This document shows positions 1 through 64,000 of a stretch of DNA of 64,000 nt, in pieces. Under the pieces are notes generated by a model. That model ran no database searches, was not told the DNA's origin, and saw only the letters and a program-made list of their open reading frames with translations. Positions within the stretch are counted from its first letter, which is position 1; each line of letters starts with the position of its first letter. The stretch comes from an uncultured Pelagibacteraceae bacterium (GTDB taxonomy: Bacteria > Pseudomonadota > Alphaproteobacteria > Pelagibacterales > Pelagibacteraceae): NCBI GenBank assembly GCA_902529645.1, contig CABZXO010000001.1:124001-188000 (forward strand), in the 5' to 3' direction. The position numbers were made by a program, and so were the translations under genes.

Positions 1-1
1 T

Positions 2-1303
2 CTTCATTTTACAGGTGATTTTCATGCTATTACATCTGCGCATAACTTATTATCTGCTTTAATTGATAATCATATCTATTGGGGGAACAAACTTAACATC
101 GACGTAAGAAGAGTTGTTTGGAGAAGAGTAATGGATATGAACGATAGATCCTTAAGATCAGTAATTGTTGATCTTGGAGGAGTGGCAAATGGTTATCCAA
201 GACAAGATAGTTTTGATATCACTGTTGCATCTGAATTAATGGCAATTTTTTGTTTAGCTACAGACTTAAAAGACTTAGAAAATAGAATTGGCAATATCAC
301 GATTGGATATACAAGAGATAAACAATCAATTTATGCAAAAGATTTAAATGCACAAGGTCCAATGACTGTTTTGCTTAAAGAAGCAATAAGACCAAATGTA
401 ACTCAAACTTTGGAAAATAATCCAGCTATAATTCACGGGGGACCTTTTGCAAATATAGCACATGGATGTAATTCAGTTATTGCAACGAAAGCAGGTCTAA
501 AATTATCTGACTATGTCGTAACAGAGGCAGGATTTGGAGCAGATTTAGGAGCTGAAAAATTTTTAAATATTAAATGTAGAAAATCAGGACTCAAACCAGA
601 CTGTGTAGTTATTGTAGTAACTATTAGAGCCCTTAAAATGCACGGAGGAGTTAATAAAGAAGATTTAAAAAAAGAAAATGTAACCGCTTTGAAAGATGGA
701 TTGGTAAATTTACGTAGACATATAAACAATATTAGAAAATTTGGATTACCTGTTACTGTAGCTGTAAATCATTTTATTACTGATACAGATGATGAAATGA
801 AAACTTTATTAGATTTTTGTGAAACCCAAGGTGTGAAAGCTTCTAAATGTACGCATTGGTCTAATGGAAGCGAAGGAACAATTGATCTTGCTAAAAATGT
901 TACAGAAATTTGTGAAGATAAAAAAGATACATTTAAATTTTTATATGAGGATGATCTGCCATTATTCAAAAAAATAGAAAAAATTGCACAAGAAATCTAT
1001 AGCGCCTCAGAAGTAGTCGCAGATACAAAAGTAAGACAACAACTTAAAGAATTTGAAGAAAAAGGTTACGGTAAGTTACCTGTTTGTATTGCAAAAACTC
1101 AATACAGTTTTTCAACAGACCCAAATTTAAAAGGTGCACCCACAGGTCATGTTTTACCTGTAAGAGAGGTAAGACTTTCTTCTGGTGCAGAATTTATCGT
1201 TGTTGTGTGTGGAGAAATTATGACAATGCCAGGACTTCCAAGAGTTCCTGCGGCTGACTCAATAAAATTAAATGACAAAGGTGAAATAGAAGGTTTATTC
1301 TAA
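2..1303 (+). CDS. fhs: Formate--tetrahydrofolate ligase, 5'-truncated by the window edge
   Basis: Frame is open from base 2 ([29 protein letters not shown]...) into the listed ORF; motifs [32 protein letters not shown] and [11 protein letters not shown] are typical of Fhs. Confidence 0.96.
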
Positions 1304-2083
1304 ATTTAGATAGTCTAACCAGTTCTCTAATTCTCTCATTCTAGAAACTTTATCTAATTTATTATTCTCAGTTTCTATGTGTTTAATGTGACTCTCTATC
1401 TCATTCTCATCTTTAAATGCACCTTTTTCTAAAAGTCTTTTTTTTCTGAAAATAATTAAATTGATCATTTTATTATAAGTAATCTCAGGGTGGTATTGAA
1501 GGCCCCATATATTACAGTTACCAACTTTGAAATTTATCCCTTGAACGTTGTTTATTGAATTTGAAGCTAACAAGGTTGAATTTTCTGGCATTTTTACAAC
1601 TTCATCAAAATTAAATGCTGGTGTATTAAATTTTTTATTTTTATTTTTATAAAGTGGATGGTTTAAACCAATTTCATTAATTTCTATATTTGAGGCAATC
1701 CCTCTATGAGATCCTTTTGTTGCTTTTTTTACCTCCCCTCCTGCTGCTGTCACAGCTACTTGCATACCCCAACATATTGCTAGAATTTTTTTAATTTTTT
1801 TCTGACACTCTTTCATAAATTCAATTTGTCTTTTTATTTCTGGAGTATTGTTATAAATATTTAAGCTACTTCCACCCCAAATAAGGCCATCATAGCTTTC
1901 AAGTGAATCAATATTTTTGTCAATATTTTCATCTGAGGAAGGATTAACCACGTGAGTTTCTAATTTATCTGTGAAATAAGCCAAACTATCTTTAAGGCTT
2001 TCTGTATGTGTTTGAATTCCCGCCTCAGAAAAACTTTGATTTTCTTCTCGTAAGTTTCCTTCTACTATCAATATTTTTTTCAT
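1295..2083 (-). CDS. Class I glutamine amidotransferase-like protein (GMP synthase GATase-like)
   Basis: [12 protein letters not shown] nucleophile elbow and GLQYHPE motif; overlaps the end of fhs and the start of the next gene. Confidence 0.85.
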
Positions 2084-3240
2084 AAAAATAATTCTCCAGA
2101 AATACTTTTTATATACATTTCTTTTAGATCATTTTGACTTAATTTTTTGGGATTTCCTTCTGTTGATGGGTCTTTAAATGCCATTAAGGAAAGTTCATCT
2201 AGATCAATATTATTACAATCCATTACATCTGACAATTTATGTGGAATATTTAAATTATTTCTTAATTCTAAAATCCACTTTAAAAAACTATCAAAATTTT
2301 TATTTAAATTAAGATAATCACAAATCGAAATTATTTTATTTTCAATTGAAGGTTTATTAAATGTTAAAACATAAGGCATAAATATTGCATTTGATAAGCC
2401 ATGGTGAACATTGAATTTACCATTTACAGGGTGGCTCAATGAGTGAATTGCCCCCAGTCCCTTCTGAAATGCAGTCGAGCCCATTGAAGCAGCAGAAAGT
2501 AAATCCATTCTAGCCTTAACATCTTTTCCATTTGTGAATGCTTTAATTAATGAATTTTTAATTAGTTTCATTCCTTCTATTGCCATACCATCAGCCATTG
2601 GATGATATCCTTGTGCACAAAACGCTTCTAAATTATGTGCAAGTGCATCCATTCCGGTCGCTGCTGTTAATCTTGGAGATAAATCTAATGTAAGTAAAGG
2701 ATCTAAAATCACAATCGAAGGTAACATTTTTGGGTGAAAAATAATTTTTTTTGCACCTGTTTCTTTATTTATTATTGCAGATGCTCTACCAGTTTCGGAT
2801 CCTGTTCCTGCAGTGGTTGGAACTGCAATGATTTTTGAAATTTTAGAACTATCAGCTCTTGTCCAGTAATCACTAATATCTTCAAAATCCCATAACGGTC
2901 GAGATTGATTAGACATAAATGCTATAGCTTTTCCAACATCTAAACCACTTCCACCTCCTAAAGCTATTACACCATCACAATTCGAGGTATTATAAACTTT
3001 AACGCCTTCTTCCACATTTTCTCCAATTGGATTTCCCGTAAAGTTAGAAAAACTAGCTAAATTTTGAAAACTTTTTTTTAATCTTAATATTATATTTTTT
3101 ATTAAATCTAAGTTAATTAAATCTTTGTCTGTTACAAATAATGGATTTGAAATATTTAACTCTTTGCAGGCTAAAGATAAATCTTCAATTCTATTTTCTC
3201 CTATCCACATAGTGGTTGGATAATTCCAATTGATACCCAT
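2080..3240 (-). CDS. Iron-containing alcohol dehydrogenase
   Basis: GGGSGLDVGKAIA, PTTAGTGSE and ATGMDALAHNLEA...HGLSNAIFMP motifs of the Fe-ADH family. Confidence 0.92.
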   Translation of the reverse strand: MGINWNYPTTMWIGENRIEDLSLACKELNISNPLFVTDKDLINLDLIKNIILRLKKSFQNLASFSNFTGNPIGENVEEGVKVYNTSNCDGVIALGGGSGLDVGKAIAFMSNQSRPLWDFEDISDYWTRADSSKISKIIAVPTTAGTGSETGRASAIINKETGAKKIIFHPKMLPSIVILDPLLTLDLSPRLTAATGMDALAHNLEAFCAQGYHPMADGMAIEGMKLIKNSLIKAFTNGKDVKARMDLLSAASMGSTAFQKGLGAIHSLSHPVNGKFNVHHGLSNAIFMPYVLTFNKPSIENKIISICDYLNLNKNFDSFLKWILELRNNLNIPHKLSDVMDCNNIDLDELSLMAFKDPSTEGNPKKLSQNDLKEMYIKSISGELFL

Positions 3241-3317
3241 AACAAAATATAATTTTATTTTTTTAAAAATTGTTAGTAAGATATATATATAAATTTATTA
3301 ATGATAGGAAAAATTCT

Positions 3318-4649
3318 ATGTCAAAAGTAGCAATCATAGGTGCTGGTCCATGTGGACTTTCAATTTTAAGAGCATTTGAGCATTTAGAAAATAAAGGAGA
3401 AAAAATTCCAGAAATAGTTTGCTTTGAAAAACAAGAAAGTTGGGGTGGTTTATGGAACTACAACTGGAGAACTGGTTCGGATCAATACGGAGATCCTGTG
3501 CCTAACAGTATGTACAGATACTTATGGTCTAATGGACCTAAAGAGTGTTTAGAATTTGCTGATTATTCTTTTGATGAACATTTTGGAAAACCAATTCCCT
3601 CTTTCCCTCCAAGAGAGGTGCTGCAAGATTACATTTTAGGAAGAGTGAGCAAAGGAAATATAAAAAGTAAGATTAAATTTAATACAAGAGTTACAAATAC
3701 TGTTTATAAAAATGATAAGTTTGAAATTAGCTACCAGGACAAAGTAAATAATAAAATTTTAAATGAAAAGTTTGATTATGTGGTAGTCTCGACGGGTCAT
3801 TTTTCCGTACCTTTTATTCCTGAGTATGAAGGAATGAATTCTTTTCCAGGAAGAATAATGCACTCACATGATTTTAGAGATGCTGAAGAATTTAGAGGAA
3901 AAGATGTAATTGTTTTAGGGAGCAGTTATTCTGCAGAAGATGTGGCTCTACAATGTAATAAGTATGGTGCTAAAAGTGTAACAATCGGTTACAGGCATAA
4001 CCCAATGGGTTTCAAATGGCCAAAAGGTATGAAAGAAGTTCATTACTTAGACAGGTTAGTAGGTAAAAAAGCCATATTTAAAGATGGAACTGAACAAAAT
4101 GCTGACGTAGTTATTTTGTGTACAGGATATTTGCATCATTTCCCATTTTTAGATGAAAGCTTAAAATTAAAAACACATAACAGATTATATCCACCAAAAC
4201 TTTACAAAGGAGTTGTGTGGCAAGATAATCATAAACTTTTATATTTAGGTATGCAGGATCAGTTTCACACATTTAATATGTTTGATTGTCAAGGTTGGTA
4301 TGCAAGAGATGTGATAATGGGGAAAATCAAAATGCCTAGTAATGATGAAATAGATAAAGACATTAATAAGTGGGTTTCAATGGAAGAAAAATTAGAAAAT
4401 CCTGATCAAATGATTGATTTTCAAACGGAGTATACCAAAGAACTTCATGATATGTCCGATTATCCTAAAATTGATTTTGAATTAATTAGGAAACATTTCA
4501 AAGAATGGGAACATCATAAAGTAGAGGATATTCTAACTTATAGAAATAAATCATTTTCATCTCCTGTGACTGGATCAGTTGCACCAATTCATCACACACC
4601 TTGGGAAAAAGCGATGGATGACTCTATGAAAACTTTTTTAAATAAATAG
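3318..4649 (+). CDS. tmm: Flavin-containing monooxygenase, trimethylamine monooxygenase-like
   Basis: GAGPCGLSILRAF FAD site, FMO-type region around FPGRIMHSHDFRDAEEF, second Rossmann VLGSSYSAED; ORF start 3270 probably over-extended, MSKVAIIGAG starts at 3318; neighbourhood supports Tmm. Confidence 0.85.
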   Translation: MSKVAIIGAGPCGLSILRAFEHLENKGEKIPEIVCFEKQESWGGLWNYNWRTGSDQYGDPVPNSMYRYLWSNGPKECLEFADYSFDEHFGKPIPSFPPREVLQDYILGRVSKGNIKSKIKFNTRVTNTVYKNDKFEISYQDKVNNKILNEKFDYVVVSTGHFSVPFIPEYEGMNSFPGRIMHSHDFRDAEEFRGKDVIVLGSSYSAEDVALQCNKYGAKSVTIGYRHNPMGFKWPKGMKEVHYLDRLVGKKAIFKDGTEQNADVVILCTGYLHHFPFLDESLKLKTHNRLYPPKLYKGVVWQDNHKLLYLGMQDQFHTFNMFDCQGWYARDVIMGKIKMPSNDEIDKDINKWVSMEEKLENPDQMIDFQTEYTKELHDMSDYPKIDFELIRKHFKEWEHHKVEDILTYRNKSFSSPVTGSVAPIHHTPWEKAMDDSMKTFLNK

Positions 4650-4653
4650 AAAA

Positions 4654-5610
4654 TTAATATTTAATTTTTAATTTTTTGTTTTTAACAATTGCCTCTAATA
4701 AAGAGATCATTAACGGAACTTTTCGTTTATTAATTTTTTTAAATACAAAAGGAGCAATTTCTGTTGCTAAATCAGCACCTTCCACTGTATCATTTTTCAT
4801 AAACTTTTTCTTTGCCCGGGTAAAAGTATAGCCTTTTCCAAGATATTCTCCCATTTTACTATTTCTTCCTCCCATTGCACTCACGTATAAATCTCCTAAA
4901 CCTGCCAGACCATAAACAGTTTCTTTTTTTCCTTTAAAATAATTTGCAAGATATTTCATTTCATCAATTGATTTTCGGAATAAAGCCGATGATGTATTAT
5001 GCCATTGTCCAGCTCCAATGATCATTGAATAAATATTTTTTATAGCAGATAAAAATTCAACTCCATTAACATCTCTACTAAACTCAGTTTGATAATAATT
5101 TGTTGAAATTAATTTTCCAATTTTTTTTGCAGTATTAATATTTTTGTTCGCAACAACAGTGAAACTTTTAACTTTTTTAGCTAATTCTTTTGCTAAACAC
5201 GGGCCTTTCAAAACTGAAATATTTAAATTTTTATTATATTTTTTTAATAGGCTAGACATTGAAATTAAATTCCTACCATCTAATTTAAGACCTTTTGTTA
5301 TTACTAAAATAGGCGATTTATTTTTAATTTTTGAAAGACTTTTTCCAATTAATTCTATTCCAATAGAACTCACAGCAATTACAATTAAGTCCCATTTCTG
5401 ATTTAGGATGTCGCTTGAAAATTTATTTATTTTTAATTTTTGTGGTAAATTTATATTTAATGATGGGTGAATTTTTTTTTTTAAGTTTAATTTTTGTAAT
5501 AATTTAAAATTATATGGCTCTGTTAATGTAACCAAGTGACCATTATCTAACAATGGTATCGAGAAAGCAGCTCCCATAGCTCCAGCACCAACAATTAATA
5601 TTTTTTTCAT
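4654..5610 (-). CDS. NAD(P)-dependent glycerol-3-phosphate dehydrogenase family
   Basis: N-terminal GAGAMGAAFS, KGPCLAKELA, SAIKNIYSMIIG and AGLGDLYVSAMGGRNSKMGEYLGKG; adjacent to glycerol kinase. Confidence 0.88.
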   Translation of the reverse strand: MKKILIVGAGAMGAAFSIPLLDNGHLVTLTEPYNFKLLQKLNLKKKIHPSLNINLPQKLKINKFSSDILNQKWDLIVIAVSSIGIELIGKSLSKIKNKSPILVITKGLKLDGRNLISMSSLLKKYNKNLNISVLKGPCLAKELAKKVKSFTVVANKNINTAKKIGKLISTNYYQTEFSRDVNGVEFLSAIKNIYSMIIGAGQWHNTSSALFRKSIDEMKYLANYFKGKKETVYGLAGLGDLYVSAMGGRNSKMGEYLGKGYTFTRAKKKFMKNDTVEGADLATEIAPFVFKKINKRKVPLMISLLEAIVKNKKLKIKY

Positions 5611-5617
5611 TTTATCT

Positions 5618-7096
5618 TTATGCTAAGGTTTTTTTAATTGCTTGCTTCCAACCATGCAATATATGATTTCTTAGTTTTTTATTAATTTTCGGCTTAAAAG
5701 CTGTATCTTTTTTCCATGTATTTTTAATTTGATTTAATGATTTGAATTCTCCTACTTGATAACCTGCAAACAAAGCTGCTCCTAAAGCAGTAGTTTCTAA
5801 GACTTTAGGTCGAATTACTTTTAAATTAATTACATCTGCTAAAAATTGTGAGAACCAATTATTAGCTACCATTCCCCCATCAATTTTAACTATTCTAGGC
5901 TTTAAACCATCTTTATTCATTGAGTAAAATAAGTCATAACTTTGATAAGCAACAGACTCGACGGTTGCTCTCACTAAAGTTTTCCAATCACTATCTCTTG
6001 TAAGTCCTGTTATTAAACCTCTGGCGTCAGGTCTCCAATAAGGTGCGCCTATTCCACTAAAAGCTGGGACAACATAAACTTCATTATTGCTTTTTGTTGA
6101 TTTAGCTATTTTTTCAGTTTCATAAGCATTGTTTATTAATTTAATTTTATCCCTTAACCATTGTACGCCTGCTCCAGCTATGAAAATAGATCCTTCAAGA
6201 GCATACGTAGTCTTATTATTCAATCGGTAACAAATTGTAGTTAATAACTTATTTTTTGAATTTATTTTTTTTAATCCAGTGTTCATTATTACAAAAGCAC
6301 CAGTACCATAAGTACTTTTTATAGATCCTTTTTCAAAACAAGCTTGTCCTACAGCTGCTGCTTGTTGATCTCCTAAAACAGCTGAAATTGGTATTTCTTT
6401 TCCTGTAACTCTCTTATCTGTTTTTCCAAAATTATCTGCAGAATTTTTTACCTCAGGCAAGATACTCCTTGGAATTTTTAATTTCTGTAAAATTTCATTA
6501 TCCCATTTATTGTTATTGATATTAAACAACATTGTTCTACTTGCGTTGGTAGCTTCGGTTAAATGCTGTTTACCTTTGGTTAACTTCCAGATCAAGAAGG
6601 TATCCACCGTACCAAACAATAAATTATTAGTTTTTAGTAATTTTTTTGAAACTTTAACATTATCTAAAATCCATTTTATTTTAGTGGCAGAAAAATAAGG
6701 ATCTATAAACAACCCTGTTTTTTTTCTAAAAGTATTTTCATAATTTTTATTCTTTAGAGATTTACAATATTCCTGGGTTCTTCTATCTTGCCATACGATC
6801 GCATTATAAATGGGTTTTCCAGTTTTTTTATTCCACAAAATTGTAGTTTCCCTTTGATTTGTAATTCCAATAGTAAGTATATTACCTTTTAAACTTTTAG
6901 CTTTTTTAATTACTTGCTTTAATGCTTTAAGTGTTGTCGACCAAATTTCATTTGGATTATGTTCTACCCATACATTTCTAGGAAAGTATTGTTTAAATTC
7001 ATATTGAGAAATAAATTTAATGTTCCCTTTAATGTCAAACAAAACAACTCTTGACGAGGTCGTTCCTTGATCAATGGAGACAATAAATTTTTTCAA
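5618..7096 (-). CDS. glpK: Glycerol kinase
   Basis: SIDQGTTSSRVVLFD, NQRETTILWNKKTGKPIYNAIVWQDRRT, GDQQAAAVGQACFEKGSIKSTYGTGAF. Confidence 0.96.
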   Translation of the reverse strand: MKKFIVSIDQGTTSSRVVLFDIKGNIKFISQYEFKQYFPRNVWVEHNPNEIWSTTLKALKQVIKKAKSLKGNILTIGITNQRETTILWNKKTGKPIYNAIVWQDRRTQEYCKSLKNKNYENTFRKKTGLFIDPYFSATKIKWILDNVKVSKKLLKTNNLLFGTVDTFLIWKLTKGKQHLTEATNASRTMLFNINNNKWDNEILQKLKIPRSILPEVKNSADNFGKTDKRVTGKEIPISAVLGDQQAAAVGQACFEKGSIKSTYGTGAFVIMNTGLKKINSKNKLLTTICYRLNNKTTYALEGSIFIAGAGVQWLRDKIKLINNAYETEKIAKSTKSNNEVYVVPAFSGIGAPYWRPDARGLITGLTRDSDWKTLVRATVESVAYQSYDLFYSMNKDGLKPRIVKIDGGMVANNWFSQFLADVINLKVIRPKVLETTALGAALFAGYQVGEFKSLNQIKNTWKKDTAFKPKINKKLRNHILHGWKQAIKKTLA

Positions 7097-7100
7097 AATA

Positions 7101-9254
7101 CTAAGCTATGCCAAGATGTTTTTTTCTTTTTCCAACCCAAGTTCTAATCAAATTATCAAAAATCAATCCTATAAACGCAACACAGATACCGAGAGTTAAA
7201 CCAATTCCTGCTCCATTTTTATCTGAAAGTGCTTTTAAAATGTATTGACCAAGATCTTCTGTTCCAATGAAAGCTCCAATTATCACCATAAATAAAGCAA
7301 AAACTATTGTTTGATTTAAACCAAGCATCATATGTGGAAATGCTAATGGAAACTCAATTTTTGTTAATCTTTGAAATTTGTTTACACCAGACATTGTTGC
7401 AGCTTCATGTAAGCCAACAGGAACACTTCTAAGTCCTTCTATTGTATATCTAGTTGCAGGAATTGTTGCATAGACAATTACAGCAATTAAAACAGATGTA
7501 TCTGTTATTCCAAAAAGCATCATTACAGGAATTAAATATACAAATGATGGGAATGTTTGAAATATATCGCAAACACCTAGCATAAATGCTGCAGATTTTT
7601 TGTTTTGAAAACATAATGTTCCAACTGTAAATCCTATTAAACAAGAAATAACTACACCAAAAGTTGCCATGTATAACGTTACTAGTGCTCTATCCCACCA
7701 TGGACTTAATGCTATAAATAAAGTCAAAGCAGCAACAACTAATGCTGATCGAACTCCTCCAATTAAATATCCTGCACCAACTGCTAATACCAATGTAGCT
7801 ACTGCAGGCATTCTTAAATATAAAGCTCTCATCGGCTGAAGCACATCTTGAATTAACCATGTATTGAATGCTTTAATATACACAAAGAAAGTATCAAAAA
7901 TCCAATCAACTCCTTTATTCCAAAAATCTGCTGTTGATATTCCTTTATTATGAGGAATTTCAAACAAGTAATTAAAAGTACCTTTGAAAATAAAAGTCCC
8001 AACGTATGCAAGAATTATTCCAATTACGAATGAAGCTGCAAAAAATATTGCGTTTTTATTTCTTTGGAAAAATGTCAGATTACCAAAATAATCTGTTTGT
8101 TTATTTGCCCATGCCAAAGACATTTTATCAAGTAAAATTGCAATTAAACTAATACATAAACCAGCCTCAAGTGCCAGCCCTATATTGAGCTGATTAAGTG
8201 CTAACAACAAATTAAATCCTAATCCTTTCGCGCCAATGAACGCAGATATAACTGCCATTGAAAAACAAACCATAATAACTTGGTTAACTCCAATTAAAAT
8301 ATCTCTTCTTGCTGTTGGAATTAGTACCTTGAACATTAATTGCCAATTGGTACAGCCACTCATTCTTCCAGCTTCAATAACTTCTGGTGGTATAGCTCTT
8401 AAACCTAATATTGTTAATAATATCATTGGTGGAACCGCAACAACCATAGTAATAATTACAGCAGCGTGATCACCTACTCCAAATAAAACAAGTGCAGGAA
8501 CTAATACAGCGTATTGTGGCATAGTCTGCATTACTAGAAGAATTGGGTACAATGCTTTTTCAACACGTTTACTTTTGTAAGCTGCAATACCTAGGCCTAA
8601 ACCAAAAATAAATGAAAGTGGAGCTGCAACAAGTATAAAAGAAAGCGTTTGCATTGATGGTTTCCATTGACCAAATATAGAAATATAGATCATTGTTAAA
8701 CCTGCAAACAAAGCCAATCCTTTTCCACTTAATTTATAAGATAGTAGAGCTGCTCCAGCTGCAACAATGGTCCAAGGTAAACCTGGCAACTCTAACCATG
8801 GATAAGCATCAATAAAATCCCAACTTGTAAATGCAACAATAGTTTCTAAACCTCCAAGTAAAATTTCCCTAATTAATTCAATTAAAAAAGTCATAAATGA
8901 AGTTAAATTTCTACTTATCTCTAATAATAATGGTCGAGTTTTAAATTCTTGAGTATCTTCGTTCCAAAACTCCATTGGCATCCATTCATTCATTAAGAAA
9001 AATAAAGAGTCGTTTATCCAAATAGGCAGCCATCCTAGAAGTGGAGGCAATCTCCAAAATACATCAAAGGCATAATACCTAACCTCTTTACCTAGAAAAA
9101 AGTAAACACTTTGGTTTGGATCTTTAACAAATTCAGCCTGGCCTCTTATAAATTTATAAGTTTCAGGAACATCAATTGCAAAACATAAAGCAAAAAATAC
9201 AATTAATAAAAATAACCATTGAAATAATTTTGGATATTTTTTTAAATACTCCAT
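7101..9254 (-). CDS. tmoW: ABC transporter permease, ProW/TmoW-like, with two permease domains in one polypeptide
   Basis: Two EAA-type permease regions (VIEAGRMSGCTNWQLMFKVLIPTA and LHEAATMSGVNKFQRLTKIEFPLA); adjacent ATPase and SBP; TMAO specificity inferred only from neighbours. Confidence 0.8.
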   Translation of the reverse strand: MEYLKKYPKLFQWLFLLIVFFALCFAIDVPETYKFIRGQAEFVKDPNQSVYFFLGKEVRYYAFDVFWRLPPLLGWLPIWINDSLFFLMNEWMPMEFWNEDTQEFKTRPLLLEISRNLTSFMTFLIELIREILLGGLETIVAFTSWDFIDAYPWLELPGLPWTIVAAGAALLSYKLSGKGLALFAGLTMIYISIFGQWKPSMQTLSFILVAAPLSFIFGLGLGIAAYKSKRVEKALYPILLVMQTMPQYAVLVPALVLFGVGDHAAVIITMVVAVPPMILLTILGLRAIPPEVIEAGRMSGCTNWQLMFKVLIPTARRDILIGVNQVIMVCFSMAVISAFIGAKGLGFNLLLALNQLNIGLALEAGLCISLIAILLDKMSLAWANKQTDYFGNLTFFQRNKNAIFFAASFVIGIILAYVGTFIFKGTFNYLFEIPHNKGISTADFWNKGVDWIFDTFFVYIKAFNTWLIQDVLQPMRALYLRMPAVATLVLAVGAGYLIGGVRSALVVAALTLFIALSPWWDRALVTLYMATFGVVISCLIGFTVGTLCFQNKKSAAFMLGVCDIFQTFPSFVYLIPVMMLFGITDTSVLIAVIVYATIPATRYTIEGLRSVPVGLHEAATMSGVNKFQRLTKIEFPLAFPHMMLGLNQTIVFALFMVIIGAFIGTEDLGQYILKALSDKNGAGIGLTLGICVAFIGLIFDNLIRTWVGKRKKHLGIA

Positions 9255-9257
9255 ATT

Positions 9258-10289
9258 TTAACTACCGTTTTTTCTTCCTCCAAAAACTGTATCTATTATT
9301 TTTGAAGGTTTAATTGATCCTACAATATTATTATTTGAGTCAACTACTCCTACTAATTTTTCTTGAGTAAGTATTTTTTCTGCAACATTTTCTATAATTT
9401 CATCTTTTGATACTTTTAAATCTCCTAAATTATCTTTACTTGAAGCATCCATTACATCCTCAATAATCAAAACCTTCTCTCTCGGTACTTCTTCAGTAAA
9501 CTTTCTTACATATTCAGTTGCTGGATTTAGCACGATATTGGCCGGTGTATCTAATTGTTCAATTATACCATCTTTCATAATTGCTATTCGATCAGCTAAC
9601 TTTAATGCCTCATCAAAATCATGAGTGATGAACATGATGGTTTTCTGTAATTTTTCCTGAAGTCTTAAAAACTCATCTTGCATTTCTTTTCTAATCAATG
9701 GATCTAATGCAGAAAAAGGTTCATCTAAAAACCATATATCAGGCTCTACTGCTAATGACCTTGCGATTCCTACCCTCTGTTGTTGTCCACCTGAAAGTTC
9801 TCTTGGAAAATAATTCTCTCTTCCATCTAGTCCAACTAGTTTTACCATTTCCATTGCTCTACTAATACTCTCTTCAGTATTAGTGCCTTTTATTTGAAGC
9901 GGAAAAGCAATATTTTCAACAACTGTTTTATGAGGTAACAAAGCAAAGCTTTGAAAAACCATTCCCATTTTATTTCTTCTAAGCTCAATAAGCTCTTTAT
10001 TATTTAATTCTAATAAGTCTTGACCTTCGATAAAAATTTTTCCACCAGTAGCATCCGTTAATCTTGAAATACATCTAAGAAGTGTTGATTTACCAGAACC
10101 AGATAAACCCATTACTACCAACATTTCTCCTTTTGCAACTTCAAAAGAAGCATTATTTACTCCAACAATACATCCTCTTTCCTGAAAGGTTTTTGCATCT
10201 ACATTGCCATTAGATTCTTCAAGCATCTTTTTGGCATTTTCTCCAAAAATTTTATAAACCGACTCGCATTTGATTACAGTCTCAGACAT
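9258..10289 (-). CDS. tmoV: ABC transporter ATP-binding protein, ProV/TmoV-like
   Basis: Walker A GLSGSGKSTLLR, signature LSGGQQQRVGIARSLA, Walker B IWFLDEPFSALDP, C-terminal CBS-like extension. Confidence 0.85.
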   Translation of the reverse strand: MSETVIKCESVYKIFGENAKKMLEESNGNVDAKTFQERGCIVGVNNASFEVAKGEMLVVMGLSGSGKSTLLRCISRLTDATGGKIFIEGQDLLELNNKELIELRRNKMGMVFQSFALLPHKTVVENIAFPLQIKGTNTEESISRAMEMVKLVGLDGRENYFPRELSGGQQQRVGIARSLAVEPDIWFLDEPFSALDPLIRKEMQDEFLRLQEKLQKTIMFITHDFDEALKLADRIAIMKDGIIEQLDTPANIVLNPATEYVRKFTEEVPREKVLIIEDVMDASSKDNLGDLKVSKDEIIENVAEKILTQEKLVGVVDSNNNIVGSIKPSKIIDTVFGGRKNGS

Positions 10290-10354
10290 AAATTGTTTTA
10301 AAGTTATATTAAATTCTATAAAATTAAAATGTTAATAATTGTTGCCTTTCCTCA

Positions 10355-10906
10355 TTAAAAATTTTTAATAAAATAAACTCTAGTATCAATTCCAGTACTT
10401 AAAAAACTTAAAGCTTCTCCACTTATAGTAATACTTTCATCAACACCTACATTGTTTCCACTAACTGTAAAACCCGCAAAACATTTGTTTTTTTCTTCAT
10501 CCCATTTGACAAAAGTCTCATCAATTTTATTTCCATTAATTGTATAAAGCTCATGTGCTCTAAAATTTAAGAAATTAGCACCCATTATTGCTCTTTGAGG
10601 AATTAGTTTTGTAGCTTTACAAACCTGCTCATATACTTCATCTGTTAATTTGTAGTGATCAGTTCCATCAAATGAGACCAATATTCCAGAGGGTAGTTTA
10701 GATATTAACTCACTTAGTTTTTTTTCTTCGGCAATTCTTTCTTCTTCTAACTTCATTCTTTTTACTAAATCATCACCTTGTCCAAAAATTCCATTTAAAA
10801 TACTAAAAGATAAAATTATTATTAGAGTAATAGATATAAGACCAATAAATTGTCTCAAAGACTCAGGTAAATCTTTTATTTTATTAATATAATTTTCTTT
10901 AGACAT
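10355..10906 (-). CDS. Hypothetical membrane-anchored protein
   Basis: 183-aa ORF with an N-terminal hydrophobic segment (FIGLISITLIIILSFSIL) and no recognised domain; stop overlaps nothing, start abuts the MORN gene. Confidence 0.7.
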   Translation of the reverse strand: MSKENYINKIKDLPESLRQFIGLISITLIIILSFSILNGIFGQGDDLVKRMKLEEERIAEEKKLSELISKLPSGILVSFDGTDHYKLTDEVYEQVCKATKLIPQRAIMGANFLNFRAHELYTINGNKIDETFVKWDEEKNKCFAGFTVSGNNVGVDESITISGEALSFLSTGIDTRVYFIKNF

Positions 10907-11283
10907 TATTCTTGTAACTTACCGTTCTTCCAAATACCTGTTTTTTGTTTTCCATCAGCCCAAGTAAATGTTCCTTGACCATTCATAAAACCATTAGCCC
11001 ACTCCCCTTCATAAGTAGAGCCGTCAGGAAATATTAACGTTCCAATTCCACTCCAAACACTATTTTTAAATTCACCTTTATAAATATATCCGTTTGGCCA
11101 AGTCTCTACACCTTGTCCTTGTTTTTTTGTTGAAACCCACTCCCCTTCATAGGTGGTTTTATCAGTGTAAACCCACTTACCATAACCATTATCACAATTA
11201 CCCTCTTTGCAACCGGTGCTTCGGGCAAATACAGAAGAACTTATTAAAAAGCTTAATAATATAAAAAGTAGAAATTTTTTCAT
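10906..11283 (-). CDS. Secreted MORN-repeat protein
   Basis: Signal peptide MKKFLLFILLSFLISSSVFA followed by repeated Y-EGEW-G-GT/F-W-DG units. Confidence 0.88.
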   Translation of the reverse strand: MKKFLLFILLSFLISSSVFARSTGCKEGNCDNGYGKWVYTDKTTYEGEWVSTKKQGQGVETWPNGYIYKGEFKNSVWSGIGTLIFPDGSTYEGEWANGFMNGQGTFTWADGKQKTGIWKNGKLQE

Positions 11284-11310
11284 GAATTTATTTTACACAA
11301 AATCATATAA

Positions 11311-11345
11311 AAAAAAATCCCCCCCAACATGTTGGGGGAGATTTT
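11311..11345 (-). terminator. Intrinsic terminator downstream of the SBP gene
   Basis: Palindrome ccccc-aacatgtt-ggggg with an A-run on its left side, i.e. a U-tract when read on the minus strand, just after the 11365-12309 stop. Confidence 0.88.
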
Positions 11346-11364
11346 AAATTTTTAACTTTAATCC

Positions 11365-12309
11365 TTATTTAGTAAATGCTTTCCAAACTGACTCGTTATC
11401 AGCTAACCATTTTTTAGCTGCATCTTCGTGAGTCATTTTGTCAACGTCAACTAAAGCTGCCATTGCACCAATTTGACTTGTAGAGAAAGACATTTTCTTA
11501 AATGTTGCTGCTGCTTTAGGATGAGTTTTTGGAAAATCCTCATGAACCGCTTTTTTCAAGTATCCATCAGGAGAACCACATTTACCATCTCCACCATCTT
11601 CTGGTCTGCAACCAGCTGTGTATGGAGGGAAATCAATAAATGTGAAACCAGCACCATCCGTAAAGTTAGGTGTCCAGTTGAAAATGATTGTTCCTCTTCC
11701 TTCTTTTTCAGCTGCTGCTAATTCTGCCCAAAGTGCATCAGCACTTCCAGCAAATTTAACCCACCATAAATCACCTAAACCTAGTGCATCAACCCTTTGT
11801 GGAATTAAGTCACCATGCCAAGTTTGTGGACCTTCCAACATTCTACCTTTTCCATCTGGTGAATCAGGTGTTGTAAAGTTTTTAGCACAATCTGGATTTT
11901 TTAAGGCTGTCCAGTCTGGTAAACCTGGGCATAATCCTTTTTCAGTAACCCAGTTTGGATATCCCATATCCTCAAGAGTTCTTGCTTCATGATCACCCCA
12001 ATCTAATAAACCACCTTTATCTAAAGCAGTAGTAAAAGATTTACCAAATGCAGATTCCCATACCTCGTGAGATATAGTTACATCTCCAATTCTAATTGAC
12101 TCATAAACTGCTTGTGAGTCAGCGTTAACGTATTTAACGTTATTGCCCATACTTTCGAAAATCCCACCAATAACATAAGCCATTACAATTTGACTTGACC
12201 AGTTATGAGTTGGGATAACGATAGGCTTCTTGCTATCAGCGTTAGAAATTCCCGCAAAACTTACAACAGAAATCACTAGAGCAGATAGTAAAGATATTAT
12301 TTTTTTCAT
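11365..12309 (-). CDS. tmoX: Glycine betaine/TMAO-type ABC transporter substrate-binding protein
   Basis: Signal peptide; OpuAC-like sequence (PIVIPTHNWSSQIVMAYVIGGIFESMGNNVKYV); divergent from tdm-like gene; ligand inferred from context. Confidence 0.82.
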   Translation of the reverse strand: MKKIISLLSALVISVVSFAGISNADSKKPIVIPTHNWSSQIVMAYVIGGIFESMGNNVKYVNADSQAVYESIRIGDVTISHEVWESAFGKSFTTALDKGGLLDWGDHEARTLEDMGYPNWVTEKGLCPGLPDWTALKNPDCAKNFTTPDSPDGKGRMLEGPQTWHGDLIPQRVDALGLGDLWWVKFAGSADALWAELAAAEKEGRGTIIFNWTPNFTDGAGFTFIDFPPYTAGCRPEDGGDGKCGSPDGYLKKAVHEDFPKTHPKAAATFKKMSFSTSQIGAMAALVDVDKMTHEDAAKKWLADNESVWKAFTK

Positions 12310-12451
12310 GTATACCCCTCTATTAATATTAATATTTAATAGTCTATGACAAAACGAATAGGAAGGTAAAGAATTATTAGTTCTAAAAAATATATATATA
12401 TTTAAACAATAAAAATGATGATAAAAAATATAACAATATTTAAAAATTAAA

Positions 12452-14791
12452 ATGTTAGGAACAAGTAAAGATATTAAATACCCTGGTTTAAATATTTTAC
12501 CACCTGGAGTTGAAAGACATGTTGTTAATGGTGGTGCTCTTACTGCTTTTCAAATTTTTCCTGATGATGAATTAGAAATTATTAACAATGAGGGTAATCA
12601 AATTTGTGAAATACTTTGTTTTAACAAAGATGGTAAATCTGATGTTGGAATTTTAAATTTAAAATCAAACAATAAAAAAAATTTCATTAAAAATATTCTT
12701 AATGGTAAAGATGAAACGATATTAGCAACAAATTATCAATTAAGTAAAAGAAACTTAAATATCTCAGACTCTAAATCTTCAATCATATTTGATCCCGATA
12801 CTAAAGCGGGAGAAAGCATGAAATTTAAATCTAAAGATAAATGTTTTGCTATTTTTGCTGCACCTGGCGATGATATGGATATAACAAATCAAAATCCTCC
12901 AAGTGATTTAACGATTTTTATCAAGAGATTTAAAATCATAAATGATAAAGAACTAAATGTAATACCAGATCCTGTATTTGAACCTCTGTATGAAGAAAAC
13001 ATAAAAAAAGAAACATCTATATCTTACCAGGTAAAAGAAGGAGATTATATTCAGGTAATTAGTCCAACTGGAAGACAGTGTTCTGACTTCGTAGCATTTG
13101 ATACAAAAAAATTAGAAAAAGGGATTGAAAAAGGATTAGACTGGCAAACGACCAGAACATTTATGGGAAATACTTTTCCTGGACCTGGATTACACTCTAA
13201 ATTTTATGATACAGACCATGAGCCTCTTGTTGAAGTTATAAGAGATACTGTAGGTAAACACGATACTTTTAATCTAGCATGTACATCTAAATATTATGAA
13301 GACGCAGGATATTTTGGTCATCCAAATTGTTCAGATAATTTAACTGAAAGTATGTCAAAATATGGTGTTCAGAAACAAAAAGGTTGGCATGCAATTAATT
13401 TATTTTTTAACACTTCTGCTGGAGGATTAAATTCTGTTATTTCTGATGAATCTTATTCAAGACCTGGTGACTATGTAATGTTTAAAGCTTTAAAAGATTT
13501 AACAATAGGAACAACTGCATGTCCAAGTGATATAGATCCGTGTAATTCATGGAATCCTACTAATATATTTGTTAGAACTTATGACAAAAATAAAGAATTT
13601 AGAAAATCATTTGGTTATAGAATGAAAACAGACTCTGAAAATAAACTAACTAGAAATTCTGGGTTTTATGAAAAAACTTCAAAATTAACTAGAAACTTTG
13701 TTGATGCTAGAGGCTTTTGGCTTCCAAATGATTACACTAAACATGGATTAGTTAATGAGTACAATGCTTGCAGAAATGATGCTGTATTAATTGATCTATC
13801 ATCACTAAGAAAATTTGAAATAATTGGTCCTGATGCTGAAGAGTTGATGAACTACACTCTTACAAGGAATATAAAAAAACTTTCTGTTGGACAGGTTGTA
13901 TATTCTGCAATGTGTTACGAAAATGGAATGATGTTTGATGATGGAACTCTTTTAAAATTAAGCGAAACAGGTTTTAGGTGGATATGTGGAGATGAGTATG
14001 GTGGTGAATGGCTTAAAGAAATTGCAAAAAAAAAGAATTTTAATGCTATTGTTAAAAACTCTACTGACCAAATTAGTAATGTATCTTTGCAAGGTCCAAA
14101 AAGTAGAGAAATTTTAAAAAAAATAATCTTTACACCACCAACACAGCCTTCGATAGATGAGTTGGGCTGGTTTAGATTTACAATTTGTAGAATAGAAGAA
14201 CTTCAAGGTATACCATTAATTGTTTCGAGAACTGGTTATACTGGTGAGTTAGGGTACGAGATATGGTGTCATCCAAAACACGCGCCAGAAGTTTGGGATA
14301 AATTAATGGAAGCGGGTAAAGATGATGGACTTATTCCAGCTGGGTTTGCAGCTCTAGATAAACTTAGAATTGAAGCAGGTTTAATTTTATTTGGTGCTGA
14401 GTTTGACGGTGAACAAGATCCCTTTGAAGCTGGCATAGGTTTTGCTGTTCCATTGAAAACAAAAGAGGAAGATTTCATTGGTAAAGAGGAATTAGTAAAA
14501 AGAAAGGCAAACCCTCAAAAAAAATTAGTAGGATTGGAACTTGCTGGCAAAGAAATAGCTGGTCATGGAGACTGTGTTCATATAGGCAGATCTCAAATTG
14601 GTATAGTTACAAGTGGATGCTTGTCATCTACTTTAAATAAAAATATTGCACTTTGTAGAATAGACGTTCAATACTCTGAGATCGGTACCGATGTAGAGAT
14701 TGGTAAAATTGACGGTCATCAAAAAAGAATTGGGGCAAAAGTAGTTGGTTTTCCTTTTTATGATCCAACTAAATCGAGAGTAAAAGCTTAA
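12452..14791 (+). CDS. tdm: TMAO demethylase-like fusion: N-terminal DUF1989 and C-terminal GcvT/THF-binding domain
   Basis: N-terminal urea-carboxylase-associated/DUF1989 region (SPTGRQCSDFVAFD, WHAINLFFNTS), C-terminal GcvT (RTGYTGELGYEIW, PAGFAALDKLRIEAGL); 779 aa, next to tmm and transporter. Confidence 0.9.
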   Translation: MLGTSKDIKYPGLNILPPGVERHVVNGGALTAFQIFPDDELEIINNEGNQICEILCFNKDGKSDVGILNLKSNNKKNFIKNILNGKDETILATNYQLSKRNLNISDSKSSIIFDPDTKAGESMKFKSKDKCFAIFAAPGDDMDITNQNPPSDLTIFIKRFKIINDKELNVIPDPVFEPLYEENIKKETSISYQVKEGDYIQVISPTGRQCSDFVAFDTKKLEKGIEKGLDWQTTRTFMGNTFPGPGLHSKFYDTDHEPLVEVIRDTVGKHDTFNLACTSKYYEDAGYFGHPNCSDNLTESMSKYGVQKQKGWHAINLFFNTSAGGLNSVISDESYSRPGDYVMFKALKDLTIGTTACPSDIDPCNSWNPTNIFVRTYDKNKEFRKSFGYRMKTDSENKLTRNSGFYEKTSKLTRNFVDARGFWLPNDYTKHGLVNEYNACRNDAVLIDLSSLRKFEIIGPDAEELMNYTLTRNIKKLSVGQVVYSAMCYENGMMFDDGTLLKLSETGFRWICGDEYGGEWLKEIAKKKNFNAIVKNSTDQISNVSLQGPKSREILKKIIFTPPTQPSIDELGWFRFTICRIEELQGIPLIVSRTGYTGELGYEIWCHPKHAPEVWDKLMEAGKDDGLIPAGFAALDKLRIEAGLILFGAEFDGEQDPFEAGIGFAVPLKTKEEDFIGKEELVKRKANPQKKLVGLELAGKEIAGHGDCVHIGRSQIGIVTSGCLSSTLNKNIALCRIDVQYSEIGTDVEIGKIDGHQKRIGAKVVGFPFYDPTKSRVKA

Positions 14792-14796
14792 TAGCT

Positions 14797-15147
14797 ATGC
14801 CAAAAGAAAAGAAAACGCTCTTAGATTTTTGGGAAGATCAAATGAGGCAATCTCATACATCAAGTAACTATTTTTTTAGAAAATCACCATCCCATTACCA
14901 TATGATGTTGCTAGTAATGTCTGCATATAAAGAAGGTAAAAAATTATCAGTTGAAGAATTAAAAACAAAACTTTTTAAAACCTCTCGACCTAAATCAGCT
15001 TTAATAATTACAGAAGCTTGTGAAAAAGGATTCTTTAGACTTGAAAAAACTTCAGCAGACCAGAGAATAAAAAATATAATGCCAAGTGAATCATTTATAA
15101 AAGAATTTAATGATTATTTGGTAACTTTAAAAAACATAAGTTATTAG
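14797..15147 (+). CDS. Small putative winged-helix/MarR-like regulator
   Basis: 116 aa, helical, LSVEELKTKLFKTSRPKSALIITEACEKGFFRLEKTSADQR resembles a MarR-like HTH plus wing; starts 6 nt after tdm. Confidence 0.55.
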   Translation: MPKEKKTLLDFWEDQMRQSHTSSNYFFRKSPSHYHMMLLVMSAYKEGKKLSVEELKTKLFKTSRPKSALIITEACEKGFFRLEKTSADQRIKNIMPSESFIKEFNDYLVTLKNISY

Positions 15148-15247
15148 CCATTTTTTAATAAAAATTTAAGTATCTATTTTTTATATATAATTTTTAGTTC
15201 TATAAATAATTATATTAATTACCCTTACCAAAAAATAATGTTTTATT

Positions 15248-16576
15248 ATGACGACATTACCTTCGAAAGCAAAAGTAGTTATCATCGGTGGTGGAATTCA
15301 CGGTCTTAGTACTGCTTGGAAACTTTCTGAAACATATAAAAATCCTGGTGAAATAATTGTATTAGAGAAAAAAGATACCGCAGCTGGTGCAAGCGGAATT
15401 GCTTGTGGTGTTGTAAGAAATAATTATTTTCAACCGGCAATGAGAGAGCTTATGGCTCACTCGGTTTCAGTTTGGGAGAGTGATCCTAAAGCATTTAAAT
15501 ATAATCCTGTTGGCTACTTACAAATTTCTCCTGAAGTAATGCACGAAGATGTTGCAAGCATTTATGAGCAACAAAAAGCAATCGGATATGAGTCGGTATT
15601 TATTGAAGGTGAAAAAGATTGTTCGAATTATATGAAAGGTATTTTTGATGATTGGCAAGCACAAGGCATCACTTCAATACTTCATGAAAAAAAAGGTGGA
15701 TACGCGTTTAACAAAGATTCAATTAAAGCACTTGAAAGTAAATCTACATCAAACGGTGTTCAGGTTATGAAAGGTGTAAAAGTAACAGGTTTTAAAAGAG
15801 GAAGTAACAGTAAAGCTGTTACAGGAGTGGAGACAGACAAAGGTACAATTGAGTGCGAACAGGTAGTTATCGGTGCAGGTCCATGGGCGAGAGATTTTTG
15901 GAATATGTTAGAGTTACCTAAAACGGCTAACATTAAAGGCAAAGACGGTAAAATGCATGTAACAGATATGTGGACATACTGGATGCTACAAGAAGGTGTT
16001 ATTGGTGTTGAGCCAGATTTTCTAAAAACAAATGATGGAAAACAACCTCCTGTAGTTCATGTAGACTCGACTGCTCCGTTATATTCAGACAAAACAAAAA
16101 AATTATTAACAGATAAAATATGGGGAATTTATTACAAACCTGATATTGAAGGTTTAGGTGTACAAGGGGGAACTTCTCCTTACATAGTTAAAAAACATTT
16201 TGATCAAGTTAATGTTGATCCTTATGGAATTGAGTCACCTGAATATCAAACAACAGACGCATTCAGTGAAATGTGGTGTTCAGCTTTAGCGCATTGTCAA
16301 AAAAGATTTGAGGGTAAATCTGATTTATATAGAAAAGGACCATCGGGCGGACTTGGATGTATGACACCAGACTCATTTCCAATCTTTGATAGATTTTTTG
16401 AAAACGTTTACATGATTGCAGATGCCAATCATGGTTATAAAATGATTGGGGTCGGAGAACTTGTTGCAAAAGAAATTCTTGGTACTGAAAGTGATTTATT
16501 AAAACCATTTAGATTCAACCGTTACGAGAAGGGTGAACTTCACCCTACTTCGAACAGTCCGTTTCCTTGGAGCTAG
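15248..16576 (+). CDS. FAD-dependent oxidoreductase, sarcosine oxidase beta / N-methylglutamate dehydrogenase-like
   Basis: VVIIGGGIHGLSTAWKLSE dinucleotide fold, ASGIACGVVRNNY, C-terminal IADANHGYKMIGVGELVA; adjacent to GMA pathway genes. Confidence 0.82.
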   Translation: MTTLPSKAKVVIIGGGIHGLSTAWKLSETYKNPGEIIVLEKKDTAAGASGIACGVVRNNYFQPAMRELMAHSVSVWESDPKAFKYNPVGYLQISPEVMHEDVASIYEQQKAIGYESVFIEGEKDCSNYMKGIFDDWQAQGITSILHEKKGGYAFNKDSIKALESKSTSNGVQVMKGVKVTGFKRGSNSKAVTGVETDKGTIECEQVVIGAGPWARDFWNMLELPKTANIKGKDGKMHVTDMWTYWMLQEGVIGVEPDFLKTNDGKQPPVVHVDSTAPLYSDKTKKLLTDKIWGIYYKPDIEGLGVQGGTSPYIVKKHFDQVNVDPYGIESPEYQTTDAFSEMWCSALAHCQKRFEGKSDLYRKGPSGGLGCMTPDSFPIFDRFFENVYMIADANHGYKMIGVGELVAKEILGTESDLLKPFRFNRYEKGELHPTSNSPFPWS

Positions 16577-16645
16577 ACTCTATGCCTAGACACAAATAAA
16601 TTTTTCAGCTACGTTTGAATAAATTAAATTCATTGAGGGGTGAAA

Positions 16646-18115
16646 ATGACAGATCTAGAGAAACACGTTAACCAGCCAGGTAGAGCGAAATTAGTTAAAA
16701 AAGTTAGAGAAAAAATTAATGAACTTGGCATCACTTATATTTATTATCAATTCATTTCTGTAACAGGTAGAGTTGTTGGTAAAGGTATACCTGCAGATCA
16801 CTGGGAAAGAACAGCTGAAAAAGGATTTCAATTAGTTTACGGTGCTACAGCAAACTTGTTCTTAGATCGTCATAATAATTACATTGGATATGGACCGGAA
16901 GCTATGGAACTTGTTGGAATACCTGATCCTGAAACTTTTGTTCAATTACCATGGGATAAAAGAGTTGGAAGAGTATTTGTAACTTGTTTTAGAAACAGAG
17001 AAGAAAGAAAAAATCCAGGTGGTCATTTAACTTCAGACTGCAGAGGAAATCTAAGAATTTTCATGGATGAATTTAAGAAAAAACATGGTCTAGAATTAAG
17101 AGTTGGTACTGAGCCTGAAATGATGTGGTTAACAAAAAATGAGGATGGAACACCTACAGGTAAAGGTTTTTCTAAACCATTCTGTTATCACATTGATCAA
17201 TTTGAGTCATTAAGACCAGTATTTATGAAGGTTATTGAGTACGCAAAAGCAATGGGTCTTGATATGATTCAAGGAGACCATGAAGATGCGCCAGGTCAAT
17301 TAGAATTAAATTGGACCTATGATAACGTTTTAAGGAACGCAGATAGATTATCAACCTACAGACAAATTTGTGCTCAAGTTGCAAGAGAACATAATTTAAT
17401 AGCTTGCTTTATGACAAAACCATTTATGGGTGTTTCTGCAAGTGGTTGTCACACAAATATGTCTTTATGGAAAGGTGGAAAAATTAAACTAAACAAACTT
17501 GGAAACAAAACACTTCCGGGTGTTGAAGAAGTATTTAGTTATGTTGAAGGTGGAACTAATACTTTTATGCCTGATACTAAGGATATGCAATTACCAGGTA
17601 AAATTGGTTTACAATCGATTGCAGGTATCATGAAACACTTACCAGCATTAACAGCTCTTGGATCTTCAACAGTAAACTCTTATAGAAGATTATGGGATCA
17701 AGGATTTTGGGCTCCAGTTTACGCTGATTGGGGATATCAAAACAGAACTTGTGGTCTAAGAGTTTCTGCACCAGGAAGATTTGAGTATAGATCAGTAGAC
17801 TCGATGCACAATCCTTACTTATTAGGTGCTGCTTTATTAAAAGCTTGCGATGAGGGTATAAGTAAGAAAATGAAACCAGCAGCCCCAGAATCTAGAAATA
17901 TTTATGAAGCTCAAAAAGCTGGTAAAGATGTTAAAAAACTTCCATTAAGTTTAGGTGAAGCTTTGGATAGACTGGCAGAGGATGAAGTAATCAAATCTGC
18001 AATGCCAGATGAAATGTATAAAGTTTTCCATTGGTATAAAAATGATGAGTGGGAAAGATTTCTTGGTGCAACAACACAATGGGATCTGGATACTTATCTT
18101 GATTGTCTACCTTAG
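16646..18115 (+). CDS. Glutamine synthetase-family protein, possible gamma-glutamylmethylamide synthetase
   Basis: GS fold motifs (EPEMMW, QGDHEDAPGQLELNW, TKPFMGVSASGCHTNMSLW, NSYRRLW); immediately upstream of mgs/glx-like genes; likely start ATGACAGATCTAGAG at 16646. Confidence 0.82.
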   Translation: MTDLEKHVNQPGRAKLVKKVREKINELGITYIYYQFISVTGRVVGKGIPADHWERTAEKGFQLVYGATANLFLDRHNNYIGYGPEAMELVGIPDPETFVQLPWDKRVGRVFVTCFRNREERKNPGGHLTSDCRGNLRIFMDEFKKKHGLELRVGTEPEMMWLTKNEDGTPTGKGFSKPFCYHIDQFESLRPVFMKVIEYAKAMGLDMIQGDHEDAPGQLELNWTYDNVLRNADRLSTYRQICAQVAREHNLIACFMTKPFMGVSASGCHTNMSLWKGGKIKLNKLGNKTLPGVEEVFSYVEGGTNTFMPDTKDMQLPGKIGLQSIAGIMKHLPALTALGSSTVNSYRRLWDQGFWAPVYADWGYQNRTCGLRVSAPGRFEYRSVDSMHNPYLLGAALLKACDEGISKKMKPAAPESRNIYEAQKAGKDVKKLPLSLGEALDRLAEDEVIKSAMPDEMYKVFHWYKNDEWERFLGATTQWDLDTYLDCLP

Positions 18116-18147
18116 GTCACAGAAACAGAGAGAAAGGGTATAAATAT

Positions 18148-19092
18148 ATGTGTGGAATAGCAGGTTTAATTCATAGAGGAAAATCCTCAAATGTTGGAAG
18201 CGAACTACAAGGAATGCTCCAAGCATTAAAACATAGAGGAGAAGATTCTACAGGATATGCTTTATATGGAGATACAGACGGAAAAAACTTCATTATGCGT
18301 TTTAAAGTTGGAGAAAACGTAGGAGAAGGAAGTTCATCGGTTATGGAAGATGTGTCTGTTTATGATGAAAGAAAAAAAATTGTAGATGAAACTCTAGTTG
18401 AGATGGGAGCTAAAGTAGTTAAAGAAGAGAGAACTCTTCCTTACTCTCTAAGATATGAGATTGATTATGATACAAAAGATTTGTTAGACTTTTCACAAAG
18501 AATTGAAAGTATTCCAGGTGTTGAAATTCTATCTATGGGAAAATCTTTAGAGGTAATTAAAGATCTTGGAAATGCTAAAATGGTCTGTGACAGATATAGC
18601 TTAGATAAGGTAGTTGGAACACATGCAATCGGTCATGCTAGAATGGCAACTGAGTCAGGTGTAGATATTAAGTCTGCTCACCCTTTCTGGGGCTATCCAT
18701 TTAGTGATGTATCTGTAGTTCATAATGGACAATTAACTAACTATTGGAATAACAGAAGAGTTTTAGAAAACAAAGGAATGAGATTTATGTCTGAATGTGA
18801 CTCAGAATTAATTGCAGTTTATATTGCAGAAAAAATGAGACATGGAGCAACTTTAGAAGAAGGAATGAAAGAGTCGTTAATTGGTCTTGATGGGGTTTTC
18901 ACATACTTTGTTGCAACTAAAGACTCATTAGGTATGGCTAAAGATACAATGGCTGCAAAACCTTTGGTTTTGTATGAATCTGATGATTTAGTAGCAATGG
19001 GATCAGAAGAAATTGCAATTAGGTCTGTATTACCACAAGAAATTGATACATATGATCCATTTGATGGGGAGGTGAAAGTATGGCAAATCTAA
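18148..19092 (+). CDS. mgsA: Class II glutamine amidotransferase, MgsA/GlxB-like
   Basis: MCGIAGLIHRGKS N-terminal Cys nucleophile, LKHRGEDSTGYALY, HARMATES; ORF start 18103 over-extended, ATG at 18148. Confidence 0.88.
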   Translation: MCGIAGLIHRGKSSNVGSELQGMLQALKHRGEDSTGYALYGDTDGKNFIMRFKVGENVGEGSSSVMEDVSVYDERKKIVDETLVEMGAKVVKEERTLPYSLRYEIDYDTKDLLDFSQRIESIPGVEILSMGKSLEVIKDLGNAKMVCDRYSLDKVVGTHAIGHARMATESGVDIKSAHPFWGYPFSDVSVVHNGQLTNYWNNRRVLENKGMRFMSECDSELIAVYIAEKMRHGATLEEGMKESLIGLDGVFTYFVATKDSLGMAKDTMAAKPLVLYESDDLVAMGSEEIAIRSVLPQEIDTYDPFDGEVKVWQI

Positions 19093-19934
19093 AAACTGTG
19101 TCGAAAAAATCAAAAGCCCAATCGATGGGTATGCACACTGAGGTATTAACAGGAAGAACTCAACAAAAATTCTTTAATCCTGATGAAGCAGAAAACTTTT
19201 ATTACTTTGGTACTTACGATGTAGATTTTAATAAAAGAACTGAGCTTGATGTTAAAAACATGACAGCTCCTGAAGCTAATAAAGAAATTGATAACTTAAT
19301 GAGCCAAGGGTATGGAACTATAGTTATTAAAAACCCACAAGGTAAACACAGTCTTGGAGTTGGTATTTTAAATAAACTGAATTTAATTTTTGAAGGAAGT
19401 TTGGGATACTTTGGAATGGGTTCTTGTGATGGTCCAATAGTCAGAATTAACGGAAGAGTTGGATGGTCATGTGCAGAAAACTTAATGGCTGGTAAAGTGG
19501 TAATTGAAAAAAATGCTGGATCATGTTTTGGTGCGGCAATTAGAGGTGGAGATTTAATTTGTAAAGGTAGTGTTGGTGCCAGAACTGGAATTGACATGAA
19601 AGGTGGAACTATCATTATTGGTGGAGATGCAGGTGCATTCACAGGTTTTATGATGCAAAGAGGGAGAATAATTATCCTAGGAGATGTTGGAATTAACTTG
19701 GGTGACTCTATGTATGATGGGACAATTTTCGTAGGTGGAGAAATTGGCTCGTATGGTAGTGATGCTGTAGATTCGGAATTAACATCAAGTGACCAAGATT
19801 GGCTTAAAAGAAAATTAAAGGTTGCTGAGATTGGTGAAAATTTTGATGTAAGTAAAATGAAAAAAATTGTAGCAGGTAAAAAACTTTGGAATTATGATAA
19901 TTTGGAACCTACAGAGAAGAAGGGAGCAATTTAA
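19080..19934 (+). CDS. mgsB: GXGXG domain protein, MgsB/GlxC-like (glutamate synthase alpha C-terminal domain)
   Basis: Repeated GG-I-I-G-GxxxG beta-helix units (GGDLICKGSVGARTGIDMKGGTIIIGGDAGAFTGFMMQRGRIIILGDVG). Confidence 0.88.
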   Translation: MANLKTVSKKSKAQSMGMHTEVLTGRTQQKFFNPDEAENFYYFGTYDVDFNKRTELDVKNMTAPEANKEIDNLMSQGYGTIVIKNPQGKHSLGVGILNKLNLIFEGSLGYFGMGSCDGPIVRINGRVGWSCAENLMAGKVVIEKNAGSCFGAAIRGGDLICKGSVGARTGIDMKGGTIIIGGDAGAFTGFMMQRGRIIILGDVGINLGDSMYDGTIFVGGEIGSYGSDAVDSELTSSDQDWLKRKLKVAEIGENFDVSKMKKIVAGKKLWNYDNLEPTEKKGAI

Positions 19935-21346
19935 TGCCTAAGAAAAAAAGTAAAAAAATTAAAAAAAATGGAAAAGGTGTTGGTGGGAAAGCAGATGTCC
20001 ACGCACACGAAGAAGGTAAAAGAAATAAAAGTTTGTTAGGACATAATGCTATCTTCACTCCTGAAGTAATAGACGACATTCATATAAAAGCTCAATTAGG
20101 AAGATACAGAATGCGTGGAATGGCATTAATGAAAAAAATTCCTACTTTTGATGATTTAGTTTTCTTACCTGGAACACTAACTAGGTTTGTAATTGAAGGT
20201 TATAGAGAGAAATGTGAAACAAAGACTGTAATAGGTCCTAGATGTGAAAATCCAATTGAGTTAGATATTCCAGTTTATATTACGGGAATGAGTTTTGGTG
20301 CTCTATCTTACGAAGCAAAAACTGCTTTAGCAAGAGGAGCAACTATGGCAGGTAGTGCTACATGTTCAGGTGAAGGTGGAATGATACCTGATGAAAGAAG
20401 ATATTCTGAAAAATGGTATTACCAATGTATTCAATCAAGATATGGTTTTAACCCACATCACGCACAATTGGCCGATGGTATTGAGGTATTTATTGGACAA
20501 GGTCAAAAAGTTGGAATGGGTGGACATTTAATGGGTCAAAAAGTTACTGACCAAGTTGCAGAGATGAGATCATTACCATCTGGTATTGACCAAAGATCTC
20601 CAGCTAGACACCCTGACTGGTTAGGTCCAGATGATTTAGCTTTAAAAGTAGAAGAGCTTAGACAATTAACAAAAAATAAAGTGCCAATACAATTAAAATT
20701 AGGTGCATCTAAAGTTTATGATGACGTGCGTATGGCTGCAAAATGCGATCCTGACTCTATTTACTTAGATGGAATGGAAGGTTCTACTGGAGCTGGTCCA
20801 CATATCGCTGCTGCAAACACTGGAATTCCAGGTATAGCTGCAATTAGAGAAGCGAGAAGAGCGATCGACGATGTTGGTAAAACTGGAAAAGTAACATTAA
20901 TTTATGCTGGTGGAGTAAGAGATGGTGCAGACATGGCTAAGGCTTTAGCTCTAGGAGCTGATGCAATCGCCATTGGTACTGGATCAATGATTGCATTGAA
21001 TTGTAATAAGGACATCCCAGAAGCTGACTTTGAAAAGGAGATGGGTGTAAAAGCAGGTGAATGTTATCACTGCCATACAGGACGTTGCCCAGTTGGTGTT
21101 GCTACTCAAGATCCTAAATTAAGAGCAAGATTAAACCCTGATGATGCAGCATTAAGAGTATATAATTATCTTCACTCAATGACTTTAGAGGCTCAGCTTC
21201 TAGCGAGAGCTTGTGGTAAAACTAATATTCATTCTTTAGAGCCAGAAGACTTAGCTGCTTTAACATCAGAAGCATCAGCATTAGCTAAAGTTCCACTGGC
21301 TGGAACTAACTACACTGTTGGTGTTGATAATTATCATAAAATATAG
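19934..21346 (+). CDS. mgsC: FMN-binding glutamate synthase-family protein, MgsC/GlxD-like
   Basis: TGMSFGALSYEAKTALARGA, CSGEGGMIPDER, LDGMEGSTGAGPHIAA, CYHCHTGRCPVGVATQDP. Confidence 0.93.
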   Translation: MPKKKSKKIKKNGKGVGGKADVHAHEEGKRNKSLLGHNAIFTPEVIDDIHIKAQLGRYRMRGMALMKKIPTFDDLVFLPGTLTRFVIEGYREKCETKTVIGPRCENPIELDIPVYITGMSFGALSYEAKTALARGATMAGSATCSGEGGMIPDERRYSEKWYYQCIQSRYGFNPHHAQLADGIEVFIGQGQKVGMGGHLMGQKVTDQVAEMRSLPSGIDQRSPARHPDWLGPDDLALKVEELRQLTKNKVPIQLKLGASKVYDDVRMAAKCDPDSIYLDGMEGSTGAGPHIAAANTGIPGIAAIREARRAIDDVGKTGKVTLIYAGGVRDGADMAKALALGADAIAIGTGSMIALNCNKDIPEADFEKEMGVKAGECYHCHTGRCPVGVATQDPKLRARLNPDDAALRVYNYLHSMTLEAQLLARACGKTNIHSLEPEDLAALTSEASALAKVPLAGTNYTVGVDNYHKI

Positions 21347-21354
21347 AAATAACT

Positions 21355-21765
21355 ATGCCAAAGAAAAAAAACAAAAAGGTATCAAAAGCAAAAGAGGTCA
21401 AAGGTCAACTAGGTAAAAAAAAGGAGACGGCTAGAGAAAAAATGATTGGTCAGTCTATTGGTTACAGATATGACGTTAACCTTTTGCCTGATTATAGCAA
21501 AATCACTCCTTTTCTAAAAAAATACATTGAGGCAATGGGATGGGATGATCTTAATTGGCTGGAGGATGTGCATATGGGTTATGAAGAGGATAGACCTGCA
21601 GTTTTCTGTAGAAATGCAAATGGTTGGGTTACTATTCCAAGTTCAATAAAGCTACCTAACAACCAACAAGATAGAGATATGATTGCAAGAGAACTTTTGG
21701 TTAAGTTTCAAATGTCTCCAAAACATCCCCTTGTTGATTTGAAAAAAGCTTACTTAAAGTTTTAA
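21355..21765 (+). CDS. Conserved hypothetical protein of the methylamine cluster
   Basis: 136 aa, Lys-rich N-terminus, starts 8 nt after mgsC; no recognised domain. Confidence 0.7.
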   Translation: MPKKKNKKVSKAKEVKGQLGKKKETAREKMIGQSIGYRYDVNLLPDYSKITPFLKKYIEAMGWDDLNWLEDVHMGYEEDRPAVFCRNANGWVTIPSSIKLPNNQQDRDMIARELLVKFQMSPKHPLVDLKKAYLKF

Positions 21766-21794
21766 TATTACAATCAACAGTTGATTATTTTTGT

Positions 21795-21823
21795 AAATCT
21801 AGTGTTCATAACTAGATTTTTTT
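21795..21823 (+). terminator. Intrinsic terminator
   Basis: aaatctagt-gttcata-actagattt followed by a T-run, downstream of the 21355-21765 gene. Confidence 0.75.
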
Positions 21824-21892
21824 GATCTCTTTATATTTGTAACGACTCATAAAATTTAATAGGCTTTAAATAAACAAATATGGAGAGAGAAT

Positions 21893-23293
21893 ATGACTGA
21901 TCAGTTAGGTGCTCTTACCACGATATTTACAGAATTTTACTACTGGACAACAGTAGTACTAATGTTTTTAATTCACGTTGGTTTCTGTATGTATGAGGTC
22001 GGAGCTTCAAGATACAAACACCATCAACATACTCTTATGAAAAACACAATGCTGATACCATTGGTAACAGTAACTTGGTTTTTGTTTGGTTGGTGGATTT
22101 ATTGGGCTTTTCCAACTGGACCTGGATTAGCTCCGTCAATAATGACAGAAAGTACAGGGCTTGTACTAGGTGGAGGATTTGGAGGAAATGATCTTGCTAA
22201 TCCTACAAATGCTCTTATGGCAATCAATCTTAACGACCATATAATGGGTGTGTTCTGGGCAGCATTCCTTTTATTTTCATGGACCGCAGCGTCTATAGTT
22301 TCTGGTGCAGTTATTGAAAGAATAACAACTTTTGCATTTGGAGTTTTAGCAATTGCAATAGGATCTGTTTTCTGGTCAATAGATGCGTCATGGGGATGGC
22401 ACTTTGATGGTTGGATGCTTAAAATCTTAGGTTATCATGATGCATATGCATCGGGTGTAATTCACGCCATTGCTGGTGGATTTGCTTTAGGTGTGCTTAT
22501 GGTATTAGGTCCAAGAATTGGAAAATTTTCATCAAGTGGTGAACCAAGAAACATTGGTCCAAGAAATCCTTGGCTAGTAACAATTGGATTGTTCTTAATT
22601 TACACTGGATTTTGGGGATTTTATGCGGCTTGTAACGTTCCAATATATGATCTTGGCCCAGAGTATGGAATGGAAGGAATATCATTCTGGACAGCAACTA
22701 ATATCTATTTAACACCCACTACTTTAAGTGGAATTACAATGAACTTTTTGATGTCATTGTCAGGAGGTTTATTAGCCGGATATGTTATTGCTAAAGGTGA
22801 TCCTTTCTGGACCTACTCAAGCGGACTAGCTGGCATTATATGTGCATCTGCAGGAAACGACTTATATCATCCCATTCAAGCATTAGTTATTGGTATGATC
22901 GGAGTTGTTATTGCTTACAAACTTCATTACTGGGTTGAACGAAAGTTCAAAATTGATGATGCTGTTGGAGCAGTAGCTGTACATGGTTATGCTGGTTTTG
23001 TAGGTCTTGTAATTTGTGGATTCGTCTTAAACGGTTATCCTTCATCTGGTTACAGTGTTGGAGCTATGTTTGATGGAACAACTTATGCAACAATTAATCC
23101 ATTAGGACAGTTTATTGGAGCAATAATAATGTTCTTTGTTTTAGGATTAATACCTGGCTATATCATCGCTAAAGTTCTTAATGGTATGGGTAAATTAAGA
23201 ATCCCGCGAGAAGTTGAAATAGCTGGACTTGACTATGAAATGATGGAAAGTGCTAAAGAAGATGAAAAAGCAGTTTCATCAGCAACCAGGTAA
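21893..23293 (+). CDS. amt: Ammonium transporter family protein (Amt), possibly ammonium/methylammonium
   Basis: Polytopic; HAIAGGFALGVLMVLGPR, DDAVGAVAVHGYAGFVGLV motifs with Amt-type His residues. Confidence 0.9.
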   Translation: MTDQLGALTTIFTEFYYWTTVVLMFLIHVGFCMYEVGASRYKHHQHTLMKNTMLIPLVTVTWFLFGWWIYWAFPTGPGLAPSIMTESTGLVLGGGFGGNDLANPTNALMAINLNDHIMGVFWAAFLLFSWTAASIVSGAVIERITTFAFGVLAIAIGSVFWSIDASWGWHFDGWMLKILGYHDAYASGVIHAIAGGFALGVLMVLGPRIGKFSSSGEPRNIGPRNPWLVTIGLFLIYTGFWGFYAACNVPIYDLGPEYGMEGISFWTATNIYLTPTTLSGITMNFLMSLSGGLLAGYVIAKGDPFWTYSSGLAGIICASAGNDLYHPIQALVIGMIGVVIAYKLHYWVERKFKIDDAVGAVAVHGYAGFVGLVICGFVLNGYPSSGYSVGAMFDGTTYATINPLGQFIGAIIMFFVLGLIPGYIIAKVLNGMGKLRIPREVEIAGLDYEMMESAKEDEKAVSSATR

Positions 23294-23304
23294 AGGAGAA
23301 AAAT

Positions 23305-23535
23305 ATGGCAACAGTATCAAACTGGATAGATCATCTTAATAAACCAGCTGAAGAAGTTGGCGGATCGGTTTATCCTGGGGCTGGATCTAGTGAATTTATA
23401 CTAGTTCTTGTGTTAATTGCTGTGTGGATAGGATGGACTGTAATTACAAGCAAATCTGAAAGTGATGAGCTGAACGCATTATCCAGAAAAAGACACAGTG
23501 CTAACGACCATAAAAGTAATATTACTGAATGGTAA
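23305..23535 (+). CDS. Small single-TM protein linked to amt
   Basis: 76-aa ORF 11 nt after amt with RBS aaaggag; one TM (EFILVLVLIAVWIGWTVI). Confidence 0.75.
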   Translation: MATVSNWIDHLNKPAEEVGGSVYPGAGSSEFILVLVLIAVWIGWTVITSKSESDELNALSRKRHSANDHKSNITEW

Positions 23536-23545
23536 AATAAAATTT

Positions 23546-23575
23546 GGGCGCTACAAAATTGTAGCGCCCTTTTTT
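23546..23575 (+). terminator. Intrinsic terminator after the amt unit
   Basis: gggcgctacaa-aa-ttgtagcgccc followed by tttttt. Confidence 0.92.
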
Positions 23576-23585
23576 AATGATTTAA

Positions 23586-23738
23586 ATGAGTGAAGACAAA
23601 AACGATCAACTAAGACCAAGCAAAATGAGAGGTGTAGCTTTTCCAAAAGCAAAGTATGGAGTAATGCTTGCAATTATCTTGATAATTGTAGTAAATTTTG
23701 TTTATTATAAAGAATCTATCTTTTCATTTTTCAAATAA
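23586..23738 (+). CDS. Small 50-aa single-TM protein, absent from the supplied ORF track
   Basis: ATG at 23586 to TAA at 23738: MSEDKNDQLRPSKMRGVAFPKAKYGVMLAIILIIVVNFVYYKESIFSFFK; sits between the terminator and the next GS gene. Confidence 0.6.
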   Translation: MSEDKNDQLRPSKMRGVAFPKAKYGVMLAIILIIVVNFVYYKESIFSFFK

Positions 23739-23740
23739 TT

Positions 23741-25081
23741 GTGGTAGCCTTAGAAATGGCTAAAAACTTGTTTAAAATAGCAAAACAAAAAAAAATAAAA
23801 TACTTCTTAATAAGTTTTGTTGATCTTTTTGGTGTGCTTAGATCAAAACTAGTTCCAGTTCATGCTATTAAAGAAATGCAAACTACTGGAGCAGGATTTG
23901 CTGGTTTTGCAGCATGGCTAGATATGTCTCCTGCAGATAGTGATATGTTTGGTATTCCAGACCCAGATAGTCTAATTCAATTACCTTGGAATAAAGAAGT
24001 AGGATGGCTTGCATCTGATTTATGGATGGACGGTAAACCTGTAGAAGCTTCCCCAAGAGTAATGTTAAAAAATCAAATAAAGAAATTAAAAAAACAAAAT
24101 TTAACAATGAAATCAGGCGTTGAATGTGAATACTTTTTAATCTCACAAGATGGAAACTCAATTGCAGATCCTAGAGACACCCAATCTAAACCTTGTTACG
24201 ACCAATCAGCGTTAATGAGACGATATGATTTAATTAAAGAGATTTGTGATTGCATGATTGAGATGGGATGGGGTCCTTATCAGAATGATCATGAGGACGC
24301 TAATGGTCAATTTGAGATGAATTGGGACTATGATGATTGTCTTAAAACGGCAGATAGACATACTTTTTTTAAATATATGGTAAAAACTATAGCTGAAAAA
24401 CATGGTTTAAGAGCAACCTTTATGCCTAAGCCATTTGAAAACCTGACAGGTAATGGCTGTCATGCCCATATATCAGTTTGGGATGGGAAAAAAAATAAAT
24501 TTTTAGACAAATCAGACAAACTTGGATTAAGTAAAATGGCTTATAATTTTTTAGGAGGGGTAATTAAAAATGCTTCTTCATTATCCGCTTTTTTTAATCC
24601 AACAATTAATAGCTATCGAAGAATTAATGCACCACCAACCAAGTCTGGAGCATCTTGGTCACCAAGTAGTATATCTTATACAGGAAATAACAGAACTCAT
24701 ATGATAAGAATTCCAGATCCTGGAAGGTTTGAATTAAGGTTGATGGATGGATCTGCAAACCCATATTTATTACAAGCAAGTGTGTTAGCAGCAGGGTTGA
24801 ATGGATTAAAATATAAAATCAATCCAGGTAAACCTTTAAATTGTAACATGTACACAGATTACAAGAAGTACCCTGACTTGCCGAAACTACCAAATGAATT
24901 AAAAGAGTCACTTGAGCTATTAAAAAATAATAAGGAAATGAATGTCGCTTTTGGAAAAAATACAATCAATAGTTATATAAAACTTAGAAAATCTGAAATT
25001 AATGAATTTGATAATAAAGAAAACTTCGATAAGTCCAAACCTGTAACTCATTGGGAAAGACAAAATACTTTAGACTGTTAA
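23741..25081 (+). CDS. Type III glutamine synthetase (GlnT) / GMAS-family protein
   Basis: IKYFLISFVDLFG, NDHEDANGQFEMNWDYDD, PKPFENLTGNGCHAHISVW, GTG or internal ATG (23756) start. Confidence 0.88.
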   Translation: MVALEMAKNLFKIAKQKKIKYFLISFVDLFGVLRSKLVPVHAIKEMQTTGAGFAGFAAWLDMSPADSDMFGIPDPDSLIQLPWNKEVGWLASDLWMDGKPVEASPRVMLKNQIKKLKKQNLTMKSGVECEYFLISQDGNSIADPRDTQSKPCYDQSALMRRYDLIKEICDCMIEMGWGPYQNDHEDANGQFEMNWDYDDCLKTADRHTFFKYMVKTIAEKHGLRATFMPKPFENLTGNGCHAHISVWDGKKNKFLDKSDKLGLSKMAYNFLGGVIKNASSLSAFFNPTINSYRRINAPPTKSGASWSPSSISYTGNNRTHMIRIPDPGRFELRLMDGSANPYLLQASVLAAGLNGLKYKINPGKPLNCNMYTDYKKYPDLPKLPNELKESLELLKNNKEMNVAFGKNTINSYIKLRKSEINEFDNKENFDKSKPVTHWERQNTLDC

Positions 25082-25082
25082 A

Positions 25083-26216
25083 GTGAGGAGTTTAAAAAAT
25101 ATTAAGAATTGGACACTTACAAAATCTTTAAAAAATAATAATTTTAGTTTTAAAAGAAATTATGTTTTAAGATTTGTCACTTCATTACAATTATCAAACG
25201 CTTTTAAATCAATTTCTAGTTGGAAAAATTATAAAGCAACTCCACTATTAAAACTTGATAAATTACAAAAAAATTTAAAACTAAATAATATTTTTTATAA
25301 GGATGAATCTAAAAGATTTCATTTAAAATCATTTAAAGCTTTGGGTGGGGCTTATGCTGTTGAAAAAATATCTAAAGGAAAAAAAAATATAATCATTTCC
25401 TCAGCAACTGCTGGGAACCATGGAAGATCTGTCGCGTGGGGTGCAAAAAGGTTGGGGTTAAAATGTAAAATCTTTGTTAGTCAATACGTTAGCAACACAA
25501 GAGTTAAAGAAATAAAAAAATTTGGTGCTGAAGTAATAAGAGTTAAAGGAGATTATGAAAATTCACTCAACAAGTGTAAGAAATTATCAAAAAAAAATAA
25601 TTGGAAAATTGTGCAAGATGTTTCAACAAAAGATTACAAACTAGTCCCTCAACTTACCATGGCAGGGTATTCCATAATGATTAGAGAAATTTCTAAACAA
25701 ACAAATCAATATATAACACATATTTTTTTACAAGCTGGTGTTGGTGGTATGGCTGCTGGTGTAGTTGCTGGTGTTGCAAAATATTTTAAAAGAATTCCAA
25801 AGATAATAATCGTTGAGCCTGATAGAGCTGATTGTGTTCTTCAAAGCTTAAAACACAATAAATTAAAAAAAATTAAAATTAAAAAGGAGAGCATCATGGG
25901 TGGTATGTCATGTAATGAAATGTCATATATTCCTTGGCAAATATTAAAAAAAGCAAGCAACTGTTGTGTGTCTGTAAGTGATCGAAATATTGCTAGAACT
26001 GTAGCGATGTTGAAAGACAAAAAACTTAGCAAAAATTCAATAATTGGTGGTGAGTGTTCCGCACCTGGAATTATAAGCCTGGTAGGCGTTTGTAATAATA
26101 TTAAGACTAAAAAACTTATAGAACTTAACGAAAATTCAAATGTTTTAGTAATAGGATGCGAAGGTAATGCAGATGTAAAACTTTACAAACAACTGCTATC
26201 TAAAGGCAGAAGATAA
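25083..26216 (+). CDS. PLP-dependent ammonia-lyase, diaminopropionate ammonia-lyase-like
   Basis: FHLKSFKALGGAYAV Schiff-base Lys motif, SATAGNHGRSVAWGA, QAGVGGMAAGVV; GTG start. Confidence 0.8.
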   Translation: MRSLKNIKNWTLTKSLKNNNFSFKRNYVLRFVTSLQLSNAFKSISSWKNYKATPLLKLDKLQKNLKLNNIFYKDESKRFHLKSFKALGGAYAVEKISKGKKNIIISSATAGNHGRSVAWGAKRLGLKCKIFVSQYVSNTRVKEIKKFGAEVIRVKGDYENSLNKCKKLSKKNNWKIVQDVSTKDYKLVPQLTMAGYSIMIREISKQTNQYITHIFLQAGVGGMAAGVVAGVAKYFKRIPKIIIVEPDRADCVLQSLKHNKLKKIKIKKESIMGGMSCNEMSYIPWQILKKASNCCVSVSDRNIARTVAMLKDKKLSKNSIIGGECSAPGIISLVGVCNNIKTKKLIELNENSNVLVIGCEGNADVKLYKQLLSKGRR

Positions 26217-26222
26217 ACTTAA

Positions 26223-27644
26223 ATGAAAAAAATTGCAATATTTTGGATTAGGGAAGATTTTAGAATTGAACATAATCCTGCACTATCTTTTGCAAGTCAA
26301 AATCACGATAATGTTATTGCATTATTTATTTATAATAAAACCGATTTTGATAATAAACGAGAAGCACAAAAATGGTGGCTATATAAATCTTTGGAGGAAT
26401 TTAAATCACAATTATTTAAATACAAAATTAATCTTCAAATATTAGAGGGAGACGAGCTCGAAGTATTATCAAAAATTAAAAAAAAAGATAATATTTCTGT
26501 TTATTGGAATAAAGTATATGAACCAGATGTAATTGCTAAAGGTAAAACAATAAGAGACGTTTTTATAAAAAATGAAGTTGAGTTCAAATATTTTAAAGGA
26601 AATATTCTTAATGAGTTTCAAGAAGTAACTAAAAATGATGGTACACCTTTTAAAGTATTCAGTCCATTCTGGAGAAATGCCGAAGAGAAATATCTTGGTC
26701 TACCGCCAAGTAAAAATTATGTAGTTAAAAAAAAGATTAAATTAATTTCTTTTTTTAAAAATAGTATTGAACCTAAAAATATTTTACCTAAAAAAAATTG
26801 GTATAAAAAATTTGAGAAATATTGGAAGGTTTCTGAAAATGAGTCGAAAAAAGTTCTTAAAAATTTAATTGAAAAAAAAATCAAAGATTATGGAACAGCT
26901 AGAGACTATCCTTCAATTGAAGGTACATCAAAAATATCTCCTTATATCAAACATGGTCAAATTCACGTAAGTACAATTTGGCAAAAGTGTAATCAGATTA
27001 AATCTAAAGGAATTGGTTATAGAAAATATATCAATGAATTAGGTTGGCGTGAATTTTCACATAGTTTAATTAATTATTTTCCTGAATTTTTGGAAGGCAA
27101 CTACAGAAAAGAGTTTGATAAATTTCCTTGGGTCAAAAACGAAAAGTTTTTAAAAGCATGGAAATCGGGAATAACAGGTTACCCTATTGTAGATGCTGGG
27201 ATGAGAGAACTATACGAAACTGGATGGATGCATAACAGAATTCGAATGGTGGTTGGTTCCTTTCTTGTTAAACATTTGAGAATTAATTGGACTGAAGGTG
27301 AAAAGCATTTTAGAAATTGTCTACTAGATTTTAATAAGGCAAATAATGTTGCTCAATGGCAATGGGTTGCTGGCTGTGGTGCAGATGCAGCACCTTATTT
27401 TAGAATATTCAATCCAATACTTCAGGGAGAAAAATTTGATAAAGAAGGCAATTATGTAAAAAAATGGGTTCCTGAACTTAAAAATGTACCAAAAAAATTT
27501 ATTCATAAACCATGGGAAATGGAATTAAAGTATCAAGAAGCTATAAAAACAATTATTGGCAAAGATTACCCGAACCCTATTGTTGTTCATGAAAAAGCTA
27601 GAGCTGCAGCTCTTGAAGCGTTTCAATCTTTGAAGAAAAAATAA
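26223..27644 (+). CDS. phrB: Deoxyribodipyrimidine photolyase/cryptochrome family
   Basis: IFWIREDFRIEHNPAL, ELGWREFSHSLINYFPEF, GYPIVDAGMRELYETGWMHNRIRMVVGSFLVKHL, NNVAQWQWVAGCGADAAPYFRIFNP. Confidence 0.96.
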   Translation: MKKIAIFWIREDFRIEHNPALSFASQNHDNVIALFIYNKTDFDNKREAQKWWLYKSLEEFKSQLFKYKINLQILEGDELEVLSKIKKKDNISVYWNKVYEPDVIAKGKTIRDVFIKNEVEFKYFKGNILNEFQEVTKNDGTPFKVFSPFWRNAEEKYLGLPPSKNYVVKKKIKLISFFKNSIEPKNILPKKNWYKKFEKYWKVSENESKKVLKNLIEKKIKDYGTARDYPSIEGTSKISPYIKHGQIHVSTIWQKCNQIKSKGIGYRKYINELGWREFSHSLINYFPEFLEGNYRKEFDKFPWVKNEKFLKAWKSGITGYPIVDAGMRELYETGWMHNRIRMVVGSFLVKHLRINWTEGEKHFRNCLLDFNKANNVAQWQWVAGCGADAAPYFRIFNPILQGEKFDKEGNYVKKWVPELKNVPKKFIHKPWEMELKYQEAIKTIIGKDYPNPIVVHEKARAAALEAFQSLKKK

Positions 27645-27652
27645 ATATAATT

Positions 27653-28072
27653 TTATTCTCCAACAAAATGATGAATTATAGTTCTTTTTTGAGTCTCTAA
27701 CCTGTGTTCAAATAAATATATGCCCTGCCAAGTTCCAAGCAACAATTCACTATCTTTCACACTTAGAGAAATTTGATTATTTGTTAAAGTAGATTTAATA
27801 TGTGCAGGCATATCATCTTTTCCCTCCGTACTATGAACATACAGTTTGTTATCCATAGGAGCTAATTTATCAAAATAATTTATTAGATCTGTTTGTACAT
27901 CTGGATCTGCATTTTCTTGTACAATTAAAGAGGCACTCGTGTGCTGAATACTTAAATTAAGAATACCATTTTTAAAGTTATTTTGACCAATCCAATTAAT
28001 TGTGTCATCAGTAAATTCATATAACTTTTGACCATTAGTCTTTATTTGAAGATTGTAAAATTCTTGTTTCAT
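27653..28072 (-). CDS. YjbQ/UPF0047 family protein
   Basis: NGILNLSIQHTSASLIVQENADPDVQTDL and LGTWQGIYLFEHR. Confidence 0.93.
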   Translation of the reverse strand: MKQEFYNLQIKTNGQKLYEFTDDTINWIGQNNFKNGILNLSIQHTSASLIVQENADPDVQTDLINYFDKLAPMDNKLYVHSTEGKDDMPAHIKSTLTNNQISLSVKDSELLLGTWQGIYLFEHRLETQKRTIIHHFVGE

Positions 28073-29130
28073 TAATTATACTCCTTCGATGTAAGCTCAT
28101 ACAAACGACTAATGGTTCGTTTAAATGGTTTTTTTAACAATCTTGAAGAGGTAAATTTATCTAAATTTATATCAGATGTAACTGCTAATGAAATATTTTT
28201 ATCATAAATTACATCTAACAAAGTGATAAAACGTTGTTGTTGATTTGAATTTACATCATTAAATTGAGGTATTTGATCTATTACCATAAATTTACAGTTT
28301 TTAACTATTTCTAAATAATCTTCCGCTCCTAAATTTTGATCACAAAGTTGATTAAAGTCACATCTAACAATTCCCTCATAAAAGTTTTCTATTTTAAATT
28401 CTCTTCCCCTAACATTAATTGTTATTGAAGATTGTTTTTTATCTTTTGTTATGGTTCTAAAGAATTTATTAATCTTAAAATTAGTTTCTTGATTAAGTGG
28501 AAAAAAATATCTTTGATTTTTATTATTATTAGATTTCCTATAATCATCCTCAATTTTTAATTCATACTCGATGGATTGATCTTCCATTATTTTTATAAAA
28601 GGTATAAATTGTTCACGTTGAAGACCTTCTTTATAAAGTTCTGAAATTTTAGTATTTGAAGTAAGAATAATTTTAATATCTTCTTTAAATATTTGTTCAA
28701 ATAGTTTTCCTAAAATCATTGCATCAACAATGTTTGTTACTTGGAACTCATCGAAATAAACTAATGAAGCTTTTGATTTTAAATTTTTAACAAATTGATT
28801 GATTACATTTTCTTCATTTTTTTCCTTTTGCTCATGAACAAAATCATGAAAACCTAACATAAATTCATTAAAATGCTTTTTTAATTTTTTTTCTTCAAGA
28901 TGATCATAAAAGAAGGTTAAAATCATTGTTTTACCAACCCCTACACCACCATATAAATAAAATCCTTTTTTAGTTTTTTTTTTGGAAAATAATTTTGAAA
29001 AAAATGATTTGTAATTCCTATTATGGTAATTTTCTAATTTTTTAATAACTTTGATTTGATCGGGATTAACTTCTAAATTTTGATTTTCACAATAAGATAT
29101 GAATTCTTTTTCAAATTTTTTTGGCATCAA
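28072..29130 (-). CDS. zapE: AFG1/ZapE-like ATPase
   Basis: GFYLYGGVGVGKTMILTFFYD, LVYFDEFQVTNIVDAMILGKLF, TSNTK. Confidence 0.92.
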   Translation of the reverse strand: MMPKKFEKEFISYCENQNLEVNPDQIKVIKKLENYHNRNYKSFFSKLFSKKKTKKGFYLYGGVGVGKTMILTFFYDHLEEKKLKKHFNEFMLGFHDFVHEQKEKNEENVINQFVKNLKSKASLVYFDEFQVTNIVDAMILGKLFEQIFKEDIKIILTSNTKISELYKEGLQREQFIPFIKIMEDQSIEYELKIEDDYRKSNNNKNQRYFFPLNQETNFKINKFFRTITKDKKQSSITINVRGREFKIENFYEGIVRCDFNQLCDQNLGAEDYLEIVKNCKFMVIDQIPQFNDVNSNQQQRFITLLDVIYDKNISLAVTSDINLDKFTSSRLLKKPFKRTISRLYELTSKEYN

Positions 29131-29558
29131 TTTTTTTTGGTTTTAAAGTCAATACCATACTCTGATCTTGGTCCTTTCCTCAGCCCAAATGGACCTGAGA
29201 TAAATAAAGTTAATGGTTTGGTTCCTGGTTCTAAATCTACTCTATGTAAATTATTCGCTGATCTAAAACCAATATACCCTGGTGGACGCCAAAACTTGCC
29301 TGTGCTTAATGTTTCCCAATAACCCCCTCTTAAAATTATGGTAATATAAGGGAATGTATGATTATGAACTCCTTCTCCATGATCATCTGCTAACATCTCA
29401 TGAATTAATATATTGAACGGAAACCATTTAGGACGGTGCCTAATCAAAACATAGTAACGGTTCATCCACGGTTTTGCCTCATTAAACTTTGGGTGAGAGG
29501 GACCTCTATCTAATACAACTTTTTTTCTGCCAATTTTTTCTAAGAATTTTAGGAACAT
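29127..29558 (-). CDS. Cupin-fold hypothetical protein
   Basis: DDHGEGVHNHTFPYITIILRGGYWE cupin-like metal motif, HRVDLEPG. Confidence 0.65.
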   Translation of the reverse strand: MFLKFLEKIGRKKVVLDRGPSHPKFNEAKPWMNRYYVLIRHRPKWFPFNILIHEMLADDHGEGVHNHTFPYITIILRGGYWETLSTGKFWRPPGYIGFRSANNLHRVDLEPGTKPLTLFISGPFGLRKGPRSEYGIDFKTKKN

Positions 29559-29560
29559 GT

Positions 29561-30859
29561 TTAATTATATTGTACAATTGAACCATTTCTTACTACATAT
29601 AAACTGTTGTTAAATATAAATGGTTCAGAAACTAAGCCGCCAGAAACTTTTTCAATTTTAGTAAATTTTCCATCTTCAATACCAGCTATAATCATTTTAC
29701 CATCTGAATTAGTCAAAAATAAATTTTTATCGCCTATTACAAATCCGATGGGATTAATATTTTTTCTTTTTTTAGCTTTATAATTCAGAAATAGATCTGT
29801 AATTCGAAGTATATTGCCTTTGTTTTTATCAATTAAATAAAAATAACCTTCATTAGAAATCGTGAAAATTAGATTGCCAACTATAATAGGTCTTATATTA
29901 GAATTAACTTCATTTTTCCAATTAGTAATACCTGTTTTTAAATCAATTGAATAAAACTGGTTTTTATTGTTTGAAAAGAATATTGAATTTCCATCTGATA
30001 CTAGTTTAGAATTCTTAAAATTATAAGCTTCATTTATTATTGAGCTACTCTGTGTAGGTAGTTGCCATTTAATTAAACCAGTTTCAATATCTACTGCTGT
30101 AATATCCCCAATAGAATTACTAAAGATAACATCATCGTCTAAAATAATTAAAGAATATTTAATATTTGAAATTGTAAATGAATCCTCTGTTTGTAAACTC
30201 CAACATTCAGAACCATCTTTGATTTTGTAGCATCTCAGAGTATTTTTATAATCAATAACCAAAATTTTATCTTTATAATTTTTAATATTCGAATTAAACG
30301 GATACTCATTATTTTTCGACCAATTTAGCTCTCCAGTACTAATATTCACAGAATAATATTTTGCTATACTATCTGCTACTAAAAGATTTTGACCCTCAAC
30401 TAAAAAATTGAGCTTTGGTTTTAATTTTTTTTCAGCTTTAGAATAATAATTTTTTTTCCAAATAACTTTATAATTGTTGTTATATCTTACAATTGAACCC
30501 TTTTTATCAAAAAATATAATTCCATTTTTTAAAAAAATCGGTTCAGAATCCAATTGATTAAGTTGCTCTAACTTTGAAAATTTAAAGCTACCAATCCTTT
30601 TTAATTCACCTTTATAATTTTGTAAACCGAGGTTATTTTGATTAAAATTTTTTTCATTATTTGTTTTTATTGATGATAAATCAAATTTTAAATCTCGATT
30701 AAATTCGGAGACATTTACATTTTCTTCTTTAAAAACTTTCGTTATTTTTTTATCAGTTTCTAATATATTTTCTTCATCTTTCCAAATTCTAGAGTTTTCG
30801 TTAAATGAACAGTTGTTAAGAAAAAACAATCCTATGAAAATAAAAACTAATTTATTCAC
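29561..30859 (-). CDS. bamB: PQQ-like beta-propeller lipoprotein, BamB-like
   Basis: Lipobox-like LFFLNNCSF, repeated G-L/I-W propeller blades (TGELNWSKNNEYPF, TGLIKWQLPTQSSS, TGITNWKNEV). Confidence 0.78.
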   Translation of the reverse strand: MNKLVFIFIGLFFLNNCSFNENSRIWKDEENILETDKKITKVFKEENVNVSEFNRDLKFDLSSIKTNNEKNFNQNNLGLQNYKGELKRIGSFKFSKLEQLNQLDSEPIFLKNGIIFFDKKGSIVRYNNNYKVIWKKNYYSKAEKKLKPKLNFLVEGQNLLVADSIAKYYSVNISTGELNWSKNNEYPFNSNIKNYKDKILVIDYKNTLRCYKIKDGSECWSLQTEDSFTISNIKYSLIILDDDVIFSNSIGDITAVDIETGLIKWQLPTQSSSIINEAYNFKNSKLVSDGNSIFFSNNKNQFYSIDLKTGITNWKNEVNSNIRPIIVGNLIFTISNEGYFYLIDKNKGNILRITDLFLNYKAKKRKNINPIGFVIGDKNLFLTNSDGKMIIAGIEDGKFTKIEKVSGGLVSEPFIFNNSLYVVRNGSIVQYN

Positions 30860-31496
30860 TCAAATCTCTGTTCAATCTTTTCTCTGCTTGAAGCCTTATA
30901 TCTGGATTTGAATTTTCTAAAGCTATTATCTGATTAAAAAATTCTTTAGCTTTTTGATATTGATTATTTGCATAGAAATATTCTCCCATCAAATATAAAG
31001 AATGTGACTTCCAAACACTTTTTGAATTTATAAGTGGATTTAAAATTTTTAGAAGATCACTTTCTTGAGTATTATCTGCATTGTATAGTGCCTTCTTGTA
31101 TATAATTAAGTTACTAATCTCACTATCTAATGAAATATCATTTATCAATACATCAAATAGTGAATTGATTTTAGACTGATCGCTTACAAGATTATTATCA
31201 ATGATAAAATAAAGTGACAAAGGTGAATATGTTGGGTCTTTCTTGTTAATAATTTCAATCAGACTACTAGTTGTCTTTTCTTTTGTTTTTTCTGAATAAT
31301 CAATGATTATTGAATTAAAACTATCTGAGATCTCTTTTTTTTTATTCAACAAATATTTATCGTAACTAAATACACCTGCTATAATTATAATTAAAATAAT
31401 TATACATAATATTATTTTATTTTTATTATTTATAAAAAAATTTTTAATTTTTTCGTTTCTTGTATTGGTATTTATAATTGATAAATCTTCTTCCAT
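30852..31496 (-). CDS. TPR-like/YfgM-type membrane-anchored protein
   Basis: Single N-terminal TM and C-terminal TPR-like GEYFYANNQYQKAKEFFNQIIAL; upstream of bamB-like gene. Confidence 0.65.
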   Translation of the reverse strand: MEEDLSIINTNTRNEKIKNFFINNKNKIILCIIILIIIIAGVFSYDKYLLNKKKEISDSFNSIIIDYSEKTKEKTTSSLIEIINKKDPTYSPLSLYFIIDNNLVSDQSKINSLFDVLINDISLDSEISNLIIYKKALYNADNTQESDLLKILNPLINSKSVWKSHSLYLMGEYFYANNQYQKAKEFFNQIIALENSNPDIRLQAEKRLNRDLSE

Positions 31497-31498
31497 AA

Positions 31499-34168
31499 CT
31501 AAATCATATTTCTTAAAACGTATTGCAGAATACCTCCGTTCTTATAATACTCTAATTCGTTTTTTGTATCAATTCTGCATAGACATTTAACTTTCTTTAT
31601 TTCACCTGATGCATATTTGATTTCAATTATTACCTCATCAGAGGGATTGATGCCTTTCTCTAAATCCATAATGCTAATCAATTCAGAACCAATTAAATTA
31701 AGATTTTTTCTATTAACATTTTTAATAAACTGTAAAGGCAATATTCCCATTCCAATTAAATTAGATCTGTGGATTCTTTCAAAACTCTCAGCAATTACTG
31801 CTTTTATCCCAAGTAATTTTGTTCCTTTAGCCGCCCAATCTCTAGATGATCCGGTTCCATACTCTTTTCCACCAATTACAACTAAATCTGTTCCTCTTTT
31901 TTTATATTCAACAACTGCATCATAGACAGGAAGAACTTTTTCTTCTGGGTATAACTTTGTAAAACCACCTTCTGTACCTGGAGCCATTTCGTTTCTAATT
32001 CTTATATTTGCAAAAGTTCCTCGCATCATAACTTCATGGTTACCCCTTCTTGAACCATATGAATTATAATCTTTAGGTAAAATTTGGTGTTCAATGAAAT
32101 ATTCACCAGTTGGACTATCTTTTTGAATACTGCCAGCTGGCGATATATGATCAGTTGTAACCATATCACCTAAAATTAATAATGGTCTTGCGTCCTTAAT
32201 TTCTTTAAATCCTTCTGGTTTATTTGGTAACGAGTCAAAAAACGGAGGTTTTTTTACATATGTTGATCCCTCATCCCAATTATAGATGCTGCTTTTATCA
32301 GTTTTAATTTTTTGCCATTGAGTTGGGCCCTCTGAAACATTTGAGTATCTTTGTATAAACATATCAGCATTAAGTGAGTCTTTTAAAGTTTCTTCTATCT
32401 CTTTATTTGAAGGCCAAATATCTTTTAAAAATACATCTTTTCCTTCTTTATCTTTTCCCAATGGATCTTTGTACAAATCAACTTCCATATGCCCAGCTAT
32501 TGCGTATGCAACAACAAGTGGAGGTGAAGCCAAATAGTTAGCTTTTATATGTGGAGAAATTCTTCCCTCAAAATTTCTATTTCCAGATAAAACTGAAACA
32601 GCATAAATATTTTCTTTTTGGATAGCTTCTACAATATTCTCTGGAAGTGGTCCTGAATTTCCAATGCAAGTAGTACAGCCATACCCAACTAAATTAAAGC
32701 CAAGCTGATCTAAATAAATATTTAATCCAGCTTTTGCCAAATAGTCTGTAACTACTTGAGATCCAGGTGCTAAAGAGGTTTTTACCCAGGGTTTAACCTG
32801 CAAACCTTTTTCAATAGCTTTTTTAGCTAATAGTCCAGCCCCTATTAAAACATTTGGATTAGAAGTGTTAGTACAAGAAGTTATTGCAGCAATTAATATT
32901 GAGCCATCTTTAATTTCGTAATCTGTATTTGATACTTTCGAAATTGACTTTTCATTTTTATTTGTAGCTTCCTGCAATACTTTTTGAAACGAACTAGGTG
33001 CATCTGTTAACAGAACTTTGTCTTGAGGTCTTTTAGGTCCTGAAATAGTTGGTACGACTGTGGACATATCTAAAGATATAATGTCAGTAAATTCTATTTC
33101 GTTACTCGCCCATAAACCTTGTTCCTTCGCATAATTTTCTACGATATCAACTGTTTGTTCATCTCTTCCAGAAAATTTCAAATACTTTAATGTTTCTTCA
33201 TCGATAGGAAAAAAACCACAAGTAGCACCATATTCTGGTGCCATGTTTGCAATTGTTGCTCTATCCGCTAGTGTTAAGTTTTTTAAACCCTCTCCATAAA
33301 ACTCAACAAACTTACCAACCACTCCTTTATCTCTTAACATTTTAACAACAGTTAATACTAAATCAGTTGCAGTAGTTCCTTCTGGCATTTTGTTCTTCAT
33401 TTCAAAACCAATGACTTCTGGTATTAACATGGAAATTGGTTGACCTAACATTCCTGCTTCAGCTTCAATTCCTCCAACACCCCATCCTAAAACAGATAAA
33501 CCATTTACCATTGTTGTATGACTATCCGTTCCAACTAAAGTATCTGGAAAAAGATATTTTTCACCTTTAAATTCTTCTGACCAAACAACTTTTGACAAAT
33601 ATTCCAGATTAACTTGGTGACAAATTCCTGTTCCTGGAGGAACTATTCTAAAATTATCAAATGCCTGCTGTCCCCATTTTAAAAAAGAATATCTTTCACC
33701 ATTTCTTTCAAATTCTATATCGACATTTTTTTCAAAAGAATCTGCTTTTGCAGATTGGTCGACTTGCACAGAGTGATCAATTACAAGATCAACTGCAGAC
33801 AGTGGATTTATTGTATTTGGATCTTTATTTTTTTCTTTAACTGCTTCTCTCATTGCAGCTAAATCTGCAACCGCAGGTATTCCTGTATAATCTTGAAGCA
33901 AAACTCTTGCTGGTCTATATGCAATTTCAGTTTTAGATTTTTTTGTCTTTAGCCAGTTTTTAATCGCCTCTATTTGAGATTTTGTTACACTTAAGTCGTC
34001 TTCGTATCTTAATAAATTTTCTAGTAAAACTTTAAGAGATTTTGGAAGTTTATCTATTCCTTCAAGTCCATTTTTTTCTGCTTCATTTAATGAGTAATAA
34101 TTATACTCCTTGTCATTGACTGTGATTTTTTTAAGTGAATTAAAAGAATTTTTGTTACCTGGGGTCAT
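31499..34168 (-). CDS. acnA: Aconitate hydratase A
   Basis: 889 aa; LLQDYTGIPAVADLAAMR, DSHTTMVNGLSVLGWGVGGIEAEA, CTTCIGNSGPL. Confidence 0.97.
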   Translation of the reverse strand: MTPGNKNSFNSLKKITVNDKEYNYYSLNEAEKNGLEGIDKLPKSLKVLLENLLRYEDDLSVTKSQIEAIKNWLKTKKSKTEIAYRPARVLLQDYTGIPAVADLAAMREAVKEKNKDPNTINPLSAVDLVIDHSVQVDQSAKADSFEKNVDIEFERNGERYSFLKWGQQAFDNFRIVPPGTGICHQVNLEYLSKVVWSEEFKGEKYLFPDTLVGTDSHTTMVNGLSVLGWGVGGIEAEAGMLGQPISMLIPEVIGFEMKNKMPEGTTATDLVLTVVKMLRDKGVVGKFVEFYGEGLKNLTLADRATIANMAPEYGATCGFFPIDEETLKYLKFSGRDEQTVDIVENYAKEQGLWASNEIEFTDIISLDMSTVVPTISGPKRPQDKVLLTDAPSSFQKVLQEATNKNEKSISKVSNTDYEIKDGSILIAAITSCTNTSNPNVLIGAGLLAKKAIEKGLQVKPWVKTSLAPGSQVVTDYLAKAGLNIYLDQLGFNLVGYGCTTCIGNSGPLPENIVEAIQKENIYAVSVLSGNRNFEGRISPHIKANYLASPPLVVAYAIAGHMEVDLYKDPLGKDKEGKDVFLKDIWPSNKEIEETLKDSLNADMFIQRYSNVSEGPTQWQKIKTDKSSIYNWDEGSTYVKKPPFFDSLPNKPEGFKEIKDARPLLILGDMVTTDHISPAGSIQKDSPTGEYFIEHQILPKDYNSYGSRRGNHEVMMRGTFANIRIRNEMAPGTEGGFTKLYPEEKVLPVYDAVVEYKKRGTDLVVIGGKEYGTGSSRDWAAKGTKLLGIKAVIAESFERIHRSNLIGMGILPLQFIKNVNRKNLNLIGSELISIMDLEKGINPSDEVIIEIKYASGEIKKVKCLCRIDTKNELEYYKNGGILQYVLRNMI

Positions 34169-34169
34169 A

Positions 34170-34763
34170 TTATAAATAAAAAGTTATTATGCTTGTTAAA
34201 AGAAGCAGTGACATAGCATAATTAAAGTAATTAATAAATTTCTGATTTGTCGCAAATTTCCTGAAAAATTTACCCAAGAAGGTCCACAGAGTTATACTGG
34301 TCACTGAAACAATTAAGGCCATAATGATAATTTGAGTCGTATAACTTAAAAAGGTTTCTCCTGGATTAATATAAGTTGAAACAAGAATAATTGATGCAAT
34401 AACGCCTTTAGGATTTAAGAATTGAAAAATAAAAGTTTCATGAAACTTAATTGGATTTTTGTTTTTATTTTCCTGATCAGAAGGTCCTGAAAAAGAAATT
34501 TTGTATGCTAAATAAATTAAAAATAGAGTTCCTAAATATTTCAATACCTCTTGAATTAAAGGATAAAGTTTAAAAATATTTATCAACCCTAGAGCTAAAC
34601 ATAGTAACAAAAATGGAAATCCTAAAGTTACACCAATTATATGTGGCAGTGTTCTAAGAATACCAAAATTGAAACCAGAATAGAAAGCAACGAAATTATT
34701 TGGTCCAGGAGTAAATGCTGCAACAATTCCAAATAAAGTTATAGAAAGAATTTCAGGATGCAT
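34170..34763 (-). CDS. LysE/RhtB family translocator
   Basis: FTPGPNNFVAFYSGFNFG...PHIIGVTLGFPFLL, KYLGTLFLIYLAYKI, FLNPKGV. Confidence 0.9.
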   Translation of the reverse strand: MHPEILSITLFGIVAAFTPGPNNFVAFYSGFNFGILRTLPHIIGVTLGFPFLLLCLALGLINIFKLYPLIQEVLKYLGTLFLIYLAYKISFSGPSDQENKNKNPIKFHETFIFQFLNPKGVIASIILVSTYINPGETFLSYTTQIIIMALIVSVTSITLWTFLGKFFRKFATNQKFINYFNYAMSLLLLTSIITFYL

Positions 34764-34765
34764 TA

Positions 34766-35110
34766 TTAAGCAATCGGTAATCCGTTTTCTGCTTTTTGAG
34801 AAGGATGAACAAGTGTAACTTTGCCATCGGCATCAATTGCTCCTAAAACCAATACTTGAGAAACTATTCCAGCAATATTTTTTTCAGGAAAATTACAAAC
34901 AGCAATAACCTGTTTTCCTTTTAAATTCTCCTCATTATAATAATGTGTAATTTGAGCCGAAGATTGTTTAATACCAATTTCGCTTCCAAAATCAACTTCA
35001 ACCACTAAAGATGGCTTTCTCGCTTTTTCATTTTTTTTTACAGAAATTACAGTACCAATTCTAATATCTACTTTATCAAAATCATTATAGGTAATTTGCT
35101 CTTTAATCAT
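34766..35110 (-). CDS. csaA: tRNA-binding/export-related protein CsaA
   Basis: FDKVDIRIGTVISV...ARKPSLVVEVDFG, VIAVCNFPEKNIAGIVSQVLVLG. Confidence 0.9.
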   Translation of the reverse strand: MIKEQITYNDFDKVDIRIGTVISVKKNEKARKPSLVVEVDFGSEIGIKQSSAQITHYYNEENLKGKQVIAVCNFPEKNIAGIVSQVLVLGAIDADGKVTLVHPSQKAENGLPIA

Positions 35111-35134
35111 AATATAATATAGTGTTTTAAGTTT

Positions 35135-36313
35135 ATGAGTATAGATAACAATTTATATGAAAAATCAATCAAGATTTTAACTGACTTAATCGCATTTAAA
35201 ACTATCTCAGGTCAAGATAACATTAATTTAATTGATTATTGTGAAAAAATTTTAAATAACATCGGAATAGATACTTTCAAAGTTTATGATGATGATAAAA
35301 AAAGAGTAAATCTTTTTGGAACTCTAAAAGCAAAAAATCAAAGCATAAAAAAACCAATTATATTATCTGGTCACACTGATGTGGTTCCCGTATCTAAAGG
35401 TTGGAGCAGTGATCCATTCGTTGCAACTATTAAAAATGACAAATTATATGGAAGAGGCTCATGTGATATGAAAGGTTTTATTGCATGTACACTTGCTTAT
35501 GCACCTATCTTCAAAGAAAGCAATTTAGATAGAGACTTACATTTCTGTTACACATTTGATGAAGAGACCGCATGTATTGGAGCCCCTTTATTAATAGATG
35601 AATTAAAAAAAAGAGAAATCAAAAATGGAATTTGTATAATTGGTGAACCAACTAAAATGAAAATTATTGACGCCCATAAAGGTATGAATGAATACACAGT
35701 TCACATTGGAGGACTTGCAGGACATAGTTCTAAACCACATTTAGGAGTGAATGCAGTTGAATATGCTACTAGATATGTTGGAAAACTTTTAGAAATAAGA
35801 GAAGAATTAAAAAAAAGAGTTCAAAAAGATAGTATTTTTGACCCTCCACATTCAACTTTATCTATTGGTGGTATTAAGGGTGGTATTGCCCATAATGTCA
35901 TTGCAGATAAATGTAGTGTTGAATGGGAAACAAGACCAGTTGTAAAAGAAGATGGGGAATTTGTTACGAATGAAATTGATAAATATGCAAATGAGGTACT
36001 ACTACCAGAAATGAAAAAAGTATTTCCAGATTCATATATTAAAAAAGAAGTGATAGGTGAAGTCATTGGTTTTAACAGATTAGATGAGTCTGAGGCATGT
36101 GAATTTGTATCAAATATAACTGGTGATAATTCTAGAGAAGTAGTTTCTTTTGGAACAGAAGCTGGTTTATTTCAAGAATTAGGTATCAGTACAGTTGTTT
36201 GCGGACCTGGATCAATAGAACAAGCTCACAAAATTGACGAGTTCATAGAATTAAATGAAATGAAAAAATGCCTTAAGTTTTTAGAAGGTGTAAAAGATAA
36301 ATCAGTTAATTAA
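35135..36313 (+). CDS. argE: M20 peptidase, acetylornithine deacetylase-like
   Basis: LSGHTDVVPV, GRGSCDMKGFIAC, TFDEETACIGA, GEPTKMKIIDAHKG. Confidence 0.88.
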   Translation: MSIDNNLYEKSIKILTDLIAFKTISGQDNINLIDYCEKILNNIGIDTFKVYDDDKKRVNLFGTLKAKNQSIKKPIILSGHTDVVPVSKGWSSDPFVATIKNDKLYGRGSCDMKGFIACTLAYAPIFKESNLDRDLHFCYTFDEETACIGAPLLIDELKKREIKNGICIIGEPTKMKIIDAHKGMNEYTVHIGGLAGHSSKPHLGVNAVEYATRYVGKLLEIREELKKRVQKDSIFDPPHSTLSIGGIKGGIAHNVIADKCSVEWETRPVVKEDGEFVTNEIDKYANEVLLPEMKKVFPDSYIKKEVIGEVIGFNRLDESEACEFVSNITGDNSREVVSFGTEAGLFQELGISTVVCGPGSIEQAHKIDEFIELNEMKKCLKFLEGVKDKSVN

Positions 36314-37743
36314 CTCCAACCACCTATGGCTTTTACCTCTAAAAATTCCTCTAGGCCGTGTTCACCTGCTTCTCTACCTATTCCAGAATGTTTAAAACCA
36401 CCAAAAGGCGCATCAACAGCAATACCAGCTCCATTAACATCCACCATTCCAGATCTTAATTTTCTTGCAACTCGTTGTACTTTTTCTGAGTCTTGAGTTT
36501 GGATGTAGTTCGTTAATCCATAAGAAGTATCATTTGCAATTTTTATTGCCTCTTCTTCTGTTTCAAACGGGATAACGGATAAGACAGGTCCAAAAATTTC
36601 AGTTCTTGCAACATCCATCTCATTATTAACATCTGCAAAAACAGTTGGTTTAACAAAATAACCTTTATCTAGTCCATCAGGTTTACCAGTTCCTCCAGCA
36701 ACTAATTTTGCACCTTCATCAATCCCTTTTTGAATTAAAGTTTGAATTTTATTGTATTGGGTTTCTGAAACAACTGGACCTATATGCTCTCCTTCTTTTT
36801 TAGGATCACCAATTTCAAAGTTTTCTGTATACTTTTTTAATCTCCCAATAGCTTCATCATACATTGATTTTTCAACCAACATTCTTGTTGGTGCATTACA
36901 AGATTGTCCAGAATTTCTAAAACATCTTAAAGCACCTCTTTCAATAGCTGCTGGATCAGCATCTTTAAAAATTATATTTGCTCCCTTTCCACCTAATTCT
37001 AAGCTTACTCTTTTAAAATCTTTAGCAGCATTTTGTGAAATCAAAGCTCCTGCTCTTGTTGATCCTGTAAAAGAAATCATATTAATATCTGGATGACTTG
37101 TAAGAGCATCACCTGTTGTTGCTCCATCACCATTAACTAAATTGAACACACCTTTTGGGAATTTTATTTCATCAATAATTTCAGCAAGTATCATTGATGA
37201 GAGAGGTGCTAATTCTGATGGCTTTAAAACCATTGTGCAACCTGCGGCTATTGCTGGCATTACTTTTAAACAAACTTGGTTCATCGGCCAATTCCATGGT
37301 GTTATTAATGCACAAACACCTTTTGGTTCATAAATTAATCTTTGATTAGGAGCATGCTCTCCCAATGGTTTTTCAAATTCAAATTTTTTTAAATATCTAA
37401 TAAATGATTTAATATGACTTGCTCCTGTACCTGCTTGTAATTTTGTTGCAAAATCTTTTGGAGCGCCCATTTCAAGAGTTATAGCTTCTGCAATATCATT
37501 CCATCTTTTCTTATAATTTTCGTAAAGTTTTTCTAATAGTGTAATTCTTTCTTCTTTAGAGGAAAAGGCCCAAGACTCGTAAGCATCTTTTGCTGCATTA
37601 ACTGCTAAATCAACATCTGATTTATTTGCTAAAGTAATTACAGCACAATTTTCCTCAGTAGCTGGATCGATTACTTTTATTTCTTTGTCACTATTTGGTT
37701 TAACCCATGCTCCATTAATATAAAAATTTTTTTTATCTAACAT
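36310..37743 (-). CDS. NAD(P)-dependent aldehyde dehydrogenase
   Basis: TPWNWPMNQVCLKVMPAIAAG, LELGGKGANIIF, NSGQSCNAPTRMLVE. Confidence 0.95.
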   Translation of the reverse strand: MLDKKNFYINGAWVKPNSDKEIKVIDPATEENCAVITLANKSDVDLAVNAAKDAYESWAFSSKEERITLLEKLYENYKKRWNDIAEAITLEMGAPKDFATKLQAGTGASHIKSFIRYLKKFEFEKPLGEHAPNQRLIYEPKGVCALITPWNWPMNQVCLKVMPAIAAGCTMVLKPSELAPLSSMILAEIIDEIKFPKGVFNLVNGDGATTGDALTSHPDINMISFTGSTRAGALISQNAAKDFKRVSLELGGKGANIIFKDADPAAIERGALRCFRNSGQSCNAPTRMLVEKSMYDEAIGRLKKYTENFEIGDPKKEGEHIGPVVSETQYNKIQTLIQKGIDEGAKLVAGGTGKPDGLDKGYFVKPTVFADVNNEMDVARTEIFGPVLSVIPFETEEEAIKIANDTSYGLTNYIQTQDSEKVQRVARKLRSGMVDVNGAGIAVDAPFGGFKHSGIGREAGEHGLEEFLEVKAIGGWS

Positions 37744-37763
37744 GATTTAAAATTATCCTTTCC

Positions 37764-38723
37764 TTATGATTTTGCAAATAAATTTGTTAATTCGTAAACT
37801 ATTGTTGCGGCTGCAAGAGAAGTAACTTCTGCATGATCGTATGCGGGTGAAACTTCAACAACATCAGCAGAAACTAAATTTAATCCAGACAACCCTCTTA
37901 AAACATTTACCATTTCTCTGGTTGTCATTCCTGCAATTTCTGGTGTACCTGTACCAGGTGCAAATGCAGGATCTAACACATCAATATCTATAGATAAATA
38001 AAGAGGATTATCTCCTACTCTCTTTCTAATCCTTTCAACAATTTTTTCTGTTCCTTCAGTTTGAAATTCATCACAGTGAATTATTTTAAAACCAAAACTT
38101 TCATCATTTTTTATATCATCTCTACTGTAAAGAGGCCCTCTAATTCCCACATGCATTGAAGCATCATCTAAAAACAAACCTTCTTCTCTTGCTCTTCTAA
38201 AAGGAGTTCCATGTGTATATGGAGCGCCGAAATAAGTATCCCAAGTATCTAAATGAGCATCAAAATGAACTAGAGAAACTGGTCCATTGTTTTTTTTATT
38301 AATCGCTCTTAACAATGGTACTGCAATTGTATGATCACCACCTAAACTAATTATTCCACCTACTTTATTTAATAAATTAGTTGCCCCCTCTTCTATTTGT
38401 TTAATTGCTTCATCAATACTAAATGGATTACAAGAAATATCTCCAGCATCAGCTACCTGTTGAATTTTAAATGGCTCTACATCATAACTTGGATGATAAT
38501 TTGTTCTTAAATGTCTTGATGCTTGTCGGATACTCTGAGGGCCAAATCTCGCCCCAGGTCTATAACTGGTTCCGGCATCAAACGGAACACCTACAATCGC
38601 TACATCGCAACTTTCAACATCTCTTAATTCAGGCAATCTAGCAAAAGTGCCTGGACCAGCATACCGAGGTACTTTTGTTCCACTTACTGGTTGAATAGGA
38701 TTTTTATTTCTTTCTTTTGTCAT
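37764..38723 (-). CDS. speB: Agmatinase/ureohydrolase family
   Basis: SLGGDHTIAVPLLRA, LVHFDAHLDTWD, SIDIDVLDPAFAPGTGTPE. Confidence 0.85.
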   Translation of the reverse strand: MTKERNKNPIQPVSGTKVPRYAGPGTFARLPELRDVESCDVAIVGVPFDAGTSYRPGARFGPQSIRQASRHLRTNYHPSYDVEPFKIQQVADAGDISCNPFSIDEAIKQIEEGATNLLNKVGGIISLGGDHTIAVPLLRAINKKNNGPVSLVHFDAHLDTWDTYFGAPYTHGTPFRRAREEGLFLDDASMHVGIRGPLYSRDDIKNDESFGFKIIHCDEFQTEGTEKIVERIRKRVGDNPLYLSIDIDVLDPAFAPGTGTPEIAGMTTREMVNVLRGLSGLNLVSADVVEVSPAYDHAEVTSLAAATIVYELTNLFAKS

Positions 38724-38776
38724 TTTTCAATAATCTAAGATAATATTATCTAATCTAATTCGTCTATAATAAATTA

Positions 38777-39505
38777 ATGAAAGTTATATTTTTATTCATC
38801 ATATTATTTCAGTTTTTCCATGTAAATGCTGATGAAATATATAATATAATAAAAATTCCAAACTTAGAAATCCACAAGCTAAAAAATGAGAATAATATCC
38901 GTTATCTAAATGCAAAAAGAGATTTTAAAATAGGAGTAGATGACAATATTACTTGCAACAAAACAGATAAAGAAAATCTTAATACAAAATTTCCAGTTAT
39001 TGAAAGAAATATAAAAAGATACAATTCTAAATTCCTAAAGAAAATAAATTTAAAATATATTGTATTTTGTGAAGGTTTATTTATTTCGAATATTAATACT
39101 GGCGGAATATCAGATAATAAAAATAGATCCTTAATATTAGACATAAACTTTAATGAAAAATATTTTGAAAGAATGATCCATCATGAAATTTTTCATATGA
39201 TTCAAAATAGTTATGAAGATAATTTTAATGATCAAAAATTTTCTTTATTTAATAATTCTGATTTTGAATACTCTAAATGCTCCACTTGTTCTGATAGATT
39301 AAATTTAGATTTATATGAAAACACAAATGGTTTTTTAACAGAATATTCAAAATCAATTCCATCAGAAGATATGGCTGAAATCTTTTCTTTTTTAATGGTT
39401 AATAAAAATTTAATTGAAGAGAAAATAAAAAAAGACTTTATATTAAACAATAAGGTTAATTTTATTAAGACCAATATATTTAAAATCGATGAAAATATTT
39501 TATGA
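38777..39505 (+). CDS. Secreted putative zinc metallopeptidase-like protein
   Basis: Signal peptide, HExxH-type motif in MIHHEIFHMIQNSYED. Confidence 0.6.
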   Translation: MKVIFLFIILFQFFHVNADEIYNIIKIPNLEIHKLKNENNIRYLNAKRDFKIGVDDNITCNKTDKENLNTKFPVIERNIKRYNSKFLKKINLKYIVFCEGLFISNINTGGISDNKNRSLILDINFNEKYFERMIHHEIFHMIQNSYEDNFNDQKFSLFNNSDFEYSKCSTCSDRLNLDLYENTNGFLTEYSKSIPSEDMAEIFSFLMVNKNLIEEKIKKDFILNNKVNFIKTNIFKIDENIL

Positions 39506-40152
39506 TTAAAACAATTAAAGCTTCAAAATCAGAAAAAATTTTATTTATTTTTTTAATTATTTTAGCTGTTTCGGCTTTTTCATCTTTTTTTTTATTAAAA
39601 AATAAATGTTTGTTTGTAGAAAAAAAAGATTTAAAAAAATTAAACTTTGAAAACCCAGATAATATTGCTGTGATGAATTTAGAATGTGGAAATATAATTA
39701 TTGAGCTATACCCAGAATTATCTCCAAAAGCTGTTGAAAGATTCAAAACTCTAATTGAAAAAAAAATGTATGATGGTTCTGCCTTCTATAAAGTTGTTGA
39801 AAATACTTTAGTGCAAGCTGGTGATATAGAATTTGGAAACATTGAGTATTTAGATTACTCAAAAATTGGAAGTGGAAAATCTGGATTGGGATTATTAAAA
39901 TCGGAACTTAGTGATGATTTTGAATTTACTGAGGGAAGTATTGGTTTTGCAAGGTCAACAGAATTTGACTCTGAAGATAGTGAGTTTTTTATAACCTTAA
40001 AAGAAATCCCAATTTATCAAGGAGAATATACTCCAATTGGAAAAGTGAAGTATGGCCTAGATATTATTAAGAAAATAAAAACAGGGAATAAAGCAATATA
40101 TGTACTAAGGCCCGATTATATAAATACTTTTAGAATGCTGGAGACTAATTAA
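39502..40152 (+). CDS. Membrane-anchored cyclophilin-type peptidyl-prolyl isomerase
   Basis: N-terminal TM, CGNIIIELYPELSPKAVERFKTLIEKKMYDGSAFYKVVENTLVQAGD, GFARS, FFITL. Confidence 0.88.
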   Translation: MIKTIKASKSEKILFIFLIILAVSAFSSFFLLKNKCLFVEKKDLKKLNFENPDNIAVMNLECGNIIIELYPELSPKAVERFKTLIEKKMYDGSAFYKVVENTLVQAGDIEFGNIEYLDYSKIGSGKSGLGLLKSELSDDFEFTEGSIGFARSTEFDSEDSEFFITLKEIPIYQGEYTPIGKVKYGLDIIKKIKTGNKAIYVLRPDYINTFRMLETN

Positions 40153-42376
40153 CTAAAGGTTTTCCAGTTGAAAGAGTGTGTTTAATTCTATTCTGAGTTT
40201 GTCTAGTTTCTATCAATCTCATAAAAGAATCTAGCTCTAATTTGTAAAGATCATCTTCTGATAAAGTTTTATCTAAATTTGTATCACCACCACTTAAAAC
40301 ATTTGCTAGTTCTGTTCCAACATGCATTCCGTGATCTAAAATAATTTTTTCATTATATAATTTGTCTAAAACTTTAATCATTTTCTCTTTCAAAGGTTTG
40401 CCAGATAGATTAAATTTACACTCTTCTGGAGGAACAAAATCATTATTTTTATGGATAAGTTTTCTCGCTTCTTCAAAAAGACTGTTTCTATTCATGATTT
40501 TTTTATCTTCAGGTTTTAAATATTTTAAAGGCTCTGCTTCTACAGGTGAGGTTGCAGTTTTTGCGTATCCAATAATATCAAATACTTTCAGAGGAGCATA
40601 ATCAGGATCAGATTTTGCTTCATCAGTTTGTGACCATCTCCAAAGCATTTCTTTGCATCCACCTCCAGCAGGCACTAATCCAACAATTGTCTCTACAAGA
40701 CCAACCACAATATTTGTGTGTGATGCAACAAAGTTACTTTGAACTAAAACTTCAAAACCACCACCCAATGTGAGACCAGAAGGCGCAGAGACTACAGGGT
40801 GCTTAGAATATTTTAATGTTTTGCAAGTATCTTGAAAATATTTAATAAATTTTTCAATAGATTTGAAATCACCTTTATCTGCAAAATTCATCGTATAACT
40901 TAAATTCACACCTGCAGAAAATTGCATACTTTCATTCATAACAATAAGTGGTTTATCAGTTGCATTTTTTAATGCATCCATCGAGTCGTAATCTAGTGCA
41001 CAAGCTTTTGTGGTAAATTCAACAATATTAAAATCCTTAAAACGGTGAATTTCAGCAGAATTATTTTTATCTACTTTTATTGCTGCTGGTCTAATTTTTC
41101 CTAGTGTTTCAATATCAGTGTAAAGTTGTCTTTCTCCGTAAAAGTTTTCATCTTTTGATTTCAACAAATTTTCTAAAAATTTATTGTTTTCAAAATTATC
41201 TATTCTTGAAAAAAAATTTTCTACCCCAATTGATTTTAACATTTCAAAAGGGCCCATTGCCCAATTAAAACCAAGTCTCATTGCTTCATCTATATCGTTA
41301 AACTTATCTGTAATCCCTGGAACTAGAGAAGACGCATATTTTATTATTTTAGAAATTACTTCCCAAGCATATTCTCCATATTTATCTTTTCGATTAATTA
41401 AATTATTTATATCTACAGTCTCAACTCCTAAATCTATTTTTTTGGAGGTTGTATATTCACCTGTTTCTAAATTAATAGCTTCTAATATTTTTTGGTTTCC
41501 ACTTTTATTCATTCTATAAAAACCACCTTTTCCTTTACGTCCAGTGTAACCAGTATCAATTAATTTTTTTACTAATGGAATTTCTTTTGCAACTATTTGA
41601 AATTCATCATTTTCAGAAAGCTCTTTAATAAAACTTTTTAAAACATCAGCCATCAAATCAATTCCAATTAGGTCATATAAGCCAAAAACTCCAGTTTTAG
41701 GTATACCCATTGGTCTTCCAAACACTGCATCTGCTTCTTCAATTGATAGTTTCATCTTGAATGCTTCAGTCATTGCTACCTGCATTGCATAAACCCCTAT
41801 TCTATTTCCCAAGAAACCAGGTGTATCGTTACAAACAATAGCCCCTTTACCTAATTCAATTTCACAGAATTTTTTAAGAGAATTAATTTTATTTAAATTA
41901 TTATTCTCATTCTTAACAATTTCTAACAATCCCATGTATCTAACCGGATTAAAGAAATGAGTTATGCAAAAATCTTTTTTTTCTTCTTCAGTTAATTTTT
42001 CTGACAAAACTTTTATTGGGATAGATGATGTGTTTGATGAAACAATTGCTCCCTGTTTTCTATTCTTAAATATTTTTTCATAAATATTGTGTTTTATATC
42101 AATTCTTTCAACAACAGCTTCAACAACCCAATCAGCTTCTTTTACTACATCAAAATTATCATTAATGTTCCCAACTTTAATATTTTCAATTTTACTTTTA
42201 TCTAAAAGTAACGGGGGTCTTGATTTATGAATTCTATCTCTAGCTTTTTCTGATATTTCTGTTGTTAAATCTAGAAGAGTTACTGGTACATTGGCATTAC
42301 AAAGGTGTGCTGCAATTCCACTACCCATCGTACCAGATCCGATAACAACTACTTTTTTTATATCCATAATTAGCAA
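40145..42376 (-). CDS. Fused 3-hydroxyacyl-CoA dehydrogenase (N-term) / enoyl-CoA hydratase (C-term)
   Basis: N-terminal VVVIGSGTMGSGIAAHLCNANVPVTLLD, THFFNPVRYMGLLEIV; C-terminal crotonase APSGLTLGGGFEVLVQSNF. Confidence 0.92.
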   Translation of the reverse strand: MLIMDIKKVVVIGSGTMGSGIAAHLCNANVPVTLLDLTTEISEKARDRIHKSRPPLLLDKSKIENIKVGNINDNFDVVKEADWVVEAVVERIDIKHNIYEKIFKNRKQGAIVSSNTSSIPIKVLSEKLTEEEKKDFCITHFFNPVRYMGLLEIVKNENNNLNKINSLKKFCEIELGKGAIVCNDTPGFLGNRIGVYAMQVAMTEAFKMKLSIEEADAVFGRPMGIPKTGVFGLYDLIGIDLMADVLKSFIKELSENDEFQIVAKEIPLVKKLIDTGYTGRKGKGGFYRMNKSGNQKILEAINLETGEYTTSKKIDLGVETVDINNLINRKDKYGEYAWEVISKIIKYASSLVPGITDKFNDIDEAMRLGFNWAMGPFEMLKSIGVENFFSRIDNFENNKFLENLLKSKDENFYGERQLYTDIETLGKIRPAAIKVDKNNSAEIHRFKDFNIVEFTTKACALDYDSMDALKNATDKPLIVMNESMQFSAGVNLSYTMNFADKGDFKSIEKFIKYFQDTCKTLKYSKHPVVSAPSGLTLGGGFEVLVQSNFVASHTNIVVGLVETIVGLVPAGGGCKEMLWRWSQTDEAKSDPDYAPLKVFDIIGYAKTATSPVEAEPLKYLKPEDKKIMNRNSLFEEARKLIHKNNDFVPPEECKFNLSGKPLKEKMIKVLDKLYNEKIILDHGMHVGTELANVLSGGDTNLDKTLSEDDLYKLELDSFMRLIETRQTQNRIKHTLSTGKPLVN

Positions 42377-42472
42377 ACTTTTATAGAATTAATCAAAAAC
42401 TTGAAATAAGACAAATTTCCTGATTAATTAAATTGGTAAGCTATATAAATTAAAATAATATTAAAGAGAAAA

Positions 42473-43600
42473 ATGTACAATTCAGTAATAGCTGGTTACT
42501 CCAGATCACCTTTTGCAATGGCTAATAAAGGGAAATTAATTGAAGTAAAACCTGTTAATCTTCTAGCTGACGTAATCAAAAACCTTGTGTCACAATCAAA
42601 AATTAATCCAAAAGAAATTGAAGATGTTGTTATAGGATGTGCATTTCAGGTTGGTGAGCAGTGTTTTAATATTGGAAGATTGGTAACTTTTTTATCAGAC
42701 TTAGAAATAAGAGTGCCAGGAATGTCTGTAGATAGATGGTGTGGATCTTCTATGGAAGCAATTCATATTGCTGCAGGAAAAATAGCAATGGGTTCTGGCA
42801 AAGCATTCATTTGTGGAGGCGTAGAAAGCATGACAAGAGTTGAAACTGGCTTCGATGCTTTACCTTATCCTTACTCAGATGAGAATAAACAAAATCCACA
42901 TTTATATTTATCAATGGGTATTACTGCAGAGAATGTTGCAAAAAAATATAATATTTCAAGAACAGAGCAACAACAGTTCTCATTAGAAAGTCATCGAAAA
43001 GCAAATGAGGCACAGCAAAAAGGGAAATTTATTACCGAGATAACTAAAATAGGTGATTATGAAACTGATGAAAATATCAGGCCTAATAGCACAATGGAAA
43101 AATTAAATAGTTTAAAATTAGCTTTTGATCAAAATGGAACTGTAACAGCTGCAACTTCATCTCCCTTAACTGATGGAGCTGCTGCAACTCTTATATGTGA
43201 AGAAAATTTTGCTAAAGAAAATGGCTTAGAAATTCTTGGTAGGATAAAATCTACTGCTGTTGAGGGTTGTGATCCAAATTATATGGGATTAGGTCCAATT
43301 TCAGCCACTAAAAAAGCTTTGGAAAGAGCGAAACTTTCAATTGAGGAAATAGATATTGTTGAGCTTAATGAAGCTTTTGCATCTCAATCGCTGGCTTGTA
43401 TCAAAGATTTAGATATTGATGTTGAAAAAGTAAACTTAGATGGTGGAGCAATTGCTTTAGGGCATCCTTTAGGTGCAACAGGTGCACGAATAACAGGAAA
43501 AGCTGCACAACTATTAAAAAGAGAGAATAAAAAATTTGCACTTGCTACTCAATGCATTGGTTTAGGAATGGGAATTGCAACAGTAATAGAAGCAGTTTAA
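42473..43600 (+). CDS. Acetyl-CoA acyltransferase (thiolase)
   Basis: VDRWCGSSMEAIHIAAGKIAMG, LNEAFASQSLACIKD, GGAIALGHPLGATGARI. Confidence 0.95.
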   Translation: MYNSVIAGYSRSPFAMANKGKLIEVKPVNLLADVIKNLVSQSKINPKEIEDVVIGCAFQVGEQCFNIGRLVTFLSDLEIRVPGMSVDRWCGSSMEAIHIAAGKIAMGSGKAFICGGVESMTRVETGFDALPYPYSDENKQNPHLYLSMGITAENVAKKYNISRTEQQQFSLESHRKANEAQQKGKFITEITKIGDYETDENIRPNSTMEKLNSLKLAFDQNGTVTAATSSPLTDGAAATLICEENFAKENGLEILGRIKSTAVEGCDPNYMGLGPISATKKALERAKLSIEEIDIVELNEAFASQSLACIKDLDIDVEKVNLDGGAIALGHPLGATGARITGKAAQLLKRENKKFALATQCIGLGMGIATVIEAV

Positions 43601-43602
43601 TT

Positions 43603-44457
43603 TTATCTATTAATTCCTCTTAGTCTCTCAGATCTTCTTCTTAATAATTCTGCACTAATTAAAATCAAAGTTGAAAGAATAATTAAACATGTTGCAACAG
43701 CAAGAATTGTTGGACTTAATTGTTCTCTTAAACCTGTCCACATTTGTATTGGAATAGTTGTATTTTCTAAACCAGCTAAAAACAGTACAACAACAACTTC
43801 GTCAAAAGATGTAACAAATGCAAACAAGCCTCCGGATATAACTCCAGGTAATATTAGAGGTAGTGTTACTTTCATAAAAGTATTAACAGGATTACTACCT
43901 AAACTAGCTGCTGCTCTTGTAACACTGTGGTCAAAACCAGAAAGAGTTGCTGTTACTGTTATTACAACAAATGGAGTTCCTAATATTATATGAGCTAAAA
44001 CTATTCCTGCATGTGTTGCTGCTAAACCAACTTTTGCCATGAAAAAGAAAATCGCAACACCTGAAATAATTAAAGGAACAATCATTGGTGAAATCAAAGT
44101 AGCCATTATTATACCTTTGTATGGCATGTGCCTGCTACTTAATCCTAAAGCAGCTAATGTTCCTAAAATTATTGAACCGATTGTTGCAAAAATAGCAATT
44201 ATAAAACTATTCTTTGCAGCTAATCCCCATGGATTTTTGGTTCCATAAATCATATCCTTATACCATCTTAGAGAAAATGCATCTGGATCAAGATTTTTCA
44301 TTCCCTCTGAAAATACTAAAAACTCTTCTGCATTAAATGATAATGGGAAAATTACAAACAAAGGTGCAATCAAAAAGAAAAATACAAAAGTACAAATTGT
44401 AATATAAATATAATGCCAAATTCTATATCTTGTTTCTGTATAACTTGGTAATGCCAT
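43603..44457 (-). CDS. ABC transporter permease, PotC-like
   Basis: Six-TM permease with RAAASLGSNPVNTFMKVTLPLILPGV EAA region. Confidence 0.88.
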   Translation of the reverse strand: MALPSYTETRYRIWHYIYITICTFVFFFLIAPLFVIFPLSFNAEEFLVFSEGMKNLDPDAFSLRWYKDMIYGTKNPWGLAAKNSFIIAIFATIGSIILGTLAALGLSSRHMPYKGIIMATLISPMIVPLIISGVAIFFFMAKVGLAATHAGIVLAHIILGTPFVVITVTATLSGFDHSVTRAAASLGSNPVNTFMKVTLPLILPGVISGGLFAFVTSFDEVVVVLFLAGLENTTIPIQMWTGLREQLSPTILAVATCLIILSTLILISAELLRRRSERLRGINR

Positions 44458-44459
44458 AA

Positions 44460-45722
44460 TTATCCTAATTTGATATTGTCAACTCCAACCAATTTATTAT
44501 AAATCCAGTAAATAACTAAAACTCCACTCAGCAACATTAATCCCATTGCGGAAGCAAAGCTCCAGTCTAAAGTTTGTTTCATATGGAATGCGATTTGATT
44601 ACTTATTAAAGTTCCCGAAGCACCACCAACCAATGCTGGGGTTATGTAATAACCTATTGCTAAAATAAACACCAACAAACAACCTGCTCCAATTCCTGGG
44701 ATAGTTAATGGAAAATAAACTTTATAAAAGGCAACAAAAGGAGTCCCTCCTAATGATTTTCCAGCTCTCATTAAGCTAGGAGATATAGTTTTCATAACAC
44801 TGTAAAGTGGAAGAACCATAAAAGGCAGCAATATTTGCGTCATAGCAACATAAGTCCCTACTTTATTGTACATCATCTCAGGCCTATTATCGTCTGCAAC
44901 AAGACCTATCATAACAAAGAAATCGTTAACGACTCCTTGTTGTTGTAATAAAATCATCCAACTAGCAGTTCTTACTAATAATGATGTCCAAAAGGGCAAA
45001 AGCACACATATCATTAAAAGATTTGAATATTTCATAGGTAAGGTTGCAAGCAAATGAGCAATTGGATAACCCATTAAAAAACAAAAAAGCGTAACAAAAA
45101 AAGCAATTTCAAGGGTTCTAAGCCATAGAATTCTATGAATTCTTCTATCCTCGTCTACTTGTGTAATACTCCCATCTGCAGCGTAGTACATATCCATTCC
45201 TTTTAAATACTTAGACATTGTATAAGGTGGAGCTGTTCTTTTTATAGCTTGCCAATATTCAACTGTTCTCCATCTTTTGTGAACTTTCATTATTTGTTCT
45301 TTAATACTTATGCTTTCATCAATTTTTTTTCTTTTTACTTGTCTAAAAAGTTTTTTAGTTATTGAATTAAAACCATTTTTTTCTTTATTTAATCTTTGAC
45401 CAAGTTTTCCATGTTCTTGCTTTTCAACAAGAACCTTAAAATCATAATAAAAAGCTGTAAATACTTCTTCAGGGGGTAGCTCTTGACCGTCCCACTTTTC
45501 CATTTCTTTAAAAGTTTTTGGAAGCATATTTGTTATCATTTTGTCGTCTATACTTCTGCTAAACATTTCTCCGATTGGAAAAACATAGGTAATAATTAAA
45601 AATAAAAGTAGTGGAGCTACAAGAAGAAAGGCTTTAATTTTATTTTTCTTCTCAGCTTTTTTTAAACTGACTTCTAATGGAATTCCATCAGTTGTTAATA
45701 TTTGTTTTATTTCAGAGCTCAT
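44460..45722 (-). CDS. ABC transporter permease, PotB-like
   Basis: AGKSLGGTPFVAFYKVYFPLTIPGIGAG EAA region; N-terminal cytoplasmic insertion. Confidence 0.86.
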   Translation of the reverse strand: MSSEIKQILTTDGIPLEVSLKKAEKKNKIKAFLLVAPLLLFLIITYVFPIGEMFSRSIDDKMITNMLPKTFKEMEKWDGQELPPEEVFTAFYYDFKVLVEKQEHGKLGQRLNKEKNGFNSITKKLFRQVKRKKIDESISIKEQIMKVHKRWRTVEYWQAIKRTAPPYTMSKYLKGMDMYYAADGSITQVDEDRRIHRILWLRTLEIAFFVTLFCFLMGYPIAHLLATLPMKYSNLLMICVLLPFWTSLLVRTASWMILLQQQGVVNDFFVMIGLVADDNRPEMMYNKVGTYVAMTQILLPFMVLPLYSVMKTISPSLMRAGKSLGGTPFVAFYKVYFPLTIPGIGAGCLLVFILAIGYYITPALVGGASGTLISNQIAFHMKQTLDWSFASAMGLMLLSGVLVIYWIYNKLVGVDNIKLG

Positions 45723-45730
45723 AAAAAAAT

Positions 45731-45754
45731 AGGGCGGTTAGTTATAACCGCCCT
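45731..45754 (-). terminator. Hairpin between SBP and permease genes, intrinsic terminator/attenuator
   Basis: Perfect 9-bp stem gggcggtta-gtta-taaccgccc; minus-strand reading is followed by attttttt. Confidence 0.9.
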
Positions 45755-45790
45755 AAATATATTATATAAATTCAGTGTTTAAAACTGAAA

Positions 45791-46909
45791 TTATAGGCCT
45801 GCTTTCATTGCTTCCCATTTTTCACCAATCTCTGTTCCATTATCAGCCCAATAGAAAGGATCAACTAAGAAATAACTCTTAGTGTTGTCAGGAGCAGTTG
45901 GCATTTGAGGCATCATTTCAGTTTTGCCATCTTTGTACCATGGCTCACCAGCTTTGATGATCTCAAGAGAAGATTTTCTCCATGGAGCATATGCAATGTA
46001 CTTCGCACTACCAGCTAACATTTCTGTATTAGTCATCATAGCTAAAGCTTTTTTAGCATTTGCTTCATCTGGTCCACCTTTAACAAGTGCAAAATATTCA
46101 TAATCAAGACCTTGTCCATCCCACACTTGTTTAATTGGAGCGCCTTCACCTATTTCAGCATTAAAGAATCTTCCGTTCCAACCAGTTGCCATAACAACTT
46201 CACCAGCAACTAATAATTCTGGCGGTTGAGCACCTGCAGACCAGAATACACATCCACCATTTGGATCTGTACAAAGATCTTTAATTTTATTCATAGCTCT
46301 ATCAACTCCACCATCTTTTTCTAAGAATCTGTAAAGTCTCTCACCACCTTTACCCATTTTAACACCGTCAGCGGCTAAAGCGATTTCTAAGTTTGTTAAA
46401 GCACTTGTGTAAATAGCTCTTTTACCTGGAAAATTTTTAGTGTCAAAAAAGTCTTTTATTGTTGTAGGCTCTTTACCACCAAAAGCTCTTGTATCAAAAG
46501 CATAGTTCCAAGAATATAAGATGTTACCTACGGCGCATTCACTAGGCATCCCTGTGAAAAAATCTTCACTAGCAGGAGTTCCATCTGGTGCAGCTGGGAA
46601 GTCTTTGTCAAAATCAAATTTAACAAATAAACCTTCATCACATCCGTTAATAGTATCGAATGCAAATAAGTCTATGATATCCCAAGTTATAGCACCTGCT
46701 TCTTTTTGTGCTTTGATCTCTGATAAACCACCAGAATAGTCAACCCAGTTGATTTCTATTCCAAGTGCTTTAGCAGTAGGATCACCATACCCAAGCTTTT
46801 GAGACTCTGTGTAAGCTCCACCCCATGATGCTACTGTAACAGCAAAGGCTGAAGAAGTTAGAGACACAACAAAAGAGAGAGCAAGTAATAATTTACTTAT
46901 TTTTCTCAT
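45791..46909 (-). CDS. ABC transporter substrate-binding protein, PotD-like
   Basis: Signal peptide MRKISKLLLALSFVVSLTSSAFA, VTVASWGGAYTESQK, YSWNYAFDTRAFGG. Confidence 0.88.
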   Translation of the reverse strand: MRKISKLLLALSFVVSLTSSAFAVTVASWGGAYTESQKLGYGDPTAKALGIEINWVDYSGGLSEIKAQKEAGAITWDIIDLFAFDTINGCDEGLFVKFDFDKDFPAAPDGTPASEDFFTGMPSECAVGNILYSWNYAFDTRAFGGKEPTTIKDFFDTKNFPGKRAIYTSALTNLEIALAADGVKMGKGGERLYRFLEKDGGVDRAMNKIKDLCTDPNGGCVFWSAGAQPPELLVAGEVVMATGWNGRFFNAEIGEGAPIKQVWDGQGLDYEYFALVKGGPDEANAKKALAMMTNTEMLAGSAKYIAYAPWRKSSLEIIKAGEPWYKDGKTEMMPQMPTAPDNTKSYFLVDPFYWADNGTEIGEKWEAMKAGL

Positions 46910-47037
46910 TATTCCTCCGTTTAAACGTTGATATAAATTAATTTATATAAGTAAAATTACAACAAATAGCTAAAGTGAAGTCAACAGCTGATTTTGTCAT
47001 TAAAATGTATATTAGATATATATACTTTATAATGTAA

Positions 47038-48123
47038 TTATTTTGGGTCTAATGCTCTTGCATCAGTACTGTTCCATCCAATATTTATGTCTTCACTAAC
47101 TTTTAATTCTAAATTAGAAGTACTATTAGGGACTTTAAGAATAAACTCGGAGCTTCCTAAAAGATTTAATCTAACCCTTGTGTGATCTCCGTGATAAATT
47201 ACTTCCTCAATCTTTCCAGTAAACATATTATCCATCTTATCAGTTGGATTTATTAATGCCCGTTCAGGTCTTAAAGAAACAGTTGTTTTTTCACCTTTAG
47301 ATTTTACAGAAATCGGATTGGCAAGTATTTCTGAATTTTCTAATTTAACTTTGCACTTGTCTTTTGCAATATCAACTACTTCCCCATTGAAGGTATTATT
47401 TTCACCAATGAACTCAGCAACAAAGGAATTTACTGGCTTCTCATAAAGTTCAGCTGGATTTGAAAGTTGTTGAACTTTTCCATCATTAAATACTGCAATT
47501 CTATTTGACATAGTTAATGCCTCACTTTGATCATGAGTTACATATACAACTGTTACACCTATGCTTTCATGAATATGTTTAATTTCATATTGCATGCTTT
47601 CTCTTAAATTTTTATCTAATGCTCCTAGAGGTTCATCCATTAATACGACTGCTGGATCAAATACTAAAGCTCTTGCAACAGCAACCCTTTGTTGTTGACC
47701 ACCTGAAAGTTGAGCTGGCATTCTGGTTTCAAAACCATTTAAAGAAACCATCGACAATGCTTTATCAACTTTTTTATCAATTTCATCTTTTTCAACTTTT
47801 CTTACTCTCAAAGGAAAAGCTAAATTTTCATAAACAGTCATATGTGGGAACAATGCATAGTTTTGGAAAACCATTCCGATCCCTCTTTTATGTGGAGGGA
47901 TATTCGAAATTATATTTCCATCTAATAATATTTCACCGTGAGTTGGGGTTTCAAAACCAGCTAACATCATTAAACAAGTTGTCTTACCTGAACCAGATGG
48001 ACCAAGCATAGTTATGAATTCACCTTCTGCAATATCTAATTGAAGATCTTTGACGACAAGAACCTTACCATCATAACTTTTATCTACTTTATCAAATTTA
48101 ACAAACTCTGGATTTTTAGACAT
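47038..48123 (-). CDS. ABC transporter ATP-binding protein, PotA-like
   Basis: GPSGSGKTTCLMMLAGFE, LSGGQQQRVAVARALV, VLMDEPLGALDK, C-terminal TOBE. Confidence 0.93.
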   Translation of the reverse strand: MSKNPEFVKFDKVDKSYDGKVLVVKDLQLDIAEGEFITMLGPSGSGKTTCLMMLAGFETPTHGEILLDGNIISNIPPHKRGIGMVFQNYALFPHMTVYENLAFPLRVRKVEKDEIDKKVDKALSMVSLNGFETRMPAQLSGGQQQRVAVARALVFDPAVVLMDEPLGALDKNLRESMQYEIKHIHESIGVTVVYVTHDQSEALTMSNRIAVFNDGKVQQLSNPAELYEKPVNSFVAEFIGENNTFNGEVVDIAKDKCKVKLENSEILANPISVKSKGEKTTVSLRPERALINPTDKMDNMFTGKIEEVIYHGDHTRVRLNLLGSSEFILKVPNSTSNLELKVSEDINIGWNSTDARALDPK

Positions 48124-48168
48124 AAAGATGAATATAAAACATTTGTGTAAATAGATTTCAATAGCTAA

Positions 48169-49338
48169 TTAACTCTTTATATGAAGCTCTTTTGGAAAAT
48201 TACAGAACAATTCTGATCCATTCTCTGTAACTCTTATAGCTTCAGATGCTTCAACACCCCAATCACCGAACTGCATCACTGCTATCATATGAAAGCAAAC
48301 ATTAGGTTCTAAAACTGTCATATCTCCCTTATAAATATTAAGGGTGTGTTCGCCCCAATCCGGAGGATAACCAATTCCTATTGAATAACCTGTTCGAGAT
48401 TTTTTTTCTATTCCATACTTATCTAGAATTTTCCAAAAAGCTTGGGCAACATCATCTGCTGTATTCCCAGGTTTGATTTGACTTATGCCTGCATTTAAAG
48501 CCTCGATTGTTTTATTCATTGTATCGATCTTTAATTGATTAGGCTTTCCTAACAAAACTGTTCTCGCCATTGGAGCATGATATCTCTTATAAACACCAGA
48601 TAATTCAATAATTGTAGCCTCACCTTCTACAAATTTATCTTGTGTTGCTGTCAAATGTGAAGCTGAAGTACCTTTTCCTGTCGGAAGTAAAGTTGCAATA
48701 CTAGAATATTCACCTCCAAATTCGTCTGTTCCATAAAATAAAGTTTTTTGAATTTCACCGACTGCATCGCACTGTCTGACACCTGGTTTAATAACCTCCA
48801 TTGCAGTTTTCATTCCTTTTTCAGAAATTTTTGCAGCAGATTTCATAAAACCTATTTCGGCATCTGATTTTACTAGTCTAGCCCAATTAACTAGACGATC
48901 ACTATCTTTGATTTTTGCTTTAGGTAATCCCTGCTTTATTTTTTCATAACAAAATGCAGTAAAGTAATGCGCATCCATCTCCAGACCAATGCATAAATTA
49001 TCCCATTTTCTTTCTTTTATAATCTCTACCAAATTATCATAAGGATGTTTTGGCCATGTGTGAATATAATTTTCATCATAAACTAAAATATTCTCATCCT
49101 TTAAATAAGTTTTAATATATGCACCACCTGCATCTTGAGCCCTTACAAAACATAAAGGTTCATCTGCATCTATATGAACAATTGCACATTGTGCATAATA
49201 AAAAGACCAAGCATCATAACCTGTTAGATAATTCATATTGTTAGTGTCATGTGAGATTAAAAGTTCGATGCCTTTTTCTTGCATCATTTTTTTAACATTT
49301 TTTAATCTTTGCTTGTATTCTTCTTTTGTGAAAAGCAT
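48169..49338 (-). CDS. M24-family hydrolase, ectoine hydrolase (EutD/DoeA)-like
   Basis: MNYLTGYDAWSFYYAQCAIV, RTGYSIGIGYPPDWGEHTLNIYKGDMTVLEPNVCFHMI; resembles EutD/DoeA. Confidence 0.78.
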   Translation of the reverse strand: MLFTKEEYKQRLKNVKKMMQEKGIELLISHDTNNMNYLTGYDAWSFYYAQCAIVHIDADEPLCFVRAQDAGGAYIKTYLKDENILVYDENYIHTWPKHPYDNLVEIIKERKWDNLCIGLEMDAHYFTAFCYEKIKQGLPKAKIKDSDRLVNWARLVKSDAEIGFMKSAAKISEKGMKTAMEVIKPGVRQCDAVGEIQKTLFYGTDEFGGEYSSIATLLPTGKGTSASHLTATQDKFVEGEATIIELSGVYKRYHAPMARTVLLGKPNQLKIDTMNKTIEALNAGISQIKPGNTADDVAQAFWKILDKYGIEKKSRTGYSIGIGYPPDWGEHTLNIYKGDMTVLEPNVCFHMIAVMQFGDWGVEASEAIRVTENGSELFCNFPKELHIKS

Positions 49339-50084
49339 TAATTTTCTTTAAATAATTTACCAAATCCTTCGACAGAATTATTTTTATTTATTTTAACAAG
49401 GGTATCCCAAATTAAAGCCTGGTTGCTAGACAAAACTGTAGTATTTAATTTTTTCTCTAACTTATCAATTATTGGCAATACTGGTAATGCGGTACAAGAA
49501 ACAAAGAGTGCCTCTGCCCCGTTCAAATCTATTTCAGATAGAACATTATATAAATAATTTTGATCAACTTTTCCAATATCATAATCAGCTTCTATATCAA
49601 AGTAAGAATTTGATGTAACTTCAAATCCTTCTTCTTTAAAATATTCTAAAACTTCATCGTTAAGTTTTTTGCTATATGGTGTAAATAGACATATTTTATT
49701 TATATTTAATTTCTTTAAAGCTTTAATTGCAGCAGTACTTGGAGTTGTAACTTCCGCCATGGGCTTTGCAGCTTTTACTTTTTTTTCAATTGATTCATAA
49801 CCGACAGCTATTGTTCCAGATGTACAACCATAAACAACACAATCGATATTCTGATCAGGTAATATATCTTTTGTTACCTCGGTAACTTTGTTTGACATTT
49901 TAATCAAATTTTCTTTTGTTAGTGGATTATAGCATTCGATACGATTTACAAAGAAATCGACTTCTCTATCCTTAATGACGTTTATAAAATCTCTTTCAAT
50001 CATAAAATCGCTTGCAAGCGCAATAAGACCAATTCTTGGATTAGATTTGCTAATGTATTTAGGATCTATTTTTGTTGAATTCAT
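49338..50084 (-). CDS. Asp/Glu racemase-superfamily protein, EutA/maleate isomerase-like
   Basis: VVYGCTSGTIAVG first Cys, ALFVSCTALPVLPIIDKLE second Cys; overlaps EutD-like gene. Confidence 0.78.
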   Translation of the reverse strand: MNSTKIDPKYISKSNPRIGLIALASDFMIERDFINVIKDREVDFFVNRIECYNPLTKENLIKMSNKVTEVTKDILPDQNIDCVVYGCTSGTIAVGYESIEKKVKAAKPMAEVTTPSTAAIKALKKLNINKICLFTPYSKKLNDEVLEYFKEEGFEVTSNSYFDIEADYDIGKVDQNYLYNVLSEIDLNGAEALFVSCTALPVLPIIDKLEKKLNTTVLSSNQALIWDTLVKINKNNSVEGFGKLFKEN

Positions 50085-50142
50085 ATTTTAAAAGGTGAAT
50101 ATATCAGAAGTTCTTTAATAATCATTAATATAAAAAATAGGT

Positions 50143-51015
50143 ATGAATATAAAAGATACTTTCATAGCATCCTTGGTGCCTATTTTTTTAGGCTTTGGTT
50201 TTGTTATAGCTAAACCAGCTTTTGAGTCTTTCCCTCCTATTCTTTTAATGGGAATCAGATTTTCATTTGCTGCTTCATTGTTAATTTGGTGGTTTCCAAT
50301 TCCAAAAGGATATTTAAAAAGAATTTTTGCTGCATCATTAGTAGCTAATACGTTGCAATATAGTATTACATATACCGGTTTAGATTTAATTGATGCATCT
50401 TCAGCAGTTCTTTTAGTTCAGATGGAAGTTCCGTTTGGAGTTATTTTTGCTTACTTCATGCTTAAGGAAAAACCAACTATCAGAGCTTTAATAGGTATAT
50501 CTGTTGCATTTGTTGGTGTTTATATTTTAACTGGATCTCCTAACTTAGATGGAAAGTTTATTGGAATTGGACTTACAATTTTAGGCTCTGCTATATGGGC
50601 TCTTGGACAAGTGATGGTTAAACCATTAAGTAAAGAAATAAATCCTTTAGCTTTAGTTGCTTGGTTAGCATTATTCTCTGGACCAACATTAGTAATGCTA
50701 TCAGCAATAATTGATGGAAATACAATTAATTATCTAACAAATGCAAAATTTGATCATTGGATTATTGCTATTTATATTGGTTTCATCATGCAGCCAATTA
50801 CATACGGTTGTTTCTATTATGTTTTAAAAAACAACCCACTTTATAAAGTGCTTCCTATTGTTACAATGGGTATACCCCCAACAGGTTTACTAGCCGCTAT
50901 ATTTCTTTTAGGTGAAAAACCAACGGCAGAATTATTTATAGGTGGTGCAATTATCATAGTTGGTGTGATTTTAATTGTATTTACAAAAAACAAAAAAGAA
51001 GGGGAAATAAAATGA
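50143..51015 (+). CDS. EamA/DMT-family transporter
   Basis: Ten-TM pattern, two EamA repeats. Confidence 0.88.
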   Translation: MNIKDTFIASLVPIFLGFGFVIAKPAFESFPPILLMGIRFSFAASLLIWWFPIPKGYLKRIFAASLVANTLQYSITYTGLDLIDASSAVLLVQMEVPFGVIFAYFMLKEKPTIRALIGISVAFVGVYILTGSPNLDGKFIGIGLTILGSAIWALGQVMVKPLSKEINPLALVAWLALFSGPTLVMLSAIIDGNTINYLTNAKFDHWIIAIYIGFIMQPITYGCFYYVLKNNPLYKVLPIVTMGIPPTGLLAAIFLLGEKPTAELFIGGAIIIVGVILIVFTKNKKEGEIK

Positions 51016-51953
51016 AAATTGGATTTATCGGTTTAGGTAATGTTGGAGGAAAACTTGCTGGAAGTTTATTAAGAAATAACTTTGATCTTACAGTAAGAGA
51101 TATAGACGAAAATTTAACAAATCCGCTAAAAGACTTAGGTGCTAAGGTAGCAAAATCACCAAAAGAATTAGCAGAAAAAACTGATTTGATAATTACGTCT
51201 CTTCCTTCCCCTGAGGTATCTGCTGAAGTAATGGAGGCTGATGATGGAATCATAAATGGATTGTCTGAGAATAAAGTTTGGTTAGAAATGAGTACCACAG
51301 ACGAAAATGAAGTTAAAAGAATTGGAAAAAAAGTAATAGAAAAAAAAGCTATACCAATGGATGGACCTGTTAGTGGCGGATGTCATAGAGCAGCAACAGG
51401 TAATATTGCTATATTTGTTGGTGGGGAAAGAAAAGCATTTGAAAAAATTCTACCTGCATTAACTGTAATGGGAAGAAAAATATTGCACACTGGTGAGCTT
51501 GGTACAGCAAGTGTATTAAAAGTAATTACAAATTATCTAGCTTCTGTTCATTTAGTTGCATTAGGTGAAGCTTGGACTGTAGCAAAAAAATCTAATTTGG
51601 ATTTAGCGAAAACTTATAAAGGAATTGCTATTTCTTCTGGTAACTCATTTGTGCATGAAACTGAAAGTCAGGTTATATTAAATGGATCTTATAATATTAA
51701 TTTTACTATGGATTTAGTTTTAAAGGATACGGGTCTCTTTGATAATCTTGCAAAAAAACTAAATGCTCCTTTAGAAATTTCTCCACACATAGTTGAAATT
51801 TTTAAAGATGGTCAAAAAAAATATGGTTCTAGAGCTTGGTCTTCAATGATTGTAAAAAGGATGGAGGATTTAAATAATATTAATTTTAGAGCTAATAGTT
51901 TTCCTGAGGAGTTAATTGATAGTGAACCAGAGGAAAATGGATATGAAATTTAA
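51012..51953 (+). CDS. 3-hydroxyisobutyrate dehydrogenase-family oxidoreductase
   Basis: KIGFIGLGNVGGKLAGSLLRNNFDLTVRD, MDGPVSGGCHRAATGNIAIFVGG, KVITNYLAS. Confidence 0.9.
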   Translation: MKIGFIGLGNVGGKLAGSLLRNNFDLTVRDIDENLTNPLKDLGAKVAKSPKELAEKTDLIITSLPSPEVSAEVMEADDGIINGLSENKVWLEMSTTDENEVKRIGKKVIEKKAIPMDGPVSGGCHRAATGNIAIFVGGERKAFEKILPALTVMGRKILHTGELGTASVLKVITNYLASVHLVALGEAWTVAKKSNLDLAKTYKGIAISSGNSFVHETESQVILNGSYNINFTMDLVLKDTGLFDNLAKKLNAPLEISPHIVEIFKDGQKKYGSRAWSSMIVKRMEDLNNINFRANSFPEELIDSEPEENGYEI

Positions 51954-51973
51954 CTAATGTGTTAAGATAAAAA

Positions 51974-53404
51974 ATGTTAGATAAAAGAAAATTTTACATT
52001 AATGGTCAATGGGTTGATCCAATAAAAAAAAATGATTTTGAAGTCATTAATCCATGCAATGAAGACCCTTTTGCTATTATTTCTTTAGGTTCAACAGAAG
52101 ACACGGATTTAGCTGTTAAATCAGCAAAAAAGGCTTTTGAAAGCTGGAAAGAAACAAGCAAGGAGGAAAGGCTCAGTTTACTTGAAAAATTATTATCAGT
52201 TTATAAAAAAAGATTTAATGAAATGGCTGAAGCTATTTCTCTTGAAATGGGTGCACCAATGGATTGGGCAACAGATGTACAAACGGCTTCAGGTAGAGAC
52301 CATTTAGATGATTTTATTTTAAGATTAAAAAATTTTAAATTTGATGAACATTTTAATAATAAATCAAATAATCATATCTATTATGAGCCAATTGGAGTTT
52401 GTGGATTAATCACACCATGGAATTGGCCAATCAATCAGATTGCTTTAAAAGTTGTTCCTGCATTCGCAACTGGATGTACAATGATTTTAAAACCATCGGA
52501 GATAGCTCCTATTTCAGGAATGTTATTTGCAGAAATGATTGATGAAGTAGGTTTTCCAAAAGGAGTATTTAATTTAGTAAATGGCGATGGTGCAGGAGTA
52601 GGGACTGATATTTCATGCCACCCAGATATTGATATGGTTTCTTTCACAGGTTCAACAAGAGCAGGAAAATTAATTTCAAAAAACGCTGCAGAAACAATCA
52701 AAAGAGTTTGTCTGGAATTAGGTGGTAAAGGTGGAAACATTATTTTTGCTGATAGTTATAAAGATGCAGTAAGAGATGGTATTAGAAATGTAATGAGTAA
52801 TTCGGGTCAATCTTGTGATGCACCAACAAGAATGCTGGTTGAGAAATCAATTTATGAAAGAGCTGTTAAAGAAGCAGTAGATGAAGCAAACAATATTAAA
52901 GTAGATCAAGCTTCAAAAAAAGGAAATCATATAGGACCAGTAATTTCTAAAATTCAATATGATAAAATTATAAATCTTATTGAAAGTGGAATTTCTGAAG
53001 GTGCAACTCTTGCAGCAGGTGGACCTGAGTTACCAAACGGTTTAAACAAAGGATACTTTATCAAACCAACTATATTTACAGATGTAACTAATGAAATGAG
53101 AATTGCTAAAGAAGAAATTTTTGGACCTGTATTATCTATAATTCCATTTGAAACTGAGGATGAGGCAGTCAAAATTGTAAATGATACTTCTTACGGTCTT
53201 GGAAATTATTTGCAAACTGAGGATAGAGCAAAAGCACATCGTGTTGCTAAAAAATTAAGATCTGGATGTGTTTATATTAATGGAAATGGAGCAGATGCTG
53301 GAACTCCATTTGGTGGTTATAGGCAGTCAGGAAATGGAAGAGAAGGTGGTGTTTGGGGTCTTGAAGAATACCTGGAGGTAAAAAATGTTACTGGTTGGAA
53401 TTAA
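51974..53404 (+). CDS. NAD(P)-dependent aldehyde dehydrogenase, paralogue of 36310-37743
   Basis: [48 protein letters not shown]. Confidence 0.95.
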   Translation: [476 protein letters not shown]

Positions 53405-54539
53405 GCAAGTTTTTTAAATATCTTAGTCTTCCAACAATTTCATCTCGATCCATATAATAACCTTGCAAATGTCTATGTCCTGAGTTTGGATCATATTCAG
53501 TTCTACCGTGTAATAATCTTCTATTATTAAAAGAAAAAATATCACCTGGTCCTAATCTAAATTTAATTTGGAATTGATCGTCATGAAGCAAATTTCCAAA
53601 TCGGTGATGAGCTTTATAAACTTTATCCATTAAATCAGGATGACAGTCTAGAGCATCCATAGTTGCTACACTAAAACGAATATCATGGTAATCGCTATCT
53701 TTGGTTAGAGATATTGCGGGTGCATAATAACTTCTAACAGACTCTTGGGTATAATCCATGTCTCTAAATTTTAAATGAACGTTTACTAACGTATCAAATA
53801 TTTCTTTCTCATTTTTTCTCAAATAATCCGCTACAGCAAAGCCATCTACAGCGGATGAATCTCCTCCTGTTGCAGAATTTACTAAACAATGAAGAAATTG
53901 ATATCCAGGTGGTGTTTCAAACCATGGTAAATCCATATGATTTCTTAAAGCTTGCGCTGTGTAAGCAGAATTATTTGGTTTAGGAATGTTTATTACTTCA
54001 AATGGTGTTTTAAAAAAAGTTTCTCTAGTATGGCTAATTCTGTTTAAAATTTTAAATCCAGAATTATTTTCAGTTGGTGCATTTTTCACTATAGCAATTC
54101 CAGTATGATGTAAGAGTTCTAACCATCTGACAAGCCCTTCATCTGAACTCATAATTTCGTCATGTTCAATCTCAATTAATTTCAAGTCATTTTGTAAAGA
54201 GTTATCCCAAAGTTGATATGGTGATTTATATTTTAAATTATTTTTTATTGTATAGCAGTTTTCTCTCAACCAATTTTGGTCATAATAACTAACATGATCA
54301 CCTTCACTCCATTCAATTTCAAGCTTACCTTCGTTATTTATTTCAAATTTTTTTGGGTTAATATTGTTTGATACTTTTAAAATATTAAACATTCTATGAC
54401 GAGAGTCTTTATCATGTGCAGTTGGACAATTGTCTCTTAGCCATAAATAATTAAATTTACTTTTTTTTCCATCGCTCCAGTCAACCTCTAAGTTTGTAGA
54501 ATTTTTTTTTATATTTTTAATAGTAAAATTTTGTTCCAT
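53388..54539 (-). CDS. TauD-family 2OG-Fe(II) dioxygenase, gamma-butyrobetaine/trimethyllysine hydroxylase-like
   Basis: N-terminal DUF971-like FNYLWLRDNCPTAHDKDSRHR, NHMDLPWFETPPGYQFLHC HxD motif, FNNRRLLHGRTEYD distal His/Arg. Confidence 0.87.
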   Translation of the reverse strand: MEQNFTIKNIKKNSTNLEVDWSDGKKSKFNYLWLRDNCPTAHDKDSRHRMFNILKVSNNINPKKFEINNEGKLEIEWSEGDHVSYYDQNWLRENCYTIKNNLKYKSPYQLWDNSLQNDLKLIEIEHDEIMSSDEGLVRWLELLHHTGIAIVKNAPTENNSGFKILNRISHTRETFFKTPFEVINIPKPNNSAYTAQALRNHMDLPWFETPPGYQFLHCLVNSATGGDSSAVDGFAVADYLRKNEKEIFDTLVNVHLKFRDMDYTQESVRSYYAPAISLTKDSDYHDIRFSVATMDALDCHPDLMDKVYKAHHRFGNLLHDDQFQIKFRLGPGDIFSFNNRRLLHGRTEYDPNSGHRHLQGYYMDRDEIVGRLRYLKNLLNSNQ

Positions 54540-55270
54540 TAATTTTTATAATTTGAATGCTCTCTATCAAGTTTTCTTAATAAAGCAGCCCACTCTGTTT
54601 TTCCATCATAATTATAATCATCAGAGTCACTCATATTTTCCCAGAAATATGCAGCTTTTTGTTTGTCTATTTCATGTTTGTTTAAACCCATAGCAAGATT
54701 TTTTACTTGAACTGAACATGCTTGCTCTAGATAATAAGCTCTGAAAAATGCTTGTGCAGCAGTTTTTCCAACTGTGTAATATCCATGGTTTCTTGTAATC
54801 AGAATATCATGTTTGCTAATTAGGTTTTCAAATTTGGTCCCAAATTCTTTGTCTTCAACAAATTCATAATCAATATATCCAACAAGATGATTTAAATAAA
54901 CTGCAGCCTGTGAAAGATACATTAAACCCTCTTTAGTGCCACCAACTGCCATTACATCATTGGCATGTCCGTGTACATAAAAGTTTACATCATTTCTTTT
55001 ATTAAAAATCCATTGAGCAAGATTAATGCACCCATCGTTCAACCAAGGTCCCTCTGAATCTAATTTTTTTCCATATTGATCAATTTTAACTAGAGATGAA
55101 GCTGTGATTTCTTCATAAAACATTCCATACGGGTGAACAAAAGAACAATTCTTATCTTCAACAGATCTTGCACCTGCGCATTGATTTGCAAGATCAGTCA
55201 TACCGTACATATGTAAAATTCTATAGAGAGCGGACAAATCTAGTCGCACATCTTTATCTGTTTGTGCCAT
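54539..55270 (-). CDS. Class II aldolase/adducin family protein
   Basis: YVHGHANDVMAVGG and ILITRNHGYYTVGKTAAQAFFRAYYLEQAC. Confidence 0.88.
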   Translation of the reverse strand: MAQTDKDVRLDLSALYRILHMYGMTDLANQCAGARSVEDKNCSFVHPYGMFYEEITASSLVKIDQYGKKLDSEGPWLNDGCINLAQWIFNKRNDVNFYVHGHANDVMAVGGTKEGLMYLSQAAVYLNHLVGYIDYEFVEDKEFGTKFENLISKHDILITRNHGYYTVGKTAAQAFFRAYYLEQACSVQVKNLAMGLNKHEIDKQKAAYFWENMSDSDDYNYDGKTEWAALLRKLDREHSNYKN

Positions 55271-55395
55271 AAATAAAATATTTATTTAAAAATTAGGTAA
55301 AAGCAAATAAATACAACTGTTATTTCGCAAAACAATTAGAAGTTGTATAATATTTGTTTTACATATGTTCGTTGTAACTGTTAGAACATTACATC

Positions 55396-56421
55396 ATGTC
55401 AAAAATTGAAATCAACAATGTATACAAAATTTTTGGAAACAAGCCTAGTTCTGTACTGCCAATGTTAAAAGATGGCGCAACAAAAGATGAAATTTTAGAA
55501 AAGACTGGTCACACAGTTGGTCTAGATAATGTTTCTCTTAAAATAGAAGAAGGCGAGACCTTTGTATGTATGGGCCTATCGGGATCAGGGAAATCAACAC
55601 TCATTCGACATTTAAATAGATTGATTGACCCAACCGATGGTGAAATTTTAGTTGAAGGCACTAATGTAATGTCACTGAATAAAGAAAAACTTATTGAATT
55701 CAGACGACATAAAATGAGTATGGTTTTCCAAAGATTTGGGCTTTTCCCACATAAAACAGTGATACAAAATGTGGGTTATGGATTAGAAATGCAAGGAAAA
55801 TCTGAAGAGGAAAGAAATAAAATTTCTATGGAAAAAATTGATGCAGTTGGTCTAAATGGTTTTGAAAATCAATACCCAAATCAATTGTCAGGAGGAATGC
55901 AGCAACGTGTTGGTTTGGCAAGAGCATTAGCGACAGATACAGACATAATGTTGATGGATGAAGCATTTAGCGCTCTAGACCCGTTAATAAGAAGTGACAT
56001 GCAAAAACAACTAATTGATCTTCAAGCAGAATTAAAAAAAACAATTGTATTTATTACACATGATTTGGATGAATCATTAAGATTGGGAGACCATATCGGG
56101 ATATTAAATTCTGGTAAATTAGTTCAAGTCGGAACTCCTGAGGAAATTATCATGAACCCAGCTGATGATTATGTTAAAGCTTTTGTAAAAGATGTTAATA
56201 GAGCAAAAGTTATCAAAGCAAAAATTATAATGAAAACGGCTGAGCAAGCAAAAAATATCGATAAATCAAAACTAATAAAAGTAAATGAGGAAGAGTTTAT
56301 TGAAGATTTTTTACCTAAAATTGTATGCTCAGACTCTAACTGTGAAGTGATCGACAAAAGTGGAAATGTAAAGGGATACATTTCAAATCAAGAATTGCAA
56401 TCTTCATTAATAAGATCTTAA
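55396..56421 (+). CDS. ProV-like ABC ATPase, no adjacent permease or SBP
   Basis: GLSGSGKSTLIRHLNRLIDPTDGEILVEG, LSGGMQQRVGLARALA, LMDEAFSALDPLIR. Confidence 0.9.
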   Translation: MSKIEINNVYKIFGNKPSSVLPMLKDGATKDEILEKTGHTVGLDNVSLKIEEGETFVCMGLSGSGKSTLIRHLNRLIDPTDGEILVEGTNVMSLNKEKLIEFRRHKMSMVFQRFGLFPHKTVIQNVGYGLEMQGKSEEERNKISMEKIDAVGLNGFENQYPNQLSGGMQQRVGLARALATDTDIMLMDEAFSALDPLIRSDMQKQLIDLQAELKKTIVFITHDLDESLRLGDHIGILNSGKLVQVGTPEEIIMNPADDYVKAFVKDVNRAKVIKAKIIMKTAEQAKNIDKSKLIKVNEEEFIEDFLPKIVCSDSNCEVIDKSGNVKGYISNQELQSSLIRS

Positions 56422-56422
56422 A

Positions 56423-56884
56423 GTGTTACTAAAAACTTTTGAAGTTAAAAAAGAGTGGGTTGACTACAATAATCATATGAACATGGCTTACTATGTTTTA
56501 GTATTTGATCAGGCTTGGGAAGTTGCACTTGAAAGATTTAAAATGGGTGGAACTGCTGCAAAAAACTTAGCTAGAAGTACTATGGTGGTTGAAACCAATA
56601 CTAAATATTTAAATGAAATCAGAGAAGGCGAAAAGGTAGATGTCAATCTTATTTATTTTGATCACGATAAAAAAAGATTGCATTTAAAAATGGAAATGAT
56701 TTCAAAACAAACTAACAAAATTTCTGCATCTATGGAATGGATATCTCTTTATATTGATTTAAGCAAACGAAAGGTCACTGAATTCGAAGAGGAAAAAATA
56801 AAACTAATGGATCATTTTATAAAAGAAAATAAATCTAAATTTTCTATAGATGGACTCCAATTATCCTCTAAATTAAAGAAATAA
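56423..56884 (+). CDS. 4HBT-fold thioesterase, carnitine/betainyl-CoA thioesterase-like
   Basis: EWVDYNNHMNMAYYVLVFDQAWE hot-dog motif; GTG start directly after ProV-like gene. Confidence 0.75.
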   Translation: MLLKTFEVKKEWVDYNNHMNMAYYVLVFDQAWEVALERFKMGGTAAKNLARSTMVVETNTKYLNEIREGEKVDVNLIYFDHDKKRLHLKMEMISKQTNKISASMEWISLYIDLSKRKVTEFEEEKIKLMDHFIKENKSKFSIDGLQLSSKLKK

Positions 56885-56916
56885 TTAAATATCTAACTGA
56901 GTTATTTAAATTAAAT

Positions 56917-57903
56917 TTATTTATTTCGATAAACTGAAATTAAACAAATAATTTCAAACATGATAGATGCTGCAACCATTGCTGTAATTTGATTTGGGCT
57001 ATCTTTTGTTGGCATTAAACATGCAACATCTCCACCAATTACATTTTTACCTTTTAAACACTGAATCAGTTTTCGTACCTCATCCATATTAAATCCTTTA
57101 TAGGCAGGCTCAATATTTGCTACTCCAGGGGCAACTGTTGGATCTAAACAATCTAAATCAAATGTAACGTAAATAGGATTATCACCTAATCTATCTAAAA
57201 TCATTTTTATACATTTTTCATGTCCCCACTTCCTATATTCATCCATGGTTATCACTTGATATCCAATATCATAACTTGCTTGTAACCAATCTAGCGTTCT
57301 AGGATTTCCTCTTATACCTATCTGTGTACTTGTATGTGGATCTACATTTCCTTGTTTTACTAAATAAGAGGCCCAATGTGCTGCAGATTTTTTTGCGCCC
57401 AAAAAATGATCTAATTTTTCAAAGCAATCTGTATGAGCATCAAAATGAAGAAATGTTATTTTTTTTCCTTTAGTTAATTTTGAATTTTTTTTAGCTAAAC
57501 TTTGAACAATTCCTCCAGTTACTGAATGATCTCCACCAATTGAAACTACTGGCTTTTCAGCTTGTTCTATAAGATCATAAAAAGATGAAATTCTCTCTAT
57601 ACATTTTTCATTATCATTAGCTTCGGGAAATGGAACATCTCCTAAATCGTGAATTTTATTATCTTTCCAAGGATCAATTTTGTAATCAAAATGAGAACGT
57701 TTCAACATTGCTGAAATGTTTCTTACTGCTCGCGGACCTAAATGCTGATCTCTTTCTGTTGTTCCATTTCCAGTGCTATGAGGTACACCTACTAATGCAA
57801 TGTCGCAATTTTTTGGATCTGGATCGTTTTTACATCTAAATAAAGTTGGAATACCCCACCAATAAAGGGTTTCCATCATTATTTTATCTTCTTCAGACAT
57901 CAT
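56917..57903 (-). CDS. Arginase/agmatinase-family ureohydrolase
   Basis: VSIGGDHSVTGG, FLHFDAHTDCFE, TFDLDCLDPTVAPG. Confidence 0.85.
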   Translation of the reverse strand: MMSEEDKIMMETLYWWGIPTLFRCKNDPDPKNCDIALVGVPHSTGNGTTERDQHLGPRAVRNISAMLKRSHFDYKIDPWKDNKIHDLGDVPFPEANDNEKCIERISSFYDLIEQAEKPVVSIGGDHSVTGGIVQSLAKKNSKLTKGKKITFLHFDAHTDCFEKLDHFLGAKKSAAHWASYLVKQGNVDPHTSTQIGIRGNPRTLDWLQASYDIGYQVITMDEYRKWGHEKCIKMILDRLGDNPIYVTFDLDCLDPTVAPGVANIEPAYKGFNMDEVRKLIQCLKGKNVIGGDVACLMPTKDSPNQITAMVAASIMFEIICLISVYRNK

Positions 57904-57966
57904 AAATTAAATATGACATAAATTTAATAAATTTAAAAATATATTCTTTTTTGATATAGAGCATAA

Positions 57967-58920
57967 ATGAGTAGTGATAACAACTCAAAAGGAATTCTTT
58001 TAGTAATTGCAGCGATGACAATGTTTGCAATGCAGGATTCTTTAATCAAATTTATTTTTGAAAAAGCTTCATTATATGAAATCTTTTTTGGAAGGTATTT
58101 TGTTGCTGCATTATTACTTTTTGGTTACATCAAATTTAAACGTCAAAAAGTTACGTTAAAAACTTTTTATCCTTTTTTTACAATTTTAAGGGTAATTCTT
58201 CACTTTTTAGCCTTTTCAGCATTTTTTATCTCTCTAACCTATATGCCTTTAGCTACTGCAAATGCTTTATTTTTTTCATGTCCATTTTTTGTATCAATTT
58301 TTGCTAAGTTTTTTTTAAAAGAGTTTATTGGAATTAGAAGATGGTCTGCAATCCTGTTTGGTTTTATTGGTGTGTTTATTGTTTTAGATCCAAACTTTTC
58401 TGATTTTGATTACAAAAGTTTATTGCCTGTTCTATGCGCTTTTTTTTATGCGGCTTCAATGACAATAACCAAGTACACTTCTGATAAAGATGATGTTAAT
58501 ACTCAACTCTTTTATTTTTATCTAATAGCATTAATACTTTGTGGAATTATCTTTATCTTTATGGGTAACGGTCAACTTAATGATTCTAATTTTGATCCCA
58601 CTACTCAGTTTATATTTAGAGAATGGTTTTCAAACATTGAATATACTTGGAAATTTATTTTATTTTTCGGTTTTGCCGCCTCAATTGCCTTTGTTTGTAT
58701 TTTTACTGCATACATTGTTGCTTCACCATCGGTTGTATCATTATTTGAATATTCTTTAATTATAATGTCTATGGTCCCAGGTTATTTCTTATTCAATGAA
58801 ATACCCTCTGTTAGAACATTTATTGGTGTTGCATGTATAATAGCAGCTGGAATTTATATTTACATAAGAGAAAAAGCTAGAGATCAATATATTGCAACAG
58901 AAACACCTGTTAGAAGATGA
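57967..58920 (+). CDS. EamA/DMT-family transporter
   Basis: Ten-TM protein with FFISLTYMPLATANALFFSCPFFV. Confidence 0.88.
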   Translation: MSSDNNSKGILLVIAAMTMFAMQDSLIKFIFEKASLYEIFFGRYFVAALLLFGYIKFKRQKVTLKTFYPFFTILRVILHFLAFSAFFISLTYMPLATANALFFSCPFFVSIFAKFFLKEFIGIRRWSAILFGFIGVFIVLDPNFSDFDYKSLLPVLCAFFYAASMTITKYTSDKDDVNTQLFYFYLIALILCGIIFIFMGNGQLNDSNFDPTTQFIFREWFSNIEYTWKFILFFGFAASIAFVCIFTAYIVASPSVVSLFEYSLIIMSMVPGYFLFNEIPSVRTFIGVACIIAAGIYIYIREKARDQYIATETPVRR

Positions 58921-59885
58921 ACAAGAACTATATACCAACAATTAATATTTCATCATTGGTTAAAAACAATTTTGAAACTCAAAACGCATTGAAAACAATT
59001 AAAGAAATCGAAAAAGCTTGTTTTAATGTAGGATTTTTTCAAATTATGGGACATGGAATTAATCTAAAAGAAATAAAAAGAACATGTGAAGTTGGAAACA
59101 AATTTTTTAATTTACCAGACGGAACAAAAAGAAAATTAGCACCTAAAAAATGGAATAAAAAAAATAAAAATTTATACAGAGGATATTTTCCTAATGATGT
59201 TAACGGAAAAGAAGGTCTGGATATAGGTGATTTAAAAGTAACTAAAGAATATTCTTCAAATCTTAAAAATCAATACATTGAGTTTATTAATCTAGGTATG
59301 TGTTTTAATAAAAACTCAATTAATATTTTAAATAATTATTATGATAATATTTTTAGATTAAGTGAAACATTATTTAAAAGTTTGATAAAAGCTTATAAAA
59401 AAAATCCTGATATTTCTAGTGTAGCTTTTTCAAGATTAAAAACATTAAGCACATTAAGATTTAATTATTATCCAAATCAAACGAAACCAGTAGAAATATC
59501 AAAACAAGATGGGGTTGCGCTTGGATGTGAAACTCATGTTGATAGTGGAATATTTACAGTTCTTTATCAAGATAGAAAAGGTGGATTACAAGTACAAAAT
59601 AGAAAAAACAAAAGATGGTATGATGTACCATTTAATAATAAGGCTCTTGTAGTAAATACTGGAAGAGCTTTAGAATATTTAAGCAAAGGTAAATTTAAAG
59701 CAACTAATCATAGGGTTTTGTGGAATAAAAGTAAGAGGCTCTCCGTTCCTTTTTTCTTTGAACCTTCCTATGATTTCAAAATGAACCTATCATTTTTGAA
59801 TGATAATAAATCTGAAAATAATGGCGAAATTTATGAAAAATTTCTCAAGAAATCTTTAAAGAAATTTATTGAATATCAACGTTAG
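58917..59885 (+). CDS. Isopenicillin N synthase-like 2OG-Fe(II) oxygenase
   Basis: CFNVGFFQIMGHGI, ETHVDSGIFTVLYQD (HxD), ATNHRVLWNKSKRLSVPFFFEP. Confidence 0.88.
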   Translation: MNKNYIPTINISSLVKNNFETQNALKTIKEIEKACFNVGFFQIMGHGINLKEIKRTCEVGNKFFNLPDGTKRKLAPKKWNKKNKNLYRGYFPNDVNGKEGLDIGDLKVTKEYSSNLKNQYIEFINLGMCFNKNSINILNNYYDNIFRLSETLFKSLIKAYKKNPDISSVAFSRLKTLSTLRFNYYPNQTKPVEISKQDGVALGCETHVDSGIFTVLYQDRKGGLQVQNRKNKRWYDVPFNNKALVVNTGRALEYLSKGKFKATNHRVLWNKSKRLSVPFFFEPSYDFKMNLSFLNDNKSENNGEIYEKFLKKSLKKFIEYQR

Positions 59886-59919
59886 TAATTATAAAGTTTA
59901 AATATAAAGCGATACATAA

Positions 59920-59990
59920 CTCGTCGTTAAATTCAAAAATTTACGAAAGTGGGATCGGTCGTCTTTAAATTAATTTTTAAAGGAGGCTTT
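59920..59990 (+). promoter_or_regulatory. Structured leader able to sequester the SD of the LLM gene, possible cis-regulatory RNA
   Basis: ctttaaa (59963-59969) pairs with tttaaag (59976-59982); stem extends via gtc/ggc so that GGAGG (82-86) is largely paired; a second AT-rich hairpin lies upstream (59924-59945). Confidence 0.45.
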
Positions 59991-61157
59991 ATGAACTTTG
60001 GATATTTTTGTAATACTACTAATTGGGATAAAAAACCTTATGCCCAACTTCTAGACGAAGCTAGAGAAATCACTGAATATTGTGATCAAAATAATTGGAA
60101 TTCTATTTGGTATACCGAACATCATTTTAATCATGAAGGAATGGAGTCTTGCACCAATCCACTAATGATGTGTACTGATGCTGCTGCAAGAACTAAAAAT
60201 ATTCGTTTAGGACAAGCTTGCAACGTAATTACATTTCACAATCCCATAAGACTTGCGGAAGATATTGCAACCCTTGACCAAATGTCAAAAGGAAGAGTTG
60301 AAGTTGGTATTGGAAGAGGAGTTTATGGAAGAGAAGCTATTAACATGAATAAAGAGGCTGACTTAAAAGACCAAGCAAAAAATTTTAGATTATTTTCTGA
60401 AACGTTAGACATAATGAAAAAAGCATGGTCAGAGGACTTCTTTTCTCACCAAGGTGAATTCTATACTTATCCCTCACCAAATTTTATTTGGCAGCACGAT
60501 ATGAGTCCCCCTAAAGAAAATGTTGTAGATTTAAAAACAAATGAATTAAAACAAATATCTGTTTTACCAAAACCTTATCAAAAACCCTTCCCACCAATTT
60601 CTCAAGTGGTTGATGGAGAAAGATCAATTCAGTGGGCGGCAGAAAATGGACTTAATACAATTATGTGGATACCAACTGTAAAAGCTTTGAAAAAAAGATT
60701 TGAAATTTATAAAGAGGCAAAATCTAAAGCTGAAAATAGAGATGTACCACTGGGTGAAGGTATTAGTTTGGTTAGAGATATGTTTGTTGCGGAAACTATG
60801 GAAGAGGCTGAAAAAATGGCTGGAGAACATATTGTAAATTATATGAGATGGGTTTGTCATTGGAGAGGTTTAGGAAATCATATGGACCCAGATGAAAAAT
60901 TACCAGAGACAAAAAATAAGCTAGATTTATTAAATTATGAATTTCTTCATAAAAGAAATCTTTTATTTGGAACACCTGAGTTTGTAATAGAAAAAATAAA
61001 AGAACTTCAGCAAGAATTAAATCTTCAAAATTTACAAGTATGGTCTAACTTTCCAGGTATTAAACATGAAGATTGTATGAGAAGTATCAAATTATTTACA
61101 GAAGAAGTTATTCCACATATAAAATCAATAAACACAAACATTCAAAGAGCAAGTTAG
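59991..61157 (+). CDS. LLM-class flavin-dependent oxidoreductase (luciferase-like)
   Basis: WYTEHHFNHEGMESCTNPLMM, ATLDQMSKGRVEVGIGRGVYGRE; ATG at 59991 behind AAAGGAGG, upstream start 59949 unlikely. Confidence 0.92.
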   Translation: MNFGYFCNTTNWDKKPYAQLLDEAREITEYCDQNNWNSIWYTEHHFNHEGMESCTNPLMMCTDAAARTKNIRLGQACNVITFHNPIRLAEDIATLDQMSKGRVEVGIGRGVYGREAINMNKEADLKDQAKNFRLFSETLDIMKKAWSEDFFSHQGEFYTYPSPNFIWQHDMSPPKENVVDLKTNELKQISVLPKPYQKPFPPISQVVDGERSIQWAAENGLNTIMWIPTVKALKKRFEIYKEAKSKAENRDVPLGEGISLVRDMFVAETMEEAEKMAGEHIVNYMRWVCHWRGLGNHMDPDEKLPETKNKLDLLNYEFLHKRNLLFGTPEFVIEKIKELQQELNLQNLQVWSNFPGIKHEDCMRSIKLFTEEVIPHIKSINTNIQRAS

Positions 61158-61160
61158 TAA

Positions 61161-61745
61161 ATGGATCTAAAACTGAGGAAATTTACAAAATTTGTAGATA
61201 AAACTTTTATTGAAGGGGGAAAAAAAGCAAAAGAGCCTGTTCTACTAGTTTCGGTTGCAGCTGTTATAGAAAATCCCTGGGCGAGAAAAGGTTTTGTTGA
61301 AGATTTGAAACCAGAAATATTAGATCTTGCACCTCAATTAGGGGATCTATTGGTGCCAGAATTAACTAAAGAAATTGGATCAGGTGAAAAAATTTTAGCT
61401 TATGGAAAAGCTGCAATGGTTGGATTAAATGGTGAAATAGAGCATGCATCGGCATTTATTCATACTTTAAGATTTGGAAATAAATTTAGAGATGCCGTTG
61501 GTGGAACTTCTTATTTAAGTTTTACAAATACCAGAGGTCCGGCAGGTGCAAAAATATCAATTCCAATGATGCATAAAACTGATGCTGGATTAAGACCTTT
61601 TTATCTAACACATGAATTTACAATTCATGATGCACCAAACGAGGATGAAATAGTTGTTGCAATTGGAGGTGCTCCAACTGGACGAGCTCATGCAAGAACG
61701 GGTGATAGATATCAAGACATGAAAGAGATGGGCATTGATAACTAA
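61161..61745 (+). CDS. DUF1185/'amino acid synthesis' family protein
   Basis: IENPWARKGFVEDLKPEILDLAPQLGDLL, GKAAMVGLNGEIEHASAFIHT, GGAPTGRAHARTGDRYQDMKEMG. Confidence 0.85.
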   Translation: MDLKLRKFTKFVDKTFIEGGKKAKEPVLLVSVAAVIENPWARKGFVEDLKPEILDLAPQLGDLLVPELTKEIGSGEKILAYGKAAMVGLNGEIEHASAFIHTLRFGNKFRDAVGGTSYLSFTNTRGPAGAKISIPMMHKTDAGLRPFYLTHEFTIHDAPNEDEIVVAIGGAPTGRAHARTGDRYQDMKEMGIDN

Positions 61746-62534
61746 TTGATGTCTTATAATTTTGATAAAGATCAAAATCATTATTATTTTAATAACAAGA
61801 ATTCTTTACCTATAATTTTTATTCATGGCGTTGGTTTAAATCAGCAAATGTGGAAACCACAAATTGAATTTTTTAAGGACAATTCATTTATAACTTACGA
61901 TCTTTTGGGACATGGAAAAACACCTTTTAATTCGCAAGAATTAACAATGGAAAATTTTACTGATCAATTATCAAATTTAGTAAATAACCTAAAGATAGAG
62001 AAATTTAATTTAATTGGCTTTTCTATAGGATCTTTGATTGCAATTGAATTTGCCTCAAAATATGAAAATTATTTAAATTCCTTAACTCTAATATCCACTA
62101 CATACCAAAGGACAGTAGAAGAAAGACAAAATGTAATCGATAGAGTGAATTTAGCAAAAAAAAATATGCCAATATCTCAAATGGCTATGAAGAGGTGGTT
62201 TTCAGATAAATACCTTAAGCAAAATCCTGAGTTATATGATGAGTTTATTAAAACTCTTAATAAGAAAGGAATTGATCAAGAAAATTTTATTAAATCTTAT
62301 GAGGTGTTTGCAAACTATAAGGACAATCTTGAAAATATAAAAAATATAAAAACAAATACTTTAATAATAACTGGATCAGATGATCCAGGATCTACACCTG
62401 ATATGTCGAAAAATTTATACAAAGATATACAAAATTCAACATATGTTGAAATCAAAAATGGAAAACATCTATGCACTATTGAATATGCAGACGAAGTAAA
62501 TAATGCAATAATGAAACATATAAATAATGCCTGA
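61746..62534 (+). CDS. Alpha/beta hydrolase
   Basis: IIFIHGVGLNQQMWKPQ, GFSIGSLIAIEFA nucleophile elbow, TGSDDPGSTPD. Confidence 0.9.
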   Translation: MMSYNFDKDQNHYYFNNKNSLPIIFIHGVGLNQQMWKPQIEFFKDNSFITYDLLGHGKTPFNSQELTMENFTDQLSNLVNNLKIEKFNLIGFSIGSLIAIEFASKYENYLNSLTLISTTYQRTVEERQNVIDRVNLAKKNMPISQMAMKRWFSDKYLKQNPELYDEFIKTLNKKGIDQENFIKSYEVFANYKDNLENIKNIKTNTLIITGSDDPGSTPDMSKNLYKDIQNSTYVEIKNGKHLCTIEYADEVNNAIMKHINNA

Positions 62535-64000
62535 ATTAAAAAAATATCAAATGTTTATAGATGGTCAGTGGGTAGACTCTGATACAAAAAAAACTTTTGA
62601 AACTTTAAATCCAGAAAATAATAAGCCATGGGCTGTAGTTCCTGAAGCTAGCGCAAATGATGTAGATAGAGCTGTAAAAGCTGCACAAAAAGCTTTTGAA
62701 GGTGAATGGCCAAAGATGCTAGCAAGAGATAGAGCAAAATATTTAAGAGCCATTGGAAATAAGCTAAGAGAAAATTCTGATTTATTAGGAAAAATTGAAA
62801 CAATTGATACAGGAAAACTGTACAGAGAAACTTATCAACAAGCAAAATACATTGCAGAATATTATGATTACTATGCAGGTTTAGCTGATAAAGTTGAAGG
62901 AACAGTTCTTCCAATAGATAAACCAAATATTCAAGCGATCACAACAAGAATTCCAATAGGTGTTATTGCAGCTATCATTCCTTGGAATTCTCAAATGTTT
63001 TTAACTGCAACGAAAGTTGCTCCTGCTTTAGCTATGGGTAATACAGTAGTAATTAAATGTTCTGAACTAGCACCAGCAACTATGTTTGAGTTTGTAAAGT
63101 TAGTTGAAGAAACTGGAATACCAAAAGGTGTTGTAAATGTAGTTTCTGGTTTTGGGGATCCATGTGGTAAAGCTTTAACTACTCACAACTTAGTTGAGAA
63201 AGTAGCTTTTACAGGAGGTCCTGAAACTGCAAGGCATATTATTAGAAACTCTGCAGAAAATTTATCTGAAGTAAGTTTAGAATTAGGTGGGAAAAGTCCT
63301 GTAGCTGTTTTTGATGATGCTAAACAGGAAAATGCAATTAATGGAATAACTGCTGGAATATTTGGAGCAAGTGGTCAAAGTTGTATAGCAGGTTCAAGAT
63401 TGTACTTACAAAAAGGAATTTATAACGAGTTTTTAGATAAGTTAGCATCAAGGGCAGAAAAAATTAAAATAGGTGCTCCAATGGACTCTGATACTGAAAT
63501 GGGTCCACTAAGTAACTTCAAACAATTAGAAGTAATAGAAAAAAATATTAAATTGACTGTTGAACAAGGTGGAAAAATTAAATGTGGTGGTAAAAGACAT
63601 CCTTTTTCAAATGAAGGTTATTATTTTCCTCCAACAATTATTGAATGTGAAAATCATAATTTACCAGCTGCTGAGAATGAACTTTTCGGACCTGTTTTGT
63701 CAGTGATGAAATTTGATACTGAAAAAGAAGTAATAGAATTAATGAACGACAACCAATATGGTCTTTCTTCAGGTGTTTACACTAGTGATCTTGCAAGAGG
63801 CATGAGGGTATCTAATGCTATCCGAGCAGGAATAACATTTGTAAATACTTATAGATTAATTTCACCCTCAGCTCCATTTGGAGGTATTAAGGATAGTGGA
63901 TATGGTAAAGAAGCAGGAATTGACTCAATTAAAGACTATACAAGAGTAAAAACAACTTGGTTCTATACATCAGACGAACCTTCTTTGGACCCCTTCTCAA
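62527..64000 (+). CDS. Aldehyde dehydrogenase, 3'-truncated by the window edge (not in ORF track)
   Basis: ATG at 62527 overlaps previous stop: MPELKKYQMFIDGQWVDSDTKKTFETLNPENNKPW...IIPWNSQMFLTATKVAPALAMG...LELGGKSPVAVF...GASGQSCIAGSR; open to the end. Confidence 0.93.
   Translation, partial: MPELKKYQMFIDGQWVDSDTKKTFETLNPENNKPWAVVPEASANDVDRAVKAAQKAFEGEWPKMLARDRAKYLRAIGNKLRENSDLLGKIETIDTGKLYRETYQQAKYIAEYYDYYAGLADKVEGTVLPIDKPNIQAITTRIPIGVIAAIIPWNSQMFLTATKVAPALAMGNTVVIKCSELAPATMFEFVKLVEETGIPKGVVNVVSGFGDPCGKALTTHNLVEKVAFTGGPETARHIIRNSAENLSEVSLELGGKSPVAVFDDAKQENAINGITAGIFGASGQSCIAGSRLYLQKGIYNEFLDKLASRAEKIKIGAPMDSDTEMGPLSNFKQLEVIEKNIKLTVEQGGKIKCGGKRHPFSNEGYYFPPTIIECENHNLPAAENELFGPVLSVMKFDTEKEVIELMNDNQYGLSSGVYTSDLARGMRVSNAIRAGITFVNTYRLISPSAPFGGIKDSGYGKEAGIDSIKDYTRVKTTWFYTSDEPSLDPFS

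Follow-up and report, generated by a model that had tools for sequence, protein, structure and literature searches.

SAR11 bacteria belong to the most numerous cells on Earth, and their transcription factors are few. SAM-II and SAM-V riboswitches, which occur in SAR11 and in other Alphaproteobacteria, form short SAR11 5′ leaders that target the ribosome site in front of metabolic genes, as is proposed here for a further element. In translational ON riboswitches of the add type, a substrate switches on a catabolic gene; in the Vibrio vulnificus adenine riboswitch (add), as in the model given below, the helix closed by the ligand is in competition with another in which the Shine–Dalgarno (SD) sequence is hidden. 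Orphan riboswitch candidates have also been described in SAR11 HIMB5, namely TIGR03647, fcbT1-I/II, and RS05825, and according to the main text of that survey these are, like the element considered here, structured leaders limited to SAR11 and located beside the ribosome site (Stav et al., 2019, PMC6429828).

The LLM operon and the architecture of its leader

Within the window, which is the whole 64,000-nucleotide stretch of DNA that was analysed, a gap of 105 nt (59886–59990) separates a 2OG-Fe(II) oxygenase gene on its 5′ side (58917–59885) from a gene for an LLM flavin-dependent monooxygenase (luciferase-like; ATG at 59991, 59991–61157, + strand; PF00296, E 2.5e-46). The initial annotation regarded this gap as unusually long, which is fair within the window, where the median intergenic gap is about 4 nt. 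It also placed an LLM/DUF1185 operon behind the leader, as is borne out by the matches to PF00296 and PF06684. LLM is the first gene of the operon and is followed on the + strand by genes for a PF06684 (AA_synth, DUF1185) protein (61161–61745; E 9.7e-64), an alpha/beta hydrolase (PcaD/RutD-like; 61749–62534), and an aldehyde dehydrogenase (62527–63999; PF00171, E 1.6e-160) that extends slightly past the window end; beyond the window a gene for a branched-chain-type substrate-binding protein follows. In several SAR11 relatives a thiamine-diphosphate enzyme (acetolactate synthase / glyoxylate carboligase-like), absent from the window operon, is inserted between LLM and DUF1185 (L186:2251–3951, L162:3112–4809, and L171:2245–3954).

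The structure of the leader was derived from 71 distinct cores and a 53-sequence alignment. The RNA core, of about 58 nt, is nearly invariant over SAR11, and all its parts lie on the + strand. The outer helix, P1, is formed by GCGAU (59909–59913) and GUCGU (59958–59962), with 93 % of cells paired in the 53 leaders and with pair types that vary. Next inwards, the internal-loop strand ACAUAA (59914–59919), almost invariant in all leaders, faces AUCG (59954–59957), in which the AU is invariant. Helix P1b follows, with CUCG (CUCR in the consensus; 59920–59923) paired to UGGG (YGGG; 59950–59953), and an AAG bulge (59947–59949) is present in every aligned leader. Between the two conserved halves of the core stands the P2 hairpin, UCGUUAAAUU-CAAA-AAUUUACGA with one bulge in the window (59924–59946), which begins UCG...CGA and is highly variable in stem and loop length among leaders, the whole hairpin measuring from 11 to about 40 nt. 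Downstream is the core hairpin of P3, CUUUAAA-UUAAUU-UUUAAAG (59963–59982), and the SD, GGAGG (59982–59986), is buried when P3 is extended, the GUCGU strand being common to P1 and to this extension.

Much of this had been recognized in the initial annotation. The CTTTAAA/TTTAAAG stem with its 6-nt loop, the extension through G59958–C59987, T59959–G59986, and C59960–G59985 with one G·A mismatch, and the second hairpin upstream, P2, were all recovered, and the SD said to be buried by the extended stem is the second most buried among the 16 SD-bearing 5′ regions of the window. P1 had been overlooked, and this helix is key to the mechanism proposed below. No other of these 16 regions folds with an energy as low as that of the leader; against shuffled sequences its z scores were −2.2 and −2.3, with 6 and 4 out of 200 shuffles folding equally well. 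Folding energy by itself is thus just modestly special, and it is conservation that is decisive. Another gene start in the window, at 21892 (+), also has an SD that is almost fully buried and a stable 5′ fold of −15.3 kcal/mol.

Conservation, covariation, and linkage to LLM

In all 79 database loci having upstream DNA, the element lies directly before LLM. A sequence-model search showed that further genera of the Pelagibacteraceae and a second family of the Pelagibacterales also carry it, and in these LLM follows 30 out of 30 intact copies with downstream DNA that was read, usually together with the remaining operon; this count excludes the weak model hits L180, L184, and L197–L200, which lack the core and lie mostly within coding sequence. 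High-quality SAR11 genomes without the RNA contain no LLM relative at E 1e-60, so that the RNA and the operon are gained and lost as a pair. The window and the second family agree at 33 out of 35 core positions, with an LLM DNA identity of only 66 %. The first reading of this region had been made to depend on conservation of the stems among relatives, and the core proves to be near-invariant across two Pelagibacterales families.

Outside the Pelagibacterales, no copy was found by the structured model at E 0.01 in samples of the class and the phylum, a search with strict filters that divergent forms may escape, and exact-pattern scans of viral contigs gave no full motif and seven chance matches to one arm. 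One copy of the element lies in the relative genome G324 (contig C1: 1277229–1277324). Core copies without LLM behind them were seen at L167:1788–1859 (−), L182:2877–2954 (−), and L194:902–955 (+), the genomes of L167 and L182 also carrying an intact copy; these resemble what would be left after the operon had been lost or exchanged at a variable locus. A degenerate second core copy (L181:6494–6539, −) is located a few hundred bases upstream of an intact one.

For the whole structure in the 53-sequence alignment, four pairs and 10 cells are changed on both sides, whereas shuffles give 0.9 and 1.0; the share of paired cells is 95 %, falling to 32–44 % when the structure is slid. RNAalifold, run without a given structure, recovers P2 and three P1 pairs. 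The search for covariation across SAR11 leaders that had been recommended at the outset had a positive outcome, with compensatory changes in P2, at three of the four basal pairs.

For P1, two-sided change is limited to one leader of the 53-sequence alignment. In L185, the most informative example for P1, the 5′ strand as read by eye is GAAGAC and its partner GUUUUC, so that both strands are changed and six pairs are kept; the G·A mismatch of its SD helix is replaced by U-A. In the GGUCC clade (L081 and others) P1 has one mismatch, and in some leaders a one-base deletion leaves just two or three P1 pairs in register. Three of the four P1b pairs never vary and the fourth is A·C in nine of the 53 sequences. 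Among 113 leader variants this last pair (R-Y) is G-U, A-U, or A·C and never G-C, which suggests that the position is constrained by more than helical pairing. An alternative outer helix, CGAU:AUCG, directly after GGG was rejected; it pairs in most sequences, has no supporting change, and is broken where P1 holds.

The proposed switch and its alternatives

It is likely that the leader represents a new orphan class of cis-acting translational riboswitch, whose ligand would be the substrate of the downstream pathway or an intermediate formed early in it, with the SD hidden without ligand and freed with it. In the predicted OFF state, GGUCGUCUUUAAA would pair with UUUAAAGGAGGCU, hiding the SD. 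With ligand present, the core would be closed through GCGAU:GUCGU, removing the 3′ strand from the SD-burying helix, and this closure of P1 would free the SD bases GAGG, so that LLM, and probably the following genes too, would be translated. P1 and the full SD-burying helix are mutually exclusive, because 59958–59962 also falls within 59957–59969, which pairs with 59976–59988. As the operon is catabolic, a substrate-driven ON switch would be the natural polarity, and the candidate riboswitch is probably of this kind. No intrinsic terminator (a G+C-rich stem followed by a U run) was found in 59700–60050.

In the window, the calculated energies are −15.6 to −17.2 kcal/mol for folds with the SD buried and −13.3 kcal/mol for the P1 fold, which is the only one with GAGG open. 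Across 94 modelled leaders, the calculated mean openness of the SD G residues is 0.14 without P1 and 0.67 with P1, an increase being seen in 92 leaders, and in L186 the SD stays closed with P1; this contrast is a matter of feasibility and not of function or independent proof, since forcing overlapping strands partly yields it. The P1 fold has a median cost of 2.3 kcal/mol in these leaders, which in this model ligand binding could pay. A conserved, structured, aptamer-like domain is present in the 5′ leader, and an expression platform exclusive with the aptamer fold is found by calculation only.

The region had been proposed to be a riboswitch or a thermosensor. Conservation, compensatory changes, and two exclusive pairings add weight to the riboswitch reading. 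Against the thermosensor, in which warming would melt the SD helix, speaks the position of the most conserved nucleotides, which are unpaired and far from the SD. The SD is indeed hidden by an A-U rich helix of limited stability, as an RNA thermometer would have it, but such a device needs no conserved ligand-like core and here there is a near-invariant upstream core with unpaired bases, the core and loops being most strongly conserved and the sequence of the SD helix varying freely. With an operon that is catabolic and includes neither heat nor virulence genes, a thermometer is highly improbable. Control by a protein is the more serious competitor, although still rather unlikely: translation might be under feedback control by an enzyme of the operon, or by some general RNA-binding protein, with no small ligand, and the short core, the AAG bulge, the conserved asymmetric loop, and the strict linkage to a single operon would all suit this. 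No protein is known to bind the SAR11 LLM leader, and the combination of a metabolic operon with an SD that is buried and loop nucleotides that do not vary is in general more riboswitch-like.

Strong sequence conservation could also be due to an operator or promoter element acting at the level of DNA, its folding being coincidental. The compensatory changes in P2 and the range of hairpin lengths tolerated between the conserved halves favour RNA, however, and no promoter-like match was found on the + strand, making this explanation very unlikely. Hardly any weight is given to a leader peptide, in which a short upstream reading frame would lie behind the conservation. A frame opened by GTG GGA TCG GTC... 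does exist in the window, but neither start codon nor frame is conserved: GTG is replaced by GCG in 12 of the 113 variants, a stop follows two codons downstream in the GGGATAGG clade, the frame relative to LLM shifts with one-base length differences (L069), and the 5′ half of the core is outside it.

Candidate ligands and comparison with known systems

On the preferred riboswitch reading, the gene evidence points towards an N-heterocycle as ligand and not to any particular one. Trigonelline degradation by Acinetobacter baylyi involves an enzyme of the LLM family, TgnB (PMC11354265), and a homologue of DUF1185, TgnF (PMC7913881). The likeness of this trigonelline (tgn) operon to the SAR11 operon is in gene content only, namely LLM, DUF1185, alpha/beta hydrolase, and aldehyde dehydrogenase near an ABC transporter. 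A Rhizobium cluster shares LLM, DUF1185, alpha/beta hydrolase, and aldehyde dehydrogenase with SAR11, at identities of 58–59 % for DUF1185, 41–51 % for the aldehyde dehydrogenase, and 25–26 % for LLM, and has a flavin reductase, an ABC transporter, and a succinate-semialdehyde dehydrogenase as neighbours. In contrast to the tgn and Rhizobium clusters, the SAR11 operon has no flavin reductase and its LLM is just distantly related; the Rhizobium cluster also has an adjacent GntR regulator gene and, unlike SAR11, no known RNA leader. A related compound, homarine (N-methylpicolinate), is ubiquitous in the sea, and a bacterial pathway for it has recently been reported (as cited in PMC13390433). Based on the resemblance of the operon to trigonelline-type pyridine degradation clusters, the leading guess, a tentative one, is an N-methylpyridine carboxylate (homarine, trigonelline) or its ring-opened product. 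Somewhat more doubtful is a riboswitch class for the N-methylated pyridine carboxylate itself (homarine or trigonelline), sensing a phytoplankton osmolyte and inducing its breakdown; if true, very abundant ocean bacteria would detect such an osmolyte by RNA. In the literature searched, no paper linked SAR11 to a luciferase-like monooxygenase or to enzymes of the LLM class.

Should the leader be a riboswitch that responds to the substrate of this accessory catabolic operon, it would identify a nutrient that SAR11 tracks and offer a handle on the uncharacterised LLM/DUF1185 pathway; its RNA core allows direct screening against candidate marine metabolites. As an aptamer it would be small and of unusual shape, with its asymmetric conserved loop, AAG bulge, and one pair that is never G-C.

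Searches of the window and seven relatives against Rfam 15, at the gathering threshold and at E<=10, gave no family match and chance hits only. The SAM-II and SAM-V classes, named beforehand as families to compare, were among the covariance models without a match. As a control, the SAM-V search found copies in three relatives, three of the copies lying within intergenic regions with coordinates published for HTCC1062, and gave no match in the source genome, an incomplete assembly. The LLM leader locus is not mentioned in the text of the HTCC1062 study. The element might already be listed in the SAR11 RNA survey of Stav et al. (2019), with the main text of which it was compared here. The element is judged to be a putative new orphan class of translational riboswitch, without a counterpart in Rfam 15.

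SAM-II and SAM-V differ from this element in being pseudoknots whose ligand fold hides the SD, and in sequence, layout, and genes. The add riboswitch is built on a three-way junction, whereas the new element is a single hairpin with asymmetric loops. In the main text of the SAR11 survey, the four HIMB5 candidates differ from it in gene and layout; for example, P3 of RS05825 is located 8–12 nt upstream of the ribosome site, whereas P3 of the new element contains the ribosome site (PMC6429828).
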